In this document: positions 1 to 64,000 of the stretch, piece by piece
Layout: each line of letters begins with the position of its first letter
Position numbering within the stretch: position 1 is the first letter of the stretch
Source: Paracoccaceae bacterium
GTDB taxonomy: Bacteria; Pseudomonadota; Alphaproteobacteria; Rhodobacterales; Rhodobacteraceae
DNA: 64,000 bases
NCBI GenBank assembly: GCA_027489375.1
Contig: JAIXZW010000003.1
Span: 124,001 to 188,000, forward strand
Reading direction: 5' to 3'
Translations under genes and position numbers: made by a program
The notes under the pieces: generated by a model
Database searches by the model: none
What the model was told of the DNA's origin: nothing
The model's input: the letters and a program-made list of their open reading frames with translations, nothing else

Positions 1-1
1 C

Positions 2-1849
2 GTGTTTTCCTTTTTCGAGGGCCTCGTCGATCCCTACGAACCCTATGAGCAGAACGACACACCGGCGCGGCAGCTTTGGCCGTTCCTGAAGGAATACATC
101 CGCCCCTTCCGGCGGGTGTTCGCGCTTACGGGGTTGCTGTCGGTCATCACGGCCTTCGGTGACATTGCGCTTTTGTGGTATGTCGGGCGGCTGGTGGATT
201 TCCTGTCGGTGACGGGTCCGGCCGCGTTCTGGGCGGCACACGGGACGGAAGTGATCCTTGTCGCCTTGGCCATGCTGACGGTGCGGCCTGCCTTGCAGAT
301 CACGCATGTGGCGCTGCTGCACAACACGATCATGCCGAATTTTGGCACGATGATGCGCTGGAGGGCGCATGGGCATGTGATCCGGCAGCCCGTGGGCTGG
401 TTCGAAAGCGACTTTGCGGGGCGGATTGCCAACCGGATCATGCAGACGCCGCCTGCGGCGAATGACGCGGTGTTCCAGACCTTTGACGCGGTGAGTTTCG
501 CAAGCGTCACGGTCGTGGGCGCGGGGATCATGCTGGCGGATGCGGATTGGCGTCTGCTGGTGCCGCTGGTCGTGTGGTTCCTGCTTTACGCGGCGCTTGT
601 CCGTTGGACGGTGCGGCGGGCGGGGCCAGCGTCGAAGGCGGCGTCAGATGCGCGGTCGGCGATCACGGGGCGGGTGGTGGATGCCTATACCAACATCCAT
701 TCGGTGAAGCTGTTCGCGCAGAACCACCGCGAGATGGATTACGCCCGCGAGGTGATCGAACAGGCGCGCGAGACGTTCAAGGCCGAGCAGCGGATCACCA
801 CGAAGATGGACATGGCGCTGACCCTGCTCAATTCCGCGCTGATCGTGACGATCACGGGGCTTGCGGTTTACCTGTGGGTGCAGGGGTCGGCCACGGTCGG
901 GACTGTGGCGGCGGCCTCGGCGCTGGTGCTGCGGCTGAACAACATGACCTATTGGATCATGTGGGCGTTCTCGTCGCTCGTGCAGTCTTTGGGCGTGGTG
1001 CAGGAGGGGATGGAGACGATCACCCAGCCGATCACGCTGGTGGACAAGGCGGGGGCGCAACCGTTGCGCTTCGAGCAAGGTCTGATCGAGGTGCAGGGGG
1101 TCAGCCACCATTACGGGCGCGGGTCGGGGGGGTTGGAGAAGCTGTCGCTGACGGTGCGACCGGGCGAGAAGATCGGGCTTGTGGGCCGGTCGGGGGCGGG
1201 GAAATCCACGCTCGTGCGGTTGATGCTGCGGTTTTATGATTGCGAGGGCGGGCGCATCCTGATCGACGGGCAGGATATTTCCACCGTCACGCAGGATTCG
1301 CTGCGCCGCCAGATCGGCATGGTGCAGCAGGACAGCAGCCTGATGCACAGGTCGGTGCGGGACAACATCCTCTATGGCCGCCCCGATGCGGGCGAAGAGG
1401 CGATGATCGCGGCGGCGAAGCAGGCCGAGGCGCATGAGTTCATCCTGACGCTGGAAGACCCGCAGGGGCGGCGCGGCTATGACGCGCATGTCGGCGAGCG
1501 CGGCGTGAAGCTGTCGGGCGGGCAACGGCAGCGGGTGGCGTTGGCGCGGGTGATCCTGAAGAACGCGCCGATCCTCATCCTTGACGAGGCGACGAGTGCG
1601 CTGGATTCGGAAGCGGAGGCCGCGATTCAGGATGCGCTTTACGGGGTGATGCAGGGCAAGACGGTGATCGCCATCGCGCACCGGCTTTCCACCATCGCGG
1701 CGATGGACCGGATTGTCGTTCTGGAAGACGGGCATATCGCCGAGGATGGAAGCCACGCGGAACTTCTGGCGCGGAATGGTCTTTATGCCCGCTTTTGGGC
1801 ACGGCAATCCGGTGGCTTCATCGGTTCGGAAGAGGAGGCCGCCGAATGA
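2..1849 (+). CDS. ABC exporter half-transporter (membrane domain + ATPase), first of a pair
   Basis: A 615-residue fused exporter subunit. The first ~320 residues are hydrophobic helices of a type I exporter membrane domain. The nucleotide-binding domain fills ~350-605, with Walker A GRSGAGKST near 396, signature LSGGQRQ near 504, Walker B ILILDEATSALD near 523 and the H-loop AHRLST near 560. All ATPase motifs are intact. The start is a GTG at the window edge, so the true start may lie upstream. The stop overlaps the next gene, a very similar half-transporter of nearly equal length, as ATGA. The two probably form a heterodimer that exports a lipid, peptide or drug across the inner membrane. 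The substrate cannot be read from the sequence. Confidence 0.9.
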   Translation: MFSFFEGLVDPYEPYEQNDTPARQLWPFLKEYIRPFRRVFALTGLLSVITAFGDIALLWYVGRLVDFLSVTGPAAFWAAHGTEVILVALAMLTVRPALQITHVALLHNTIMPNFGTMMRWRAHGHVIRQPVGWFESDFAGRIANRIMQTPPAANDAVFQTFDAVSFASVTVVGAGIMLADADWRLLVPLVVWFLLYAALVRWTVRRAGPASKAASDARSAITGRVVDAYTNIHSVKLFAQNHREMDYAREVIEQARETFKAEQRITTKMDMALTLLNSALIVTITGLAVYLWVQGSATVGTVAAASALVLRLNNMTYWIMWAFSSLVQSLGVVQEGMETITQPITLVDKAGAQPLRFEQGLIEVQGVSHHYGRGSGGLEKLSLTVRPGEKIGLVGRSGAGKSTLVRLMLRFYDCEGGRILIDGQDISTVTQDSLRRQIGMVQQDSSLMHRSVRDNILYGRPDAGEEAMIAAAKQAEAHEFILTLEDPQGRRGYDAHVGERGVKLSGGQRQRVALARVILKNAPILILDEATSALDSEAEAAIQDALYGVMQGKTVIAIAHRLSTIAAMDRIVVLEDGHIAEDGSHAELLARNGLYARFWARQSGGFIGSEEEAAE

Positions 1850-3696
1850 GCGCCCTGTCACGGCTTGGCGACTGGATCGACGCGTTCCGCCCTGCGGAAG
1901 GCCCGCCGCCGCGCACGCTTGGGGCTTTCATGAACTGGTGCCTGTCGGGGTCGTGGCCGATGCTGGTGCTGGCGGGGATCGTGTCGTCCATCGCGGGCGT
2001 GTCCGAGGTGGTTTCGGCCATGATCATGGGCTGGGTGATCGACGCGGCGATTGCCTCTGGCCCTGCGGGGTTTTTCACCGACCACATGGCGCTGATCGTC
2101 GGGTCGCTGGTGTTTTACATGGTGCTGCGCCCGCTGGCATTCGGGTTTTCGTCGGCGTCGAACTCCATCGTCATCGGCCCGAACGTGATGCCGCTGGTGC
2201 TGAGCCGCCTCCACCGCTGGACGCTGGGGCAGGCGGTGACGTTCTTTGACAACGATTTCGCGGGGCGGATCGCGCAGAAGCAGATGCAGGCGGCGCGGGC
2301 GGTTACGGATGTGGCGACCGAGATCATCAACACGGTCTGCTTCGCGCTCGCCTCGGTCGTGGGGTCGGCCATTCTGCTCTTGGCCATCGACTGGCGGATC
2401 GCGGCGGCGCTGGCGGTGTGGATGGTGGGGTATCTGCTGCTGATCCGCTTCTTCATGCCGCGGGTGCGGGTGAATTCGGCGGCGCGGGCGTCTTCGCGGG
2501 CGATGGTGTCGGGGCAGGTCGTGGATACGATCACCAATATCAAGACGGTGAAGCTGTTCGCCCATGCCGCATTCGAGGACCGCGTGGCGTTGAAGGCGAT
2601 GGAGGTGTTCCGCGAGTCTTCGGTCGAATTCGGCGAGATCAGCACGTGGTTCCGGCTGTCGCTGATGACGATTGCGGGGGTGCTTCCCGTGCTGCTGATC
2701 GGCGGGGCGGTGCTGCTGTGGCAACAGGGGTTGGCGACCGAGGGGGCGATTGCTGCGGCGGGCGCGATTGCGATGCGGATCGCGCAGATGTCGGGCTGGG
2801 TCAGTTTCACGCTGATGTCGATTTATACCAGCGTGGGCGAGGTCGAGGATGCGATGAAGACGCTTTCGGTTCCGCACACGCTGGCCGATGCGCCGGATGC
2901 GCGGGAATTGCCGCGGGTGAAGGGCGAGGTGCGGTTCGATCACGCGTCCTTCGCTTACGGGCGGCGGCGGGGCGGGGTGCGGGATATCGACCTGACCGTG
3001 CGGGCGGGGGAAAAACTGGGGATCGTGGGCGCTTCGGGGGCGGGGAAGTCGAGCCTCGTGTCCCTGCTCTTGCGGCTTTACGATACCGAAGAGGGCGCGA
3101 TCCTGATCGACGGGCATGATGTGCGCCATGTGACGCAGGAAAGCTTGCGGCGGCAGATCGGGATGGTCACGCAGGAAACGGCGATGTTCAACCGCTCGGC
3201 CCGCGACAACATCGCCTACGGGCGGCCGGATGCGACGATGGACGAGATCATCGCGGCGGCGAAGCAGGCGGAAGCGCATGATTTCATCATGCAGATGGTC
3301 GATCACACGGGACGCAAGGGGTATGACGCCTTTCTTGGCGAGCGGGGCGTCAAGCTGTCGGGCGGGCAGCGGCAGCGGATCGCGCTGGCGCGGGCCTTCC
3401 TGAAAGATGCGCCCATTCTGGTGCTGGACGAGGCGACATCGGCGCTGGACAGCGAGGTGGAGGCGAATATCCAGGCGGCGCTGGATCGGGTGATGGTGGG
3501 CAAGACCGTGCTGGCCATCGCACACCGGCTTTCGACCATTTCGGCGATGGACCGGATCGTCGTGCTTGACGATGGGCGCATTGTCGAACAAGGCACGCAT
3601 GACGAATTGCTGGCCCTTGGTGGGCTGTATGCCCGTTACTGGAACCGCCAATCGGGCGGCTTCATCGGGGTGGATGACAAGGAAGCAGCCGAGTGA
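1846..3696 (+). CDS. ABC exporter half-transporter (membrane domain + ATPase), second of a pair
   Basis: A 616-residue paralogue of the preceding gene with the same domain order: membrane helices to ~320, then an ATPase domain. It has Walker A GASGAGKSS near 396, signature LSGGQRQ near 504, Walker B ILVLDEATSALD near 524 and H-loop AHRLST near 559. The ORF is open from 1795, but the ATG at 1846 is chosen because it forms an ATGA overlap with the upstream stop. Both proteins end in a similar tail (RQSGGFIG then acidic residues), which points to tandem duplication. Neither site is degenerate, so both halves should hydrolyse ATP. Translational coupling to the first gene suggests a heterodimeric exporter of unknown substrate. 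Confidence 0.9.
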   Translation: MSALSRLGDWIDAFRPAEGPPPRTLGAFMNWCLSGSWPMLVLAGIVSSIAGVSEVVSAMIMGWVIDAAIASGPAGFFTDHMALIVGSLVFYMVLRPLAFGFSSASNSIVIGPNVMPLVLSRLHRWTLGQAVTFFDNDFAGRIAQKQMQAARAVTDVATEIINTVCFALASVVGSAILLLAIDWRIAAALAVWMVGYLLLIRFFMPRVRVNSAARASSRAMVSGQVVDTITNIKTVKLFAHAAFEDRVALKAMEVFRESSVEFGEISTWFRLSLMTIAGVLPVLLIGGAVLLWQQGLATEGAIAAAGAIAMRIAQMSGWVSFTLMSIYTSVGEVEDAMKTLSVPHTLADAPDARELPRVKGEVRFDHASFAYGRRRGGVRDIDLTVRAGEKLGIVGASGAGKSSLVSLLLRLYDTEEGAILIDGHDVRHVTQESLRRQIGMVTQETAMFNRSARDNIAYGRPDATMDEIIAAAKQAEAHDFIMQMVDHTGRKGYDAFLGERGVKLSGGQRQRIALARAFLKDAPILVLDEATSALDSEVEANIQAALDRVMVGKTVLAIAHRLSTISAMDRIVVLDDGRIVEQGTHDELLALGGLYARYWNRQSGGFIGVDDKEAAE

Positions 3697-4901
3697 AACT
3701 GACCATCGAGCGGATCGGGCATCTGGGCGACGGGGTCGCGCAGGGGCCGGATGGGCCTTTGTTCGTGCCGGGGGTGCTGCCGGGGGAAGAGGTCGAGGTG
3801 GACGGGGCGGTCGTGCGGATCGTCACGCCCTCGGTCGAGCGGAAGAAGGCGCCCTGTTCCCATGCGAAAAGCTGCGGCGGGTGCCTGATGCAGCATGCCT
3901 CGGACGGTTTCGTCGAGGGGTGGAAGGAAGGGATCGTGCGCGGCGCGCTTGCGGCGCAGGGGTTGGAGGCGGTGTTCCGGCCTACGGTGACATCGCCCCC
4001 GCGCAGCCGGCGGCGGGCAACGCTGGCGGCGCGCAAGACCAAGGGCGGGGCGCTGATGGGATTTCATGCGCGGGGGTCAGATGTGATCGTTCCCGTGCCG
4101 AATTGCCAGTTGCTCCATCCCGATCTGGTCGCGGGGTTTCCGGTGCTTGAAGCCTTGGTCAAGATCGGCGGGTCGCGGTCGACCGAGGTCGATCTGACCG
4201 TGACGCGCTCTCTGGCGGGGTTGGATGTGGCCGTGGCGGGCGGCAAGGAGCTTGACGCGCAGATGCGGCTTGAGCTGGCGCGGCTGGCGGAATCCCACGG
4301 GATCGCGCGGCTGACGTGGGGGGGCGAGGTGATCGCCCTGCGCACCGCGCCTGTGCAGCGGTTCGGCAAGGCATTGGTCGCCCCGCCGCCGGGGGCGTTC
4401 TTGCAGGCCACGGCCGAGGGCGAGGCGGCGCTGCTGTCGGGCGTGCGCGACGCCGTGGGCGGTGCGAAGCGGATCGTCGATCTGTTTGCCGGATGCGGCA
4501 CCTTTGCGCTGCCATTGGCGGAAAGCGCCGAGGTGTTGGCGGTCGAGGGCGAAGCAGCCATGACGGCGGCGCTGGAAAAGGGCTGGCGCAATGCCGAAGG
4601 GTTGAAGCGGGTGACGGTCGAAACGCGCGACCTGTTCCGCCGCCCGCTGGAGCCGGACGAGTTCAAGGGTGTCGATGCCGTGGTGATCGACCCGCCGCGC
4701 GCGGGGGCCGAGGCGCAGGTGGCCTGTCTGGTCGCGACCAAGGTGCCCGTGATCGCCGCCGTGTCGTGCAACCCCGCGACCTTTGCCCGCGATGCCAAGG
4801 CTCTGGTGGCCGCGGGTTGGCGGATCGACTGGATTCAGGTGGTGGACCAGTTCCGCTGGTCAAGCCATGTGGAGCTTGTCGCCCGTTTTTCGCGCACGTA
4901 A
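3693..4901 (+). CDS. TrmA/RumA-family class I SAM-dependent RNA (uracil-5-)-methyltransferase
   Basis: A 402-residue enzyme expected to methylate C5 of a uridine in rRNA or tRNA. It starts at GTG, overlapping the upstream stop as GTGA. Residues 1-50 look like a TRAM RNA-binding domain. A cysteine cluster with CGGC near 60-63 and a further cysteine in PNCQLLHP fits the RumA-type iron-sulfur site. The SAM site is VDLFAGCGTFALPLA at ~262-276, followed by DPPRAG at 333-338 and SCNPATF with the catalytic cysteine at ~359. The Fe-S cysteines favour the RumA/RlmCD branch over classic TrmA. The exact target base is not determinable here. Its coupling to ABC exporter genes looks positional rather than functional. 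Confidence 0.88.
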   Translation: MKLTIERIGHLGDGVAQGPDGPLFVPGVLPGEEVEVDGAVVRIVTPSVERKKAPCSHAKSCGGCLMQHASDGFVEGWKEGIVRGALAAQGLEAVFRPTVTSPPRSRRRATLAARKTKGGALMGFHARGSDVIVPVPNCQLLHPDLVAGFPVLEALVKIGGSRSTEVDLTVTRSLAGLDVAVAGGKELDAQMRLELARLAESHGIARLTWGGEVIALRTAPVQRFGKALVAPPPGAFLQATAEGEAALLSGVRDAVGGAKRIVDLFAGCGTFALPLAESAEVLAVEGEAAMTAALEKGWRNAEGLKRVTVETRDLFRRPLEPDEFKGVDAVVIDPPRAGAEAQVACLVATKVPVIAAVSCNPATFARDAKALVAAGWRIDWIQVVDQFRWSSHVELVARFSRT

Positions 4902-4984
4902 CGAATCCGTGAGGCGGCAAGCCGAATGGCTGGCTTTGCAGACGACCGATTTTTCGCTATTCGGTTGCAAAAATATAAGCAGGC

Positions 4985-5488
4985 ATGGCGGACAGGCGAA
5001 TGTGGCTGAGAGCGGTTCTGGTGGCGGTAATGGCCTTTGGCCTTGCTGCGTGCGGCGGGAAGTTTCGGACGTATCACGGGCCGGAGGTGACTTCGATCCA
5101 GGTGCACAAGTCAGAGCGGAAGATGTACCTTTTGCACAATGACGAAGTGCTCGAGGAATTCGATGTGTCGCTTGGCAAGAATCCCTTAGGGCCGAAGCAA
5201 TTCGAGGGCGACGGAAAGACGCCCGAGGGGGCATATTACATCAGCCACAAAAATCCGCGTTCGCAATACCATCTGTCCCTTGGCGTCTCATACCCGAATG
5301 TGAGGCAGGTGGAATTCGCACGGTCGCAGGGCAAGGCACCGGGCGGGGATATCTTCATCCACGGCGGGCCGCCGCGTCCGGTCAACAAGCGGGATTGGAC
5401 TGCGGGGTGCATTGCCGTGACCGACAGGGAAATGGAACGCATCTACGCGATGGTGAAGCCGGGCACGGTGATCCACATCCTGCCCTGA
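4985..5488 (+). CDS. L,D-transpeptidase (YkuD-fold) lipoprotein
   Basis: A 167-residue protein with a lipoprotein signal: a hydrophobic stretch followed by LAAC, giving a lipidated Cys23. The mature part is a YkuD-type L,D-transpeptidase domain with His126 in an HGG motif and the nucleophile Cys142 in TAGC, matching the family pattern [ST]-x-G-C. Such enzymes form 3-3 cross-links in peptidoglycan or attach lipoproteins to it in the periplasm. The ATG at 4985 is preceded by AAGCAGG. The gene ends in a strong intrinsic terminator. A CAP protein and a second L,D-transpeptidase lie just downstream, making a small cell-envelope group. Confidence 0.85.
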   Translation: MADRRMWLRAVLVAVMAFGLAACGGKFRTYHGPEVTSIQVHKSERKMYLLHNDEVLEEFDVSLGKNPLGPKQFEGDGKTPEGAYYISHKNPRSQYHLSLGVSYPNVRQVEFARSQGKAPGGDIFIHGGPPRPVNKRDWTAGCIAVTDREMERIYAMVKPGTVIHILP

Positions 5489-5508
5489 TCCGCAGCGGCA
5501 AAGACGAA

Positions 5509-5532
5509 GGGGGCCGGTTGGCCCCCTTTTTT
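5509..5532 (+). terminator. Rho-independent terminator after the L,D-transpeptidase gene
   Basis: A perfect 7-bp stem (GGGGGCC/GGCCCCC) around a GGTT loop is followed by six T residues. It sits 20 bases after the stop at 5488 and just before the end of the convergent CAP-domain gene, so it may insulate both. Confidence 0.85.
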
Positions 5533-5534
5533 GT

Positions 5535-6065
5535 TCAGAGGCCGCGTTGACCGCCCGTTACCAGCGTCCACCAGATCTTGCCGTTGGGTTCCTGATACCA
5601 TGCAAAGCCGACTTCGGTTGCCTTGGGGTCGAGGATCACGGCGCGCATGTCGGGTGCCCCCATCCAAGTGGCGAGGGTTTCCAGTTCCGTCTCGTAGGTT
5701 TCGGAAATCAGTTCGCCCATCAGCTTGCCGGTGTAGCCAACGCGGTTCACCCGATCGAGCGGCGAGGAGCCGTCGGAGCCAAAGTGCCACGGGCGGTTCT
5801 GCACGGACATATCGCGGGAATGGGTGGCCGCAGCCGCATTGAGCTGGGCGTTGTAGGCAAGTGGCGTCAGGCCGCGTGCGGAGCGCAGGGTGTTGACCGA
5901 ATCCAGCAGGCGGTAGGCAATCGTGCCCTGACCTTGCGCTGCGATGTCGTAAACCTGCGGCAGGGGCTTTCCGTCGGGGCCAAGCTGCGGGCGCGGACCG
6001 ACCGCGCCACAGGCCGACAGGAAGCCGACAAGGCCCGTTACCAAAACTGTGCGTCTGTCCATCAT
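5535..6065 (-). CDS. CAP (SCP/PR-1-like) domain lipoprotein
   Basis: About 176 residues. The ORF is open much further upstream, but the paired ATGs at 6065/6062 begin a clear lipoprotein signal (DRRTVLVTGLVGFLSACG, Cys at ~19), so this start is chosen. The rest is a CAP domain: a helix with VNTLRSARGLTPL, then LNAAAATHSRDM, PWHFGSDGSSP with a CAP-type histidine, GELISETY, and the closing GKIWWTLVTGG. Bacterial CAP proteins are secreted or envelope-anchored and mostly of unknown biochemical role. It is convergent with one L,D-transpeptidase and divergent from another, so an envelope role is plausible. Confidence is high for the fold and low for the function. Confidence 0.85.
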   Translation of the reverse strand: MMDRRTVLVTGLVGFLSACGAVGPRPQLGPDGKPLPQVYDIAAQGQGTIAYRLLDSVNTLRSARGLTPLAYNAQLNAAAATHSRDMSVQNRPWHFGSDGSSPLDRVNRVGYTGKLMGELISETYETELETLATWMGAPDMRAVILDPKATEVGFAWYQEPNGKIWWTLVTGGQRGL

Positions 6066-6241
6066 GCCCATCCGGCTTTGTTCTGCTCTTGCGGACTGCT
6101 CATACCGAAAGGCAGGAGGCAGTTCAAACCCAACTCTGCGTGACCATCGGCAATGGGCGGCGCAGTGACGGGTGTTTGATTTGCCCAAGGCAGGTGAAAG
6201 CGTTAAGGGAATGGCAAATCAGAAACCAAAGGGGCAAGCAG

Positions 6242-6841
6242 ATGAGTGACGAGAAGAATGCACTGAACCGCCGCCTGTTCGTAAGTGGTGCGGCTGCCGT
6301 ATTGGGCGCTTCGGCGTTGCCGGCGGTGGCTATGGAAAACACGACGGAGATGGAGACAGCGGCTTCATCATCGGTCCGGCACAATGCTTCGAGCTTCCGC
6401 ATGCTGGATTGGCAACCCTATTTCGCCAACACGCGCAACGGGGCCATTCTTGTCGACATCACTTCGCGTGCGCTGCATTTCTGGTCCGAGGACCAGTCGA
6501 TCTACAAGCTTTACCCGACCTCGGTTCCTCTGTCGGACGACCTGACGCGCAAGGGCAAGACCGAAGTGATCCAGAAGGTCGAAAACCCCACGTGGCGACC
6601 GACCCCGTCGATGAAGGAACGTCACCCCGAATGGCCCGATGTGGTCGAAGGCGGGGCGCCGGACAATCCGCTTGGCGTGCGCGCGCTTTATCTGTCGTGG
6701 CCCGCCTATCGCATCCACGGAACGCATGACACGCGCAAGATCGGGCGCAGGTCCAGCAACGGGTGTGTCGGGCTTTACAACGAGCACATTCTTGAATTGT
6801 ACGCACTCGCCCAAGTCGGTACGCAAGTGTTGCTAATTTGA
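6242..6841 (+). CDS. L,D-transpeptidase (YkuD domain), probably Tat-exported
   Basis: A 199-residue protein beginning at the ATG at 6242. The N-terminus has a twin-arginine-like signal (NRRLFVSGAAAVLGASALPAVA, Arg10-Arg11), suggesting Tat export of a folded enzyme. The YkuD domain has His159 in HGTHDTRKIGRRSSNGC and the nucleophile Cys175 in SNGC, then VGLYNEHI. This is a fully canonical active site for L,D-transpeptidase activity on peptidoglycan stem peptides. The earlier in-frame ATG at 6089 would bury the signal and is not preferred. The enzyme pairs with the lipoprotein L,D-transpeptidase 750 bp upstream, which has a different anchoring mode. Confidence 0.88.
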   Translation: MSDEKNALNRRLFVSGAAAVLGASALPAVAMENTTEMETAASSSVRHNASSFRMLDWQPYFANTRNGAILVDITSRALHFWSEDQSIYKLYPTSVPLSDDLTRKGKTEVIQKVENPTWRPTPSMKERHPEWPDVVEGGAPDNPLGVRALYLSWPAYRIHGTHDTRKIGRRSSNGCVGLYNEHILELYALAQVGTQVLLI

Positions 6842-6864
6842 CTACAAGGCTTTGAACAGAAGAT

Positions 6865-6890
6865 GGAATGCTTGCTGCAAGTTGCATTCC
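6865..6890 (+). terminator. Stem-loop downstream of the second L,D-transpeptidase gene
   Basis: GGAATGC and GCATTCC form a perfect 7-bp stem with a further TTG/CAA pairing inside the loop. A run of C then TTT follows rather than a clean T tract, so it may be a weak terminator or an mRNA-end hairpin. Confidence 0.4.
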
Positions 6891-6987
6891 CCCCCTTTAG
6901 CTGTTTAAGAGAAATCACGAGGAATAATCTTGGGTGCGTGACGTCGCCTCTGCAACAACGGCGTCATGCGAAATCTGGAGGTCTATT

Positions 6988-7167
6988 ATGAAGAAACTCG
7001 CGCTCGTCGCCGCTCTGTCGCTTGCTGCTACCTCGGCTTTCGCCGGCGGCATGGCTGAACCGGTCACGGAAGAAGCTGTTGTGGCTGCTGACACCTCTTC
7101 GTCGGCTGGCGGCATCGTTGTTCCGCTGCTGCTCCTCCTGGTCGTCGCGGCTGCTGCCTCGAACTGA
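6988..7167 (+). CDS. Very small exported protein with C-terminal hydrophobic segment, unknown function
   Basis: 59 residues, too short for many gene callers. The longer ORF starts at 6934, but the ATG at 6988 has GGAGG eight bases upstream and begins a textbook signal peptide (MKKLALVAALSLAATSAFA). Cleavage after AFA would leave ~40 residues: an acidic linker (EPVTEEAVVAADTSSS) and a hydrophobic end, GGIVVPLLLLLVVAAAASN, that could span or insert in a membrane. Codons are regular and a strong terminator follows, so it is likely a real and well-expressed monocistronic gene. No function is recognised. It is convergent with hemH, which does not by itself imply a role in haem metabolism. Confidence 0.75.
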   Translation: MKKLALVAALSLAATSAFAGGMAEPVTEEAVVAADTSSSAGGIVVPLLLLLVVAAAASN

Positions 7168-7186
7168 TCTCGGATCATTCAGGAAA

Positions 7187-7222
7187 GGGTCGGCGGGCGC
7201 TGCTCGCCGGCCCTTTTCTTTT
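7187..7222 (+). terminator. Rho-independent terminator after the small exported-protein gene
   Basis: A long GC stem, GGGTCGGCGGGC paired with GCTCGCCGGCCC apart from one mismatch, is followed directly by TTTTCTTTTG. It lies 20 bases after the stop codon. Confidence 0.8.
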
Positions 7223-7303
7223 GTCTGACGCCATAGGCGAAACAGGCGCCATGCTCCCGCAGGCGGGGGGGCGTTGAAGCGACGAACGGTTATTGGCGGA
7301 GTA

Positions 7304-8398
7304 TTAGCGGAGCCAGCCTGTCAGGTTGTCTTCGATCACGGCCGACAGTGCGGCGATGTGGGCATCGTCGTCGTTCAGGCAGGGTATATAGGTGAACGAT
7401 TCGCCCCCTGCGTGTTCAAACGCTTCGCGAATCTCGCCGTTGATTTCTTCCAGCGTCTCGATGCAGTCGGCCGAAAAGGCGGGGGCGATGACGGCGATGC
7501 GCTTCTTGCCCTGTTTCGCAAGCTCGGCCACGTGTTCCACGGTGTAGGGTTTCAGCCATTCTTCCGGGCCGAAGACGGATTGGAAGGTCGTGTCGATCGC
7601 GCCCTTTTCCCAGCCCAGCCGCTCCCGCAAGAGGCGCGAGGTTTTCTGGCACTGGCAGTGGTAGGGGTCGCCCTCCATCAGATAACGCTGCGGCATGCCG
7701 TGGTATGAGGCGACGAGGACGTCGGGCTTTTCCGCAAGCCCCGCATAGGCGCGTTCGACGGATTGGGCGAGCGCCTCGATATACAGCGGGTGGTCGAAGT
7801 ATTCGGCCACGGTGCGCACGGCGGGTTGGCGCTTTTCCTTCATCAGGGCGCGGAAGAACTGGTCATTCGCGGTGGCCGAGGTGGCACCGGCGTAATGGGG
7901 GTAGAGCGGGAAGAAGAGGATTTTCTCGCAGCCCGCTTCGACCATCGCGCGGACTTTCGAATCCGTCGATGGGTTGCCGTAGCGCATGCAGAAATCGACC
8001 ATCACGCCATCGCCATGCTTGGCTTTCAGCGTCTCTGCGATCTTGCGGGTCTGGTCTTTGGTGATGGTCAGCAGCGGGCTTTCGTTCTTTTCGTGGTTCC
8101 AGATCAGCTTGTAATTCGCACCCGACGAAAAGGGGCGCTTGGACAGGATCACGAGTTGCAGAAGCGGTTGCCAGATCCACGCGGAATAGTCGACGACGCG
8201 CTTGTCGGACAGGAATTCGTTGAGGTAGCGGCGCATCGACCAGTAGTCGTAATTGTCCGGCGTGCCGAGGTTGGCGACAAGGACGCCGATCTTTGCCTGC
8301 CGGACCGGCGGGTGGGAGGCGGGCGCATGGGCAAGGCGGCCGGTGCCGGGGGTAACGACGCCGTCGGTCGTTCCGGTCATGGGCTTGGCGTCGAGCAT
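7304..8398 (-). CDS. hemH: Ferrochelatase (protohaem ferro-lyase)
   Basis: A 364-residue enzyme that inserts ferrous iron into protoporphyrin IX, the last step of haem b synthesis, at the inner membrane. Family landmarks include VLVANLGTPDNYDYWSMRRY near the N-terminus, LFFPLYPHYAGATSAT, VASYHGMPQRY with the catalytic histidine, YHCQCQKTSRLLRE, and FSADCIETLEEI near the C-terminus. The N-terminus carries ~35 extra residues before the conserved start; an internal Met at residue 7 is an alternative. The gene is transcribed alone, converging on the small exported-protein gene. Confidence 0.95.
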   Translation of the reverse strand: MLDAKPMTGTTDGVVTPGTGRLAHAPASHPPVRQAKIGVLVANLGTPDNYDYWSMRRYLNEFLSDKRVVDYSAWIWQPLLQLVILSKRPFSSGANYKLIWNHEKNESPLLTITKDQTRKIAETLKAKHGDGVMVDFCMRYGNPSTDSKVRAMVEAGCEKILFFPLYPHYAGATSATANDQFFRALMKEKRQPAVRTVAEYFDHPLYIEALAQSVERAYAGLAEKPDVLVASYHGMPQRYLMEGDPYHCQCQKTSRLLRERLGWEKGAIDTTFQSVFGPEEWLKPYTVEHVAELAKQGKKRIAVIAPAFSADCIETLEEINGEIREAFEHAGGESFTYIPCLNDDDAHIAALSAVIEDNLTGWLR

Positions 8399-8452
8399 GG
8401 TCGCGTCCTTCGATAGGTCAACGTGCGGGACATATAGGCTTATTCGGCGGGG

Positions 8453-9280
8453 TCAACCTTTGGGCGGTTGGTCGCGGAGCGGGAGTTCGGCGGTATTCAG
8501 GGCGTCGGCCAATCTTTGGGCGGCGGAACCGGGGCGGAGCGGCTTTTGCTGGCTTTCGTGGGGTGCCCAGCCGGTGAGGCAGATGATCTCGAACGTTGCC
8601 GGAATGCGGCCATCGGGGCGGGTGTGGTGTTCGGCGTAAAGCGCTGCGGCGCGGGCAAAGACGGCGCGGCGGGTGGGGCGGCGGAGGCGGGCGTGCAGGG
8701 CGTTGCCTTCGCCCATCGCCCGCAGGTCGCGCATCAGCGCCAGTGCATCTGGGTAAGTGACTGTTTTCGTGAAGCTATCCGCCACGGGAAGGTTGAAGCC
8801 CGCCCGTTGCAGAAGGCCGCCAAGATCGCGGATTTCAGCCATCGGCAGGATGCGGGGGGAGAGGCCGCCCGTCACCTCGGCCTCGGCCTGGGCGAGGCAG
8901 GCGCGGAGTTCGTGCAAGGTCTGGCCGCCGAAGAGGAAACCGAGGAACAGGCCGTCGGGCCGCAGGGCGCGGCGGCATTGCACGAGTTGGCCGACCGGAT
9001 CGTTAGACCAGTGCATGCACAGGGCATGCACAACGAGGTCATACGAATCCGGCGAAAGGTGAAGAAAATCTTCATCTTCGACCGTTTGCGCGAAACCCGA
9101 CCAGAGCTGCGGAAAGGGTGTCACCACCACGGGGGCTGTAAAGGTTCTGTTAACCTCGGCCAGACGATCCTGCGTTTCGGCGGCGACCTCGTCTTGCAGG
9201 AACAGCGCGGGCGCACGCAGGGCGCGGGCGCGGTTGCGGGCAAGGGCGGGGCGGTCGGTCAGGATCGGCGGTGTCTGCAT
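8453..9280 (-). CDS. NDUFAF5/BioC-like methyltransferase-fold protein lacking a clear SAM motif I
   Basis: About 275 residues. The second half of a class I methyltransferase is evident: YDLVVHALCMHWSNDPVGQLVQCRRALRPDGLFLGFLFGGQTLHELR, typical of the NDUFAF5/malonyl-ACP methyltransferase-like family. The segment where the glycine-rich SAM loop (DLGxGxG) should sit is short and reads TFTAPVVVTPFPQLWSGF instead, with no such motif. It may therefore not bind SAM in the usual way. The start at 9280 (MQTPPIL) is chosen over 9292; neither has a good ribosome site. It diverges from comF with only 23 bp between starts. Confidence 0.75.
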   Translation of the reverse strand: MQTPPILTDRPALARNRARALRAPALFLQDEVAAETQDRLAEVNRTFTAPVVVTPFPQLWSGFAQTVEDEDFLHLSPDSYDLVVHALCMHWSNDPVGQLVQCRRALRPDGLFLGFLFGGQTLHELRACLAQAEAEVTGGLSPRILPMAEIRDLGGLLQRAGFNLPVADSFTKTVTYPDALALMRDLRAMGEGNALHARLRRPTRRAVFARAAALYAEHHTRPDGRIPATFEIICLTGWAPHESQQKPLRPGSAAQRLADALNTAELPLRDQPPKG

Positions 9281-9303
9281 GGGCGGGACCATAGGAGGCG
9301 GGA

Positions 9304-10020
9304 ATGGGAATGCAAGCCGTGCTGCGACTGGTCTACCCGCCGCAATGCGTGGCCTGTGGCGAGGCGGTGGACAGCGACTTTGGCCTGTGCGGTCCGTGCT
9401 GGCGCGAGACGGGGTTCATCACGGGGCTGGTTTGCGATCTGTGCGGGGTGCCCTTGCCGGGTGAGGGCGAGGGTGCGGAGTGTGACGACTGCATCGCGCT
9501 GGGCCGTCCTTGGGCGCAGGGGCGGGCGGCGTTTCTGTATCGGGATGTCGGGCGCAAGCTGGTGCTGGGGTTGAAACATGCCGACCGGATCGAGCTTGCG
9601 CGGCCTGCGGGGGAATGGCTGCTGCGGGCGGCGCGGCCGATCCTGCGCGAGGGGATGGTGGTTGCCCCCGTTCCGCTGCATTGGCGGCGGCTGTTCCGGC
9701 GGCGGTATAACCAGTCTGCGCTTCTGTCGGCGCGGCTGGCGGCTTTGGCGGGGTTGGCGCATTGCCCCGATCTTTTGCAGCGGGTGCGGGCGACCGGAAC
9801 GCAGGACGGGCGCGACAGGGCGGGACGGTTCGGCAACCTGACGGGGGCGATGCGGGTTCATCCCAGACGGGCGCAGGTGCTGAAGGGGGCGCATGTGCTG
9901 CTGGTGGATGATGTGATGACGAGCGGGGCCACCCTGACCGCCTGTGCCGAGGCCTGTCTTGCAACAGGCGCAAGGCGGGTATCGGTTGCGGTGTTGGCCC
10001 GCGTTGCGAAGGATGCCTAA
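9304..10020 (+). CDS. comF: ComF-family protein: zinc-finger plus phosphoribosyltransferase domain
   Basis: A 238-residue protein. Four CxxC pairs occupy the first ~65 residues (CVAC, CGPC, CDLC, CDDC), consistent with a double zinc ribbon. The rest is a type I phosphoribosyltransferase fold with the PRPP loop LLVDDVMTSGATLTAC near 200-215. ComF is needed for single-strand DNA handling in natural transformation in several bacteria, but homologues are widespread in organisms without known competence, and the exact reaction is unsettled. The ATG at 9304 has AGGAGGCGGG upstream. It is followed at short distance by grxC and a nitrilase gene, a common alphaproteobacterial arrangement. Confidence 0.88.
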   Translation: MGMQAVLRLVYPPQCVACGEAVDSDFGLCGPCWRETGFITGLVCDLCGVPLPGEGEGAECDDCIALGRPWAQGRAAFLYRDVGRKLVLGLKHADRIELARPAGEWLLRAARPILREGMVVAPVPLHWRRLFRRRYNQSALLSARLAALAGLAHCPDLLQRVRATGTQDGRDRAGRFGNLTGAMRVHPRRAQVLKGAHVLLVDDVMTSGATLTACAEACLATGARRVSVAVLARVAKDA

Positions 10021-10058
10021 ATCCTTATAGTTCGCTGCAACTGCAAAGGATGCCGACC

Positions 10059-10316
10059 ATGACAGCCGTGGAAATCTATACGACGCCGCTCTGCGGCTAT
10101 TGCCACGCCGCCAAGCGCCTGCTTGGGAAAAAGGGCGTGGAGTTCACCGAGATCGACGTGAGCACCGACAATGCCCTGCGCGCCAAGATGATGGAGCGGG
10201 CAGGCGGGCGGCGGACCGTGCCGCAAATCTTTATCGGCGGTAAGCACGTTGGCGGCTGTGACGACCTGCACGCGCTTGAGGCGGACGGGAAGCTTGATCC
10301 GATGTTGGCGGGCTGA
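10059..10316 (+). CDS. grxC: Glutaredoxin 3 (dithiol glutaredoxin)
   Basis: About 85 residues with a thioredoxin fold. The redox motif is CGYC in TTPLCGYCHAAKRLL, a dithiol active site with Gly in place of the usual Pro. Later TVPQIFIGGKHVGGCDDLHALE carries the cis-proline TVP and the GGxDD glutathione-binding turn. It reduces protein disulfides and glutathione mixed disulfides in the cytoplasm. The ATG at 10059 is preferred over 10050 because AAAGGA at 10045-10050 lies eight bases before it and would abut the earlier ATG. The stop shares a base with the start of the next gene (TGATG), implying coupling. Confidence 0.93.
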   Translation: MTAVEIYTTPLCGYCHAAKRLLGKKGVEFTEIDVSTDNALRAKMMERAGGRRTVPQIFIGGKHVGGCDDLHALEADGKLDPMLAG

Positions 10317-11146
10317 TGCGGGCGGGTCTGGTCCAGCTTACCGTGACGGATGATCCGGCGGCGAACCTGCCGGAGACGGTGGCGCTTGTGCGGGCTGCCG
10401 TGGCGGGGGGTGCGGGTTTCGTGCTGACGCCGGAATGCACCAACGCCCTGTCGTCGAACCGCGCCAAGCAGCGCGAGGTTTTGCGGTTCGAGGGCGATGA
10501 TCCCACGCTTGCCGCCCTGCGGGACGAGGCGGCGCGGGCGGGCGTCTGGATGCTGATCGGATCGCTGGGTGTGCTGACCGATGACGCGGACGGGCGCTTT
10601 GCGAACCGCTCGTTCCTGATCGGGCCGGACGGGGGGATCGTGGCGCGCTATGACAAGATCCACATGTTCGACGTGAACGTGTCGGAGACCGAGGTTTACC
10701 GCGAGTCGTCGGGTTACAGGCCGGGGGCGCGGGCGGTGATGGCGGATACCCCGTTCGGGCGGGTGGGAATGACGGTCTGTTATGACGTGCGCTTCCCGCA
10801 TCTTTACCGCCGTCTGGCGCAGGCGGGGGCCGAGATCATCACGGTTCCGGCGGCGTTCAACCACATCACGGGTGCTGCGCATTGGGAAGTGCTGCTGCGG
10901 GCGCGGGCGATCGAGACGGGGTGCTACGTGTTGGCCCCCGCGCAGACGGGCTTTCACCCCGAAGCGGGTGGCAAGGGGCGGCGGACGCATGGGCATAGCC
11001 TTGTGATCGCGCCCTGGGGCGAGGTTTTGTCGGATGCGGGCGTGGAGCCGGGCGTGACATTCGCCGACCTCGATCTGGCCGAGGTGGCCAAGGCGCGGGA
11101 CCGCGTGCCATCGCTTTCGCATGACAGGGCGTTTGAGGGACCATGA
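10316..11146 (+). CDS. Carbon-nitrogen hydrolase (Nit1/omega-amidase-like, nitrilase superfamily)
   Basis: A 276-residue amidase. The catalytic triad is visible: Glu40 in TPECTN, Lys114 in DKIHMFDV, and Cys155 in TVCYDVRFPHLYR. The sequence from YDKIHMFDVNVSE through GHSLVIAPWGEVL matches the Nit1/Nit2 branch. Relatives hydrolyse deaminated glutathione or omega-amides of keto acids, so a metabolite-repair role beside glutaredoxin is attractive but inferred. The start overlaps the grxC stop by one base, and the stop overlaps the MarR gene as ATGA, so these genes are probably one transcript. Confidence 0.88.
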   Translation: MRAGLVQLTVTDDPAANLPETVALVRAAVAGGAGFVLTPECTNALSSNRAKQREVLRFEGDDPTLAALRDEAARAGVWMLIGSLGVLTDDADGRFANRSFLIGPDGGIVARYDKIHMFDVNVSETEVYRESSGYRPGARAVMADTPFGRVGMTVCYDVRFPHLYRRLAQAGAEIITVPAAFNHITGAAHWEVLLRARAIETGCYVLAPAQTGFHPEAGGKGRRTHGHSLVIAPWGEVLSDAGVEPGVTFADLDLAEVAKARDRVPSLSHDRAFEGP

Positions 11147-11583
11147 GCGAGCGGAACGAGGATATCGCGGTTGCGTTGTTCGGTGAGCTGTTCATGGCGG
11201 ACCAGCTTGCCCGCAACCGCATATCCAAGGTGCTGCCCAAGGGGATGGAATTGTCGCATTTCGGCGTGCTGAACCATCTGGCGCGGGTCGGGGACGAACG
11301 GACTCCGGCGCAATTGGCGCGGGCCTTCCATGTGACGCGGGGGGCGATGACGAACACCCTGTCGCGGCTGGAATGGGCAGGGCATGTGCATATCCGCCCC
11401 GATTGGGACGATGCGCGGCGGAAGTTCGTGGCGATTTCCCCCGCAGGCCGTGCCGCGCGGGATGCGGCGGTGCAGGCGGTGGCGCCGTTGATCGCCGAGG
11501 TGGTCGCGGCCTTGGGTGCGGACCGCGTGCGGGCGCTGATCCCCGTGCTGCGCGAGATGCGCACGCGGCTGGAAGACGAATGA
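11143..11583 (+). CDS. MarR-family transcriptional regulator
   Basis: A 146-residue winged helix-turn-helix protein. The core reads LSHFGVLNHLARVGDERTP, then LARAFHVTRGAMTNTLSRLE (recognition helix near residues 60-80) and the wing AGHVHIRPDWDDARRKFVAI at ~80-100. Helices at both ends would form the dimer interface. It is coupled by ATGA overlaps to the amidase upstream and the YihY-like gene downstream. MarR proteins often regulate their own operon or respond to phenolic or oxidative signals; no operator was recognised. Confidence 0.88.
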   Translation: MSERNEDIAVALFGELFMADQLARNRISKVLPKGMELSHFGVLNHLARVGDERTPAQLARAFHVTRGAMTNTLSRLEWAGHVHIRPDWDDARRKFVAISPAGRAARDAAVQAVAPLIAEVVAALGADRVRALIPVLREMRTRLEDE

Positions 11584-12410
11584 AGATCCGCTGGGGAATC
11601 CTTGGCGAGTTGTGGACGCTGAGCGACGAGCGCGAGCTTGACTTGATTGCTGCGGGGATTGCCTTTTACGGCTTCGTGGCGCTGTTCCCTTCGGTCGCCG
11701 CCGTCATTGCGATCTGGAGCTTCTTTGCCGATGCCGGTGTGATCCGCGAGGAGCTGGAGCTGGCGCGGGCCTATCTGCCGCAGGATGCGTGGTCGTTGAT
11801 TGCCGAGCAGATTGAATCGCTGCTGTCGTTGCGGACGGACAATCTGACCATCGCGACGATCCTGTCGCTTTTGTTGGCGCTGTGGACGACGCGGGCGGCG
11901 GTGGCGGCGTTGATGCGGGGGCTGAACGCGATTTACGGTTTGCCGAACCGGGCGGGGCATTGGCACCAGTTGCGGGCGATGGTGTTGACATTCGTGATGA
12001 TCGGTCTGGTCATCTGCGGGATGCTGGCGGCGGTGGTGGGGCCGCTGCTGTTGTCCTTTGTGCCCTTGGGGCGGTTTGCGTCACTGGGGTTGGAGGTGGT
12101 GAACCTTGGCCTGAGCCTGCTGCTGGTCGTGGTGGGTGTGGCGCTGATGTATCGGCTGGGGCTGAACCGGAACATCCACCATCGGCTGTTCACGCGGGGG
12201 ATTTTCGTGGCCGTGGTGATCTGGGTCGCGGCGTCGCGGGGGTTCGTGCTCTATCTGGCGAATTTCGACACGTATAACCGGATTTACGGGTCGATCGGGG
12301 CGGTGGTGGCGTTGCTGATGTGGCTCTATTTCAGCGGATACGCCATTTTGCTGGGCGCTGCGGTCGATGCGGCGCGGGCGGAGCGCAAGCGGTTGAAGGG
12401 CGCTCAGTAA
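11580..12410 (+). CDS. YihY/BrkB-family inner-membrane protein
   Basis: 276 residues. The ORF is open from 11373, but the ATG at 11580 overlaps the MarR stop (ATGA) and begins MKIRWGILGELW. About six hydrophobic segments are visible: GIAFYGFVALFPSVAAVIAIW, TIATILSLLLALW, VLTFVMIGLVICGMLAAVVG, LGLSLLLVVVGVALMY, a segment around GIFVAVVIWVAASRGFVLYL, and VVALLMWLYFSGYAILLGA. YGSIGAVVALLMWLYFSGY is the family signature. These proteins were once called ribonuclease BN in error, and their role is not established. The last bases overlap the convergent tamB stop. Confidence 0.88.
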   Translation: MKIRWGILGELWTLSDERELDLIAAGIAFYGFVALFPSVAAVIAIWSFFADAGVIREELELARAYLPQDAWSLIAEQIESLLSLRTDNLTIATILSLLLALWTTRAAVAALMRGLNAIYGLPNRAGHWHQLRAMVLTFVMIGLVICGMLAAVVGPLLLSFVPLGRFASLGLEVVNLGLSLLLVVVGVALMYRLGLNRNIHHRLFTRGIFVAVVIWVAASRGFVLYLANFDTYNRIYGSIGAVVALLMWLYFSGYAILLGAAVDAARAERKRLKGAQ

Positions 12411-15400
12411 TCCTTTTCCCAGAAGAGGCCGATGCCGGTGTTGCCGGTGCTGCCCGCCGAGCCGCGGAGCGTCAGGCTTTTGGTCACGTCGAGGTTCAGG
12501 TTGATCTGGCTTTGGCCGTCCTGTCCCACTTCCACCTCGGTATAGAGGTTCTTGGCGATGTATTTGCCCAAGGTGAGGCTGGCCGCGCCGGAAGCGTCGG
12601 TCTGCACGTCGAGGTCGTCGAGGCCGAAGCCCTGCCGCAGCCGGTCGATCACGCCTGCGCCGCCGCGTCCGGCAAGGGTGGCAACCGCGTTGGCAAGCTG
12701 GGCGGCCTGAAGCGGGGAGAGGTTTTCGAGGCCGCGTCCGAAGAGGAGGCGGGAGAGGACTTCCTCTTGCGGGAGTTCGGGGGTGGAGGTGAAGGTGACG
12801 TCGGGCGCGGTGGCGGGGCCGTCGATGCGGACGAAGCTGGTGATGCCTTCGCTTTCGGTGGAGGCGGCGATGGCGACGGTGGGGATGAAATCGCCTTCGA
12901 GCAGGAGTGTCGCTTCGGACAGGATCAGGCGGCGGCCGAGGATGTCGAGGCGGCCGCGGATGAGCTGGAACGATCCGGCGGGTTGCACGGCAGCGGTCGT
13001 GCCGCGGAGGGTGAGGCTGCCGCCCAGTTCGGCGTCGAGGCCACGGCCGCGGAGGAAGACCTGCGACGGGGCGCTGATGGTGAGGTTCAGGTTGAGCGGG
13101 CGGGTCTGCGGGCCGGAGCCGCCGGATGCGGAGCCGAGGAAACCGGCGCGGTCGCGGGTGGCGCGGACGGCGGCGGGTTCGAAGCGGTGGGCAAGGTCGG
13201 GCAGGCCTGCGGCATTGCCGAGGCCGGTAGAGGGGATTTGCAGCTCGGTCTGGCCAAGGTCGATGCGTCCGGCGACGAGGCCGCCTGCGATGAGCGGTCC
13301 GGTGAGGGTGAGCGTGCCGTTGGCGGTGGTCTGGAACAGGCGCGGGTCGCGGAGGATGGCGTTTTGCAATGCGATGCGCAGGTCTGCGGTATAGGGCGCG
13401 GCGAGGGAGATTGAGCCGCTGGCCTGCACCTGCCCGCCGCTGGAGAGGCGGGTGGAGGCGGTGAGGTTGGCGCGGCTGCCGGACATGTCGGCGTTCAGCG
13501 TGACCCCTTCGAACCCGAAGGCGAGGCGCGGGTCGGCGATGCGGCCACCCGACAGCGAGACGCGGCCTGTCAGCGAGGGCAGGGCGAGCGGGCCGTTCAG
13601 GTCGAGGTCGAAGCGGACGGGGCCGGAAAGGACCCGGCCCGACAGGAAGGGCGAGAGGAGGCCCGCTTGCAGGCTGCCCGCGATGTCGAGGTTGGCGGAG
13701 GCGAAATCCCGCGTCAAGCGGCCCGCGACGGTGGCGTCGATCTGGCCGGGGCCACGGGTGCGCAGGTTCAGGTCATAGCCCGTGCCATCGTCGGTGGCGG
13801 TGCCTTCGACGCTGACGGGGCCGGGGAATTCGGGAAGGAAGAGGCCGAGGTTGGCAAGGCGGGCGGTAAGGTCGATGTCGCGCCGCGAGTCCGTTGCCGT
13901 GCCCGTGGCGCTGGCGGTGAGTTGCGGGTTGGTCAGGCGGGCAGCGTTTAGGGTGACGCGGCCCTTGGTCAGGCCGAGGTCGAGGGCAAGCGCGGTCGTA
14001 CCTGAAAGCAGGCGGTCGGCCTGCGCCTGGCCGATGCCAAGGTTTTGGCCTGTGGCGTCGAGCGTGATGCGGCCCGCTTCGGTCATGCCGCTGAAGCCGA
14101 GGTCGCCCGAAAGGCTGCCCTGCCATGCAGGGTCGAGTGCGGCGAGGTCGGAGAGGGTGACACGCGCCTTCAGGTCCGCGCCGTCGTTGCTGGCGGTTCC
14201 GGTGGCATCCGCCGTGAGTGCGCCCGTGCGGATTTGCAGGGAGCGGAGTTCGGTCTTGGCCGTGTCGCGCTTGGCGCTGGCGCTTATGGTGGAGGCGCCG
14301 CGCAGCAGGCGGTCGAGGTGCGGTTGCGACAGGGTGATATCGCGCCCGCCAAGGCTGGCGGTCAGGTCGAAGTCGCCCGCAAGCGGGCTGCCCATCCCCT
14401 CGACATGGAGGAGTGCCGCGCCGGAGAAGGGGCGGCCTGCGAGGGCGGTGAGGCGCGAGAGGTCTTGCAGGGTTGCGTCGGCTTGGCCGGAGATGCGGAA
14501 GGCATCGTCCAACCCTTCGATCTGGCCGGAGGCGGTGAGGGTGTAGTCCTTTCCCCTGATGGTCAGGCGGCGGAGGTCGAGGCCATTGGCCGCTTGGGTC
14601 GCGTGAAGGTCGGCGGTGCCGGATATTGCGGGGCCGAGTGCCGTGGCCAAGGCGGGGTTGGCGGGGGCCAGCCCTTCGGTTGCGAAGCGGAAGGCGGCGT
14701 CGAAGCTGTCGGCGGTGTCGCCGTGGGTGATCGTGCCGGAGCCGTTCAGGATCAGGCGGTCGGCGGAGAGGCCTGCGCGCTCCAGCCCCTGCACATCGAC
14801 CAGCGCGCGCCAGCCCGTGCCGAGGGCGGCGTTGTAGCCGAGCGAAAGGTTGGCGGCGGTGATGCGCGTGTCGGTCGCGCCGAGGGGGAGGAGGACGGGG
14901 GAGCCGTCGGGAAGCCCGATCTCGCCCTGCACATTCAGGCGGAGGGGGACATAATCGGGGGCGAGTTCGACCGCGCCCGCAAGGTGGATGGCCTGTGACG
15001 TGAGGTCGAAGGCTTGCAGGTCGAGCGTGCCGTCGGCGCGGGATTCGCCGCGTGCCGTCAGCGCGATCCGGTTGCCGAAGAAGGCGGCGTATTGCGGAAG
15101 GAACAGGGGGGCGAGGTCGCCGCGCAGGTCGGCATCGAAGCCGCGCCCGCCGTTTTCCGTTCCGTTCAGGGTGACGCGGCCTGCCAGACGGTCCTGCCCG
15201 TCGGAGCGCAGGGCGATGTCGGCGGCGAAGGCGTCGAGCGGGCCTGTGCCGTTGATGCTGAGTTCGGTCGCGGGGGAACCGGGGAGGCCGAGTTTGCGCA
15301 CGGCGATGCCGCCTGCATCCTCGGCTGCGGTGAGGTTCAGGGTGAGGGTCCGGGTTTCGTTGGAGAAGGCGGCGTCGAGCGAGAGTTTGCCCGCAGGGCC

Positions 15401-15931
15401 GCTGTCGGTGCGTTCAAGGAGGATCGTCGCCTTGCCATCGCCCCCGTCGAGCGAGAGGGAGGAGTCGAGCCGAGCTTCCACCGCCTCGCCCAGAACGGCG
15501 GGGCCGAGGGCAATGCGGTTGGCGGCGATGCGGCCGATGTTCACGGAGACGGGCAGGTCGGGGAGGGAGAAGCCTTTCGCCTCGGCCTCGGGGGTGGCGG
15601 GGTCGGTGACGGGGGGGCGGTCGAGGAGGATTTCGTTCGCGGAGAGTTCGGTCACGTCGACCACGCCGCGCAGGAGGGCCGAACGGCTCCAGTCCAGTGT
15701 CACGCCGTTGAGGGTGAGCCAGACGCCCTTGGCATCGGCGATGGAGAGGGATTGGATCGTGGCGCGCGAGGACAGCGCGCCCGCGAAGCCGGTGATCGTG
15801 ACCTGACGCCCCGCGCCGGAGAGGTTTTCTTCGAGCAGGGCGGCGAGGTAGCTTTTGTCCGCCTCGGCGTCCTGTGCGGGGGCGGCGAGGGGAAGCAGGG
15901 CCATAAGGGCGGCGAGGAGGAAGCGTTTCAT
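12404..15931 (-). CDS. tamB: Translocation and assembly module protein TamB
   Basis: 1175 residues, starting at the ATG at 15931 with a signal/anchor (MKRFLLAALMALLPLAAPAQ). The body is the repetitive beta-rich pattern of TamB/AsmA-like proteins, which form a periplasm-spanning groove. The C-terminal ~350 residues are the conserved TamB (DUF490) domain, e.g. LNLNLTISAPSQVFLRGRGL, SFVRIDGPATAPDVTF, LPQEEVLSRLLFGRGL and LRGSAGSTGNTGIGLFWEKDY at the end. It works with TamA in outer-membrane assembly and possibly phospholipid traffic. Its start overlaps the tamA stop by one base, and its end overlaps the convergent YihY gene by seven. The apparent 1366-codon ORF start at 16504 lies inside tamA in another frame and is rejected. 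Confidence 0.93.
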   Translation of the reverse strand: MKRFLLAALMALLPLAAPAQDAEADKSYLAALLEENLSGAGRQVTITGFAGALSSRATIQSLSIADAKGVWLTLNGVTLDWSRSALLRGVVDVTELSANEILLDRPPVTDPATPEAEAKGFSLPDLPVSVNIGRIAANRIALGPAVLGEAVEARLDSSLSLDGGDGKATILLERTDSGPAGKLSLDAAFSNETRTLTLNLTAAEDAGGIAVRKLGLPGSPATELSINGTGPLDAFAADIALRSDGQDRLAGRVTLNGTENGGRGFDADLRGDLAPLFLPQYAAFFGNRIALTARGESRADGTLDLQAFDLTSQAIHLAGAVELAPDYVPLRLNVQGEIGLPDGSPVLLPLGATDTRITAANLSLGYNAALGTGWRALVDVQGLERAGLSADRLILNGSGTITHGDTADSFDAAFRFATEGLAPANPALATALGPAISGTADLHATQAANGLDLRRLTIRGKDYTLTASGQIEGLDDAFRISGQADATLQDLSRLTALAGRPFSGAALLHVEGMGSPLAGDFDLTASLGGRDITLSQPHLDRLLRGASTISASAKRDTAKTELRSLQIRTGALTADATGTASNDGADLKARVTLSDLAALDPAWQGSLSGDLGFSGMTEAGRITLDATGQNLGIGQAQADRLLSGTTALALDLGLTKGRVTLNAARLTNPQLTASATGTATDSRRDIDLTARLANLGLFLPEFPGPVSVEGTATDDGTGYDLNLRTRGPGQIDATVAGRLTRDFASANLDIAGSLQAGLLSPFLSGRVLSGPVRFDLDLNGPLALPSLTGRVSLSGGRIADPRLAFGFEGVTLNADMSGSRANLTASTRLSSGGQVQASGSISLAAPYTADLRIALQNAILRDPRLFQTTANGTLTLTGPLIAGGLVAGRIDLGQTELQIPSTGLGNAAGLPDLAHRFEPAAVRATRDRAGFLGSASGGSGPQTRPLNLNLTISAPSQVFLRGRGLDAELGGSLTLRGTTAAVQPAGSFQLIRGRLDILGRRLILSEATLLLEGDFIPTVAIAASTESEGITSFVRIDGPATAPDVTFTSTPELPQEEVLSRLLFGRGLENLSPLQAAQLANAVATLAGRGGAGVIDRLRQGFGLDDLDVQTDASGAASLTLGKYIAKNLYTEVEVGQDGQSQINLNLDVTKSLTLRGSAGSTGNTGIGLFWEKDY

Positions 15932-17745
15932 CAGAAGGCCTGCCCGATGCCGACGTAGATTTGCACGCCTTCGCCTGTGTCGCCGCCCACGGGTTTGGCG
16001 ATGTCGAGCCGGATCGGGCCGAAGCCCGTGTCGTAGCGCAGGCCAAGCCCCGCGCCGGAATGGTTGCGCGACTGGTCGGAGAAGAAGCCGTCGATGCCGA
16101 TCTGACCGAAATCGTAAAAGCCGACGAGGCCGATTTTGCCGGTGACGCCGACGCGGGCTTCGATCTGGCTGCCGAGGTAGTAGCTGCCGCCGATGCGCGA
16201 GGTCTGGTTGTTGATGCGCAGCACGTTGACGCCGAGCGACTGGTAGGGCTGGCCGCGCACGGTGCCGCCGCCGCCGGAGTAGAAGAGTTCGTCGCGTGGC
16301 GTGGCAAGCAGACTTGCGCCGTAGACCACGCCGCCCTGAAGGCGGGCGGCAAAGGTCAGGCGGCTGCCGAAGCTGTGGTAGGTGCGGGCGTCCCATGTGA
16401 AGCGGATGCCGCTGTCGGTGGTGCCGAAGCCGAGGAAGGGTTTCGCCTCGGCGTCGATGTAGAAGCCGCGGGTGGCATCGGTCGGGTCGTCGCGGCGGTC
16501 CCATGTGACGCCGAGGGGGAGGGAGAGGTTGCGGAAGTTGAAGTCGGAGACTTTGTCGCGCCCTTTGGAGAAATCGTAGGTGAGGCCCGTGCGTGCGGTG
16601 AGTTCGGTCGAGAAGATCTGCGTGGCGGTCAGGCCGAATGTTGCGGTGTCGGCGGTGTAGTCGATGTCGTCGATATGGGAGAGTTCGGCGATGATCCCAA
16701 CGGTCGTGTCGGGAGTAAAGGTGGCGGGGCGGTCGAGCGTGACGCCGAGCGTGTAGTCGGTGCCGCTGGATTGCGCGCCGAGGTTGGCGATTTCGCCGTA
16801 AAGCTTCAGCCTCTCGGCCCCGCCAAGCAGGTTGCGGTGCATCCAGCTGCCGGAGAGCGTGACGCCATCAAGGCTCGCGATTTCGGCGCCGAAGCTGTAG
16901 CGGCGGGGTTTTTCTTCAACGACCGTGGCGGTGATGGGCAAGAGGTCGGGGGCGGTGATCGTGTCGGCTTCGGCCAGTGTGGCGGATTTGAACACGCCCG
17001 TGCGGCGGAGGCGGGTGGCGGCGAGGTCGAGGGCTTCGGGGTTGAAGGTTTCGCCCGTGGGCAGGCCTGCGATGGCACGGATGCGGGCTTCGCGCATGCG
17101 GTCGTTGCCCTTGACGATGAGCGGGCCGAAGCGGAGGCGGGGTCCGGCGTCGAGGGCGATGGCGGCGGAAAGCAGGGCATTCAGGTGGTTGGCGGTGATG
17201 TCCTGCCCTGCGACACGGGCCTTGGCATGGCCACGGTCGCGCCAGCCTTCGACGCCTGCGGTCGCGGCGGCGCGGATCGTGCCGGAGCGGGCGATTTCGC
17301 CCGTGCGGAAGCCGTCGGGCAGGGTGGTGCCACCGGCGAGGGGGGCGATGGCGGCGCGCGAGAAGCGGAAGGCGGGGCCGGGTTCGACGGTGACGGAGAT
17401 CACGTCGATGCGGGGGGGCGCGTCGAGCGGGGCGATGCTGGCGGCCTCGCGCCCGTCGAGGCGGATGTGGATGACGCCGGAATAGTAGCCTTCGGCGTAG
17501 AGGGTGTTGAGGAGTTGCGCGTAATCGGCCTGTGCGGCGGCGAAGAGGTCTTGCGGGTTGGTCTGCTTGTCGCGTTCCGAGGTGAGGAGGAGCGAGGCAT
17601 TGCGCAACGCCTCGGCCACCTCTTTGGGTGCGTTCGGGGTGGCGAAGTCGATGCGTTCCAGCGCGGCGGCGGGATGGGCGCAGAGGGCCGCCAAGGCGGC
17701 GGTTCGGGCAAGGCGGCGCAGCGTCTGGAGCGGGTTGGGGGGCAA
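15931..17745 (-). CDS. tamA: Outer-membrane assembly protein TamA (Omp85 family)
   Basis: About 604 residues. A signal peptide (LARTAALAALCAHPAAA) is followed by POTRA-type repeats to ~260, with IRLDGREAASIAPLDAPPRID and GPLIVKGNDRMREARIRAI, then an Omp85 beta-barrel. The barrel contains GVTWDRRDDPTDATRGFYID, YSGGGGTVRGQPYQSLGV and a C-terminal strand ending in GQAF. It acts with TamB to insert outer-membrane proteins. The ORF opens at a TTG at 17763 without a ribosome site. A second TTG at 17745 has GAGG five bases upstream and is preferred. It is co-transcribed with tamB (TGATG junction). Confidence 0.9.
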   Translation of the reverse strand: MPPNPLQTLRRLARTAALAALCAHPAAALERIDFATPNAPKEVAEALRNASLLLTSERDKQTNPQDLFAAAQADYAQLLNTLYAEGYYSGVIHIRLDGREAASIAPLDAPPRIDVISVTVEPGPAFRFSRAAIAPLAGGTTLPDGFRTGEIARSGTIRAAATAGVEGWRDRGHAKARVAGQDITANHLNALLSAAIALDAGPRLRFGPLIVKGNDRMREARIRAIAGLPTGETFNPEALDLAATRLRRTGVFKSATLAEADTITAPDLLPITATVVEEKPRRYSFGAEIASLDGVTLSGSWMHRNLLGGAERLKLYGEIANLGAQSSGTDYTLGVTLDRPATFTPDTTVGIIAELSHIDDIDYTADTATFGLTATQIFSTELTARTGLTYDFSKGRDKVSDFNFRNLSLPLGVTWDRRDDPTDATRGFYIDAEAKPFLGFGTTDSGIRFTWDARTYHSFGSRLTFAARLQGGVVYGASLLATPRDELFYSGGGGTVRGQPYQSLGVNVLRINNQTSRIGGSYYLGSQIEARVGVTGKIGLVGFYDFGQIGIDGFFSDQSRNHSGAGLGLRYDTGFGPIRLDIAKPVGGDTGEGVQIYVGIGQAF

Positions 17746-17834
17746 GGCTTCCTCGGGGCGCAATGGATTAACTATTGCAACTCACCCAAGGCCGCACAAT
17801 GGCAAGCGGTTCCGTTGTGGCGTTTTCCGCCGGT

Positions 17835-19109
17835 CTATTGGGCGGCGATGTCGCGGGTGGGGGCAAGCAGCCCTTCGCTGACGAAGGAGAGGGCGAGGGC
17901 GGCTGCGCCATGCGCCCAAAGGAGATCGCCCCATGCGTGGATTTCGATGGGGGGGCGGGGGCGGCCCGACTGGATGGCGAGGTTGTCCATCTCGGCCAGC
18001 GTTTCCTGCGCGTAGAGGTAGTCGTAGCGCATCCGTTCGCCCGACAGGATGATGAGCGCGGGGTCGAAGAGGTTGATGACGTTCGAGAGGCCCACGGCAA
18101 GGTAGCGGCCCGCGCGGCGGAAGATGGAGCGGGCGGCGGTGTTGCCCGCCTTGGCGTGGTCGTAAAGGCTTTCGAGGAGGACGGCGATGGACTGCCCCTC
18201 GCGGTGGGTCCAGTTGAGGGCGGTGGTCGCTTCGCGGGCCAGGGCGTAGTCGGCGATATAGGCCTCGAGACAGCCGCGCTGGCCGCAGCGGCAGAGCGCG
18301 CCGTCGAGCTGCACCTTGGTGTGGCCAAGCTCCATGCCGAGGCCGTGGGCGCCGCGATAGATGCGATGGTTGATGACGTAGCCCATGCCGACGCCGTGTT
18401 CGATGGTGACGACGGCAAAGTCGGCCAGACCGCGCCCCGCGCCGAACCAAAGCTCGGCAAGGGTGACGAGGTTGGCGTCGTTGTCGATGGTGACGGGCAG
18501 GCCGACACGGGCCGAGGCGGCGGCGGCGAGGGGGACGGTGCGGTCGGACAGGACCGAGGACCACATGACGGTGCCGGTGCCGGTATCGACGAAGCCCGGC
18601 ACGCCGACGCCAAGGGCGGAAAGTTCGGACCGCGCGATGCCCGCCTTGGCGCAGACGCGGTTGAGCAGGGTTTCGATGGCGTCGAGGATTTCGGGCGTGG
18701 TCATCGGGCCGGGGCGGCGGGGGATGACATCGTCGGCGATGAGGTTGCCCGCGAAGTCGATGACAACGGCGGTGTGTTCGCGGTCGGACAGCTTCATCCC
18801 TGCTACCCGATGGGCCTGCGCCCGCACGCCGAGCGCCACGGCGGGGCGGCCGCGCCCCTGATCGCTGTCGCGCGGGGCGGCGGTTTCTTCGATCAGGCCC
18901 GCTTCGATGAGTTCCTGCGTGATGGTGGTGACGGAGGCGGGGCTGACGCCAAGGTCCTTGGCAACCTGCACGCGCGGTATAAGTCCTGCGGCGCGGACCC
19001 GTTCGAAGACCTGTTGGCGGAGCGGGCGCAGGGTGTCGGTCAGGGGGGGAATCAGCGGGCCACAGCCACGCCGCGATTCTGCGCCCTCACCATGACCTGC
19101 GCTGAGCAT
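17835..19109 (-). CDS. ROK-family transcriptional repressor, XylR type
   Basis: A 424-residue protein with an N-terminal winged helix at ~30-80 (VAKDLGVSPASVTTITQELIEAGLI) and a ROK sugar-kinase-like domain after it. IDNDANLVTLAELWFG and GLGMELGHTKV carry sugar-binding residues. CRCGQRGCLEAY gives the ROK zinc site with Cys273, Cys275 and Cys280. The full HTH plus ROK layout marks a NagC/XylR repressor rather than a kinase. It is transcribed away from xylF across 223 bp, so it probably represses the xylose operon and is released by xylose. The ATG at 19109 lacks a clear ribosome site, and a later start is possible. Its 3' end lies close to the tamA start. Confidence 0.85.
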   Translation of the reverse strand: MLSAGHGEGAESRRGCGPLIPPLTDTLRPLRQQVFERVRAAGLIPRVQVAKDLGVSPASVTTITQELIEAGLIEETAAPRDSDQGRGRPAVALGVRAQAHRVAGMKLSDREHTAVVIDFAGNLIADDVIPRRPGPMTTPEILDAIETLLNRVCAKAGIARSELSALGVGVPGFVDTGTGTVMWSSVLSDRTVPLAAAASARVGLPVTIDNDANLVTLAELWFGAGRGLADFAVVTIEHGVGMGYVINHRIYRGAHGLGMELGHTKVQLDGALCRCGQRGCLEAYIADYALAREATTALNWTHREGQSIAVLLESLYDHAKAGNTAARSIFRRAGRYLAVGLSNVINLFDPALIILSGERMRYDYLYAQETLAEMDNLAIQSGRPRPPIEIHAWGDLLWAHGAAALALSFVSEGLLAPTRDIAAQ

Positions 19110-19237
19110 TTTTTCGGCCCCCGAACTAAAAATGCACGAATATCAGCGTGCCCTCTTTCCCAAACGCCCCGTTATTGCTGCGGAGCAGCGAAAAACTGAC
19201 CGTTTCGGATGCACGCCTAGCTTCGCGCATCATTTTT

Positions 19238-19254
19238 ATTTTGACAACTGAAAT
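19238..19254. promoter_or_regulatory. Candidate operator/promoter in the xylR-xylF divergent region
   Basis: The 223-bp intergenic region contains one A/T-rich island in otherwise GC-rich DNA. It reads ATTT-N9-AAAT as an imperfect inverted repeat and contains TTGACA at 19241-19246. No convincing -10 element is spaced from it. Its place between a ROK repressor and xylF makes it the best operator candidate, but this is inference. Confidence 0.35.
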
Positions 19255-19332
19255 TATTCGCGCCACTTTCCCCGCGTGCCGACGAATCTGTCGGACCGGC
19301 CATGTGCTGGCCGCATCCATGGGAGGATAACA

Positions 19333-20358
19333 ATGCATAAGGTATTTCTCGCCGCCGTCGTCGCGGTGGCCGGTTTCTCGTCGGCTGCTCTGGCCGAAGG
19401 CAAGAAGATCGGCGTGAGCTGGGCGCAGTTCCAGGAAGAGCGCTGGAAGATCGACGAAGCGGCCATGAAGGCTGCAATCGAAGCGGCTGGCAACGAATAC
19501 GTCTCGGCGGACGCGCAGTCGTCGGCTGAAAAGCAGCTTTCGGACATCGACGCGCTGATCAGCCAAGGCGTTGACGCCCTGATCATCAACGCCTGGGACA
19601 AGGACGCCATCGGGCCGGCCATCGAAAAGGCCGCTGCCGAAGGGATTCCGGTCGTCGGCTATGACCGTCTGATCGAAGACAACCGCACCTTCTATCTGAC
19701 CTTCGACAACGTGGGCGTCGGCCGCATCATTGCGGAATCGGTGTTCGCTGTCGCGCCGAAGGGCAACTACGCGATCATCAAGGGCGACCCGGGCGACCCG
19801 AACGTCGGCTTCCTGCGTCAGGGCATGGAAGAAGTGATCGGCGCTGCCGTGGCTTCGGGCGACATCAAGATCGTCGGCGAAGCGAACTCGGACGGCTGGA
19901 AGCCCGAGAACGCCCAGAAGAACATGGAACAGATCCTGACCGCCAACAACAACGCGGTCGATGCGGTTCTGGCCCAGAACGACGGTATGGCCGGTGGCGC
20001 TGCCGCCGCGCTGGCCGCGCAAGGCCTGAACGTTCCGCTGGGTGGTCAGGACGGCGACCTTGCCGCGATCAACCGTGTGGCCCGCGGCACCCAGACCGTT
20101 TCGGTGTGGAAGGATGCGCGTCAACTCGGCAAGGCTGCGGGCGAGATCGCCTCGGCTCTGGCTGACGGCACGGCTCTGGACGCCATCGAAGGCGCGACCA
20201 AGTTCTCGGGCGGCGAGAAGGGCGTTGAAATGAACGCGATCCTTCTGACGCCGACCGCGATCACCAAGGACACCGTGAACCTTGCGATCGACGCTGGCCA
20301 CATCACCAAGGAAGCCGCTTGCGAAGGCGCGGTTGCCGGCGTGAAGGGCTGCGAATAA
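19333..20358 (+). CDS. xylF: D-xylose ABC transporter substrate-binding protein
   Basis: A 341-residue periplasmic binding protein. A signal peptide (MHKVFLAAVVAVAGFSSAALA) is followed by GKKIGVSWAQFQEERWKIDEA, the typical XylF start, then DIDALISQGVDALIINAWD, VVGYDRLIEDN and VLAQNDGMAGGAAAAL. It captures xylose and delivers it to XylH. The ATG at 19333 has GGGAGG upstream. Codon use is visibly less G/C-extreme than in neighbours (many GCT, GGT, GTT and AAC codons), consistent with high expression. A hairpin after the stop separates it from xylH and may keep its mRNA level above that of the membrane components. Confidence 0.93.
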   Translation: MHKVFLAAVVAVAGFSSAALAEGKKIGVSWAQFQEERWKIDEAAMKAAIEAAGNEYVSADAQSSAEKQLSDIDALISQGVDALIINAWDKDAIGPAIEKAAAEGIPVVGYDRLIEDNRTFYLTFDNVGVGRIIAESVFAVAPKGNYAIIKGDPGDPNVGFLRQGMEEVIGAAVASGDIKIVGEANSDGWKPENAQKNMEQILTANNNAVDAVLAQNDGMAGGAAAALAAQGLNVPLGGQDGDLAAINRVARGTQTVSVWKDARQLGKAAGEIASALADGTALDAIEGATKFSGGEKGVEMNAILLTPTAITKDTVNLAIDAGHITKEAACEGAVAGVKGCE

Positions 20359-20372
20359 TCGCGTGACGACGG

Positions 20373-20405
20373 GGCGCCGGTTCGAAGGGACCGGCGCCTT
20401 CTTTT
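20373..20405 (+). terminator. Hairpin between xylF and xylH (partial terminator or mRNA-stabilising stem)
   Basis: A perfect 9-bp stem, GGCGCCGGT/ACCGGCGCC, is followed by TTCTTTTTC. Because xylH-xylG-xylB-xylA continue downstream without another obvious promoter, it more likely attenuates transcription or protects the xylF 3' end than fully ending the operon. Confidence 0.65.
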
Positions 20406-20508
20406 TCCTGACGGGCCAGTGCGCTGGCCGATGCGTCCTTTACGGTTCTGCCTGCCGCTCCGCCTTGACGGACCCGCGGGAGCCGCCCCTTAGCATCATG
20501 GACGAGAC

Positions 20509-21828
20509 ATGACCGAGACAACCCATCAACCCCAAGTCCAAGAAAAGGCCGAGGGTCCGATTGCCCGCTTCCTGCGTGCGACAGAGCTTGACCCGCGATT
20601 GATCGGCATGGTCGGCGCGCTTCTGCTGATCTGGGTGGGTTTCCACCTTTATGGCGCGCTGTTCCTTGGTGACGGATCGTTCCTGACGCCGCGGAACCTG
20701 TGGAACCTGTCGGTCCAGACGGCGAGCATCGGGATCATGGCGACGGGCATGGTGCTGGTGATCATCACCCGCAACATCGACCTGTCGGTGGGTTCCATCG
20801 TCGGCGTGACCGGCATGTATATGGGCCTGTTGCAGGTCGAATGGCTGCCGCAATTCCTTGGGCTGGGCCATCCGATGATCTGGGTGGTCACGGTGATCTT
20901 CGGTCTGGCGCTGGGCGCGCTGATCGGGGCGTTGCAGGGCGGCATGATCGCCTATCTGAGCATTCCTTCGTTCATCGTCACGCTGGGCGGGTTGCTGGTG
21001 TGGCGCGGGGTGGCGTTCCTTGCGGCGGACGGGCGGACGATTTCGCCGGTCGATACGACATTCGCGCTGCTCGGCGGCGGACCGTATGGGTCGATCGGGG
21101 CGACGGGGAGCTGGATCATCGGGGCCATCGCCTGCGCGGGCGTGATCTGGCTGGTGATGAACGGCCGCAAGAACCGCCGTCTGCATGGTTTCCCGCTGCG
21201 TCCGATGTGGGCCGAGGTGTTCATGGGCGTGCTGGGCTGCGGCATCATCGTGATCGCCACGCTGATCGTGAATTCCTATCCGTGGCCGAAGGGCATCCTG
21301 AAGGATTACTACGCCGCGCAGGGCATGGAGGTGCCGGAGGGCGTGTTCATCGCGCATGGCTATGCCTATCCGGTGCTGATCCTTGCCGTGGTTGCCATCC
21401 TGATGACGGTGCTGATGACGCGGACGCGGTTCGGGCGCTATGTCTTTGCCATCGGGGGCAATCCTGAAGCCGCCGCGCTGTCGGGGATCAACACCCGCGC
21501 CATGACGGTGAAGATCTTCACGCTGATGGGCGCGCTGGCGGGGCTGGCGGGGGTCATCGCCTCGGCCCGTCTGAACAGTGCCACGAACGCGCTGGGGGAT
21601 CTGGACGAACTTTACGTGATCGCCTCGGCGGTCGTGGGGGGCACATCGCTGGCTGGGGGCGTCGGCACGATCTATGGCGCGATCATCGGGGCGCTGGTGC
21701 TGGTGTCGTTGCAGACCGGCATGGTCCTGATCGGCTTCGGCGACGGGTCCTACCGCAAGATCGTGATCGGCGCGGCGCTCGTGCTCGCCGTCTACCTCGA
21801 CATCGTTTACCGCAAGCGCATCAAATAA
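20509..21828 (+). CDS. xylH: Xylose ABC transporter permease
   Basis: A 439-residue integral membrane protein of the ribose/xylose permease family with roughly ten or more hydrophobic segments. MATGMVLVIITRNIDLSVGS and IPSFIVTLGGLLVWRGVAF are characteristic. NPEAAALSGINTRAMTVKIF near 325-345 is the cytoplasmic coupling loop that docks on the ATPase. It forms the xylose channel with XylF outside and XylG inside. The ATG at 20509 begins a ~30-residue hydrophilic N-terminus. It lies 150 bp after xylF and 12 bp before xylG in one operon. Confidence 0.93.
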   Translation: MTETTHQPQVQEKAEGPIARFLRATELDPRLIGMVGALLLIWVGFHLYGALFLGDGSFLTPRNLWNLSVQTASIGIMATGMVLVIITRNIDLSVGSIVGVTGMYMGLLQVEWLPQFLGLGHPMIWVVTVIFGLALGALIGALQGGMIAYLSIPSFIVTLGGLLVWRGVAFLAADGRTISPVDTTFALLGGGPYGSIGATGSWIIGAIACAGVIWLVMNGRKNRRLHGFPLRPMWAEVFMGVLGCGIIVIATLIVNSYPWPKGILKDYYAAQGMEVPEGVFIAHGYAYPVLILAVVAILMTVLMTRTRFGRYVFAIGGNPEAAALSGINTRAMTVKIFTLMGALAGLAGVIASARLNSATNALGDLDELYVIASAVVGGTSLAGGVGTIYGAIIGALVLVSLQTGMVLIGFGDGSYRKIVIGAALVLAVYLDIVYRKRIK

Positions 21829-21840
21829 GGGGGACTGAAC

Positions 21841-22602
21841 ATGAGCACCAATCGCGGAACACCCCTTGTCGAAATGCGCGACATCTCGATTTCCTTCGGG
21901 GGGATCAAGGCGGTCGACCATGTGACGGTCGATCTGTATCCCGGCGAGGTCGTGGGGTTGCTGGGCCATAACGGCGCGGGCAAGTCGACGCTGATCAAAT
22001 GCCTTTCGGGCGCCTATCAGGCGGATGCGGGCGAAATCCGCATCAACGGGGAGAAGGTCGAGATCGCCAGCCCCCGCGATGCGCGGGCGCTGAACATCGA
22101 GACGATCTACCAGACGCTGGCGCTGGCCGATAACCTCGATGCCGCGTCGAACCTGTTTCTGGGGCGCGAGATCGTGAACAGCTTCGGTTTCGTGGACGAG
22201 ACGAAGATGGAGGCCGAGACGCGCAAGATCATGGCGCGCCTGAACCCCAACTTCCGCAAGTTCAACGTGCCGGTATCGGCGCTTTCGGGCGGTCAGCGGC
22301 AGTCGGTCGCGATTGCGCGGGCGGTCTATTTCAACGCCAAGATCCTGATCATGGACGAACCGACCGCCGCACTTGGCCCGCACGAGACGCAGATGGTGGC
22401 CGAGCTGATCGAAGAATTGAAAAAGCAGGGACTTGGCATTTTTCTTATCGAACACGACATTCACAACGTGATGAAGTTGTGCGATAGGGCAAGTGTGATG
22501 AAGAACGGCCAGCTTGTCGGCACGGTCAATGTGAACGAAGTGACCGATGACGACATTCTGGGCATGATCATCATGGGCAAGAAACCTGCAAAGGCTGCAT
22601 GA
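21841..22602 (+). CDS. xylG: Xylose ABC transporter ATP-binding protein (single-domain)
   Basis: A 253-residue ATPase with Walker [10 protein letters not shown] at 42-50, signature LSGGQRQS near 148 and Walker [13 protein letters not shown] near 168, all intact. Classical XylG/RbsA/MglA proteins have two fused ATPase domains (~500 residues), whereas this one has one. It must therefore homodimerise on XylH. Such short forms do occur in alphaproteobacterial sugar transporters. GGGG precedes the ATG, and the stop overlaps the xylB start region (ATGATG), so the two are translationally coupled. Confidence 0.9.
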
Positions 22603-24038
22603 TGTATATCGGTCTTGATCTTGGCACCTCCGGCTTGAAGGGGGTGCTGATCGACGATGCGCAGACCGTTCTTGCCGAAGCTTCCGCACCCCTGACGGTG
22701 CAGCGCCCTGCCGAGGGGCATAGCGAGCAACTCCCCGCCGACTGGATCGCCGCCGCCGAGGTGGTGATGGAGGCTTTGGCCGCGCATGGGCTTGGGTCCG
22801 TGCGCGGGATCGGGCTGTCGGGGCATATGCACGGGGCGACGCTGCTGGATGCGGCGGACGAGGTGTTGCGGCCCTGCATCCTGTGGAACGACACGCGCAG
22901 CCATGAAGAGGCGGCGGAGCTGGATGGCGATCCGCAATTCCGGCGGATCACCGGCAACATCGTCTTTCCGGGGTTCACCGCGCCGAAGCTGGTCTGGGTG
23001 CGGCGGCACGAGCCGCGCATCTGGGAGCGTGTGGCCAAGGTGCTGCTGCCCAAGGATTATCTGCGGCTCTGGCTGACGGGCGAGCATGTGGCCGAGATGT
23101 CGGATGCGGCGGGGACGAGCTGGCTTGATACCGGAAAGCGCGACTGGTCGGATGACTGTCTGGCGGCGACGGGACTGAGCCGCGCGCAGATGCCGCGTCT
23201 GGTCGAGGGGTCGCAGGTTTCGGGATCGTTGCGCGATGCGCTGGCGAGCCGCTGGGGTTTGCCCAAGGGTGTGGTCGTGGCCGGTGGCGGCGGCGACAAT
23301 GCCGCGTCGGGCGTGGGGGTCGGCGTGGTGCGGGCGGGGGATGCGTTCGTGTCGCTTGGCACCAGCGGCGTGCTGTTTGCGGCGAATGACGGCTATCAGC
23401 CCGCGCCGGAGACGGCGGTTCATACCTTCTGCCATGCGCTGCCCGACACGTGGCACCAGATGGGTGTGATCTTGGCCGCGACCGATGCGCTGAACTGGTA
23501 TGCCGGTCTGGTGGGCGAGACGGCGGCAAAGCTGACGGGCGGTCTGGGTGCGTTGCAGGCACCGGGGAAGGCGGCGTTCCTGCCCTATCTGGGGGGAGAG
23601 CGGACACCGTTGAACGATGCGGCGATCCGTGGCGCGTTCCTTGGGCTGGAGCATGCGACGGACCGCGCTGCCGGAACGCGGGCGGTGCTGGAGGGCGTGA
23701 CCTTTGCCATCCGCGACAGCCGCGATGCGCTGGCCGCGACGGGGACCAAGCTCGAGCGGCTTCTTGCCGTGGGTGGCGGGTCGCGGTCGGAGTATTGGCT
23801 GGCCGCGATTGCGACCGCGCTGGATATTCCCGTGCATCTGCCCGTGGCGGGCGATTTCGGCGGGGCTTTCGGTGCCGCGAGGCTTGGCCTTATGGCGGCG
23901 ACGGGGGCGGGGGCCGAGATTGCCTCGCTGCCGCCGATTGCGCGGACGATCGAGCCTGTGCGTTCCCTGACTGCGGCCTTTGACGCGGGCCATGCCCGTT
24001 ACCGTGCCGCGCAAACAGCTATCCGAGGGTGGAAATGA
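22602..24038 (+). CDS. xylB: Xylulokinase
   Basis: A 478-residue FGGY-family sugar kinase that phosphorylates D-xylulose to xylulose 5-phosphate. The ATP-site start is [18 protein letters not shown]. The sugar site is [13 protein letters not shown], and the catalytic aspartate lies in [36 protein letters not shown] and [21 protein letters not shown] follow in family order. Two adjacent ATGs exist (22599 and 22602). AAAGG at 22590-22594 is better spaced for 22602. The end overlaps xylA as ATGA. Confidence 0.93.
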
Positions 24039-25336
24039 CCGACTTTTTCAAAGGTATCCCGCAGATCAAATACGAGGGGCCGTCCTCGACCAACGAATTC
24101 GCCTTCCGGCATTACAATCCGGACGAGGTGATCATGGGCAAGCGGATGGAGGACCATCTGCGCTTTGCCGTGGCCTATTGGCACAGCTTTGCGTGGCCGG
24201 GGGGCGACCCGTTCGGCGGGCAGACATTCGAGCGTCCGTGGTTCGGCGAGACGATGGCGCTTGCGAAGATGAAGGCCGATGTGGCGTTCGAGATGTTCGA
24301 TATCCTGAACGCGCCCTTCTACTGCTTCCACGATGCGGATGCGCGGCCCGAGGGCAAGACCTTTGCCGAGAGCAAGCGCAACCTTGAGGAAATCGTCGAT
24401 TACCTTGGCGAAAAGCAGGCGAGCCACAAGACGCAGCTTCTGTGGGGCACGGCCAACATGTTCAGCCACCGGCGCTGGATGTCGGGGGCTGCCACGAACC
24501 CCGATCCGGATGTTTACGCCTATGCCGCGGCGACGGTGAAGGCGAACATGGATGCCACGCACAAGCTGAACGGGGCGAACTATGTCCTGTGGGGCGGGCG
24601 CGAGGGGTATGAAACGCTGCTCAACACCGACCTGAAGGCCGAGCGCGAACATGCGGGGCGGTTCCTGCAACAGGTGGTCGAGTACAAGCACAAGATCGGG
24701 TTCAAGGGGACGATCCTGATCGAGCCGAAGCCGCAAGAACCGAGCAAGCACCAGTATGATTACGACGTGGCGACGGTTTACGGCTTCCTTGTGCAGTTCG
24801 GGCTTGAGAAAGAGGTCAAGCTGAACATCGAACAGGGCCATGCCATTCTGGCGGGGCATAGCTTCGAGCATGAAATCGCGCTGGCCAATGCGCTGGGCAT
24901 CTTTGGTTCGATCGACATGAACCGCAACGATTACCAGACGGGCTGGGATACCGACCAATTCCCGAACAACCACGCCGAGAAGGCGGTGGCTTTCTACGAA
25001 ATCCTGCGGGCCGGCGGGTATACGACGGGCGGCACGAACTTTGACTCAAAGGTGCGGCGTCAGTCGCTTGACCCCGAAGACCTGATCCTTGCCCATGTCG
25101 GCGGGATGGACGTTTGCGCGCGGGCGCTGAAATCGGCGGCGGCGCTGATGGAGGATGGCGCGATGGAGCGGGCGCGGGCCGAGCGTTACGCCGGTTGGGA
25201 GAAGGCGGATGCCAAGGCGCTTCTGGCTGGCAGCCTTGAAGATGCGGCGGCGGTGGTGACGGCCAAGGGGCTGAACCCCGAGCCGCGTTCGGGCCGTCAG
25301 GAGCGGCTGGAAAACCTGTGGAACCGCTTCGTCTGA
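24035..25336 (+). CDS. xylA: Xylose isomerase
   Basis: A 433-residue TIM-barrel enzyme converting D-xylose to D-xylulose. Near residue 99 [12 protein letters not shown] carries the ring-opening His and Asp pair. [18 protein letters not shown] and [17 protein letters not shown] hold metal-binding acidic residues, and [19 protein letters not shown] is the class II signature region. The length fits the longer class II isomerases. The start is the ATG at 24035, overlapping the xylB stop, rather than the GTG at 24029. It is the catalytic partner of XylB for entry of xylose into the pentose phosphate pathway. Confidence 0.95.
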
Positions 25337-25408
25337 TCTGATGAAGTGCTACGGCAAAGGGGCGGCGGCGCATCGGCTTCGCCGCCTCCTGTCATGAAGG
25401 AGGATGCG

Positions 25409-26437
25409 ATGACCTATACTCCCGCCGCCGACCGTTATTCGAAGATGGTCTACCGCCGTTGCGGCAAGACGGGGCTGCAACTGCCCGCCATCAGCCTTGG
25501 GCTGTGGCACAACTTTGGCCACGACACGCCGCATCAGGTGAAGCGCGACATTTGCCGGACGGCGTTCGACCTTGGCATTACGCATTTCGACCTTGCCAAC
25601 AACTACGGACCGCCGCCCGGAAGTGCCGAGGAGGCGTTCGGGGATATCCTGAAAACCGATTTCGCGGGGTATCGGGACGAGCTGATCATTTCGTCCAAGG
25701 CCGGATACAACATGTGGGACGGCCCTTATGGCGAATGGGGAAGCCGGAAGTATCTGATCGCGTCCTGCGACCAGAGCCTGAAGCGGATGGGGCTGGAGTA
25801 TGTGGATATCTTCTATTCCCACCGTTTCGACCCCGATACGCCGCTGGAAGAGACGATGATGGCGCTGGACCATATCGTGCGGTCGGGACGGGCGCTGTAT
25901 GTGGGGATTTCAAGCTACAACAGCCAGCGCACGCGCGAGGCCCATGCGATCCTGAAAGAGCTTGGCACGCCGCTGGTCATTCACCAGCCGAGCTACAACA
26001 TCCTGAACCGCTGGGTGGAGCATGACGGGCTGAAGGACACGCTGGCCGAGCTTGGCGTGGGGTCCATCGCCTTTACGCCGCTGGCGCAGGGGATTTTGAC
26101 GAAGAAATACCTGAACGGCATTCCGCAAGGCAGCCGTGCGGCGCAGGGCAAGAGCCTTGACCCCGCGACGATCACGGACAGCGCGATTGCTTCGGTCAAG
26201 GCGCTGGACGCGCTTGCTTCCAGCCGCGGGCAGACATTGGCGCAGATGGCGCTTGCCTGGGTGTTGCGCAATGGCGGGATCACGACGGCGCTGATCGGGG
26301 CGTCGAAACCCGAACAGGTGGTGGATTGCGCAGGGGCGATCGGCAACCTCGACTTCACGGCGGCGGAACTGGCCGAGATCGACAGGATCTCTGGTGAAGA
26401 GGACATCAACCTATGGGCGAAATCGTCCGCCGAGTGA
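25409..26437 (+). CDS. Aldo/keto reductase (YghZ/GpR-like)
   Basis: A 342-residue (beta/alpha)8 NADPH-dependent reductase. The catalytic tetrad is visible: Asp61 and Tyr66 in HFDLANNYGPP, Lys97 in SSKAGYNM, and His138 in FYSHRFDPDTPLEETM. TALIGASKPEQV near the C-terminus binds the cofactor phosphate. The sequence resembles E. coli YghZ, an L-glyceraldehyde 3-phosphate reductase. The ATG at 25409 has GAAGGAGG upstream and is preferred over the GTG at 25346. Its place at the end of the xylose operon suggests reduction of a pentose-derived aldehyde, but the substrate is inferred only. Confidence 0.88.
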   Translation: MTYTPAADRYSKMVYRRCGKTGLQLPAISLGLWHNFGHDTPHQVKRDICRTAFDLGITHFDLANNYGPPPGSAEEAFGDILKTDFAGYRDELIISSKAGYNMWDGPYGEWGSRKYLIASCDQSLKRMGLEYVDIFYSHRFDPDTPLEETMMALDHIVRSGRALYVGISSYNSQRTREAHAILKELGTPLVIHQPSYNILNRWVEHDGLKDTLAELGVGSIAFTPLAQGILTKKYLNGIPQGSRAAQGKSLDPATITDSAIASVKALDALASSRGQTLAQMALAWVLRNGGITTALIGASKPEQVVDCAGAIGNLDFTAAELAEIDRISGEEDINLWAKSSAE

Positions 26438-26454
26438 GTGGCACAAAGTTGGAA

Positions 26455-26488
26455 GGGTGGCCGCCCAAGGGATCGGCCACCCGCCTTT
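26455..26488 (+). terminator. Terminator-like hairpin at the end of the xylose operon
   Basis: GGGTGGCCG pairs perfectly with CGGCCACCC nine bases later (10-base loop), followed by GCCTTTCG. The stem is strong and the T tract is short. It lies 18 bases after the aldo/keto reductase stop and separates the xylose operon from the flagellar island. Confidence 0.65.
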
Positions 26489-26629
26489 CGATGCAACGGA
26501 CACGCCAAATTTGTATCCGGCCGCATGTTTTTTGCTGTTGGCATCCCGTGCGTTTCGTATTTCTTTTTACCGTAGGGTCAGAATTGTGTGATCGTCGGGC
26601 AAAGAGCCTTTGACTGAAGCGGTGCCGGG

Positions 26630-27541
26630 ATGACGACGGGTATTTCCTCATCTTCTATGGTTCGTCTGGTCCTTGTTTCCACCGGACCGGCGGCACCTCT
26701 TGCGGCGGAAACGCTGTGCCAGCACCTGAGCATCACGAAAGAAACCGCGCTGGAACGGCTGGGGGCCGCGCCTTCGGTTCTGGTCGAGGGGATCGACGAC
26801 GAAACGGCGCGCAAGATCGCTACGCTGCTCCGGTCCTTTGGATTGCGGGTCCGGATCGACGGCCCTTCGGAAGGGGCCAATCCTTGCGACCTGTCGATCC
26901 AGATCGCGGTGCCGGTGCGGGTCCAGCGGACGATCCGCCAGATTGCCGCTGAAACGGGGCTGGACGTGGGCCATGTTGCGGAAAGCGTGCAGCGACCGGG
27001 GGGTCTTGTGTTGCCAGCGCTGCCGCCGGACGAGGTGCTGCGTTTGCAGCAGGTGCTTGGGCGCAACAGCAGCCTTGTCCTGTCCGCTTCGGACCCTGCG
27101 AGCGCGGTCTATGACATCTTTCTTCCCGACGGGATGACCGACCCCGCGCTGGCAGAGCGGTTTCGCTTGCTTGGTGCCGAGGCCGACCCGATCACCGGCG
27201 CGGTGGCCGCCGGACTTGACCGTGCGATCTGTGCGCATCTGGTCGCACGTTTCCCCGATGCGGGGATGACCGTGATCGACCGTGCCTTCCAGCGTTACGA
27301 TCTTTATCTGACGCGCGTGACGGGATGGGTGACGCGCGATCTGGCCGATTTCCTTGCGGCGCGGACGGGTCTTCCCCGCAGCCGGTTCGAGGTGGTTGCA
27401 GAGAACATGCCGCTGCGGATCGAGCTTGGCCTGACCCATGCGGCGGCACGGCAGTTCCGTGCCGATTACGCGAGCATCGGCATGCATACGCTTATGCTGC
27501 TGAGCGGCCTTTCGCGGAATTCCGACAATCCGAACCTTTAA
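26630..27541 (+). CDS. Protein with apparent tandem L7/L12 C-terminal-domain-like repeats, beside motB
   Basis: 303 residues, no named family recognised. The sequence splits into four ~60-70-residue units at about 11-77, 87-153, 160-219 and 222-291. Most follow the plan strand, helix, helix, a turn with Gly or Pro, a helix of the form AxxLxxxL, and a final strand. Unit 1 (ALERLGAAPSVLVEGIDDET) aligns without gaps to the end of ribosomal L7/L12 (APxxLxEGxxxxxAxxxxxxLxxxG), and unit 4 (YDLYLTRVTG then LAARTGLPRSRFEVVAENMP) follows the same plan; both comparisons use L12 from memory. There is no signal peptide or membrane segment, so it should be cytoplasmic. It is the first gene of the flagellar island, 60 bp before motB. 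Confidence 0.7.
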   Translation: MTTGISSSSMVRLVLVSTGPAAPLAAETLCQHLSITKETALERLGAAPSVLVEGIDDETARKIATLLRSFGLRVRIDGPSEGANPCDLSIQIAVPVRVQRTIRQIAAETGLDVGHVAESVQRPGGLVLPALPPDEVLRLQQVLGRNSSLVLSASDPASAVYDIFLPDGMTDPALAERFRLLGAEADPITGAVAAGLDRAICAHLVARFPDAGMTVIDRAFQRYDLYLTRVTGWVTRDLADFLAARTGLPRSRFEVVAENMPLRIELGLTHAAARQFRADYASIGMHTLMLLSGLSRNSDNPNL

Positions 27542-27601
27542 CCGGCGCTTCACGCATTTGCCGCAAACTGGCTGCGGGTGTGTGAATTTTCGGGGTGAAC
27601 G

Positions 27602-28432
27602 ATGGCCGCGCAGGGCAATGCCGCGCCGGTTATCATCAAGCGTAAGAAAGTCATTGCCGGTGGCGGTCATCATGGCGGGGCCTGGAAGGTCGCCTATGCT
27701 GACTTCGTCACGGCGATGATGGCCTTTTTCATGCTGATGTGGCTGTTGAACGCGACGACGGAAAAGCAAAGGAAGGGGATCGCGGATTACTTCAATCCGA
27801 CGATCCCGGTAAACCGCATCTCGGGCGGCGGGGATGGCAGTTTCGGTGGGGATTCCGTCCTGTCGGAGCAGACCTTGGCGCAGAACGGGACGGGGGCTTC
27901 GGCCACGGCCCCTGCCGAGGAAATGAAGGCGAGGGGAGAGAACGGCCCGCAGGAATCGGCGGAGGCCCAAGCCTTGGCGGAGGTTGAGAAAGCCCTTACG
28001 GCGCGCACGGGCGAAAGCATGACGATGGAGCGCCTGATGCGACATGTCGTGACGCGGGTGACGGACGAAGGGCTGGTGATCGAGCTTTTCGATGTCGAGG
28101 ATCAGGCGCTGTTCCTGCCCGACTCGGCCATGCCGGACCATATCCTGAACGAGATCGCGACCGTTCTGGTCGAGGTGATGACCCTTGCCACCAACGAGGT
28201 TGCGGTGAACGGCTACGTGCGCAGCTATCCTTTGCCGATGATCGAAAACCCGTCGTGGAAGCTGTCGGCAGAGCGGGCCCAGACGATGCGGGGGTTGCTG
28301 GAAAAGGCGGGGCTGGATGCAGCAAGGCTTCAGCGCGTCACCGGATTTGCCGACCGAAAGCCGGTGGCGGCGAACCCGCAGGCGATCCGTAACAACCGGC
28401 TGGAGGTGATCCTGCTGCGCCGTAACCGGTGA
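27602..28432 (+). CDS. motB: Flagellar motor stator protein MotB
   Basis: A 276-residue stator subunit. A short cytoplasmic N-terminus leads to one membrane helix, VAYADFVTAMMAFFMLMWLL. Asp34 in YADF corresponds to the proton-binding Asp32 of E. coli MotB. A ~90-residue linker precedes an OmpA-like peptidoglycan-binding domain (LVIELFDVEDQALF, WKLSAERAQTMRGLLEKAGL, NNRLEVILLRR). With MotA it forms the proton-driven stator, but motA lies ~9.6 kb away in this island rather than adjacent. A TTAACC sequence overlapping the upstream stop could be a CtrA half-site. Confidence 0.92.
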   Translation: MAAQGNAAPVIIKRKKVIAGGGHHGGAWKVAYADFVTAMMAFFMLMWLLNATTEKQRKGIADYFNPTIPVNRISGGGDGSFGGDSVLSEQTLAQNGTGASATAPAEEMKARGENGPQESAEAQALAEVEKALTARTGESMTMERLMRHVVTRVTDEGLVIELFDVEDQALFLPDSAMPDHILNEIATVLVEVMTLATNEVAVNGYVRSYPLPMIENPSWKLSAERAQTMRGLLEKAGLDAARLQRVTGFADRKPVAANPQAIRNNRLEVILLRRNR

Positions 28433-28452
28433 AATAGAGCGAATTGTCGATA

Positions 28453-28468
28453 TTAGGCGGCTGTTAAC
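28453..28468 (+). promoter_or_regulatory. CtrA-box candidate upstream of flgE
   Basis: TTAG-N7-TTAAC matches the CtrA full site TTAA-N7-TTAAC with one mismatch. It lies ~60 bases before the flgE ATG in the motB-flgE gap. CtrA control of flagellar genes is established in alphaproteobacteria; use of this site is inferred. Confidence 0.55.
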
Positions 28469-28527
28469 GTGAAAGGGGCAAGGATCGGCCAGACCCAGAA
28501 GGGCAGGGCTACAGAAGGGCGCCTTAC

Positions 28528-29835
28528 ATGTCGATTTCATCCTCGCTCAATGCCGGTGTTGCCGGACTCAATGCCAATGCGACGCGGCTTGCAGCCATTT
28601 CCGACAACATCGCAAACTCGGGTACCTACGGGTACAAACGGGCCTCGGCGGATTTCGAGAGCATGGTCATCACCTCGGCCCGCGGGTCGGGGACCTATTC
28701 GGCGGGCGGGGTGCGGGCGTCCACAACGAGGCTGATCGAAGAGCGGGGGGCGCTGGTCGGCACGGCCAATTCGCTGGACATCGCCGTGTCGGGGCGGGGG
28801 ATGCTGCCGGTGATTCCGGCGGTGTCGATGGGGTCGGATTTTTCGGACCAACCCTTGGTGATGACGACGACAGGGGCGTTCCGCACCGATGCGAACGGGG
28901 TGTTGAAAACCGAATCCGGGCTGGTGCTGCTGGGTTGGCCCGCCAATGCCGACGGGTCGATCCCCGTCAATGCGCGCGATACGATCCAGGGGCTGGAGCC
29001 TGTGGTGATCAACGCCAACCAGACGGCCGGCGACCCGACGACGGTGATGGGCCTGGGCGTGAACCTGCCCGCCGTGCAGACCGAAGCGGGGGCGAGCGGT
29101 GGTGCGCTGCCGCTGTCGGTCGAATACTTCGGCAACCTCGGCACGTCCGAGACGCTGGATATCACCTTTACCCCGCAGGTTCCGGCAACGGGCGCTTCGA
29201 ACACGTGGAACATGGTGATCCGCGATTCCGCGCAAGGCGGGGCGAAGATCGGGGAGTATACGCTGGTCTTCGACGACAGCCGCGGCAATGGCGGGACGCT
29301 TGCCTCGGTCACGACCGTGGCGGGGGGAAGCTATGACGCGGCGGCGGGGACCCTGGCGCTGACGGTTCAGGGCGGGCCGATGACGGTAACGATCGGGCGT
29401 CTGGGCGATCCGAACGGGCTGACGCAGCTTTCGGACAGTTTCGCGCCCGTGGCGATCACCAAGGACGGCTCTCCGGTCGGCAACCTGACAGCGGTGGAGG
29501 TGGACGAGAACGGGTTCGTCACCGCCAGCTATGACACGGGTTTCATCCGGCGGATCTATCAGATCCCCTTGGTCGATGTGCCGAACCAGAACGGGCTGCG
29601 GACCATGTCGAACCAGACCTATCAGGTGTCGCCGCAATCGGGGAATTTCTTCCTGTGGGATGCCGGCACGGGGCCGACGGGCAAGGTGGTCGGCTATGCG
29701 CGCGAGGGGTCGACGACCGATGTGGCGGCGGAACTGACCGCGCTGATCCAGACGCAGCGGGCCTATTCCTCGAACGCCAAGGTGATCCAGACGGTGGACG
29801 AGATGTTGCAGGAAACCACGAACATCAAGCGGTGA
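28528..29835 (+). CDS. flgE: Flagellar hook protein FlgE
   Basis: A 435-residue axial protein that polymerises into the hook. The N-terminus SSLNAGVAGLNANATRLAAI, then SDNIANSGTYGYKRA, is the conserved rod/hook motif (ANxxTxGYK). The C-terminus ELTALIQTQRAYSSNAKVIQ with TVDEMLQETTNIKR is the matching helix. The centre carries FlgE D1/D2-type sequence, e.g. FTPQVPATGASNTWNMVIRD. The length fits short alphaproteobacterial hooks. A CtrA-like box lies upstream. flgK follows four bases later, starting the axial operon flgE-flgK-flgL-flgI. Confidence 0.92.
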   Translation: MSISSSLNAGVAGLNANATRLAAISDNIANSGTYGYKRASADFESMVITSARGSGTYSAGGVRASTTRLIEERGALVGTANSLDIAVSGRGMLPVIPAVSMGSDFSDQPLVMTTTGAFRTDANGVLKTESGLVLLGWPANADGSIPVNARDTIQGLEPVVINANQTAGDPTTVMGLGVNLPAVQTEAGASGGALPLSVEYFGNLGTSETLDITFTPQVPATGASNTWNMVIRDSAQGGAKIGEYTLVFDDSRGNGGTLASVTTVAGGSYDAAAGTLALTVQGGPMTVTIGRLGDPNGLTQLSDSFAPVAITKDGSPVGNLTAVEVDENGFVTASYDTGFIRRIYQIPLVDVPNQNGLRTMSNQTYQVSPQSGNFFLWDAGTGPTGKVVGYAREGSTTDVAAELTALIQTQRAYSSNAKVIQTVDEMLQETTNIKR

Positions 29836-29839
29836 TGCG

Positions 29840-31288
29840 ATGAGCATTTCGACCGCGCTTTCCGCCGCCCTGTCCGGCCTGACCGTCACCTCGCGGCGGG
29901 CCGAGGTCGTGTCGTCCAACGTCGCCAATGCCGCGACCCCCGGTTATGTGCGGCGCGAGCTGGTGCTGGCGGCGCGCATGGTGGGGGACAGCGGGCAGGG
30001 CGTGGCGAGCGTGGGCCTGCGGCGCGATCAGGACAGGTTCCTGTTGGACGACCGCAGGGGTGCCGGGGCCGAGGCGGGCGGGCGCGGGCTGATCGCCGAT
30101 GCGCTGCGCAGGATCGAGGCGGCCTTGGGCACGCCCGAGGACGAAGCCTCGGTCACGGGGCGGATTGCTGCGGTGGAGCGGGCCTTGATCGCGGCTGCGG
30201 GGGACCCGTCCTCGGAGAGCCGTCTGGCGGCGGTGGCGGATTCCCTCGGAGGGCTGACGCGGCACATGGCGCGGGCCTCGGCCACGATCCAGACGCAGCG
30301 GAGTGATGCGGATGCAAGGATCGCGGCGCAGGTGGTGGAGTTGAATGGAAACCTTGCCAAGGTGCAGGAACTGAATTCCCAAATCCTCGCCTATGCCAAT
30401 TCGGGGCGCGAGGTGGCGGCGCTGATGGACCAGCGGCAGGTGGTGGTGGATGCTATCGCCGCCGTGGTGCCGGTGCGCGAGCAGCCGCGCAAGGACGGGA
30501 TGATCGCGCTTTATACGCCGAACGGGGCGGCGCTGGTCGAGGGGACGGCCTCGGCGATCGGGTTCGAGGCGCGGGGGGTTGTTACGGCGGATATGACGCT
30601 GGCCTCGGGCGCGCTGTTCGGGCTGACGGTGAACGGGCGGGCGGTCGATACGGGGCCGCGCGGGCCGCTTGCGGGCGGAACGCTGGGGGCGCTGTTTCGC
30701 CTGCGCGACGAGACGGCGCCGTCTGCCCAAGCTGCGCTGGATGCCCTCGCGCGGGATCTGGTGGAGCGGTTGGCGGGGGTGGACGCCACGCAATCCGCCG
30801 GAGCTGCGGGATTGCTGACCGATGCCGGCGCGGCCTTCGATCCGGCGGATGAGGTGGGGCTTGCCGGTCGCCTGCGGATGAACGCTGCGGCAGACCCTGC
30901 GGCGGGCGGTGCGCTATGGCGTCTGCGCGACGGGTTGGGTGCTGCCGGACCCGGGCCGAGGGGGAATGCGGCGGTGCTGAACGGCTGGCGGATTGCGCTG
31001 GAAGGCGCGCGGCAGCCCGTATCGGGCGGGTTCATGGCGGGGGAGCGGAGCGCATCGGCGCTTGCGGGTGACGTGCTGTCCCGCATCGCCACCGAGCGCG
31101 TTTCCGCAGATGGCGAGGCGGCCTTTGCCAGCGCCAGGTCGGCGGCGCTTGTGAAGCTCGAGGCGGATGGCGGCGTGGATACCGACCATGAATTGCAGGA
31201 CCTGATGCAGATCGAACAGGCCTATGCCGCCAATGCCCGAGTGGTGAAGGTGGTGGACGAGATGTTGCAACAATTGCTGAGGCTGTGA
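29840..31288 (+). CDS. flgK: Hook-filament junction protein FlgK (HAP1)
   Basis: A 482-residue axial protein. The N-terminus LSAALSGLTVTSRRAEVVSS, then NVANAATPGYVRRELV, is the conserved rod/hook motif. The C-terminus DTDHELQDLMQIEQAYAANA, then RVVKVVDEMLQQLLRL, closes it. It caps the hook and joins it to the filament with FlgL. The start follows the flgE stop by four bases, and the stop overlaps a possible GTG start of flgL, so the genes are coupled. The protein is shorter than E. coli FlgK (547) but typical of this group. Confidence 0.92.
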   Translation: MSISTALSAALSGLTVTSRRAEVVSSNVANAATPGYVRRELVLAARMVGDSGQGVASVGLRRDQDRFLLDDRRGAGAEAGGRGLIADALRRIEAALGTPEDEASVTGRIAAVERALIAAAGDPSSESRLAAVADSLGGLTRHMARASATIQTQRSDADARIAAQVVELNGNLAKVQELNSQILAYANSGREVAALMDQRQVVVDAIAAVVPVREQPRKDGMIALYTPNGAALVEGTASAIGFEARGVVTADMTLASGALFGLTVNGRAVDTGPRGPLAGGTLGALFRLRDETAPSAQAALDALARDLVERLAGVDATQSAGAAGLLTDAGAAFDPADEVGLAGRLRMNAAADPAAGGALWRLRDGLGAAGPGPRGNAAVLNGWRIALEGARQPVSGGFMAGERSASALAGDVLSRIATERVSADGEAAFASARSAALVKLEADGGVDTDHELQDLMQIEQAYAANARVVKVVDEMLQQLLRL

Positions 31289-31290
31289 CG

Positions 31291-32289
31291 ATGCTGGTGT
31301 CGATCGGTGATCTTGCCCAGACGCTGGTGCTGAAGCGCCAGAACACGGCGGCCAAGGCAGGAATGGAGGCGCTGACCACCGCGCTGACGACGGGACGCGT
31401 GGCCGATGCCGGGGGGCATCTGGGCGGAAATTTCGGGCCGCTTGCGGGGCTGGATACGTCTCTGACACGGCTGAAAGCCTTTGCCGGGGTGACGGCCGAG
31501 GCGGCGCGCATCGGTGACGGAATACAAGGGGTTCTCCAACTGGTCGACGATGTCGCAAGGGCGTTGTCGCCCGCGCTTCTGACGGCAGGCGATGGCGGCG
31601 CGGGGTCGATCCTGAACGGGGCGGCGTTGCAGGCGGAACAAGCGTTGGGGCAGGTTGTCGGTGCGCTGAACACGCGGGTCGCCGACCGCTCGCTGATGGC
31701 GGGGGTGGCGACGGACCGGCCCGCGCTGGTGGATGGGGGAAACCTGCTTGCCCAGGCGGAGGCGGTCGTTGCCGGAAGCACGAGCGCAGGCGCGGTCGAA
31801 GCGGCACTGGAGGCATGGCTTGCCGATCCCGCGGGCTTTCAGGCCGATGCCTATCGTGGCGGCGATCCGCCTTCGGCGCTGCCCGTGGCCGAGGGGGAGG
31901 AGGTGCAATTCGACGTGACCGCCGCCGATCCCGCGCTGCGGGCCACGTTGAAGGGCGTGCTGATGGGGGCTTTGCTGGCGCGTGGCGTGCTGGCGGGCCA
32001 GCCCGCGGCGCAGGCGGCGCTTGCACGGCGGGCAGGAGAGAGCCTTGCCGAAACCGCGCCGGACCGCGCCCATCTTTCGGCGCGGATCGGGATCACCGAA
32101 CAGCGCATAGCCGCCGCCGAGGCGCGCAATTCGGCCGAGGAAACCGCGCTCTCACTTGCGCGGAACGGGTTGGTCGGCGTCGACGGTTACGACACGGCGA
32201 CCGCGTTGCAGGAAGCGCAAGCGCGGCTCGAGATGCTTTACACCCTGACCGCGCGGCTGTCGCGGCTTAGCCTGTCGGATTACATGTGA
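31291..32289 (+). CDS. flgL: Hook-filament junction protein FlgL (HAP3)
   Basis: About 332 residues, flagellin-like. The N-terminal helix is LVLKRQNTAAKAGMEALTTA, then LTTGRVADAGGHLGGNFGPL. The C-terminal helix is TALQEAQARLEMLYTLTARL, then SRLSLSDYM, homologous to flagellin ends. It links FlgK to the filament. The ATG at 31291 is preferred over the GTG at 31285 because CTGAGG at 31276 is better spaced for it. It sits between flgK and flgI and overlaps flgI by one base. Confidence 0.85.
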   Translation: MLVSIGDLAQTLVLKRQNTAAKAGMEALTTALTTGRVADAGGHLGGNFGPLAGLDTSLTRLKAFAGVTAEAARIGDGIQGVLQLVDDVARALSPALLTAGDGGAGSILNGAALQAEQALGQVVGALNTRVADRSLMAGVATDRPALVDGGNLLAQAEAVVAGSTSAGAVEAALEAWLADPAGFQADAYRGGDPPSALPVAEGEEVQFDVTAADPALRATLKGVLMGALLARGVLAGQPAAQAALARRAGESLAETAPDRAHLSARIGITEQRIAAAEARNSAEETALSLARNGLVGVDGYDTATALQEAQARLEMLYTLTARLSRLSLSDYM

Positions 32290-33371
32290 TGCGGTTCGCG
32301 TTATTGCTTTTGCTGCTGGCCCAGCCTGTCATGGCGGAACCCGTGCGGATCAAGGATCTGGTGGAGTTCGGCGGGGTGAGGGGGAACGATCTGGTCGGTT
32401 ACGGTCTTGTCGTCGGGCTGAACGGCACGGGGGACGGGTTGCGCAACAGCCCCTTTACCGAAGAGATCATGGCCAATCTGCTGGAGCGGCTTGGCGCCAA
32501 CGTCACGGGCGAGGAGTTCCGGCCCAAGAACGTGGCGGCGGTCTTCGTGACCGCGACCCTGCCGCCCTTTGCGCGGGCGGGGTCGAAGCTCGACGTCACC
32601 GTTTCTGCGATTGGCGATGCGAAAAGCCTTCAGGGCGGGACGCTGGTGATGACGCCGCTGAACGGGGCGGACGGGCAGATCTATGCCGTGGCGCAGGGTG
32701 GGCTGATCGCGGGCGGAATCGCCGCCGAGGGGCAGGCTGCGCGCGTGGTGCAGGGGGTGCCGACCTCGGGCAACATTCCATCCGGTGCGCGGGTGGAGCG
32801 GGAGGTCGCCTTTGACTTCGGCGGGATGGAGGATGTGCGGCTTGCGCTGCGTGAGCCGGATTTCACCACCGCCGAGCGGATCGAGACGGTGATCAACGCC
32901 GCCTTCGGGCGCGATGTGGCCGAGATGCTGGATGCCGGCACGGTTTCGGTGCGGGTGCAGGGAAACTCTCCGGCCCGCATGATGGCGAAGCTTGAAGGGT
33001 TGCGCGTCGATCCCGAAACGCGGGCGCGGGTGGTGGTGGACCAACGGTCGGGCACCATCGTCATGGGCGCGGATGTGCGGATCAGCCCCGTGGCCGTGGC
33101 GCAGGGCGGCTTGACCTTGCGGGTTTCGGAAGCGCCTGTCGTGTCACAGCCCAACCCGTTCGCCCAAGGAGAGACGATCCTTGTGCCGCGTACCGATGCG
33201 AGCATCGAGCAGGAACCGGGAACGGGGCTGGCGCAGATCGACGGCGGCACCAGCCTGAGCGAGGTGGTGGCAGGGCTGAACGCGCTGGGCGTGGCGCCGA
33301 ACGACATGATCGACATCCTGAAAAGCATCAGCGCGGCGGGCGCGCTGCATGCCGAATTCGTGGTGAACTAG
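32289..33371 (+). CDS. flgI: Flagellar P-ring protein FlgI
   Basis: A 360-residue periplasmic ring protein with a signal peptide (MRFALLLLLLAQPVMA). Strong family sequences follow: RIKDLVEFGGVRGNDLVGYG, LVVGLNGTGDGLRNSPFTEE, FRPKNVAAVFVTATLPPFAR and VVDQRSGTIVMGADVRISPV. LNALGVAPNDMIDILKSISA near the end is also conserved. It forms the P ring around the rod in the peptidoglycan. The ATG overlaps the flgL stop (TGATG). The gene converges on fliP with overlapping stop codons. Confidence 0.96.
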   Translation: MRFALLLLLLAQPVMAEPVRIKDLVEFGGVRGNDLVGYGLVVGLNGTGDGLRNSPFTEEIMANLLERLGANVTGEEFRPKNVAAVFVTATLPPFARAGSKLDVTVSAIGDAKSLQGGTLVMTPLNGADGQIYAVAQGGLIAGGIAAEGQAARVVQGVPTSGNIPSGARVEREVAFDFGGMEDVRLALREPDFTTAERIETVINAAFGRDVAEMLDAGTVSVRVQGNSPARMMAKLEGLRVDPETRARVVVDQRSGTIVMGADVRISPVAVAQGGLTLRVSEAPVVSQPNPFAQGETILVPRTDASIEQEPGTGLAQIDGGTSLSEVVAGLNALGVAPNDMIDILKSISAAGALHAEFVVN

Positions 33372-34081
33372 CCGTAGCTGCGGACGAGGGCCGAGGCGAC
33401 GAGGGTCCAGCCATTCGCCACGACGAAGAAGGCCAGCTTGAAGGGCAGCGACACCACTGCGGGCGGCACCATCATCATCCCCATCGACATGAGCACCGCA
33501 GAAACGACGAGGTCGATGATGAGGAAAGGCAGAAAGATCATGAAGCCGATCTGGAAGGCGCGGGTGATTTCCGACAGCATGAAGGACGGGATCAGCAGCG
33601 AGAGCGGCGCGTCGACGGCGGGACCGGATTCGCCGGGGCGGAGGGTCTGGAGCGCGGTGAAGGTTTCGGTATCCATACGCGCGGCCATGAAGGCGCGGAA
33701 AGGTTTCTGGATTTCGTCAAAGGCCTGAACGGCGGTGATTTGCCCTGCGTTCAGGGGTTCGACGCCCTTGGTCCAGGCCTCGGTGAAGACGGGGTCCATG
33801 ATGAACCATGTCAGGAAGATCGCGAGGCTGACCATCAGCATGTTGGGCGGCGCCTGTTGCAGACCTATGGCCTGACGCAGGATCGACAGGACCGTGACGA
33901 TGAAGGGAAAGCAGGTCACGGTGACGGCCAGACCGGGGGCAAGGCCGAGGACGGTGACGAGCAGAAGCAGTTGCACGGTGCGGGTGGACAGGAGCGGGCC
34001 CTGGCCAAGGTCGAGCGACAGGTCCTGCGCTGCCGCCGGACCTGCAAGCAGGATCAGTGCGAGGGGGAGCCAGCGGATCAC
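33368..34081 (-). CDS. fliP: Flagellar export gate protein FliP
   Basis: A 237-residue core export-gate protein. A signal-like N-terminus (MIRWLPLALILLAGPAAAQ) precedes family sequence VLGLAPGLAVTVTCFPFIVT, LRQAIGLQQAPPNMLMVSLA and FMLSEITRAFQIGFMIFLPF. MGMMMVPPAVVSLPFKLAFF follows near the C-terminus. Four membrane segments are visible. It builds the type III export channel with FliQ and FliR. The start is GTG, overlapping the fliN stop (GTGA). It is last in the minus-strand fliF-fliH-fliN-fliP operon. Confidence 0.95.
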   Translation of the reverse strand: MIRWLPLALILLAGPAAAQDLSLDLGQGPLLSTRTVQLLLLVTVLGLAPGLAVTVTCFPFIVTVLSILRQAIGLQQAPPNMLMVSLAIFLTWFIMDPVFTEAWTKGVEPLNAGQITAVQAFDEIQKPFRAFMAARMDTETFTALQTLRPGESGPAVDAPLSLLIPSFMLSEITRAFQIGFMIFLPFLIIDLVVSAVLMSMGMMMVPPAVVSLPFKLAFFVVANGWTLVASALVRSYG

Positions 34082-34341
34082 AGCCCTTCCCCCGGTGCGG
34101 CGACTTCGGTCAGGCGCACGGCGAGTTGGCCGGAGGTGTCGCCCTCGGCCTCGTGCAATTCGCCGCGGGCGATGAGGCGGTCGCCCACGTAAAGCTCTAC
34201 CGGGTCTTCGACGCGGCGGTCGAGGACGAGCACGGCATCGCGGCCAAGGCGGAGGAGGTCGCGCACAAGCGGGCGGGCGCGGCCGACCGAGACGGTGATT
34301 TCGATGGGAACCTGCGAGAAGGGGGTGGTGTCATCCGACAT
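34078..34341 (-). CDS. fliN: Flagellar switch protein FliN (short form)
   Basis: An 87-residue SpoA-type domain: VPIEITVSVGRARPLVRDLL, then RLGRDAVLVLDRRVEDPVEL and YVGDRLIARGELHEAEGD, the classic FliN/YscQ fold. It would form the lower C-ring and bind FliH. It is shorter than E. coli FliN (137) because the N-terminal extension is missing. FliM and FliG, its usual partners, are not in this window. The start overlaps the fliH end by 11 bases. Confidence 0.9.
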   Translation of the reverse strand: MSDDTTPFSQVPIEITVSVGRARPLVRDLLRLGRDAVLVLDRRVEDPVELYVGDRLIARGELHEAEGDTSGQLAVRLTEVAAPGEGL

Positions 34342-34921
34342 TCGCTTTTCCTTGGGATTCGAGGGTGAAGAAATCGCTGATGGCCGCAGTCAGGGCGGCG
34401 ACGGTTTCGTCGAGGTTTACCCGTGCCTCGGACCGATCAAGGGTCAGCCGGATATCGCCCGGTGTCAGGGCGGGGTCTTCGACGATGTTGACGGGCAGGC
34501 CCAGAGCCGGAACGCAAAGCCGTTCAATCGCGGCGCGGGAATCGGGGTGCAGGCGCAGGGTGACGGGGGGTTCGGCCAGACCTTCGGCCAGGGGCATGAC
34601 CGTTTCAACCACAAGCGCGGGAAGGGCGGCACGGGCGATTGCCGGGAGGAGCTTGGCTGTCATTTCGGCCAAGAGGGGTTCCAGCGCGGCGAGAACATGG
34701 GTGCGCGCCTCTTGAAAGGTGAAGCCGAGGGTTTGCAACCCCTCCATCGTTGCGGCTTCGGCGCGGGCCTTTTCTTCTGCATGGGCGCTGGCGGCATCCT
34801 CCCATCCGGCGGCGTAGCCGGCGTCGAATCCTGCCAGGCGCGCCTCCTCGGCGGCAGTGGAGGTGGCTTCGGCCAGCGCTTCGGGCGGGTCGTCGGTAAA
34901 GGTTTCGAGGGTCAGGGGCAT
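34331..34921 (-). CDS. fliH: FliH-like flagellar export ATPase regulator
   Basis: 196 residues lying between fliF and fliN, where fliH is expected. The N-terminus is acidic and Ala/Glu-rich, with ARLAGFDAGYAAGWEDAASA resembling the FliH/YscL repeat region. The C-terminal half has VTLRLHPDSRAAIERLCVPA and LTLDRSEARVNLDETVAALT, like the FliH/V-ATPase subunit E fold. It would bind the ATPase FliI and FliN. FliH proteins diverge strongly, so the call rests on position plus weak sequence pattern. Its start shares a base with the fliF stop. Confidence 0.75.
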   Translation of the reverse strand: MPLTLETFTDDPPEALAEATSTAAEEARLAGFDAGYAAGWEDAASAHAEEKARAEAATMEGLQTLGFTFQEARTHVLAALEPLLAEMTAKLLPAIARAALPALVVETVMPLAEGLAEPPVTLRLHPDSRAAIERLCVPALGLPVNIVEDPALTPGDIRLTLDRSEARVNLDETVAALTAAISDFFTLESQGKANVG

Positions 34922-36471
34922 CAGGTCTTCTCCGTTTCGGCTTCCATCCAGCCGCGAAGGATTTCGACCGATTCGGCCTGCCGTTCGTCGATGAGACGAC
35001 GCAAGCGGGCGACGGGGTCGGGATCGGTGTCGAGCGAGATGTCGATGATCGGCAGTTCCGGCATGTCGAAGCTGCCGGACACCTCGCCCTCGAGCGCGGG
35101 TGGGGTGGTGTCGGGCAGGGCCAGCGGCGGCGCAGCGGCGCGGTTGGCCAGGGCGGGCCGCAGGACGAACAGCCCGAGCAGGGTGGCGACAATTGAAAGC
35201 AGGCCGAGTTCGATGAGCGTCATGAGGTCGATCGTGCCGGAAAGAAGGCCCGGGTCCGCCTCGACCAAGGTGCCCGATGCATCGACGGGGCTGAACTCGA
35301 GTTGCTTCAGCGTCAGCACGTCGCCGCGATCCTCCTTGAGGCCGACGGCGGCGGCGACAAGGTCGCGCAGGGCGGCCATTTCCTCATCCGCGCGGGGGGT
35401 CCAAGTTTCGCTTCCGTCTTCACCTTTGGTCTTTGCGCCGTTGACCAGCACGGCCACCGTAAGGCGGCGGATATCGCCCGGAACGCGTGTCAGTGCGCGC
35501 TGGGTTTCGGACACCTCGTAATTCACCCTTTCGTTGTTTTCCGAGCTTTCGCTTTTGCTGCCATCCTCTGCCCCGCCCTGTGGCAGGTTCGAGGCGACCG
35601 TGACCTGACCGCCAGCTTCGGAATTCGAACCGGATTTCGAGGTGGTCTCGGTCGAAATCGCCACGCGCCCCTGCGGGTCGATCACACGTTCGGTCACTTG
35701 CTCCGATTGGCTTTCCAGCTCGAGCGCGACCTGCACGACCGCATTCCCCGCGCCGACCCGCGCGGCGAGCAGACGTTCGACATTGGCGCGGATCGCTTCG
35801 GCCCGCGCATCCGCGGCGGCGGCCGAGGGAGAGGCGTCTTCCAGCGGGACAAGGCCGCCGACGCTGTCGATCACCTCGACCCCGTCCGAGCGCAGTCCGG
35901 GGACAGCGGCGGCGACGAGGTGGCGCAACGCCTTGGCTTCGGTCTGGGATACGCGACCGGCAAGGCTGGTGACGACGACCGAAGCGGTGGGCACGGGTTT
36001 CGCGCCGAAGGGTTGGGCTTCGGGGCGGGCGATGTGGACGCGGGCGGCACGGAAGGCGGGGTTGGCGAGGATGGTGCGGGCAAGTTCGCCTTCGACCGCG
36101 CGGCCCCATGCGGCATCGAACATCTGCGCGGTGGTGCCGAAGCCCGAAAGCGAATCGAGCAGTTCGTATCCCGCGCCCCCCTGTGCAGGCAGCCCTTCGG
36201 CGGCAAGTTCCATGCGCAGCGAGTCGCGTCGTGTGGCATCGACCATGATCGACTGACCGTCGATGCGGTAGTTCACCTTGCGCTGTTCCAGTGCTGCGAC
36301 GACCTCGCCCGAGCGTGCCGGATCGAGGCCTGCGTATAGCAGGGCCATGTCGGGGGTGGCCGCCATGCGGGCCAGTGCGAGAATCGTTACGAACATGGCC
36401 AAAGTCGCGCCGATCACCACCGCACGGCGGCGGGGTTCGAGCGTGGACCACAGCGACAGGATCGGGTTCAA
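34921..36471 (-). CDS. fliF: Flagellar MS-ring protein FliF
   Basis: About 516 residues. A membrane helix (RAVVIGATLAMFVTILALAR) is followed by MALLYAGLDPARSGEVVAAL, GYELLDSLSGFGTTAQMFDA and ARVHIARPEAQPFGAKPVPT, all diagnostic. A second membrane helix, LMTLIELGLLSIVATLLGLF, lies near 430-450 before the cytoplasmic tail. FliF forms the MS ring that nucleates the basal body. The ORF opens at a GTG at 36504, but the TTG at 36471 has GGAGG five bases upstream and gives an N-terminus (NPILSLWSTLEPRRR) like other FliF proteins, so it is preferred. A CtrA-like box lies upstream. Confidence 0.9.
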   Translation of the reverse strand: MNPILSLWSTLEPRRRAVVIGATLAMFVTILALARMAATPDMALLYAGLDPARSGEVVAALEQRKVNYRIDGQSIMVDATRRDSLRMELAAEGLPAQGGAGYELLDSLSGFGTTAQMFDAAWGRAVEGELARTILANPAFRAARVHIARPEAQPFGAKPVPTASVVVTSLAGRVSQTEAKALRHLVAAAVPGLRSDGVEVIDSVGGLVPLEDASPSAAAADARAEAIRANVERLLAARVGAGNAVVQVALELESQSEQVTERVIDPQGRVAISTETTSKSGSNSEAGGQVTVASNLPQGGAEDGSKSESSENNERVNYEVSETQRALTRVPGDIRRLTVAVLVNGAKTKGEDGSETWTPRADEEMAALRDLVAAAVGLKEDRGDVLTLKQLEFSPVDASGTLVEADPGLLSGTIDLMTLIELGLLSIVATLLGLFVLRPALANRAAAPPLALPDTTPPALEGEVSGSFDMPELPIIDISLDTDPDPVARLRRLIDERQAESVEILRGWMEAETEKT

Positions 36472-36528
36472 GGCAACCTCCGCCCGGCGTTCTGCCGGTT
36501 TCACTGCGGCCAGAATGGCGGCTTCGTC

Positions 36529-36543
36529 TTAACAATCGGTTAG
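36529..36543. promoter_or_regulatory. CtrA-box candidate between divergent fliF and fliL
   Basis: TTAA-N7-TTAG matches the CtrA full site with one mismatch. It sits in the short gap between the divergent fliF-fliH-fliN-fliP and fliL-motA-flhA blocks, so one bound regulator could act on both. Confidence 0.55.
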
Positions 36544-36586
36544 GCGCGAAGCGGTAACTTCGCCCCGTGACGGAAGGAGATCGCGC

Positions 36587-37060
36587 ATGGCCGAGGCCGC
36601 AACCGAAGGCACGGATTCGCCCAAGAAGCGGGGCAAGTTGCCACTGATTCTGGCTGCGGCTCTGGCATTGGTGCTGGGCGGCGCGGGGTTCTATGCGACA
36701 TGGTCCGGGCTATTGCTCGGCGGGCATGAGCCTGCGGAGGAAGCGGCGGCACCCTTGCCCGACATCGCCTTTGTGCCGATCGAGCCGGTGGTGATCTCGC
36801 TACCCGAAACGGCCCGAAATGCGCATCTGCGCTTTACCGCGCAGCTGGAGGTGGCGGGAAAACATACGGCGGATGTGACGCTGCTCTTGCCGCGCATCGT
36901 CGATATCCTGAACGGCTATCTTCGTGCCATCGACGTTGCAGAGATCGAGGATCCGACAGCGCTGGTGCGGATCAGGGCGCAGCTTTTGCGGCGCATCCAG
37001 CTTGTCAGCGGCGAAGGGCGGGTCCGTGACCTGCTGATTACGGAATTCGTTTTGAACTGA
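36587..37060 (+). CDS. fliL: Flagellar basal-body-associated protein FliL (first copy)
   Basis: 157 residues: a short cytoplasmic tail, one membrane helix (LPLILAAALALVLGGAGFYA), and a periplasmic FliL domain. The domain has FVPIEPVVISLPETARNAHL, then LRFTAQLEVAGKHTADVTLL and the classic C-terminal VRDLLITEFVLN. FliL surrounds the stator and supports torque and stator stability. The ATG at 36587 has GGAAGGAG upstream. It opens a plus-strand block with motA. A second, more divergent FliL-like gene occurs at ~46.0 kb. Confidence 0.9.
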   Translation: MAEAATEGTDSPKKRGKLPLILAAALALVLGGAGFYATWSGLLLGGHEPAEEAAAPLPDIAFVPIEPVVISLPETARNAHLRFTAQLEVAGKHTADVTLLLPRIVDILNGYLRAIDVAEIEDPTALVRIRAQLLRRIQLVSGEGRVRDLLITEFVLN

Positions 37061-37071
37061 GGAGGCAGGAT

Positions 37072-37434
37072 ATGGAACTTCCGCCGGTTGAGATGATCTC
37101 GAACGGGTTGCTGGCCGCGGGTGCCTTTGGTGCCGCGATTTACTGCCAGATTCTGTCAGCACGATTGAAGCGGTTCAATGCGCTGGAAAGCGGGATGGGC
37201 GGGGCCATCGCCGTATTGTCCGCGCAGGTGGACGACATGACGCGGGCGTTGCACGCCGCGCAGCGGCAGGCGCAGCGGTCGTCCGAGGGTTTGGAGGCGC
37301 TGGTCGCGCGTGGCGATGCGGCGGCGGCGAAGCTGGAACTGATGCTTGCGTCGCTGCATGATCTTCCCGAGGGAGAGGGTGCGCGCAAACCGCGTTTCGT
37401 GCGCCGTCGCGTTGTGCCGGAGGCCGCGGAATGA
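37072..37434 (+). CDS. Small membrane-anchored coiled-coil protein in the fliL-motA block, unknown function
   Basis: A 120-residue protein of no recognised family. One N-terminal hydrophobic segment (GLLAAGAFGAAIYCQILSA) is followed by a long helical, coiled-coil-like stretch (LSAQVDDMTRALHAAQRQAQ, then RSSEGLEALVARGDAAAAKL) and a basic end (ARKPRFVRRRVVPE). GAGG precedes the ATG, and the stop overlaps the next gene (ATGA). Its place between fliL and the MotE-like gene suggests a motor or stator accessory at the inner membrane, but that is inference from position. Confidence 0.8.
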   Translation: MELPPVEMISNGLLAAGAFGAAIYCQILSARLKRFNALESGMGGAIAVLSAQVDDMTRALHAAQRQAQRSSEGLEALVARGDAAAAKLELMLASLHDLPEGEGARKPRFVRRRVVPEAAE

Positions 37435-38027
37435 GCCGCAGGTTCGGGCGGGGGGTGCTTGCAATCATCGCCTTGACCTGTGCGGCATCGGGCGCGCTCA
37501 GGCTGGGTTTCGGAGCCGGCGAAGCCCTGGCCCTCGTCCCGGAAGGTGCCGAAGAAAAGGCACCGCAGACGGGCGCGCAGACGGGCGCGCAGACGGGGGC
37601 GCAGACGGGGGCGCAGTGCGAACCCCCGCTTGCGGTTGCAGAAGCGCTGACGAAGCGGGAGGCGCGGGTGGCCGAGCGGGAAGCGGTCTTGCAGGACCGG
37701 ATGGCGGCGCTGGCCCTTGCGGAGAAGGCGGTGCAGACCCGCCTTTCGGAGATGGCGCAGGCCGAGGAGAATTTGAAAAAGGTTGTCGCCGTCGCCGATG
37801 GAGCGGCCGAGAAGGACCTTTCGCGGCTGACGGCGGTTTACGAGGCAATGAAACCGGCGGATGCGGCGCGGCTGTTCGGGGCCATGTCGCCGGAATTTGC
37901 GGCGGGATTCCTTGGCCGGATGCAGCCGCAATCGGCGGCGGCCGTGCTTGCCGCCCTCGACCCCAAGGCGGCTTTCGGCATTTCGGCCCTGATCGCCGGG
38001 CGGAACGCCAACGCGCCGAAGGAATAG
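37431..38027 (+). CDS. MotE-like protein with MgtE N-terminal-type domain
   Basis: 198 residues. A signal/anchor segment (GVLAIIALTCAASGALRLGF) is followed by a repeat linker of four QTGA units at ~46-61, then a charged coiled coil (KREARVAEREAVLQDRMAAL). The C-terminal ~70 residues, VYEAMKPADAARLFGAMSPE, then FAAGFLGRMQPQSAAAVLAA and LDPKAAFGISALIAGR, match the superhelical MgtE N-terminal domain. Rhizobial MotE has this architecture and acts as a periplasmic chaperone of the motor protein MotC. The start overlaps the upstream stop, and motA follows 50 bp later. Confidence 0.8.
   Translation: MSRRFGRGVLAIIALTCAASGALRLGFGAGEALALVPEGAEEKAPQTGAQTGAQTGAQTGAQCEPPLAVAEALTKREARVAEREAVLQDRMAALALAEKAVQTRLSEMAQAEENLKKVVAVADGAAEKDLSRLTAVYEAMKPADAARLFGAMSPEFAAGFLGRMQPQSAAAVLAALDPKAAFGISALIAGRNANAPKE
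37566..37613 (+). repeat. Four tandem 12-bp repeats inside the MotE-like gene
   Basis: Four consecutive copies of CAGACGGGSGCG (two with C and two with G at position 9), each encoding Gln-Thr-Gly-Ala. Because the unit is a multiple of three, copy-number change would only lengthen or shorten the linker. Confidence 0.9.
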
Positions 38028-38077
38028 GGGTTTCTTAATCCGATTCGGTCAGGCTTGGCGCAAGCTTGGGGGTATGC

Positions 38078-38947
38078 ATGTTCGGCATCATCGGCATCGT
38101 GGTGATCTTTGTCATGGTCTTTGGCGGCTATGTGGCCGCGGGCGGCAAGATGGCGATCATCCTGCATTCGCTGCCTTTCGAAATGGTCATGATCGGCGGT
38201 GCCGCGGTGGGTGCCTTCATCATCTCGAACGATGCGGCAACTGTGAAGCACACGCTCAAGGACGTGCCCCGCGTGTTCAAGGGCACGAAGTGGAAGACGG
38301 ATGATTACCGCGATCTGCTTTGTCTCTTGTTCGAGCTGATCCGTCTGGCGCGGAACAATCCGGTCGGACTCGAAGAACATGTGGAAGCGCCGCAGACTTC
38401 GGCAATTTTCGGGCGCTATCCGAAGATTCTGGCCGACCATGACGCCACTGACCTCATCTGCGACACGTTCCGTGCAGCGTCGATGAATTACGACGATCCG
38501 CATCAGGTGGAAGAGGTGCTCGACAAGCGGACAGAGGCGGCGGCCCATCATGCGCTGCACACAAGCCATGCCCTGCAAAGCATGGCGGATGCCCTGCCCG
38601 CGCTTGGCATCGTCGCGGCCGTGCTCGGTGTGATCAAGACGATGGGGTCCATCGACCAACCGCCCGAAATTCTGGGCAAGATGATCGGCGGCGCACTGGT
38701 CGGGACTTTTCTGGGTGTTTTTATCGCCTACGGTCTGGTTGGCCCCTTTGCCAGCCGGTTGAAAGCGGTGGTCGAGGAGGATGCGCAGTTCTACAGGCTG
38801 ATCCGCGAGGTGCTGGTGGCGAACCTGCACAGCCACCCCGCCAACATCTGCATCGAGGTCGGGCGGCAAAACACGCCGCATGGCGCGCGGCCGAGCTTTT
38901 CGGAACTCGAGCAGGCCTTGCGGGCGATCAAGACGGAAGCGGCATGA
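38078..38947 (+). CDS. motA: Flagellar motor stator protein MotA
   Basis: A 289-residue membrane protein of the MotA/ExbB family with four helices: GIIGIVVIFVMVFGGYVAAG, PFEMVMIGGAAVGAFIISN, ADALPALGIVAAVLGVIKTM and MIGGALVGTFLGVFIAYGLV. The cytoplasmic loop between helices 2 and 3 carries DVPRVFKGTKWKTDDYRDLL, the region that contacts FliG. The conserved prolines and the GxVAAVLGVI pattern near 175 fit proton-driven stators. The ATG at 38078 is chosen over the TTG at 38066. The stop overlaps the next gene (ATGA). Its partner motB is in a separate block. Confidence 0.93.
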   Translation: MFGIIGIVVIFVMVFGGYVAAGGKMAIILHSLPFEMVMIGGAAVGAFIISNDAATVKHTLKDVPRVFKGTKWKTDDYRDLLCLLFELIRLARNNPVGLEEHVEAPQTSAIFGRYPKILADHDATDLICDTFRAASMNYDDPHQVEEVLDKRTEAAAHHALHTSHALQSMADALPALGIVAAVLGVIKTMGSIDQPPEILGKMIGGALVGTFLGVFIAYGLVGPFASRLKAVVEEDAQFYRLIREVLVANLHSHPANICIEVGRQNTPHGARPSFSELEQALRAIKTEAA

Positions 38948-41121
38948 TCCGGCTTGCTTTCCTGATGGTCTGGTTCGTGTCGGCCGCCGAGGCGCAGGCG
39001 GTGCGGGTAACGGCGGGCGAGCACGACGATTTCACGCGCGTTGTGCTGCAGTTTCCCGCCGCCGTTGAGTGGCAAGTCGGGCGCAGCGACGAAGGTTACG
39101 AGCTTCGGGTCGAGGGAATGACCCCTCGCTATGATCTGTCGCGTGCATTTGACCTGATCCCGCGGGACAGGCTGGCCTCGCTTTGGGCTGATCCGGAAAG
39201 CGGAGCGTTGCGGGTCGGGGTGGCCTGCGCTTGCCATGCGCTGCCTTTCGCTCTGCGCCCCGATACGGTGGTGATCGACCTGCGCGACGGTGCTCCGCCG
39301 CCGGAATGGGGGTTCGAGGTCGGGTTCGACGGTCGGCGTAGACCGCCCCTGTCGGAAAATCCCGCCGTCGTAGCGACGCGAAACCACCCCGAGGAACGGG
39401 CACCCGTTGTCTTGGGCGACAGCGTCAGACCGGCTTTGGATTGGTTCGATACGGTTTCGGGAGCGCCCGCCGCGCCCGCCGCCCTACCCATGCCTGACCC
39501 GCAGGTCGACGGCGGGCAGCTTCGCGCCTTGCGCGAGACCCTGACCGAGAATTTCGCGCGGGCCGCAACGCAGGATCTTGTCGATCCCGTCGGGAAGATA
39601 GCGCCGTCGGGCGAGGGCGAGGGCGAGGGCGGGGGCGAGGGCGGGGCACCTGCGATGGCCAATGTCCGGCTTGGTGCCGGGCTTGACGTGCGGCCAGCAT
39701 TGGAAGACGCGCCCGATCTTGCCTCCGACGGGCAGATTTGTCCCGAAGATGAGACACTTGCGGTACAGGATTGGGGCGATGCACGTCCGATCCACGAACA
39801 GATGGCAGACGGGACGGCAAGCCTTGCGGGTGAGTTCGACCGCACCCAGCCCGATGCGCTGTATCGGGCGGTCCGGTTCCAGTTGTTCCTTGGTTTCGGG
39901 GCAGAGGCGCGGGGGTTGATGCGCGCATTCGACGGGCCGTTGCCCGATGCGCCGTTGTGGGAGGCCCTGTCGCGGTTGGTCGATGGCGAGCCGGACGCGG
40001 ACGGTGCCTTCAAGGGGCTTGCGGGCTGCGACGGTCCGGCTGCGCTTTGGGCGACCGTGGCGGACCCGTCGCTTTCCTTGGCCGGGGTGAACACCCAGGC
40101 CCTGTTGCGGGCCTTTTCGGCATTGCCGCCGCATCTGCGCACCGGGATCGGCCCGCCCTTGGCCGAAAGGTTCATCGCGGCCGGTGATCGTGTGACCGCG
40201 CAAGCGCTTTCCGATGCGCTGTTGCGCCCGAGCGGGACGGATGATGCGCGCAGGACGGCGCTGATGGAGGTTCGTTTCCGCATGGACGCGGGCGACCTTG
40301 GCGGAGCGGATGCCGCGCTTGCGCCGCTGGTGGCCGATCCCGGTCCGCTGGCGGCGGACATTCTGGCGACGCGGATCGACCTTGCCGCACTGACCGGAGC
40401 GCCGGTTGACGGGGCCACGGTCACGGCGCTGGAGGCCATGCTGAGCGAGGCGGGTGGAGAGGATGCCATCGTCCTGCGGCGGGCTTTGGTGCTTGGGCAC
40501 GCGATGTCCGGTGCTTTTGACGAGGCGTTTCGCCTGCTGCCCGAAAGCCCCGCGACGCGGGCCGATCTGTGGCGCGTGCTGGCCGAAAAGGGCCCTGACG
40601 AGGCGCTGTTGCATCACGCCCTGACTGCCGATGCCGCCGAGCGGGCCGAGATTGCCGTCGATACCCGCCGCAGGGTGGCCGAGCGGCTTCTTACGCTTGG
40701 TTTCCCCGAGGCGACGCAAGCTTGGGCCGGAGCGGACGACCCGCTGCTGTCCGCCCGCGCCGCGCTGCTTTTGGGCCAGCCTGCACAGGTCTTGCAGATC
40801 CTTGGTCCGGCGGATGGTGACGAGGCGCGCAAGCTCAAGGCTGAAGCGCTGTTGCAGGTGGATTCGGAAGCGGCGGTTCCCGAATTCGGAGCGCTCGGCG
40901 ATACCGAGGCGGAACAAAGGGCGGCCCGCCTTGCCAATGCGTGGCCTGAACTTGCGGCAAAGGGTGCCGGGCCGTGGCGCAAGGTTGCCGAAGCCTTGGC
41001 GACGCCCGACGCGCCTGACCAGACACTGGCCCGAAGCCGTGCGCTTGCCGACAGTGCCGCGGAAACCCGTGCGGCTATCGAAAACCTGCTGGAATCGGTG
41101 CCATCGCCCGAGGCGCAATAA
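38944..41121 (+). CDS. Large periplasmic protein with AMIN-like N-terminus, unknown function
   Basis: A 725-residue protein coupled to motA by an ATGA overlap. A signal peptide (MIRLAFLMVWFVSAAEAQA) is followed by ~100 residues with an AMIN-like pattern: HDDFTRVVLQFPAAVEWQVG and LPFALRPDTVVIDLRDG. AMIN domains target peptidoglycan. A low-complexity Gly/Glu linker (GEGEGEGGGEGG) lies near 220. From ~290 to the end it is alanine- and leucine-rich and probably all helical, in TPR-like pairs (ADPSLSLAGVNTQALLRAFS, TARLANAWPEL-type segments). No named family was recognised. Between motA and a lytic transglycosylase, a role linking motor or rod to the cell wall is possible (inference). Confidence 0.85.
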   Translation: MIRLAFLMVWFVSAAEAQAVRVTAGEHDDFTRVVLQFPAAVEWQVGRSDEGYELRVEGMTPRYDLSRAFDLIPRDRLASLWADPESGALRVGVACACHALPFALRPDTVVIDLRDGAPPPEWGFEVGFDGRRRPPLSENPAVVATRNHPEERAPVVLGDSVRPALDWFDTVSGAPAAPAALPMPDPQVDGGQLRALRETLTENFARAATQDLVDPVGKIAPSGEGEGEGGGEGGAPAMANVRLGAGLDVRPALEDAPDLASDGQICPEDETLAVQDWGDARPIHEQMADGTASLAGEFDRTQPDALYRAVRFQLFLGFGAEARGLMRAFDGPLPDAPLWEALSRLVDGEPDADGAFKGLAGCDGPAALWATVADPSLSLAGVNTQALLRAFSALPPHLRTGIGPPLAERFIAAGDRVTAQALSDALLRPSGTDDARRTALMEVRFRMDAGDLGGADAALAPLVADPGPLAADILATRIDLAALTGAPVDGATVTALEAMLSEAGGEDAIVLRRALVLGHAMSGAFDEAFRLLPESPATRADLWRVLAEKGPDEALLHHALTADAAERAEIAVDTRRRVAERLLTLGFPEATQAWAGADDPLLSARAALLLGQPAQVLQILGPADGDEARKLKAEALLQVDSEAAVPEFGALGDTEAEQRAARLANAWPELAAKGAGPWRKVAEALATPDAPDQTLARSRALADSAAETRAAIENLLESVPSPEAQ
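39610..39646 (+). repeat. Short GGCGAG repeat tract encoding a Gly/Glu linker
   Basis: About six imperfect copies of GGCGAG (some GGCGGG) encode alternating Gly and Glu within the 725-residue protein after motA. It is low-complexity and likely prone to length change in steps of six bases. Confidence 0.8.
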
Positions 41122-41177
41122 CGGTTGCGAAAGATTCGGCGGGTAGTCTGCACCTGCGCAACCCAGAAGGGGCAGGG

Positions 41178-41828
41178 ATGAAACTCGTCTTCGCTTTTGG
41201 ACTTATCGGCAGTGCGGCACAGGCCGCCACGGTCTGTGATGATGCGGCCCGACACGCGGCAGAGCTGAGCGGCGTGCCGCTGCCGATCCTGACGGCGATC
41301 ACACGGGTGGAGACGAATACAAGGCGGAACGGGACGCCCGGACCCTGGCCCTGGACGCTGAACCACGCCGGCAAGGGTGAGTGGTTCGATTCGCCCGAAG
41401 ACGCCTTGGACCGGATGGCGGTGTTGGCCGGGACGGGCGCGAGTTTCGATGTCGGGTGCTTCCAGATCAACACGCGTTGGCACGGCGCGGCTTTCGGATC
41501 GGCGGAAGAAATGATCGAGCCGGAAACCAATGCGCGGTACGCCGCGACCTATCTGCTGGAGCTGTTTGCCGAAACGGGCGACTGGAAGGCCGCCGTGGCG
41601 GCGTATCATTCCCGCGATCCGGATCGCGGGGCGGGGTATGCCGAAAAGGTCGCTGCGGTGATGCGCCGTTCCGATACGCCCGTAGCGCCTGCCGATGCCG
41701 CCGCAGGGACGGCAGCCGCCGTCCAGCCGCGGGCGAACCATTTCCCGCTTCTGCTGGCGGGCGACCCGATCAGCGAGGGTTCGCTTTTCGGCGTGTCAGG
41801 GCAACGCGCGCCATTGGTCGGACCGTAG
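41178..41828 (+). CDS. Flagellar-locus lytic transglycosylase (SLT domain, SltF-like)
   Basis: A 216-residue protein with a signal peptide (MKLVFAFGLIGSAAQAA) and an SLT-type lysozyme fold. PLPILTAITRVETNTRRNGT carries the catalytic glutamate. FDVGCFQINTRWHGAAF corresponds to the GLMQxN-type motif, and ETNARYAATYLLELF and WKAAVAAYHSRDPDRGAGYA follow in family order. It would cut peptidoglycan to let the rod through. Rhodobacter sphaeroides uses the dedicated enzyme SltF for this, and this is probably the equivalent. The C-terminal ~50 residues are Ala/Pro-rich and may bind a rod protein. flhA starts one base after its stop. Confidence 0.87.
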   Translation: MKLVFAFGLIGSAAQAATVCDDAARHAAELSGVPLPILTAITRVETNTRRNGTPGPWPWTLNHAGKGEWFDSPEDALDRMAVLAGTGASFDVGCFQINTRWHGAAFGSAEEMIEPETNARYAATYLLELFAETGDWKAAVAAYHSRDPDRGAGYAEKVAAVMRRSDTPVAPADAAAGTAAAVQPRANHFPLLLAGDPISEGSLFGVSGQRAPLVGP

Positions 41829-41829
41829 C

Positions 41830-43881
41830 ATGACATTGCCCGCCCTTGCCCTGCTGTTCCGGCCGACCGTGCTTTTGGCGCTGGCCTTGATGGCAGTCAT
41901 TGCCATGATGGTTCTGCCCGTTCCGGCGTGGCTGCTCGACCTTGGTCTGGCGCTGTCTTTCGCGCTGGCGATCCTGATGTTGACGGTGACGCTGTTCATC
42001 GAACGGCCGCTGGATTTTTCGGCCTTTCCCACCATCCTTCTCGCCTCGCTTCTGCTGCGTCTGGCGCTGAACGTCTCGTCCACCAAGCTGATCATCGCCG
42101 AGGGGCATCGCGGCACCGATGCGGCCGGGCATGTGATCGAGGGGTTTGCCAATTTCGTGATGGGCGGCGACGTGCTGCTTGGGCTGGTGATCTTTGTCGT
42201 CATCCTGATCGTCAACTTCATCGTCATCACCAAGGGTGCGGGCCGCATGGCCGAGGTGGGCGCACGCTTCGCGCTTGACGGTATGCCCGGTCGGCAACTG
42301 GCGATCGACGCGGATGTCGCCGCCGGTGCCATCGACCATGCCGAGGCGAAATTGCGGCGCGAGAGGGAGCTGGCAGAGACCACGTTCTTCGGTTCGCTGG
42401 ACGGGGCGTCCAAGTTCGTGAAGGGCGACGCGGTTGCAGGTCTTCTCATCACCGTTCTCAACCTTGTCGTGGGGCTGTTCGTCGGGACGATGTTCCACGG
42501 GTTGCCGGTTGGCGCGGCTTTCGAAACCTATGCGATCCTGACCGTCGGCGACGGACTGGTCACGCAAATTCCTGCGGTGGTGATATCGGTTGCGACTGCC
42601 CTGCTGCTGGCGCGGGGCGGCGGTTCGGGGGCGGCGGATGTGTCGTTCTTTGCGCAACTTGGCCGATATCCCTCGGCGCTCGGCACGGTGGCGGGGTTGC
42701 TGGGTCTGTTCGCGCTTGTGCCGGGCTTGCCAGCCTTGCCCTTTCTGGCGGGCGCGTGCGGTTTGGGGTTCATGGCTTGGCGTGGCAGCCGGCCGAAAGC
42801 GGCGGAGCCTGCGAAGGCGGTCGAACCCGCACGTCCCCGACCCTTGGGCGACATGCTGGATTTCGACGAATTGCATATCGAGTTCGCCCCCGATCTTGTG
42901 GCGATGGCGCTGGACCCTGCCACGGGACTGGAGGCGCGGGTCGGCAACATGCGCGGGCACATTGCGGCCGGTTATGGCTTCATCCTGCCGGAAATCCGGC
43001 TGACCGACGAGGCGGCACTTCCCTCCGGCTCCTATCGCATCAGGATACAGGGGGTGGAGCGGGTGCGCGACCGGCTTTATCCCGATCTGGTGCTTGTGCT
43101 GCTGGCGGAGGGTGCGCCGGCACCGCCCGGCACCGATGTGCGCGAGCCGGTCTTCGGCGCACCGGCTCGCTGGATCAACCCGGACCGGCAAGAGGATGCG
43201 GCACTTGCCGGTCTGACGGTCGTTTCCCCGCCCGAGGTGTTGGCGACGCATCTCCTCGAAACGATCCGCGCCAACTTGCCGCGGCTGCTTTCCCTGCGCG
43301 GGCTACGCCGTTTGCTTGATGAATTCGCCAACGTCTCCGACCCCGACCGCGCGCAGGCGAACCGCCGGTTGCTTGACGAAATGATCCCCGACAAGGTGCC
43401 GCAAGACCTGTTGCTGACGGTCCTGCGGCTGTTGCTGGACGAGCGCGTGTCGGTCCGCAACCTGCCGCTCATCCTCGAGGCGATTGCCGAGTCCCGTGGG
43501 CTTGGCCAGGCCGAGGCGGTGGCCGACCATGTGCGCCAGAGGCTTGGCTTCCAGATCACGGCGGAGTTGCGTCGCGAGGACGGGACGGTCCCGCTTTTGC
43601 AGCTTGCCCCCGAATGGGAGAAGACCTTCGGCCAGTATCAGACCGAAGGGAAAGAGGTGGGGTTGCCGCCCGAGCTATTCGCCCGCCTTGCGAATGCCGT
43701 GGCCGAGCGATTGGCAAAGCTGGCCGAGGGCGGCACGCAGGCCGCTTTGGTCACGTCGGCGCACAGACGGAGGTTCCTGCGGACGGTGACGGCGGCGAAG
43801 GGGCTGGCTGTGCCGGTCCTTGCCTATGAAGAGATCGGACCGGATGTGCGCCCTGCGCTGATGGGGCAGGTGGCGGCGTGA
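41830..43881 (+). CDS. flhA: Flagellar export gate protein FlhA
   Basis: A 683-residue protein. The N-terminal half has about eight membrane helices. The conserved FHIPEP-type region reads TKGAGRMAEVGARFALDGMP, then GRQLAIDADVAAGAIDHAEA. The cytoplasmic half (from ~330) has RRLLDEFANVSDPDRAQANR and LLLTVLRLLLDERVSVRNLP, the chaperone/substrate docking ring. It is the energy-coupling export component. The ORF is open from 41695, but the ATG at 41830 gives the expected N-terminus. The stop overlaps fliR (GTGA). Confidence 0.96.
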   Translation: MTLPALALLFRPTVLLALALMAVIAMMVLPVPAWLLDLGLALSFALAILMLTVTLFIERPLDFSAFPTILLASLLLRLALNVSSTKLIIAEGHRGTDAAGHVIEGFANFVMGGDVLLGLVIFVVILIVNFIVITKGAGRMAEVGARFALDGMPGRQLAIDADVAAGAIDHAEAKLRRERELAETTFFGSLDGASKFVKGDAVAGLLITVLNLVVGLFVGTMFHGLPVGAAFETYAILTVGDGLVTQIPAVVISVATALLLARGGGSGAADVSFFAQLGRYPSALGTVAGLLGLFALVPGLPALPFLAGACGLGFMAWRGSRPKAAEPAKAVEPARPRPLGDMLDFDELHIEFAPDLVAMALDPATGLEARVGNMRGHIAAGYGFILPEIRLTDEAALPSGSYRIRIQGVERVRDRLYPDLVLVLLAEGAPAPPGTDVREPVFGAPARWINPDRQEDAALAGLTVVSPPEVLATHLLETIRANLPRLLSLRGLRRLLDEFANVSDPDRAQANRRLLDEMIPDKVPQDLLLTVLRLLLDERVSVRNLPLILEAIAESRGLGQAEAVADHVRQRLGFQITAELRREDGTVPLLQLAPEWEKTFGQYQTEGKEVGLPPELFARLANAVAERLAKLAEGGTQAALVTSAHRRRFLRTVTAAKGLAVPVLAYEEIGPDVRPALMGQVAA

Positions 43882-44636
43882 TCGAGGAATTGGCAGATCC
43901 GGCAGGGATCATGAACGGCCTTCTGCCCGCGGCTGTCCTGACGTTTCTGCGCGTCGGGGCCGTGATGGCCTTGCTGCCCGCCTTTGGCGAACAATCGGTT
44001 CCGGCGCGGCTGCGGCTGGTTCTTGCGCTGGCCTTCACGGCGGTCATCTTTCCCGCTGTCGTCGGGCGGTATCCGAGCGGTGTGATGCTTTTGCCCGCCT
44101 TGGGCGAGGTGCTGTCCGGCCTGCTGATCGGCATGACGTTGCGGTGTCTTGTGCTTGCGCTGCAGACCGCGGGCGCGGTGGCAGGACAGTCAGCCTCGTT
44201 GTCGCAACTGTTTTCGACGGCAGGCGCGGAGCCGCAACCTGCGATGGCGACACTGTTGACCCTGGGCGGTCTGGCACTTGCAGCCCAGGCGGGGTTGCAT
44301 GTGCGGGCGGCCGAATTGCTGATCCTGTCTTACGACCTGTTGCCTGCGGGCGGGATTCCGCAGGCGGCGGATGTCGCAAGGTTCGGAACGGCGCAGGGCG
44401 CACGCGCCTTGGCGCTTGCGTTCTCACTTGCCGCGCCCTTCGTCATTGCTTCGGTGCTCTGGAATGTGGCGCTTGGGGTCCTTAACCGTGCGATGCCGCA
44501 GTTGATGGTCTCGTTCATCGGCGCGCCGGCGCTGTCGCTGGGTGCATTGGCGATGTTTGCGATTGCCGCACCCCTGATGCTTGGCGCGTGGCTCGACGCA
44601 TTCGATGCGACCTTGCGGAACCCCTTTGCACCATGA
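43878..44636 (+). CDS. fliR: Flagellar export gate protein FliR
   Basis: A 252-residue membrane protein with family sequence PAAVLTFLRVGAVMALLPAF, GEQSVPARLRLVLALAFTAV and ALGEVLSGLLIGMTLRCLVL, AGAVAGQSASLSQLFST, and the C-terminal MLGAWLDAFDATLRNPFAP. It assembles with FliP and FliQ into the export channel. The start is GTG inside the flhA stop overlap (GTGA), and the end overlaps flhB (ATGA), so flhA-fliR-flhB are translationally coupled. Confidence 0.94.
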   Translation: MIEELADPAGIMNGLLPAAVLTFLRVGAVMALLPAFGEQSVPARLRLVLALAFTAVIFPAVVGRYPSGVMLLPALGEVLSGLLIGMTLRCLVLALQTAGAVAGQSASLSQLFSTAGAEPQPAMATLLTLGGLALAAQAGLHVRAAELLILSYDLLPAGGIPQAADVARFGTAQGARALALAFSLAAPFVIASVLWNVALGVLNRAMPQLMVSFIGAPALSLGALAMFAIAAPLMLGAWLDAFDATLRNPFAP

Positions 44637-45706
44637 GCGAGTCCGAGGACAAACCGCACGATCCATCGCAGAAGCGGCTCGACGATGCGCGCAAGCGGGG
44701 CGAGATTGCGCGGTCGGTCGATCTGTTGACGGCTTCGGCCTATGCGGGGCTTCTGGCGGCGGGTCTTGCGTTCGGTCCGGCCGTCGCGCTTCAGGCGGCA
44801 GGGGCGGCCACCGCACTTCTTGCGCAGGCGGAGAGCTTGGCTCCGCAGGTCATGGCAAGCGGTGCCCATGCGATGCACCCGTTGGCGAGTTCGGTTGCGT
44901 TGCCGCTTCTGCCCTTTTTTCTTTTGCCTGCGGTGGGGGTGGTGCTGGCATTGGTGGTGCAACGGTCGGTTCTTTTCACGCCGGAGAAGCTTTCCCCCAA
45001 GTTGTCCCGCATCAATCCGGTCGCCGCCTTCGGCCAGAAGTTCGGTGTCGACGGATTGGTGGATTTTGCGAAGAGCACGGCCAAGCTATGTGCGACCGGA
45101 GCGGCGCTTTGGTGGTATCTGGCGCGGCACGCGGAGGATCTTTTCGCAACGATCTCTCTCGACCCTGCGCAGGGGGTCGGGATTATGTTGCGACTGACAC
45201 TCGGATTTCTGGTGGTGGTGCTGGCGATCTCGGTCGTTTTCGGGGCGGCGGATTATCTGTGGCAGGTGCTGCGCCATCGGGCACGCAACCGGATGTCGCG
45301 GCAGGAGCTGGTCGAGGAACAGAAGGACGCCGAGGGCGATCCGCACTTCAAACAGCATCGTCGACAGAGGGGTCAGGACATCGCGCTGAACCGCATGCTG
45401 CGCGATGTCGAAACGGCCGATGTGGTAGTGGTCAACCCGACGCATTACGCCGTTGCCCTGAAATGGAACCGTGCCAAGCGGCAAGCGCCCGTCTGCGTTG
45501 CGAAAGGGGTCGATGAGATTGCCGCCGCGATCCGTGCGCGGGCGGCCGAACATGGGGTGCCGATCCACCGCGATCCTCCGACGGCGCGGGCGATCCATGC
45601 CAGCGTCAGGTTGGGCGAACCGATCCGGCCGGATCACTATCGCGCGGTCGCCGCGGCGATCCGGTTTGCCGAAGCCATGCGCAAACGGGCAGGGAGAACG
45701 CGATGA
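44633..45706 (+). CDS. flhB: Flagellar export switch protein FlhB
   Basis: A 357-residue protein with the N-terminal marker DPSQKRLDDARKRGEIARSV, four membrane helices, and a cytoplasmic domain with RNRMSRQELVEEQKDAEGDP. The autocleavage motif is NPTH at 268-271 in VVNPTHYAVALKW, intact. Cleavage there switches export from rod/hook to filament substrates with FliK. The ATG at 44633 overlaps the fliR stop; the earlier in-frame ATG at 44588 lies inside fliR. The end overlaps the FliJ-like gene. Confidence 0.96.
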   Translation: MSESEDKPHDPSQKRLDDARKRGEIARSVDLLTASAYAGLLAAGLAFGPAVALQAAGAATALLAQAESLAPQVMASGAHAMHPLASSVALPLLPFFLLPAVGVVLALVVQRSVLFTPEKLSPKLSRINPVAAFGQKFGVDGLVDFAKSTAKLCATGAALWWYLARHAEDLFATISLDPAQGVGIMLRLTLGFLVVVLAISVVFGAADYLWQVLRHRARNRMSRQELVEEQKDAEGDPHFKQHRRQRGQDIALNRMLRDVETADVVVVNPTHYAVALKWNRAKRQAPVCVAKGVDEIAAAIRARAAEHGVPIHRDPPTARAIHASVRLGEPIRPDHYRAVAAAIRFAEAMRKRAGRTR

Positions 45707-46023
45707 CCGCCGACCCGAGACTGCCACGCCTTGCCACCCTTGCCGCCTTGCTGCGCGACCATCACCTGATGCGGTTGCAACAGGCTGTGGCCCGAAAGGA
45801 GCGGGCTGTTTTGCTGCGCGAGGGGTTGGTGGCGAAGGGCAGCGATGACGCGGCGGCCTTTCAGGCACAGGCGACCTATGGGCGCTGGGCCGAAGCCAGT
45901 TACCGCAGCCTGAGCGCCGAGATCGAGCGCCACGATGCCGAGGTGGCGGACCGCTTGGCGACGGCGCGTCTCGCCTTTGCCCGTGCACGGGTTCTTGAGC
46001 GGTTGAAGGATCAGCTATCCTGA
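45703..46023 (+). CDS. Small coiled-coil protein after flhB, FliJ-like candidate
   Basis: 106 residues, nearly all helical and charged: LATLAALLRDHHLMRLQQAV, then ARKERAVLLREGLVAKG and LATARLAFARARVLERLKDQ. The size, two-helix pattern and position in an export-gate operon resemble FliJ, the coiled-coil escort that links FliI to FlhA, but no diagnostic motif is present. The ATG overlaps the flhB stop (ATGA). The 3' end overlaps the convergent second fliL gene by 13 bases. It could also be a lineage-specific flagellar protein. Confidence 0.7.
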   Translation: MTADPRLPRLATLAALLRDHHLMRLQQAVARKERAVLLREGLVAKGSDDAAAFQAQATYGRWAEASYRSLSAEIERHDAEVADRLATARLAFARARVLERLKDQLS

Positions 46024-46460
46024 CGCACGATCTCGACGATCAGAACATCGCTCACCCCTTCGGGAAGGATGCCTTGTGCGACTTCGAGAAGGGCGCGGCG
46101 CAGAAGGACGAGGTTCGCCCCGTCGGTGAAGGAACCGCGGAAGCCGCCTGCGTTGGAATGGTCGAAGAGGACCTGAAGGAAGGCGTCGCGCAGCTTCGGC
46201 TCGACATCGTAGACCTTTTCCGACGTGCCGGTTGGCACTTCGAGGCTGAGTGAAAGGATCACCATCGACACCACGCGCCCCTGCTCAAGAACGGGCACGA
46301 CGAACTGGTTGTTCAGTTTCGCGTAATCGGGCGGGGCGACCGGCTCTTCCGGTGTTTCTTCGGCTGCGGGTTCCTCGTGAGGGCGAAGGACATAGCCCGC
46401 CGCCCCGCCGCCAAGCAAGGCGATGAGACCCACGATCAGGGGGAGCAGCTTTCCGAGCAT
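46011..46460 (-). CDS. FliL-family protein (second copy)
   Basis: 149 residues: one N-terminal membrane helix (LLPLIVGLIALLGGGAAGYV), an acidic Pro-rich linker, then a FliL-like periplasmic domain (NNQFVVPVLEQGRVVSMVIL, SLSLEVPTGTSEKVYDVEPK, LRDAFLQVLFDH, VSDVLIVEIVRQDS). It lacks the ITEFVLN ending of the first copy and is clearly divergent, so the roles may differ, for example at the stator versus the rod. Its start abuts the flgH stop. It is the last gene of the flgB-to-flgH minus-strand block. Confidence 0.8.
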   Translation of the reverse strand: MLGKLLPLIVGLIALLGGGAAGYVLRPHEEPAAEETPEEPVAPPDYAKLNNQFVVPVLEQGRVVSMVILSLSLEVPTGTSEKVYDVEPKLRDAFLQVLFDHSNAGGFRGSFTDGANLVLLRRALLEVAQGILPEGVSDVLIVEIVRQDS

Positions 46461-47179
46461 CAGAAGGGCAACACGATATCGGCCACCTGCTGGCCGTAGC
46501 GGGGTTGCTGGACATCGGTGATCTGCCCGCGTCCGCCGTATGAAATCTGCGCCCCCGCGATCTTGTCATAGGTGACTTCGTTATGACGCGAGACGTCGAT
46601 GGGGCGGACATAGCCCGAGACCAGAAGTTCGCGCAGTTCGAAGTTCACGCGCACCTCTTGCCGCCCCTCGATCCGCAGGACGCCGTTGGGCAGTTGCTCG
46701 ACGACCGTTGCCGCGACGCGGAGGGTAAGCTTTTCGGCGCGGCTGACCGATCCGTCGCCCTGATAGCTCGAGGAGGACGTGGTTTCCGCGGCATCGGCAA
46801 GGGTCGCACCGTCGGGCAGCAACTGGTCCACCCGCTGGGGGATACCGAAAAGCGAAGGGATGCCCATGCTTTCCGCGCCCTGGCGGCTGCGGCCCGTGCT
46901 GTTGGAGATTTTCGCGGAATCGTCGATTTCGATCACCACGGTCAGGATGTCGCCGCGCTGGGCGGCGCGGCTGTCGCCGAAAAGCGCCCCGCGTTCGGCC
47001 GACCAGAGTGACGAGCCCTTGCTCGGCCCGCCTTGGCCCGATGCGGCGGGGAGGGGTGCGGAATACATCGCATGGTGCTGGTTCGACCCTTCGAGAGGTT
47101 CGAAGCCGGGGGCGCGGCCCACCTGTTCCATCCGTGCACATCCCGCACAGGCGAGTGTCAACATCAGCATCCAGCGCAT
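46460..47179 (-). CDS. flgH: Flagellar L-ring lipoprotein FlgH
   Basis: A 239-residue lipoprotein with signal MRWMLMLTLACAGCAR (lipobox CAGC). Family regions are SLWSAERGALFGDSRAAQRG, then DILTVVIEIDDSAKISNSTG, LRIEGRQEVRVNFELRELLV and SGYVRPIDVSRHNEVTYDKI, ending in QQVADIVLPF. It forms the L ring in the outer membrane. Its start lies inside the end of flgA (16-base overlap), so the two are coupled. Confidence 0.95.
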   Translation of the reverse strand: MRWMLMLTLACAGCARMEQVGRAPGFEPLEGSNQHHAMYSAPLPAASGQGGPSKGSSLWSAERGALFGDSRAAQRGDILTVVIEIDDSAKISNSTGRSRQGAESMGIPSLFGIPQRVDQLLPDGATLADAAETTSSSSYQGDGSVSRAEKLTLRVAATVVEQLPNGVLRIEGRQEVRVNFELRELLVSGYVRPIDVSRHNEVTYDKIAGAQISYGGRGQITDVQQPRYGQQVADIVLPF

Positions 47180-47592
47180 GGGGCACCCCTGACTTCGATG
47201 GTTCCATCGGCCATGATCCGGCCGGTGATCGTGGTTTTCGATCCGGTGTTGAGGACGCGGATCTCGTCGCCCTCGGTCCCGGTGCCGAGGGCGCGGCCTT
47301 CGGCGTGGATGGCAAGTGTGCCCGTGGTGTAAAGCAGTGCGACGTTCTGGTTGCGCTTCACGATCATGGCGGGGCCAAGGTCGGACGGTCGCAGGGCGCG
47401 GCCGGCATAGACGGTGACGCGGGCGGTTTGTCCGATCGCATCGGCAAGGGCGCCCAGCGCATCGGGGATGGGCATGTCGACCAGCGCCACATCCCGCGCC
47501 GTGACGAGGGCACCTGCGGTGATCTGGCGCGTGGCAACGACGCTATCGGCCTGTGCGGCAGTGGGCAGGAGCAGAAGGATCAGCCAGCGCAT
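47164..47592 (-). CDS. flgA: Flagellar P-ring assembly chaperone FlgA
   Basis: About 142 residues with a signal peptide (MRWLILLLLPTAAQA) and an SAF-type domain: VVATRQITAGALVTARDVAL, GRALRPSDLGPAMIVKRNQN and RVLNTGSKTTITGRIMADGT. It is shorter than E. coli FlgA (219) but typical of the short alphaproteobacterial form. It assists P-ring (FlgI) assembly in the periplasm. Two adjacent ATGs overlap the flgG stop; the second is better spaced from CAGG. It overlaps flgH downstream. Confidence 0.9.
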   Translation of the reverse strand: MRWLILLLLPTAAQADSVVATRQITAGALVTARDVALVDMPIPDALGALADAIGQTARVTVYAGRALRPSDLGPAMIVKRNQNVALLYTTGTLAIHAEGRALGTGTEGDEIRVLNTGSKTTITGRIMADGTIEVRGAPCAGC

Positions 47593-48377
47593 CATCGCAC
47601 CTGCGTGGTGGCGGACAGCATCTGGTCGGCGGCGGTCAGCACCTTGGCGTTCAGTTCGTATCCGCGCTGCGCCTTGATGAGTTCGGTCACTTCGCGCACG
47701 GCATCGACGGAACTTTCCTCGAGATAGCCCTGGCGGAGTGTGCCGAAACCCTCGGCCCCCGGTGTGCCGATCTGCACGGGGCCGGAGGCGGCGCTTTCGA
47801 GGAAGAGGTTGGAGCCGATCGCCTCGAGTCCCTTTTCGTTGGAGAAGGCGGCGAGGGTGAGTTGGCCGAGGAGTTGTGGCTGCGTCTGGTTCAGGAAATA
47901 GGCGTATACCTCGCCATTCGCGTTGATCGAGATGCTGCGCGCATCGTCGGGGATGGTCATGCCGGGGGCGACGGGGTGGCCGTCAGAGGTGACGATCTGC
48001 CCGTCGGCGCTGCGGCGGAGCGAACCGTCGCGGGTATAGGCTGCGGCACCCGAGGGAAGGGTGACTTCGATATAGCCGCGCCCTTCGATTGCAAGATCGA
48101 GGTCGCCGCCGGTCTGGGTGAGCGATCCCTGGGAGAGCACGACCGAAACGGCGGCAGGGCGCACGCCGAGGCCAAGCTGGATGCCCGTCGGCAGCATGGT
48201 GCCGTCTTCGGCCGTGACCGTGCCGGGGCGGGCCATCTGCTGATACATCAGGTCGGCGAAATCGGCGCGGCGGGCGTTGTAGCCCGTGGTCGACATGTTG
48301 GCGAGGTTGTTGGACACGACATCGACGCGCATCTGCTGCGCCGACATGCCGGTAGCCGCGATTTGCAGGGCTTTCAT
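47592..48377 (-). CDS. flgG: Distal rod protein FlgG
   Basis: A 261-residue axial protein with N-terminal MKALQIAATGMSAQQMRVDV, then VSNNLANMSTTGYNARRADF, and C-terminal YLEESSVDAVREVTELIKAQ, RGYELNAKVLTAADQMLSAT. LAIEGRGYIEVTLPSGAAAY is the usual central motif. It forms the distal rod. The ATG begins four bases after the flgF stop, and the end overlaps flgA. Confidence 0.96.
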   Translation of the reverse strand: MKALQIAATGMSAQQMRVDVVSNNLANMSTTGYNARRADFADLMYQQMARPGTVTAEDGTMLPTGIQLGLGVRPAAVSVVLSQGSLTQTGGDLDLAIEGRGYIEVTLPSGAAAYTRDGSLRRSADGQIVTSDGHPVAPGMTIPDDARSISINANGEVYAYFLNQTQPQLLGQLTLAAFSNEKGLEAIGSNLFLESAASGPVQIGTPGAEGFGTLRQGYLEESSVDAVREVTELIKAQRGYELNAKVLTAADQMLSATTQVR

Positions 48378-48380
48378 GGA

Positions 48381-49085
48381 TTACCTTCCGATCGTCTGGA
48401 TGACGCCGCGCATCCGTTCATCTTCGCGGTCGAGGAAGCCTTGGCCGAGTTCATAGGCGCGCTGCACCTCGATCATCCGTGCGACTTCGGTGACGGGATC
48501 GACGTTGCTTTCTTCCAGCATCCCCTGTTGCAGGCTTGAGCTTGCGGCGGGTTCGAGTGGACCCGCGTCAAAGAGCGTCCCGCCTTCGTGCCGCAGGGTC
48601 AGCGGGTCGGAGGGTTGCCAGAGGCCGATCCTCGCAAAGGGCTGGCCGTTGGCAGACAGCGTGCCATCGGCGGCAAGGGCGATCTGGCCCGCAGGCACGG
48701 TGAGGGGCGTTCCGCCTGCGTCGAGCAGGGCATGGCCGTCAGGGTTGACGAGGATGCCTTCGGCCGAGGGGGTGAAGGCGCCCGCGCGGGTCAGGCGTTG
48801 GCCTTGCGGCGTGGCGACGGCGAAGAAACCGTCGCCCTGGATGGCGAAATCGAAGGTGCCGCCCGTTCGGGTAAAGCCCGCTTGCGACAGGTCCACCACG
48901 CGGGCGTTTCCGTTGGCCATCGAGATCGACCCGGCATCGCCGCCCTGCTGCAGATATTCCTCGAACAGCACGCCTTCGCGGCGGAAGCCGGTTGTGGACA
49001 GGTTGGCGATATTGTTTGCCACCACCTGCATCTGCCGCATCAGGCCGGACTGGCGGGTCAGGGTGACGTAGCCGCCGGTTTCCAT
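48381..49085 (-). CDS. flgF: Proximal rod protein FlgF
   Basis: A 234-residue axial protein: YVTLTRQSGLMRQMQVVANN, then IANLSTTGFRREGVLFEEYL at the N-terminus. DFAIQGDGFFAVATPQGQRL is the central motif, and LEESNVDPVTEVARMIEVQR AYELGQ the C-terminal helix. It is part of the rod between FlgB/FlgC and FlgG. Its ATG shares a base with the fliQ stop, showing tight coupling. Confidence 0.95.
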   Translation of the reverse strand: METGGYVTLTRQSGLMRQMQVVANNIANLSTTGFRREGVLFEEYLQQGGDAGSISMANGNARVVDLSQAGFTRTGGTFDFAIQGDGFFAVATPQGQRLTRAGAFTPSAEGILVNPDGHALLDAGGTPLTVPAGQIALAADGTLSANGQPFARIGLWQPSDPLTLRHEGGTLFDAGPLEPAASSSLQQGMLEESNVDPVTEVARMIEVQRAYELGQGFLDREDERMRGVIQTIGR

Positions 49086-49354
49086 CAGTTGCCCCCTGCG
49101 ACGATCGGGATGATTCCGGTGGTGAAGAAATCGACCAGCCGCGCGGTCATGAACCCCATCGCCACCCAGAACACCGCCAGCATCAGCGCGACCTTGGGTA
49201 CGAAGGTCAGCGTGGCCTCTTGCACCGAGGTCAGCGCCTGCAGCAGGCCGATCACCACGCCCGCAACAAGTGCCACGGTCAGAAGCGGCGCCGAGATTTG
49301 CACCGCGATCCAGAGGGCGGCGCGCATCTGGTCGTAGATCAGCGTGTCGGTCAT
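49085..49354 (-). CDS. fliQ: Flagellar export gate protein FliQ
   Basis: An 89-residue protein with two membrane helices and family sequence LLTVALVAGVVIGLLQALTS, then VQEATLTFVPKVALMLAVFW and MTARLVDFFTTGI. It forms the export channel with FliP and FliR. Here it lies in the rod operon between fliE and flgF, away from fliP and fliR, an arrangement typical of alphaproteobacteria. Its ATG overlaps the fliE stop. Confidence 0.95.
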   Translation of the reverse strand: MTDTLIYDQMRAALWIAVQISAPLLTVALVAGVVIGLLQALTSVQEATLTFVPKVALMLAVFWVAMGFMTARLVDFFTTGIIPIVAGGN

Positions 49355-49611
49355 ATCGGCATCCTCAGGATTTCCTGATACGCCTCGACCACGCGGTCGC
49401 GGACGGTGGCGACGGTTTCGACGGCGAGTTGCGAGGAGGCCAGCGCCTCGACCAATGCGTGGGGGTCGGCGCCGCCGGTGATGGCGGAGCGGGCGGTGGT
49501 CTCGCCCCTGTTTATGGTGGCGGTGAAGTCCTGCACCATCTGCGCGGCAGGGGCGGTGGCTGGTTTCGCCTTGGAATAGAGGCTGGCGGCGAAAGAAGAG
49601 CGGATATCCAT
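49351..49611 (-). CDS. fliE: Flagellar hook-basal body adaptor FliE
   Basis: An 86-residue protein with the C-terminal FliE motif: GGADPHALVEALASSQLAVE, then TVATVRDRVVEAYQEILRMPI. It connects the MS ring to the rod. GGGGTCC precedes the ATG. It sits 15 bases after the flgC end on the minus strand and overlaps fliQ (ATGA). Confidence 0.93.
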   Translation of the reverse strand: MDIRSSFAASLYSKAKPATAPAAQMVQDFTATINRGETTARSAITGGADPHALVEALASSQLAVETVATVRDRVVEAYQEILRMPI

Positions 49612-49625
49612 TCTGGACCCCCCTT

Positions 49626-50003
49626 CTAGCGGCGGATCAGATCGAACAGGCTTTGCGTCATCTGCCGCGCCTGATCGAAGAGTTTCAGATTCGCCTCGTA
49701 GCTGCGCTGCGCTTCGCGCGCGTCCGCCAGTTCGACCACCAGATCGACATTCGAGCCGTCGTAATGGCCGGTATCATCCGACAGGGGATTGCCGGGATCG
49801 TAGATGCGTTCAAAGGGCGCACGGTCCAGCCGGACCGGGCCGGTTTCGACCTGCCCCGCCAATTCGGCAAAGCTGACCGTCTTGCGCCGGTAGCCGGGGG
49901 TGTCGGCGTTGGCGATGTTTTCGGAGACGTGGCGGAGACGGGTCGACTGCGCCTCCATCCCCGAGGCGGCGGATTTGAGGGCGGTGACGAGGTTGACCAT
50001 CAT
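49626..50003 (-). CDS. flgC: Proximal rod protein FlgC
   Basis: A 125-residue rod protein: LVTALKSAASGMEAQSTRLR, then HVSENIANADTPGYRRKTVS at the N-terminus. YDGSNVDLVVELADAREAQR and SYEANLKLFDQARQMTQSLF at the C-terminus are diagnostic. Two adjacent ATGs (50003, 50000) overlap the flgB stop; either is possible. Confidence 0.95.
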   Translation of the reverse strand: MMVNLVTALKSAASGMEAQSTRLRHVSENIANADTPGYRRKTVSFAELAGQVETGPVRLDRAPFERIYDPGNPLSDDTGHYDGSNVDLVVELADAREAQRSYEANLKLFDQARQMTQSLFDLIRR

Positions 50004-50374
50004 TGCCCCCCACGGCCCAGTGCGGCGCGGACGATGCCCGAGGTGGAGCGATAGACCGCCAGCGCCATTTCATGGCTTTGGCGCACATCGGCCATGCGGA
50101 GCATCTGATCCTCGAGACTGACGGTATTGCCGTTCGGATCGGCGGCCCCCGCGATGCGTTCGGCCGTCGCCGAGGTGGCGCGGGCGGTCAGGTGCGTGGG
50201 CCGCGTCGTTGTGAGCGGGCTGTCGCCATAGGTCTGCGCGAAATCGGGCAGATCCCGCGCCTTGAATCCCGGCGTGTCGGCATTGGCGACGTTCTGCGCC
50301 AAAAGGCCAAGCCTTGCGCCGGAATGGGCGGCCAGCGCCTGCGCCATACGGGTGAGTTCCAGTTTTTCGAACAT
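50000..50374 (-). CDS. flgB: Proximal rod protein FlgB
   Basis: A 124-residue rod protein. LTRMAQALAAHSGARLGLLA, then QNVANADTPGFKARDLPDFA forms the N-terminal motif, and VSLEDQMLRMADVRQSHEMA the C-terminal helix. It is first in the minus-strand operon flgB-flgC-fliE-fliQ-flgF-flgG-flgA-flgH-fliL2. GGGAGAAG precedes its ATG. It diverges from fliI across 82 bp. Confidence 0.95.
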   Translation of the reverse strand: MFEKLELTRMAQALAAHSGARLGLLAQNVANADTPGFKARDLPDFAQTYGDSPLTTTRPTHLTARATSATAERIAGAADPNGNTVSLEDQMLRMADVRQSHEMALAVYRSTSGIVRAALGRGGQ

Positions 50375-50408
50375 CTCGGGCTTCTCCCTCGACCAACTTC
50401 ACCAAGGG

Positions 50409-50427
50409 TTAAGGGCGATTCGCTTAA
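50409..50427. promoter_or_regulatory. TTAAG/CTTAA palindrome between divergent flgB and fliI
   Basis: TTAAG and CTTAA are inverted around a 9-base GC-rich centre, and the reverse strand reads TTAACC at one end, a CtrA half-site. The spacing is not the N7 of a full CtrA box. A shared regulator site is possible but weakly supported. Confidence 0.3.
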
Positions 50428-50456
50428 GGAAGGGTTGAGGCTGGAAGGATTTCGCC

Positions 50457-51752
50457 ATGAACCAGATGTTCGATGCGCTGCGGGCGCGGGTTGCGGGGAT
50501 CAGTGCGGTGGCGCGGATCGGTCGCGTGTCAGCCCTTGGCGCGGGGACCGTGCAGGTGACTGGACTGTCACGCGTGGCGGCGCTGGGCGACCGCGTGGCG
50601 ATCGGCGGGCTGGGGGCCGAGGTGATCGGCTTGCAGCCGGAGCGGCTGGTGGTGCTGCCCGATGCGCCGGCCGAGGGGGTGCAGATCGGGGCGGCGGTGG
50701 AGCATCGCGGGCCTGCCACCATCGCGCCGCATGACGGGTGGATCGGGCGGGTGATCGACCCCGATGGCAGGCCGCTCGACGGGCGGCCACTGTTTCCGGG
50801 GCCGGTGCCGCGCCTGTTGCGGGCGGACCCGCCCCCTGCGGCGCAGCGGCGGCGGTTGGGGCCGCGCCTTCCCACGGGTCTGGCCGTGTTCGACACGCTT
50901 TTGCCGCTGGTCCAGGGGCAGAGGATCGGGCTTTTCGCGGGGTCTGGCGTGGGTAAATCCTCGCTCCTTGGCGCGCTGGCGCGGGGGGTGGCGGCGGATG
51001 TGGTGGTGCTGGCGCTGGTGGGCGAGCGGGGGCGCGAGCTGCGGGCCTTTACCGAAGATGTGCTGGGGGCCGGGGGGATGGCGCGGAGTGTGGTGGTGGC
51101 TGCGACCTCGGACCAGTCGCCGCTGGTGCGGCGGCGGTGTCTGCTGGCGGCGATGGCGGTGGCCGAACACTTCCGCGACCGTGGCGCGCATGTGCTGTTT
51201 CTGGCCGACAGCATCACCCGCTTTGCCGAAGCGCATCGCGAGGTGGCGCTTGCGGCGGGCGAGGTGGCGGCGCTGCGGGGGTGGCCGCCCTCGCTTTCGC
51301 ACGCGATCATGGGGTTGGCCGAGCGGGCGGGTCCGGGGCTGGAGGGGGCCGGGGATATCACGGCTGTGCTGTCGGTGCTGGTCGCGGGGTCGGATATGGA
51401 GGAACCCGTGGCCGATATCCTGCGCGGGACCATCGACGGGCATGTGGTGCTGGACCGCAAGATTGCGGAGCGGGGGCGGTTTCCGGCGGTTGATTTGCTG
51501 CGGTCGGTGTCGCGCAGCCTGCCCGATTGCGCCTCGGTCGAGGAGAACGCGGTGATCACCGAGGCACGGCGGCTGCTTGGCGCGTGGGATCGGGCGGAGC
51601 TTATGGTGCAGTCGGGGCTTTATGCGGCGGGGTCGGACCCGCTGACCGACAGGGCGATCCGGCTGTTTCCGGCGCTGGACGGGTTTCTAGCCGAGGGGTC
51701 GGCAGGGATTGCCGATGGGTTCGCGCGGTTGGAGGAGATTTTGAAAAAATAG
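50457..51752 (+). CDS. fliI: Flagellum-specific export ATPase FliI
   Basis: A 431-residue F1-beta-like ATPase. Walker A is AGSGVGKSSLLGALARG at ~160-175. VVLALVGERGRELRAFTEDV follows, then Walker B-type VLFLADSITRFAEAHREVAL and GPGLEGAGDITAVLSVLVAG, the FliI signature, and IDGHVVLDRKIAERGRFPAV. It energises the start of export at the base of the type III apparatus with FliH. It stands alone on the plus strand between two minus-strand blocks. The ATG is preceded by GGAAGG. Confidence 0.95.
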   Translation: MNQMFDALRARVAGISAVARIGRVSALGAGTVQVTGLSRVAALGDRVAIGGLGAEVIGLQPERLVVLPDAPAEGVQIGAAVEHRGPATIAPHDGWIGRVIDPDGRPLDGRPLFPGPVPRLLRADPPPAAQRRRLGPRLPTGLAVFDTLLPLVQGQRIGLFAGSGVGKSSLLGALARGVAADVVVLALVGERGRELRAFTEDVLGAGGMARSVVVAATSDQSPLVRRRCLLAAMAVAEHFRDRGAHVLFLADSITRFAEAHREVALAAGEVAALRGWPPSLSHAIMGLAERAGPGLEGAGDITAVLSVLVAGSDMEEPVADILRGTIDGHVVLDRKIAERGRFPAVDLLRSVSRSLPDCASVEENAVITEARRLLGAWDRAELMVQSGLYAAGSDPLTDRAIRLFPALDGFLAEGSAGIADGFARLEEILKK

Positions 51753-51765
51753 TCTCTGACATTGC

Positions 51766-52566
51766 CTAAATGCGGCGAAGCAGGCTGCGGGTTTGGGTCA
51801 GGATGGTCAATGCACCAGATTGCGGCGTGCTGGTCGTATCGGCGCGGATCAGGAAGCGGCGGATCAGGTCTTCGACCTTGTCGGGGTTGGTGAACTGGCT
51901 GATCGTTCCGTCATCGAAGGTTCGGGCAGCCCTGTCGCGCAGCATCGTGACCTGTTTGTCGAGATCGAGCGCGGCGAAGCTGTCGGGCAGGCCGAGCGCC
52001 TTTTGCATGACGGTGCGGAGCGGCGGGTTGCCGATGACCTTGAGCCATTTCGTCGTCTCGCTGGATGTCGTCGCGGCCAGCGCCGCCATCTCGCGCCGTG
52101 CGTTGAGGGCGAGCCGAAGGTCGCCGTTCTGATTGCCCACCGCGGTTTCGAACCGGCGTTCCTGCCAGCGCGACAGGAGTTTGTCGGCGAAGTCGGAAAG
52201 CTTGGTGTTCGGCACGGGGAAATCGCCGAAACCGAAGGCTTCGGTCAGCGCCTTGTAGCGCGGGTCGGCGAGTTTCATCGCCAGCGCGCCGGTTTTCAGC
52301 GTGCCATCGGCAAGCACCTTGCGGATGAAGGCGCGGGAGTCGAGGTCGGCCTCCAACCCGTAGGCTTCGAGAGTGATTCTAAGCAGGCGGCGGTCTGCTA
52401 CGAGCTGGTCGGCGGTGTCGACTTTGCCGATCCGGGCGCGGAAATAATCGGCATCACGCTGCACCTCGGGCGATTTGGCCAAAGTTGCCTGCTGTGCGGT
52501 GGCCGTGCGTTTCAGGAATGCCCAGCCCAAGGCGCCCGTCGCCGGAATGACGGGCGCATAGGTCAT
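51766..52566 (-). CDS. DUF1217-family flagellar-cluster protein
   Basis: 266 residues, mostly helical, with two similar halves: LAKSPEVQRDADYFRARIGK, VADRRLLRITLEAYGLEADL, then DKLLSRWQERRFETAVGNQN and KWLKVIGNPPLRTVMQKALG. This matches the DUF1217 family found in alphaproteobacterial flagellar loci. The function is not established. No signal peptide was recognised. Its start overlaps the flbT stop, so flaF-flbT-DUF1217 form one minus-strand unit downstream of fliC. An export or rod-associated role is inferred from position only. Confidence 0.82.
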   Translation of the reverse strand: MTYAPVIPATGALGWAFLKRTATAQQATLAKSPEVQRDADYFRARIGKVDTADQLVADRRLLRITLEAYGLEADLDSRAFIRKVLADGTLKTGALAMKLADPRYKALTEAFGFGDFPVPNTKLSDFADKLLSRWQERRFETAVGNQNGDLRLALNARREMAALAATTSSETTKWLKVIGNPPLRTVMQKALGLPDSFAALDLDKQVTMLRDRAARTFDDGTISQFTNPDKVEDLIRRFLIRADTTSTPQSGALTILTQTRSLLRRI

Positions 52567-52967
52567 GACGGGCGGGCGGCCAGAAGCCGTTCCTCGCGCG
52601 GGAGTAGGGTGCGAAGAGCCTTGAGCGCGGGGTAGTATTCACCGCCGAGCACCGATTGCGAAGCGAGGGTCAGTTGTGCCCTGCTGTCAGAATCTGTCAG
52701 GACTTGGCTGAGCTGTTCGATTCCGCGAAGCACCTGAAACCGGATATCACCCGCTTCGGCATCGCCTGTCAGCACCAGTTGTGCGAGATAGCAGACGCGG
52801 CGGACGGGGGTGTTGGCCGTTTCGGGGTGGATCGCATCACGCAGGCGCAGGATGTTTGCGTTCGGCGTCATCACGGCAATGCGCGAGCGTTTGTCGCCGT
52901 TTTCGATCACTGCACCGTTGATCAGCACCCTTTCGCCGGGACCGAGTTTGAGGACGAGACCGCTCAT
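52563..52967 (-). CDS. flbT: Flagellin post-transcriptional regulator FlbT
   Basis: A 134-residue protein: LVLKLGPGERVLINGAVIEN at the start, then LRLRDAIHPETANTPVRRVC and VLRGIEQLSQVLTDSDSRAQ, followed by GGEYYPALKALRTLLPREERLL. This matches FlbT, which in Caulobacter binds the 5' leader of flagellin mRNA and represses translation. It overlaps flaF upstream and the DUF1217 gene downstream (ATGA-type junctions). Confidence 0.92.
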   Translation of the reverse strand: MSGLVLKLGPGERVLINGAVIENGDKRSRIAVMTPNANILRLRDAIHPETANTPVRRVCYLAQLVLTGDAEAGDIRFQVLRGIEQLSQVLTDSDSRAQLTLASQSVLGGEYYPALKALRTLLPREERLLAARPS

Positions 52968-53341
52968 TCCCCGCCCCCTTCGCCGCGCAGGCCGCGCATG
53001 ACAGCGGTGTTGATGTCCACCAGAACCTCGACCGAGGCGCGGCCTTCGAGGACGGCGCGGCTGTGTTCGGCGGTGAATTCGTAAAGGTAGAAAAGCTGTG
53101 CCCGCAAGGCTTGGGGCAGGGCATTTCCAGGGTCGGCCACATCAGCGCCAAGCGTTGTCCAGAGCCGGAGGTTGGCATCCAGCGCGGTGGCGAGGGCGGA
53201 GAAATTGCTCATGCGCTGCGCCCATCCCGCCGTGAGGTCGGCGGTGGCGCGGGCGAGAAGATCGTATTCCACGCTGCGCGGATTGCGCGCCGTGACATCG
53301 GGACGGGCATAGGCCCGTTGTGCCATAAGATGAACGGTCAT
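52964..53341 (-). CDS. flaF: Flagellar biosynthesis regulator FlaF
   Basis: About 125 residues: AQRAYARPDVTARNPRSVEY, then DLLARATADLTAGWAQR and LPQALRAQLFYLYEFTAEHS, VLVDINTAVMRGLRGEGG. This is the FlaF family, which in Caulobacter is needed for flagellin synthesis and secretion and counteracts FlbT. The Met at 53341 (MTVHLMAQ) is preferred over 53353. It lies 67 bp after fliC on the same strand. Confidence 0.9.
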   Translation of the reverse strand: MTVHLMAQRAYARPDVTARNPRSVEYDLLARATADLTAGWAQRMSNFSALATALDANLRLWTTLGADVADPGNALPQALRAQLFYLYEFTAEHSRAVLEGRASVEVLVDINTAVMRGLRGEGGGE

Positions 53342-53378
53342 TGGGGGTTCCACCGTGTGTCAGGGTTATGGGGAAGGT

Positions 53379-53400
53379 GGGGCCGGATCGCTCCGGCCCC
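53379..53400 (-). terminator. GC-rich hairpin between fliC and flaF
   Basis: A perfect 9-bp stem (GGGGCCGGA/TCCGGCCCC) with a four-base loop lies nine bases after the fliC stop on the minus strand. No T tract follows in the direction of fliC transcription, so it may act as an mRNA-stabilising end or a partial terminator. Confidence 0.5.
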
Positions 53401-53408
53401 TGCCCTGA

Positions 53409-54629
53409 TCAACCGCGGAACAGCGACAGAAGGTTCTGCGGCTGCTGGTTCGCGATGGAAAGCGCTTGCGTCGAAAGCTGCTGCTGGACCTGAAGCGCCT
53501 GAAGGCGGGCAGACGCCTCTTCCATATTCGTGTCGACCAGCGTGCCGATGCCCGCTTTCAGGGAATCGGTGAGGGAGGTCACGAAATCCGCCTGAATCCC
53601 GATGCGCTTTTCGACCGAACCGAATGAGGCCGCCGCCGAGATCGAGGTTTGCAGCATCGTCTCGATACTGCCAAGCGCGGCCTTGGCCCCGTTGGCGGTG
53701 GAGACATCGACCGACGACAGCGCGCCAAGCCCGCCGGAGCCTGCGTTCTTGTATTGGCCCGAGACGGACAGGTCCTTGGTGCCGTCATTGGTGAACGTAA
53801 GCTGTCCGGGGGTGGCGCTGTCGAAATCCACGGTCAGCCCGTCGACCTTGAGCGCGTCGATGGCATTCTTCATGCCGACGGCGATCATGTCGGGGACAGT
53901 GTTGCCGGTGCTGTCGACGTCCGAGGCCGAGACGGTGTAGCTGGCCGATTTGTCGCCGATCCGCATGGTGATGGAATCGCCCGCCTTCCACGCGTTCGTG
54001 CCGTCGGCGATGGTGATGTCATCGGACCCGCCCGCACCGTCGAGCGACAGCACGAAGGTATCCGCCGCGGTCGAGATGGTCCCGCCGGTGCTGGCGCTGA
54101 ACACATTGTTCGCGACATAGCCGCCGGTCGCGAGGTTCTGCGCCGTGACCGTGATGGACGAGGCGGCGACACCCGAACCGGACCGGTCGAGCGAGGACAG
54201 AACATCGACGCTGGTGTTCGAGCCGTTCACAAGGTTCAGCCCGTTGAACTGCGCCGCGCCCACGACCGATTCGATCTGTTTTTTGAGGGCGGTGACATCG
54301 GTCTGGATCTTGCTGCGGTCGACGTTGGATTCCTGCGCCGCGACGATCTTGCCCTTCATGTCGGTGAGCAGTTTGGTCACGGTTTCCGATGCCTGCCGCG
54401 CCACGGCCACGGTGGACGAGCCGAGCGACAGGCTGGACGAGATGCCCTTGAACCCTTCGACATCGGATTCCATGACCTTGGACACCGCCCAGACGGCGGC
54501 ATTGTCCTTGGCGCTGGCGACCGTCTTGCCGGTCGAGATTTCGGACTGCGTCTTGCTCAGTCCCGCGTTGATGGATTTCATGGTCTGAAGCGCGACCATC
54601 GCGCTGGTGTTGGTCAGGATCGACGACAT
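53409..54629 (-). CDS. fliC: Flagellin
   Basis: A 406-residue filament protein. The N-terminal D0/D1 region is SSILTNTSAMVALQTMKSIN, then TQSEISTGKTVASAKDNAA. The C-terminal D1/D0 region is EKRIGIQADFVTSLTDSLKA, then EEASARLQALQVQQQLSTQA and LSIANQQPQNLLSLFRG. A variable Gly/Ser/Thr-rich central domain (~150-330) would be surface-exposed. The start is the ATG at 54629 with GGAGACAG upstream; upstream in-frame codons are not flagellin-like. flaF and flbT follow. A CtrA-like box lies 122 bp upstream. Confidence 0.96.
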   Translation of the reverse strand: MSSILTNTSAMVALQTMKSINAGLSKTQSEISTGKTVASAKDNAAVWAVSKVMESDVEGFKGISSSLSLGSSTVAVARQASETVTKLLTDMKGKIVAAQESNVDRSKIQTDVTALKKQIESVVGAAQFNGLNLVNGSNTSVDVLSSLDRSGSGVAASSITVTAQNLATGGYVANNVFSASTGGTISTAADTFVLSLDGAGGSDDITIADGTNAWKAGDSITMRIGDKSASYTVSASDVDSTGNTVPDMIAVGMKNAIDALKVDGLTVDFDSATPGQLTFTNDGTKDLSVSGQYKNAGSGGLGALSSVDVSTANGAKAALGSIETMLQTSISAAASFGSVEKRIGIQADFVTSLTDSLKAGIGTLVDTNMEEASARLQALQVQQQLSTQALSIANQQPQNLLSLFRG

Positions 54630-54750
54630 GATCTGTCTCCTTCTCTCGGGCGCGTTTTGCGCCCTTCGGATGGGATTGTGGCTTCTGGCCGATACGGATT
54701 TCGCCGCGCCACCCCGTCTGGGGTGCAAGGACCAGTGAAGCCGATGCGTC

Positions 54751-54765
54751 CTAAGCCTTTGCTAA
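54751..54765 (-). promoter_or_regulatory. CtrA-box candidate upstream of fliC
   Basis: On the minus strand TTAG-N7-TTAG matches the CtrA full site with the last base of each half changed. It is 122 bp before the fliC ATG, leaving room for a long 5' leader on which FlbT could act. This match is weaker than the flgE and fliF/fliL ones. Confidence 0.4.
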
Positions 54766-54794
54766 CGCGGTCCACCCGATGCGGAAAATCCGAT

Positions 54795-55100
54795 TCAAAT
54801 GCGGGTCGTTTCCGGCGGGGTCGACCCGCGCAGAACGCGGCGACCCGAATTGTCATAGGTCGTCAGGGTCGTTCCGGCGCGCAGGGCGTCGACCCGGCGC
54901 AGGCCTGCCCGCACCCCGCGAAGCGAGGCGGCGATCAGTTCGCCCGTTTCGCGCGACAGATGGGCGGCACGCCGGAGGGCGGCGGCTTCCTTCGGGATCA
55001 AAACAGTCTCTAACTCTGCCGAAAGGGCGGGTAACGAGGAAAAGTCGCCTTTGCGCAGGGCGGTCTGGAGTTCGGTCAGGAGGGCTTCAATCCGCTGCAT
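54795..55100 (-). CDS. Small helical flagellar protein, FlgN-like candidate
   Basis: 101 residues: MQRIEALLTELQTALRKGDF, LSAELETVLIPKEAAALRRA, then RGVRAGLRRVDALRAGTTLT and TYDNSGRRVL. A three-helix protein with a TYDNSGR end fits short FlgN-like chaperones of alphaproteobacteria, which would escort FlgK and FlgL. The call is a pattern match rather than a firm family assignment. Its start overlaps the flgJ end by 14 bases, and fliC follows 166 bp later. Confidence 0.7.
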   Translation of the reverse strand: MQRIEALLTELQTALRKGDFSSLPALSAELETVLIPKEAAALRRAAHLSRETGELIAASLRGVRAGLRRVDALRAGTTLTTYDNSGRRVLRGSTPPETTRI

Positions 55101-55344
55101 CGGTCCCCCCCATAGCGCGGAAGAGCGCTTCGGTCAGGCCGATCCCGCCGGCGCGGACCATCGCCTTCGCCTCGGCCTCGCGCAGGAAGGAGGCGAATTG
55201 CTCTTCGCCGATGCCGCCGCCGAATGCGCCCGATTGCGGGCCGAGCCCCGCCTGACCGAGCATTTCGGAGAGGAACGCGGTTTCGAGTTCTGCCGCCTTG
55301 GCGCGGAGCGGGGACATCGGTCGGGTATCGACGGGCGTGATCAT
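55087..55344 (-). CDS. flgJ: Rod-binding protein, FlgJ N-terminal domain only
   Basis: 85 residues of the rod-binding domain: LRAKAAELETAFLSEMLGQA, then FGGGIGEEQFASFLREAEAK and MVRAGGIGLTEALFRAM. FlgJ of enterobacteria has an extra muramidase domain, which is absent here; the separate lytic transglycosylase at ~41.2 kb probably supplies that activity. The ATG at 55344 has GGAG six bases upstream and is chosen over 55356. The long ORF reaching 56358 is antisense to fliK and rejected. Confidence 0.85.
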   Translation of the reverse strand: MITPVDTRPMSPLRAKAAELETAFLSEMLGQAGLGPQSGAFGGGIGEEQFASFLREAEAKAMVRAGGIGLTEALFRAMGGTDAAD

Positions 55345-55452
55345 CGCATTCTCCATTCTGGAAAGGTCGGATGAGTTTCCGTCGGGCCGGTAAAGATTTC
55401 CGTAACGCCTTTGCGGGACGATGCGGGGCGAAGCGGCAGAAGGTCGGTCGGG

Positions 55453-57207
55453 ATGATTCCTTTGGTCAGGGCAACGATTGTGGCCGGTGGCGAGCCTGTG
55501 GCGGGCAGCGCGGAGGTCTTGGTCGAAGGGGCCTTCGCATGCGCTTTTGCAGGAGCGGTCCAGTCGCAGGCCGTGACTGATTGGCAGCCCGCCGTGGCAA
55601 AAGCCGCGGGGTTGCCGATGCCACCCTTTGTATTGGACGGACCGCAGGGGCCGATGCCGGAGGTGGCCGCGGGGACACCGGTTCCTGTCGTGCCGGTCGA
55701 CTGCGCCGAAGCCGCGATGGTGGCAGAGAACGGGTCGGCGACAACCTGTTCCGCGCCACGGGAAGGGGCGGATCCGGCATGGCGCGATCCGAGCGGCGAG
55801 GAGCGTGGCGCTGAGGGTGCTTTGCCGGGTTGGGTCGCTGATGCCTTCCCGGTTCGCATAGCGGCTGGCTTGCGGCAGGAGACGGGGTTTCGGGTCGCGG
55901 AAGCGGAGGCGGTTCAGGTCGACGGGATCGGTCGGGAGGGCGCGGCCGATGGGCCTGTGCCGGTCGCGGGATCTGGTTCCCGTGATGGACGCTTCGAGGC
56001 CAGGGCGGGCGCAGTATTTGCGCAACCGGACGCAAAGGCCGGGCAATTTGCAGCTTTGGACCGTCCAGGCCAGCGGGATGCGGATGACCGCATGGGCTTG
56101 CCCGTTTCCGCGCCCTCGGACGCGGAAGGGGAGCGTGACGGGCCTGTGGCGTCGGCAGCGGCCGAGGTGGGAGAGGGGGATCACCCTGATCCGATCGGGG
56201 TCGGGCGAGGAGCCATATGGTCGGGCGATATTGGCATATCCAAGCGGCCGGTGGCCGAGGTCGGGCCGGAGCGTGTCGCGCGGTTGGGGGGGCGTTCGCC
56301 GGTGGCCAGTTCGTTCGCGGAGGTACTGCCCGATGCCGTGCCGGAGGTGCCGCTGCATCCCGAGGGTGAAGCGTCGAGCACGAACGGAACGCAGGGCAAG
56401 TTGCCAAGGGCGGTTTGGCCCGAGGGTGAAGCGTCGAGCGCGAACGGAACGCAGGGCAAGTTGCCAAGGGCGGTTTGGCCCGAACCCCAGGTTGCGGGTG
56501 AAGGGCGGAGTTCGGTCGCAATCGGACCAGAGGCTGGGGAGGCTTCGGTTCCGCGCTTCTCGGAGGCTTTCCAGACCATCCAGCCGGTCGGGCGCGAGGC
56601 AGCGGAGCCGTATTCGCAGCCGTCAGCCGCCCCGGGTCGCGGCGCGGCCGTGTCGCCGGAAAGTGGACCGCCCCCGATCCCGCCGCAGGACGAGAGTTCG
56701 GGCGCGGTCGAAAGGGTCTTGTTCGGTGCCGCAGAGGACCGTGTGCAGGTGCAACCGATGCAGCACCATGCCTCCGCACCAAGGATTGTCCATCCGCTGC
56801 CCGACCTTCCGCCGGGCGTTTCCGCCGTCTTGGTCGCACAGGCGCATATCCGATCCGAGGGGCCGGTTCTCGTGACCCTGAACCCCGAGGAGCTTGGCAC
56901 CCTCCGGTTCGAAATGCGGGCCAACGGAGAGGCGCTCCACATCACGCTTGTGGTCGAACGGCCCGAAACGCTCGACCTGTTGCGCAGGCATTCGGAACAG
57001 TTGGCCAGCGAATTCCGGCAGGCGGGCTTTGCGGGAGCGTCATTTTCCTTTTCCGGCTTCGGTGCCGGTTCGGGGGCATCGGCAGGGGGGCAAGACAGGG
57101 CCGCACCCGCACCCTATGCGCCCCCTGATGCGCGAGGAGCGGCAGACGAAACCGTGGCCCCCCGTAAGCAGCGCGGTGCCGGTGCGGGATTGGACCTCAG
57201 GCTTTGA
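55453..57207 (+). CDS. fliK: Flagellar hook-length control protein FliK
   Basis: 584 residues. The first ~440 are Pro/Ala/Gly/Glu-rich and disordered-looking, as expected for the ruler portion. The C-terminal Flg_hook domain is clear at ~460-550: IRSEGPVLVTLNPEELGTLR, then FEMRANGEALHITLVVERPE and LLRRHSEQLASEFRQAGFAG. It measures hook length and triggers the FlhB switch. The TTG at 55411 is possible, but the ATG at 55453 is preferred. The ruler contains a perfect-phase 60-bp tandem duplication. flgD, the hook cap, follows 13 bases later. Confidence 0.88.
   Translation: MIPLVRATIVAGGEPVAGSAEVLVEGAFACAFAGAVQSQAVTDWQPAVAKAAGLPMPPFVLDGPQGPMPEVAAGTPVPVVPVDCAEAAMVAENGSATTCSAPREGADPAWRDPSGEERGAEGALPGWVADAFPVRIAAGLRQETGFRVAEAEAVQVDGIGREGAADGPVPVAGSGSRDGRFEARAGAVFAQPDAKAGQFAALDRPGQRDADDRMGLPVSAPSDAEGERDGPVASAAAEVGEGDHPDPIGVGRGAIWSGDIGISKRPVAEVGPERVARLGGRSPVASSFAEVLPDAVPEVPLHPEGEASSTNGTQGKLPRAVWPEGEASSANGTQGKLPRAVWPEPQVAGEGRSSVAIGPEAGEASVPRFSEAFQTIQPVGREAAEPYSQPSAAPGRGAAVSPESGPPPIPPQDESSGAVERVLFGAAEDRVQVQPMQHHASAPRIVHPLPDLPPGVSAVLVAQAHIRSEGPVLVTLNPEELGTLRFEMRANGEALHITLVVERPETLDLLRRHSEQLASEFRQAGFAGASFSFSGFGAGSGASAGGQDRAAPAPYAPPDARGAADETVAPRKQRGAGAGLDLRL
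56361..56480 (+). repeat. Two tandem 60-bp copies inside fliK
   Basis: Two adjacent 60-bp units differ at one base (A at 56390, G at 56450) and encode two 20-residue copies differing by Thr/Ala (EGEASSTNGTQGKLPRAVWP). Each unit contains the palindrome GGCAA-G-TTGCC. Being 60 bp, the duplication keeps the frame and lengthens the ruler by 20 residues. Confidence 0.93.
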
Positions 57208-57220
57208 AGGGAGCGAGACG

Positions 57221-57859
57221 ATGGAAATAACGGAGATTCAAGCGCGACAGGCTGCACCGCCGAAACCCGCGATCAGTGCGGATTTCGATACGTTCCTGAA
57301 GATGCTGACGGTCCAGATGACGAATCAGGACCCGATGAACCCCATCGAAAGCGCGGATTATGCGGTGCAACTGGCGACCTTTTCGGGTGTCGAGCAGCAG
57401 GTGAAGACGAACCAGTTGCTGGCCGATCTGGCGGCGCAGTCGAGCCTTGCGAATATGGCGCAGCTTGCCGGATGGGTGGGGCAAGAGGCGCGGTCGGCGG
57501 CCCCTGTCTGGTTCGACGGTGCGCCGGTGACGCTGTCGCCCAATCCGGCGGTTACGGCGGATGGCGCGACGCTGGTGGTGAAGGATGCGGCGGGCAAGGT
57601 GGTCGCGCGCGAGGATGTGCCGCTGGGAACGGCACCCTATACGTGGTTCGGGGCGGATGCGGCGGGCGATCCGCTGCCGCAGGGGCAGTATAGCCTGAGC
57701 CTTGAAAGCCGTGCGGAGGAACAGGTGTTGCGGACCGATCCGGTGGAAAGCTACGCGCCGATCATCGAAGCGCGGCGCGGGGCCGAGGGGGTGCAATTGA
57801 TCCTGCGCGGGGGAGTCGCGGTGAATGCGACCGATGTGACGGCGCTGCGCGCGCCCTGA
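57221..57859 (+). CDS. flgD: Hook-capping protein FlgD
   Basis: A 212-residue protein: SADFDTFLKMLTVQMTNQDP, then MNPIESADYAVQLATFSGVE and QQVKTNQLLADLAAQSSLAN are the conserved FlgD N-terminus. A C-terminal tudor/Fn3-like region has YTWFGADAAGDPLPQGQYSL. It caps the growing hook and is later replaced by FlgK. The ATG at 57221 has AAGGGAGCGAG upstream; the ORF track start at 56894 lies inside fliK. It closes the flagellar island. Confidence 0.94.
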   Translation: MEITEIQARQAAPPKPAISADFDTFLKMLTVQMTNQDPMNPIESADYAVQLATFSGVEQQVKTNQLLADLAAQSSLANMAQLAGWVGQEARSAAPVWFDGAPVTLSPNPAVTADGATLVVKDAAGKVVAREDVPLGTAPYTWFGADAAGDPLPQGQYSLSLESRAEEQVLRTDPVESYAPIIEARRGAEGVQLILRGGVAVNATDVTALRAP

Positions 57860-57899
57860 CCCTTTGCGGCGGGCGGGAAAGCGGGTAAGTCGCTGGCCG

Positions 57900-58697
57900 A
57901 TGGAAGATGCACCCGAAACGGTCAAGGCCGCGGTCTGGCGGCTGGACCCTGCCTTGCGCGGGGTTTGCTGGCAGCCCCTTGCGGGTGGGCGGACGAACCG
58001 GCTTTGGCGGGCGGGTGATCTGACGATCAAGAAGTTCACGGCGGATGCGGCCTCGCCCCTGTTTCCGAACGATGCGGCGGCCGAGGCGCGGGCGCTGGAA
58101 TTGTTCGCGCCCTTGGGCATTGCGCCGCGGTTGCGGGCGGCGGGTGCGGATTGGCTGGTCTATGACCATGCGGACGGGGCGGTCTGGTCGGGTGATCCGG
58201 TCCCCGTGGCGCGGGCGCTGCACCGGCTGCATGGCGCGAAGGTGCCTGACGGAACCTTCCGTCCGGCGCCCAATGGCAGCGGGGCGGTGCTGGCCCATGC
58301 GGCGGCGATCCACCCCCTTGGCGATGCGCCTGCGGACCCCGCATTGCCGCCTGCTCCAGTGGTTCCGATCCATGCGGATGCGGTGGTGGGCAATGTGCTG
58401 GCGACGGCGGGGGGACCCGTGCTGATCGACTGGCAATGCCCCGCGATGGGGGACGCGGCCGAGGACCTTTGCACCTTTCTGTCGCCTGCGATGACATGGC
58501 TTTATGGCGGCAAGGTCTGGTCAGCGGCCGAGGCGGAGCGCTTCCTTGCCGCCTATCCCGATGCGGCGGTCGTCGAGCGGGCGCGACTTATGCAGCCCGT
58601 CTACAGCCACCGCATCGCCGCGCATTGCGCGTGGAAGGCGGCGCGGGGCGATGCGGATTACGCGGCGGCGCTGAAGCTGGAGCTTCAGAGGAACTGA
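57900..58697 (+). CDS. APH/choline-kinase-fold small-molecule kinase
   Basis: 265 residues with the aminoglycoside-phosphotransferase/choline-kinase fold. LAGGRTNRLWRAGDLTIKKF carries the nucleotide loop and lysine. PIHADAVVGNVLATAGGPVL is the catalytic HxD...N loop, and LIDWQCPAMGDAAEDLCTFL the metal-binding DW motif. Relatives act on thiamine, choline, sugars or aminoglycosides; the substrate here is unknown. The start MEDAPET at 57900 is chosen over 57864. It follows flgD by 40 bp and converges on ubiB, so membership of the flagellar operon is probably accidental. Confidence 0.82.
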   Translation: MEDAPETVKAAVWRLDPALRGVCWQPLAGGRTNRLWRAGDLTIKKFTADAASPLFPNDAAAEARALELFAPLGIAPRLRAAGADWLVYDHADGAVWSGDPVPVARALHRLHGAKVPDGTFRPAPNGSGAVLAHAAAIHPLGDAPADPALPPAPVVPIHADAVVGNVLATAGGPVLIDWQCPAMGDAAEDLCTFLSPAMTWLYGGKVWSAAEAERFLAAYPDAAVVERARLMQPVYSHRIAAHCAWKAARGDADYAAALKLELQRN

Positions 58698-60214
58698 CCG
58701 AGGCCCACGCCTGCTGCAAAGATCACCACGGCAAGCGGGATCAGATACCAGCGCGAGCGGCGGCGCGGCGGGGCAAGCGGGCGCGGCGGTTCGGCCTGTG
58801 CGATGAGGGCGGCTTCGACCAGACGCGGCAGCTTGGGGCCGAAGCGCGACAGCACGCGGGCGGTCTGGGCAAGATCGCGCAGCAGGGCGGCGGGGCCGAC
58901 GTTCTTTGCCACATAGGCTTCGACCACGGGGCGGGCGACCTGCCAGATGTTGATATGCGGATCGAGCGAGCGGGCCACGCCTTCGACCACCACCATCGTG
59001 CGTTGCAGCAGGATAAGCTCGGTGCGGGTTTGCATGCCGAAGCGTTCCGTCACCTCGAATAGATAGGCCAGAAGGCGGGCCATCGAGATGCGGCTGGCGT
59101 CCATGCCGAAGATCGGCTCGCCCACGGCACGCAGGGCGCGGGCGAATTCGTCGATGTCGCGGTCGGCGGGGACGTAGCCCGCTTCGAAATGCACCTCGGC
59201 CACGCGGCGGTAATCCTTGCGGATGAAACCCATGAGGATTTCGGCATAGACGCGGCGGGTGTATTCGTCGATCCGGCCCATGATGCCGAAATCGTAGATG
59301 ATGATCGCGCCGTCCGCCGCCACCTTGAGGTTGCCCTGATGCATGTCGGCGTGGAAATAGCCGTCACGCAAGGCGTGGTTGAGGAAGAGTTGCAGCACGC
59401 GCGCGCCAAGGACGCGGCGGTCGATCCCTGCCGCGTCGATGGCGGCGTTTTCGTTCATGCCGATGCCTTCGGCCCAGCCCAGCGTCATCACCGTCTTGCC
59501 AGACAGGAACCAGATGGGCGCGGGCACGCGGATGCCTTCGTCCTTATCCGTGTTCGCGGCGAATTCGGCGGCGGCCGAGGATTCGAGCCGCAGGTCAAGC
59601 TCGCCCATCACCACGCCTTCGAAATGGGCGATCACGTCCATCGGGCGCAGGCGGCGGGTTTGCGGGGCGACGATCTCGATCGTGCGGGCGATGAGGTAGA
59701 AGGCGTCGATATCGGTGCGGAAGGCGCGTTCGATGTTGGGGCGCAGCACCTTGACCGCGACCTCTTCGCCGGTGTCGGCCAGCCTTGCGCGGTGGACCTG
59801 CGCGATGGAGGCGGCGGCGACGGGTTCGGAGAATTCGGAAAAGACCTGATCGACGGGGACTTCGAGTTCCGCCTCGATCATCTTCTTGGCGATGTCGGTG
59901 GGGAAGGGGGGAAGCTTGTCTTGCAGGTATTTGAGCTGCACGGCCAGTTCGTCGCCCACGATGTCGGGGCGGGTCGAAAGGATCTGGCCGAATTTGATAT
60001 AGGCGGGGCCGAGGGCCGTGAGCGCACGGGTGGCGGGCGGCAGGGCGGGGTCGCCCTTCAGCCCCAGCCATTTGAACGGCCAGCCGAGCATATGGGCAAG
60101 GATGCGCAGGCGCGGCGGGGCGCGGAAGGCTTCGAGCACCACGTCCATCGCGCCGGTGCGTTCAAGCGTGGCACCGGTGCGGATGAGCCGCCAGATGTTG
60201 TGCGGACCGCGCAT
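58685..60214 (-). CDS. ubiB: Ubiquinone biosynthesis kinase-like protein UbiB
   Basis: A 509-residue ABC1/ADCK atypical kinase. The KxGQ motif lies in AYIKFGQILSTRPDI. PVAAASIAQVHRARL is the Ala-rich loop, EVAVKVLRPN the lysine region, and HADMHQGNLKVAADGAIIIY, then DFGIMGRI the catalytic and DFG regions. A C-terminal membrane anchor reads WYLIPLAVVIFAAGVGLGQF. It is required for ubiquinone synthesis at the inner membrane, probably by extracting lipid intermediates. Its start shares a base with the ubiE stop, forming a ubiE-ubiB operon. Confidence 0.95.
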   Translation of the reverse strand: MRGPHNIWRLIRTGATLERTGAMDVVLEAFRAPPRLRILAHMLGWPFKWLGLKGDPALPPATRALTALGPAYIKFGQILSTRPDIVGDELAVQLKYLQDKLPPFPTDIAKKMIEAELEVPVDQVFSEFSEPVAAASIAQVHRARLADTGEEVAVKVLRPNIERAFRTDIDAFYLIARTIEIVAPQTRRLRPMDVIAHFEGVVMGELDLRLESSAAAEFAANTDKDEGIRVPAPIWFLSGKTVMTLGWAEGIGMNENAAIDAAGIDRRVLGARVLQLFLNHALRDGYFHADMHQGNLKVAADGAIIIYDFGIMGRIDEYTRRVYAEILMGFIRKDYRRVAEVHFEAGYVPADRDIDEFARALRAVGEPIFGMDASRISMARLLAYLFEVTERFGMQTRTELILLQRTMVVVEGVARSLDPHINIWQVARPVVEAYVAKNVGPAALLRDLAQTARVLSRFGPKLPRLVEAALIAQAEPPRPLAPPRRRSRWYLIPLAVVIFAAGVGLGQFL

Positions 60215-60969
60215 CAGATTTTCCAGCCGGAATGGAGGGCGGCGACACCCATCGTCAGGTTGCGGTATTTGACGTTGCCGAAGCCCGCCGTGCGGATCAT
60301 CTGGGCAAAGGTGTCCTGATCGGGGAATTTGCGGATGGATTCGACGAGGTATTGGTAGCTGTCGCGGTCATTGGCGACGATCTGGCCCATGACGGGGATC
60401 ACGTTGAAGGAATAAAGGTCATAGGCCTTTTGCATCATCGCGTTGGGGATGTGGCTGAATTCCAGCACCATCAGGCGGCCACCCGGTTTCAGCACGCGGT
60501 AAGCTTCCTTCAGCGCATCGGGGATGCGGGTGACGTTCCGGATGCCGAAGCTGATCGTGTAAACGTCGAAGGAGTTGGAGGGCAGCGGCAGGGCCATCGC
60601 GTCGCCCACCACCCAGTCGAGGCGATCTGCCTGCCGTTCCGCCTCGGCCCGTTTGCGGCCTTCGACCAGCATGGATTCGGTCATGTCGAGGACGACCGCC
60701 GATGATCCGGGCGCGCGTTTGAGGAAGCGGAAGGCCACGTCACCCGTGCCGCCCGCCACGTCGAGCAGGCGTTGACCGGGGCGCGGAGCGAGCCAGTCCA
60801 TCATCGCATCTTTCCACAGGCGGTGGACGCCGCCCGACATCAGGTCGTTCATGATGTCGTAGCGGCTGGCGACGCGGGTGAAGACGCCATGCACCATGCC
60901 GGCCTTTTCGCCCTCGGCCACGGTCTGGAAGCCGAAGTGGGTGGTGCCTTGGGTGCTATCGTCGCTCAT
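60214..60969 (-). CDS. ubiE: Ubiquinone/menaquinone C-methyltransferase UbiE
   Basis: About 251 residues. The SAM motif is [16 protein letters not shown] near 70-85. [20 protein letters not shown] precedes it, and [20 protein letters not shown], then [16 protein letters not shown] are UbiE signatures; [17 protein letters not shown] closes it. It methylates the quinone ring carbon in ubiquinone synthesis. The Met at 60969 (MSDDSTQG) is chosen over 60996. It diverges from fpg across 85 bp and is coupled to ubiB. Confidence 0.95.
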
Positions 60970-61054
60970 CGTGACTTGCCGTTCCTTGCGTTGCACACTC
61001 CTTATAGGGCCGTAACACGGCGCTGCAATGCGCCCCTATGTCCCGAAGGATGCC

Positions 61055-62026
61055 ATGCCCGAACTGCCCGAGGTTGAAACCGTCCGCCGTGGCCTTGTTC
61101 CCGTGATGGAGGGGCGCGTGATCGCGCGGGCCTTGGTGAACAGGCCGGACCTGCGCTGGCCATTCCCCGAACGGATGGCCGAGCGGTTGACGGGGGCGCG
61201 GGTGTTGGGGCTGCGGCGGCGGTCGAAGTATATCCTTGCGGACCTGTCGACGGGCGAGACGCTGCTGATCCATCTGGGCATGTCGGGGCGGATGCTGATT
61301 TCCGCGCCCTTTGCCCCCCACCCCATCCCTCCCCACGAGGGGGAGGGGGCCGGCAGTCCCGACAGCGCGGAGAATGGGGCTTCCCTCCCCCTTGCGGAGA
61401 GGGAGAGGGTGGGGGACGGGACGCGTGAAACCGTTGGCGAATGGCACCAGCATCATCCCGCGCCGGAAAAGCATGACCATGTGGTCTTCGACATGGAGGG
61501 CGGGGCGCGGGTGACGTTCAACGATGCGCGGCGCTTCGGGGCGATGGACCTGATGCCCACCGAAGGGGCCGAGCGGCACGCGCTGCTGGCGGGGCTGGGG
61601 CCGGAGCCTTTGGGCAACGGCTTTGACGAGGCCTATCTGGCCGAACGGCTGGCGGGGAAGAACACGCCGATCAAGGCCGCGCTGCTGGACCAGCGCCTGA
61701 TCGCGGGGTTGGGCAACATTTATGTGTGCGAGACGCTGTATCGCGGGCGTATCCATCCGGCGACCAAGGCGGGGGCGTTGAAGAAGAAGCAGGCCGCCGC
61801 CCTCGTGCCGATCATCCGCGAGGTTCTGGCCGAGGCGATTGCGGCGGGCGGGTCGTCCTTGCGCGACTATCGGCAGGCGGACGGGGAACTCGGCTATTTC
61901 CAGCACAGTTTTCAGGTCTACGGGCGTGAGGGCGAACCCTGTGTGACCGAAGGCTGCAAGGGCATGATCGCGCGGATCGTGCAATCGGGGCGGTCGTCCT
62001 TCTACTGTCCGCAATGCCAGAGGTGA
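61055..62026 (+). CDS. mutM: Formamidopyrimidine-DNA glycosylase (Fpg/MutM) with in-frame insertion
   Basis: A 323-residue base-excision repair enzyme. The N-terminus [13 protein letters not shown] supplies the catalytic proline and glutamate, and [11 protein letters not shown] carries the conserved lysine. The helix-two-turns-helix region is [20 protein letters not shown]. The zinc finger is CVTEGC...CPQCQR. It removes 8-oxoguanine and related lesions. The protein is ~40 residues longer than usual: ~84-129 ([16 protein letters not shown]...RERVGDG) is Pro/Gly/Glu-rich and encoded by a palindromic repeat between [10 protein letters not shown] and [12 protein letters not shown]. The core on both sides is intact. 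Confidence 0.93.
61311..61424 (+). repeat. Palindromic MITE-like element inserted in frame in mutM
   Basis: The left end, CCCCCCACCC followed by CATCCCTCCCC, is an imperfect inverted copy of the right end, GAGAGGGAGAGGGTGGGGGA. The ends share CCCCCACCC and CCCTC blocks, and the centre has a GAGGGGGAGGGGG / CCCTCCCCCTTG inverted pair. It adds ~40 codons to mutM without breaking the frame and looks like a dispersed repeated palindromic element. No other copy was seen in this window. Confidence 0.75.
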
Positions 62027-62086
62027 CTTGCCAAAGGGCGGCTGGCTGCTAGGACAGTGCGAAGGGTTTTCGGGGGGAGAAAGCGC

Positions 62087-62863
62087 ATGGCCTATGAGAC
62101 CGTGATCGTCGAGGTGGAGGACTACATCGCCACGATCCGCCTGAACCGTCCCGATGCGCTGAACGCGCTGAACACCAAGCTGATGCAGGAGCTGGCGGCG
62201 GCACTGACGGCGGCGGATGCCAATGACCGCGTGCGCTGCATCGTGGTGACGGGGTCGGAAAAGGCCTTTGCCGCCGGAGCGGATGTGCGCGAGATGGCGG
62301 AAAAGGGCTTTGCCGATGTGTTCTTCGACGACCTTTTCGGTCCCGAAGCCGAAGCCATCGCGCGGGTGCGCAAGCCGGTGATCGCCGCCGTGTCGGGCTA
62401 TTGTCTGGGCGGCGGGTGCGAGCTTGCGATGATGTGCGATTTCATCATCGCGGCGGATACGGCGAAGTTCGGCCAGCCGGAAGTGAACCTAGGCATCTGT
62501 GCGGGCATGGGCGGCACGCAGCGGCTGACCCGTGCGGTGGGCAAGGCCAAGGCGATGGACATGAACCTGACCGGCCGCTTCATGGACGCCGCCGAGGCCG
62601 AGCGGGCGGGGCTTGTAAGCCGCGTGGTTCCGGCCAAGGACCTGATGGCGGAAACGCTGAAGGCGGCGGGCAAGATCGCGCAGAAATCCATGCTTGCCGT
62701 GATGGCGGTGAAGGAAGCGGTGAACCGCGCGCAGGAAACCACCCTGCGCGAAGGGCTGCTGTTCGAGCGGCGCATGTTCCACGCCACTTTCGCCACCGAG
62801 GACCAGAAAGAGGGCATGGCCGCTTTCCTTGAAAAGCGCGAGCCGCAGTTCCGTGACCGCTAG
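62087..62863 (+). CDS. Enoyl-CoA hydratase
   Basis: A 258-residue crotonase-fold enzyme. [12 protein letters not shown] and [14 protein letters not shown] form the CoA site. [20 protein letters not shown] carries Glu112, and [20 protein letters not shown] carries Glu132; these match the two catalytic glutamates of mitochondrial enoyl-CoA hydratase. It hydrates 2-enoyl-CoA in fatty-acid oxidation. The ATG at 62087 has GGGGGAGAAAG upstream and is preferred over 62057. An enoyl-CoA hydratase between mutM and rpsT is the usual alphaproteobacterial order. Confidence 0.93.
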
Positions 62864-62956
62864 GCGGGTTTGGCCCTTATTTTCCTGTTTCCTTTTTCTG
62901 CCGTTTGCCCTAAAGGCCACGGCACATGCGCGTGGGCCCGCTTAGGCAAGATGATT

Positions 62957-62985
62957 CCCGTCTTTTCAGACGGGGCCTTTGGGTT
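62957..62985 (+). terminator. Hairpin between enoyl-CoA hydratase and rpsT
   Basis: A perfect 7-bp stem (CCCGTCT/AGACGGG) with a TTTC loop is followed by GCCTTTGGGTTTT. It could end the hydratase transcript or lie in the rpsT leader, 57 bases before the rpsT ATG. Confidence 0.5.
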
Positions 62986-63030
62986 TTCGTGCGACCAGAT
63001 TGTAACGACGAACCCTAGGAACCAAGCCAG

Positions 63031-63309
63031 ATGGCAAATACCGCCCAGTCCAAGAAGCGCGCCCGTCAGTCCGAAACGCGCTATGCGATCAACAAAGCCC
63101 GCCGTTCGCGCATCCGCACCTTCCTGCGCAAGGTCGAAGAAGCGCTTGCTTCGGGCGATGCCTCCGTTGCCGCCGAAGCCCTGAAGAACGCCCAGCCCGA
63201 ACTTCAGCGCGGCGTGTCGAAAGGCGTTCTCCATGCCAACACCGTGTCGCGCAAGATCTCGCGCCTTGCACACCGCGTGAAGACGCTGGCGACCGGCGCC
63301 AAGGCCTGA
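63031..63309 (+). CDS. rpsT: 30S ribosomal protein S20
   Basis: A 92-residue basic helical protein: [20 protein letters not shown], then [20 protein letters not shown] and [20 protein letters not shown]. This is unmistakable S20, which binds 16S rRNA early in small-subunit assembly. Codon use is C-ending and regular, as in highly expressed genes. It is followed by a strong terminator and then the dnaA region, a standard alphaproteobacterial neighbourhood. Confidence 0.98.
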
Positions 63310-63335
63310 TCTCCAAAGGTTTAACGATAGAATCG

Positions 63336-63371
63336 GGGCGCGTTCCGGCAGGAGCGCGCCCTTTTTCTTTT
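63336..63371 (+). terminator. Rho-independent terminator after rpsT
   Basis: A perfect 7-bp stem (GGGCGCG/CGCGCCC) with a 12-base loop is followed by TTTTTCTTTTT. It lies 26 bases after the rpsT stop. Confidence 0.88.
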
Positions 63372-63451
63372 TGCGACCGCTGTCCGTTTCGTGCCGGTGT
63401 GGCGCATTTTTGCATCGCTCTGCCGTGCATCTTCCAACGAGTCCGTGGCGG

Positions 63452-63460
63452 TTTTGCACA
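63452..63460 (+). promoter_or_regulatory. DnaA-box-like sequence upstream of dnaA
   Basis: TTTTGCACA fits the relaxed DnaA-box consensus TTWTNCACA. A single box could serve dnaA autoregulation, but one 9-mer match in 600 bases is weak evidence. Confidence 0.3.
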
Positions 63461-63542
63461 GCGGTTTGGATTCGGTTGCGGCAAGTTTCTGTCAAGCGCG
63501 AAGTTCGGTTGCGAACGCGTTCACGGGCTTGCTACCGTGACC

Positions 63543-63583
63543 CTGCGATTCACTTCGACTTGGGGGACATAACGGAATCGCAG
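63543..63583. promoter_or_regulatory. Perfect 9-bp inverted repeat with two GANTC sites upstream of dnaA
   Basis: CTGCGATTC and GAATCGCAG are exact inverted copies separated by 23 bases. Each arm ends in a GANTC sequence (GATTC, GAATC), the target of the CcrM cell-cycle methyltransferase in alphaproteobacteria. It lies about 360 bp before the dnaA ATG. A regulatory function is inferred. Confidence 0.5.
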
Positions 63584-63943
63584 ACTGGAATAGACGGGTC
63601 GGCTGTGCTGCCAAGCTTTGACGTGCCCTGAAAATTACGGTTTGCGGTCAATGCGTTATGGTGTCTGCACCGGTCTGTGCGACACTTTGCTTGATCTGGC
63701 GGAACGGCTTGGGGCCGATTCCGCCGGGGTCTGGAATGTCCGGCGTCCGTGCCGGATGGCGGTGCGTCTTGCTTGCCTTGGGGGAGGGCAAAGCGGGCGC
63801 TCGTTGTCCGGTGTGTTGCGTGTTGCGGGGAGTTTCCCGCTGCCTGATCCGAAGGGTTCTGGGGTGCGTGAGCGGTGCGAACAACAATAGGGGCGCAGGG
63901 GAAAACCCGCTTTCAAAGCGCCTTATCGGACGGGTCAGAAACG

Positions 63944-64000
63944 ATGACAAACGAGACTTGGGGATTGGTTCGTGAAGAACTGATCAAAAGGGTTGGACGG
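63944..64000 (+). CDS. dnaA: Chromosomal replication initiator DnaA, N-terminal fragment (cut by window end)
   Basis: Only 19 codons are present (MTNETWGLVREELIKRVGR), running off the window end in frame. The W-x-x-x-R-x-x-L-x-x-x-VG pattern is the start of DnaA domain I in Rhodobacterales, and rpsT immediately upstream is the usual neighbour. It is absent from the ORF track because of its length. DnaA opens the replication origin. The truncation is due to the window edge, not to a mutation. Confidence 0.82.
   Translation, partial: MTNETWGLVREELIKRVGR

Follow-up and report, generated by a model that had tools for sequence, protein, structure and literature searches.

The window analysed here is a stretch of 64,000 nucleotides (64 kb) that ends just inside dnaA. 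This gene begins on the forward strand at position 63944 (63944–64000 in the window), its translation matching NCBIfam TIGR00362 over cut-off, and runs past the window end. Its upstream neighbour on the same strand is rpsT (63031–63309), an ORF that encodes 30S ribosomal protein S20 and matches both NCBIfam TIGR00029 and Pfam PF01649 over cut-off. A terminator scan placed the intrinsic terminator of rpsT, with a 12-bp stem and a T run, at 63335–63372 (+), and the stem is present throughout the genus alignment. The gap between the end of rpsT at 63309 and the start of dnaA at 63944 measures 634 bp, and a homologous gap is found in all 19 genomes of the genus.

Within this gap, on the forward strand, the arms CTGCGATTC (63543–63551) and GAATCGCAG (63575–63583) form an inverted repeat of perfect 9-bp complements around a 23-bp loop. 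As described in an earlier note on this DNA, each arm carries a GANTC site (GATTC at 63547 and GAATC at 63575), and the additional sites listed there at 63330, 63469 and 63717 are all present; a sixth site in the gap, GAGTC at 63439, had been overlooked. With loops of at most 40, perfect 9-bp inverted repeats turn up 36 times in the window, so the repeat by itself is unremarkable, and it is the sole one of the 36 with GANTC in its arms. GANTC is depleted threefold across the 64-kb window (88 sites versus 268 expected). The gap holds six, versus 1.9 in dinucleotide shuffles, and only 8 of 1000 shuffles reach that number. Across the family, the 500 bp upstream of dnaA contain 278 GANTC sites against 138.5 expected, a twofold excess. 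The corresponding region in 16 loci from other alphaproteobacterial families, whose start codons were placed only approximately, shows no such excess (25 versus 24.8).

The two halves of the inverted repeat are unequally conserved. In the 19-genome genus alignment the left arm and the loop are almost invariant (GCGATTCAC, TGGGGGACA), and TGCGATTCAC within the left arm forms part of a family-wide core. The right arm is variable: GAATC is kept in 8 of 19 congeners, is replaced by GGATC, GGGTC, CGGTC or GGTTC in others, and the sequence is unrelated in three. To avoid selection by the conserved block itself, 80 named loci were gathered by DnaA protein similarity alone; these are Rhodobacteraceae loci from Rhodobacter, Tabrizicola, Gemmobacter, Cereibacter, Rhodovulum, Actibacterium and others. 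All 80 carry a single-copy block, which includes the left arm, between rpsT and dnaA.

A first, sequence-only model of the block, built from the genus, matched 220 of the 298 genera of the family, which was taken as Rhodobacteraceae from named relatives. There was one copy per genome, and the fetched loci lay between rpsT and dnaA. For a second model, 37 block sequences from the genus and the family were used; it matched 80/80 loci, in every case upstream of dnaA. Among 385 genomes of the class, searched with filters that lose weak matches, the second model had no matches beyond the window's genome and four others from its family; these sequence searches gave no hit to the block in other alphaproteobacterial families. 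No description of this Rhodobacteraceae dnaA promoter block was found in the open-licence papers searched or in Rfam.

The 80-locus alignment gives a defined order of elements. In its upstream part, [G/A]GATTCG is followed by GTCAA, 21–23 bases after the start of GATTC, and then by GAAG.TC.GTTGC. Downstream of 20 variable bases lie TAnnnT, a short gap, GCGA[T/G]TCAC, approximately TCGT, and CTTGGGGGACA. The invariant GTCAA...G.T..GTTGC element runs into TTGCGA (63509–63514, +), the predicted −35, in which TTG is conserved in 80/80 loci and TTGC in 78/80. The predicted −10 is TACCGT (63533–63538, +; family consensus TAGC[T/G]T, mostly TAGCGT or TAGCTT), with TA in 80/80 and the final T in 79/80. 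The spacer of 18 bp after TTGCNN varies freely in sequence and has no indel (TTGC-N20-TAnnnT); none of the 80 loci has an indel in the stretch that starts with GTCAA and closes with the −10.

With TTG, TA and the closing T nearly fixed and the spacer between them free to vary, the block has the signature of a sigma-70-type promoter: −35 and −10 hexamers at fixed spacing and the TAnnnT pattern expected of this class. That it forms part of the Rhodobacteraceae dnaA promoter is well supported by the alignment. Directly upstream of the −35, at predicted positions −54 to −37, lies the activator-like element GTCAAGCGCGAAGTTCGG (63491–63508, +), with GTCAA in 80/80 loci. The predicted transcription start, placed from the −10/−35 spacing only, is near 63545 (+), which would make the repeat's left arm the first transcribed bases. 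Promoter activity at this position is likewise predicted from sequence; a generic consensus promoter scan did not call the promoter at 63509–63538, and no mapped dnaA transcription start was found in the open-licence papers searched. A regulon sharing this promoter was considered and rejected, as the pattern occurs once in the genome, even when two mismatches are allowed.

The predicted leader to dnaA is approximately 400 nt long in the window and 252–513 nt (median 330 nt) in the family. At approximately +15 to +26 it would contain an initially transcribed element, CTTGGGGGACAT (63559–63570, +), with a near-invariant GGGG in the family; the exact copy of TTGGGGGACAT in this element is the only one in the genome. 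The family-conserved CTTGGGGGACAT is not a conserved context for a start codon, nor does it form a covarying hairpin. Two more leader segments conserved in the genus, GCTGCCAAGC and GGTT[A/G]TGGTGTCTGC, lie in window positions 63610–63690.

A divergent minus-strand promoter (TTGAC...GAATC) was considered and rejected, as its −10 does not follow the TAnnnT consensus in the 80-locus alignment. For control by CtrA, no TTAA-N7-TTAA with up to one mismatch is present in the rpsT–dnaA gap. Such CtrA-type sequences with one mismatch occur elsewhere in the window at 9139, 27538, 28453, 36529, 50398 and 50424, six versus approximately one expected, and none is at dnaA.

Two CcrM-type sites flank the predicted promoter. 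The upstream site, GATTC followed by G (63469–63473), lies at predicted positions −76 to −72 and is GATTC in 80/80 loci amid variable flanks. The downstream site, GATTC (63547–63551), lies inside the left arm at approximately +3 to +7 and is GA[T/G]TC in 79/80. GANTC is thus conserved at orthologous positions, as a pair of CcrM sites requires. The distance between the two is 77–80 bp in all 80 loci, and 63469/63547 is the window's only GANTC pair at that distance. At the downstream site, N has changed from T to G approximately three times on the DnaA tree, T has changed once, and G and A never. A varying N with G and A kept is the pattern expected of a methylation site, in numbers that are small. 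The N of the upstream site is T in 80/80 loci; because it never varies, more than GANTC is conserved there, and a protein probably reads this site as GATTCG. As a separate observation, GTCAA has become GAGTCAA in 25 of the 80 family loci (alignment columns 26–32), through approximately seven changes on the DnaA tree, so that a third GANTC precedes the −35.

The genome encodes both proteins that such sites would call for. The CcrM orthologue has N6_N4_Mtase and RAMA domains (G000:C17:212662-213327), and its best NCBIfam match is NF050803 CcrM at 642 bits, under that model's cut-off of 830. Its gene lies outside the window, on the same contig, approximately 25 kb downstream of dnaA. GcrA is identified by PF07750 (159.9 bits versus a cut-off of 26.9). 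Caulobacter GcrA is reported to activate methylated YGAKTCK sites located up- or downstream of promoters (PMC7987155). Neither site here matches the full Caulobacter consensus, each agreeing at 6/7 positions: the upstream site has R in place of Y (R-GATTC-G), and the downstream site, C-GA[T/G]TC, is mostly followed by A in place of the last K.

The block therefore invites comparison with promoters linked to CcrM and GcrA, which it resembles; any dependence on methylation or GcrA is putative. Like the GcrA/CcrM-dependent sigma-70 promoters ctrA P1, ftsN, mipZ and ftsZ, it has GANTC near a sigma-70-type promoter with 6/7 YGAKTCK positions. Unlike them, it fails one consensus position per site, and its sites lie at approximately −76 and +3 rather than between the −10 and −35. 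With the Caulobacter crescentus dnaA promoter and leader it shares GANTC at the promoter, a genome that encodes CcrM and GcrA, and a long untranslated leader, which is predicted here and is 155 nt in Caulobacter (PMC4489657). In contrast with Caulobacter, two sites bracket the Rhodobacteraceae promoter at 77–80 bp, the region between −10 and −35 that reportedly holds the Caulobacter RRF motif is variable, and the block model matches nothing outside its own family among the 385 class genomes.

Taken together, the block is probably a sigma-70-type dnaA promoter specific to the family, in which an activator-type element is combined with two flanking CcrM-type sites; replication-linked methylation may influence its transcription. 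In the proposed mechanism, the promoter (−35 TTGC at 63509, −10 TACCGT at 63533, start near 63545) would follow the GTCAA...G.T..G activator-type element, with the two GATTC sites at approximately −76 and +3 on either side. Because dnaA is reported to lie near ori in Rhodobacterales (PMC8116508), both sites would become hemimethylated early in replication and would stay so for long, up to the action of CcrM late in the cell cycle. GcrA together with sigma-70 RNA polymerase would probably read this methylation state, and the rate of dnaA transcription would change accordingly; we infer the methylation, the binding of GcrA and the direction of the effect.

A more specific version of this mechanism is put forward tentatively. 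Here the GATTC sites at approximately −76 and +3, held 77–80 bp apart family-wide, would be read together as a methylation gate, and passage of the fork would reset dnaA transcription once per cycle. Reading could use, for example, GcrA bound to sigma-70 polymerase and linked to the putative GTCAA-binding factor.

The focus accordingly moves from the palindrome to a conserved dnaA promoter that bears on the timing of replication initiation in Rhodobacteraceae, several of which are without parts of the Caulobacter cell-cycle circuit (PMC2877005). With its two position-fixed CcrM-type sites, the promoter is a candidate for coupling replication-fork passage to initiator synthesis, and the finding points to a putative activator-type element, GTCAA, upstream of the dnaA −35.

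The main rival accepts the same conserved promoter and holds that an activator or RNA polymerase reads both GATTC motifs as ordinary sequence, methylation being incidental. This is possible, if on balance somewhat unlikely. At the upstream site, GATTC(G) is fixed including its N, which exceeds the needs of CcrM, and since the downstream site sits in a conserved stretch, the initially transcribed region, its conservation need not concern methylation. The precedent in Caulobacter is also less settled than the earlier note had assumed in tying GANTC methylation at the dnaA promoter to replication. Transcription of Caulobacter dnaA has been described as methylation-responsive (PMC3973325), but mutation of the putative methylation site reportedly caused no significant change in promoter activity (PMC3885167), and loss of CcrM is reported to leave steady-state DnaA levels unchanged (PMC3667746). 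What stands of that proposal is the pair of family-conserved sites at 63469 and 63547, at a predicted promoter, in a genome encoding CcrM and GcrA. Against the plain-sequence reading, the N of the downstream site varies between T and G while GA.TC is kept, and GANTC, otherwise depleted in the window, is enriched only upstream of dnaA.

The earlier note had instead suggested the inverted repeat as the functional object, acting on dnaA as a methylation-sensitive operator or as an RNA hairpin, and this now appears very unlikely. The arms are perfect in the window, 84.8% of the cells for the nine arm pairs are paired in the 19 congeners, and the observed register beats slid registers. Complementarity also exceeds the length expected by chance, an excess confined to part of the close clade plus some near relatives. 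Nevertheless, arm covariation in the 19 congeners is at approximately the level of shuffles, and shuffling the right side leaves the folding energy over 71 family loci no worse (mean z +0.24). The window's own repeat folds with a z of only −0.88, and RNAalifold found no supported structure in the start region. Conservation in relatives, the check that had been proposed for the repeat, went against it: the right arm decays already within the genus, and none of the 80 family loci picked by DnaA protein alone has the perfect repeat. A palindromic operator or hairpin requires both arms to be conserved or covarying, and neither pattern appears in these alignments. Such a role is not supported beyond the close clade. 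The palindrome itself is ordinary; it is a local lineage quirk, a by-product of a conserved left site and a lineage-specific right sequence.

It is highly improbable that the block belongs to a replication origin in the interval from rpsT to dnaA. Strongly conserved non-coding DNA with clustered methylation sites beside dnaA would fit an origin, but DnaA boxes are not in excess (5 versus 8 in shuffles over the 80 loci), and none with fewer than two mismatches lies in the rpsT–dnaA gap. The sequence presents neither a DnaA box cluster nor an A+T-rich unwinding stretch, and its rigid spacing is promoter-like. Equally hard to credit is a leader peptide beginning at GGGGGACATG, or a structured leader RNA with a GCGA/UCGY mini-hairpin: ATG often follows GGGGGAC and 92% of cells are paired in the four-pair mini-hairpin, but the ATG is not conserved (T in 45/73), indels break the frame in the genus, the mini-hairpin shows no compensatory change, and the block has no Rfam match above the gathering threshold.

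One database entry drew attention during these comparisons. CP059262.1, titled Exiguobacterium profundum isolate SSD5, contains a Rhodobacteraceae dnaA locus in which the block is complete, and its organism name looks wrong.
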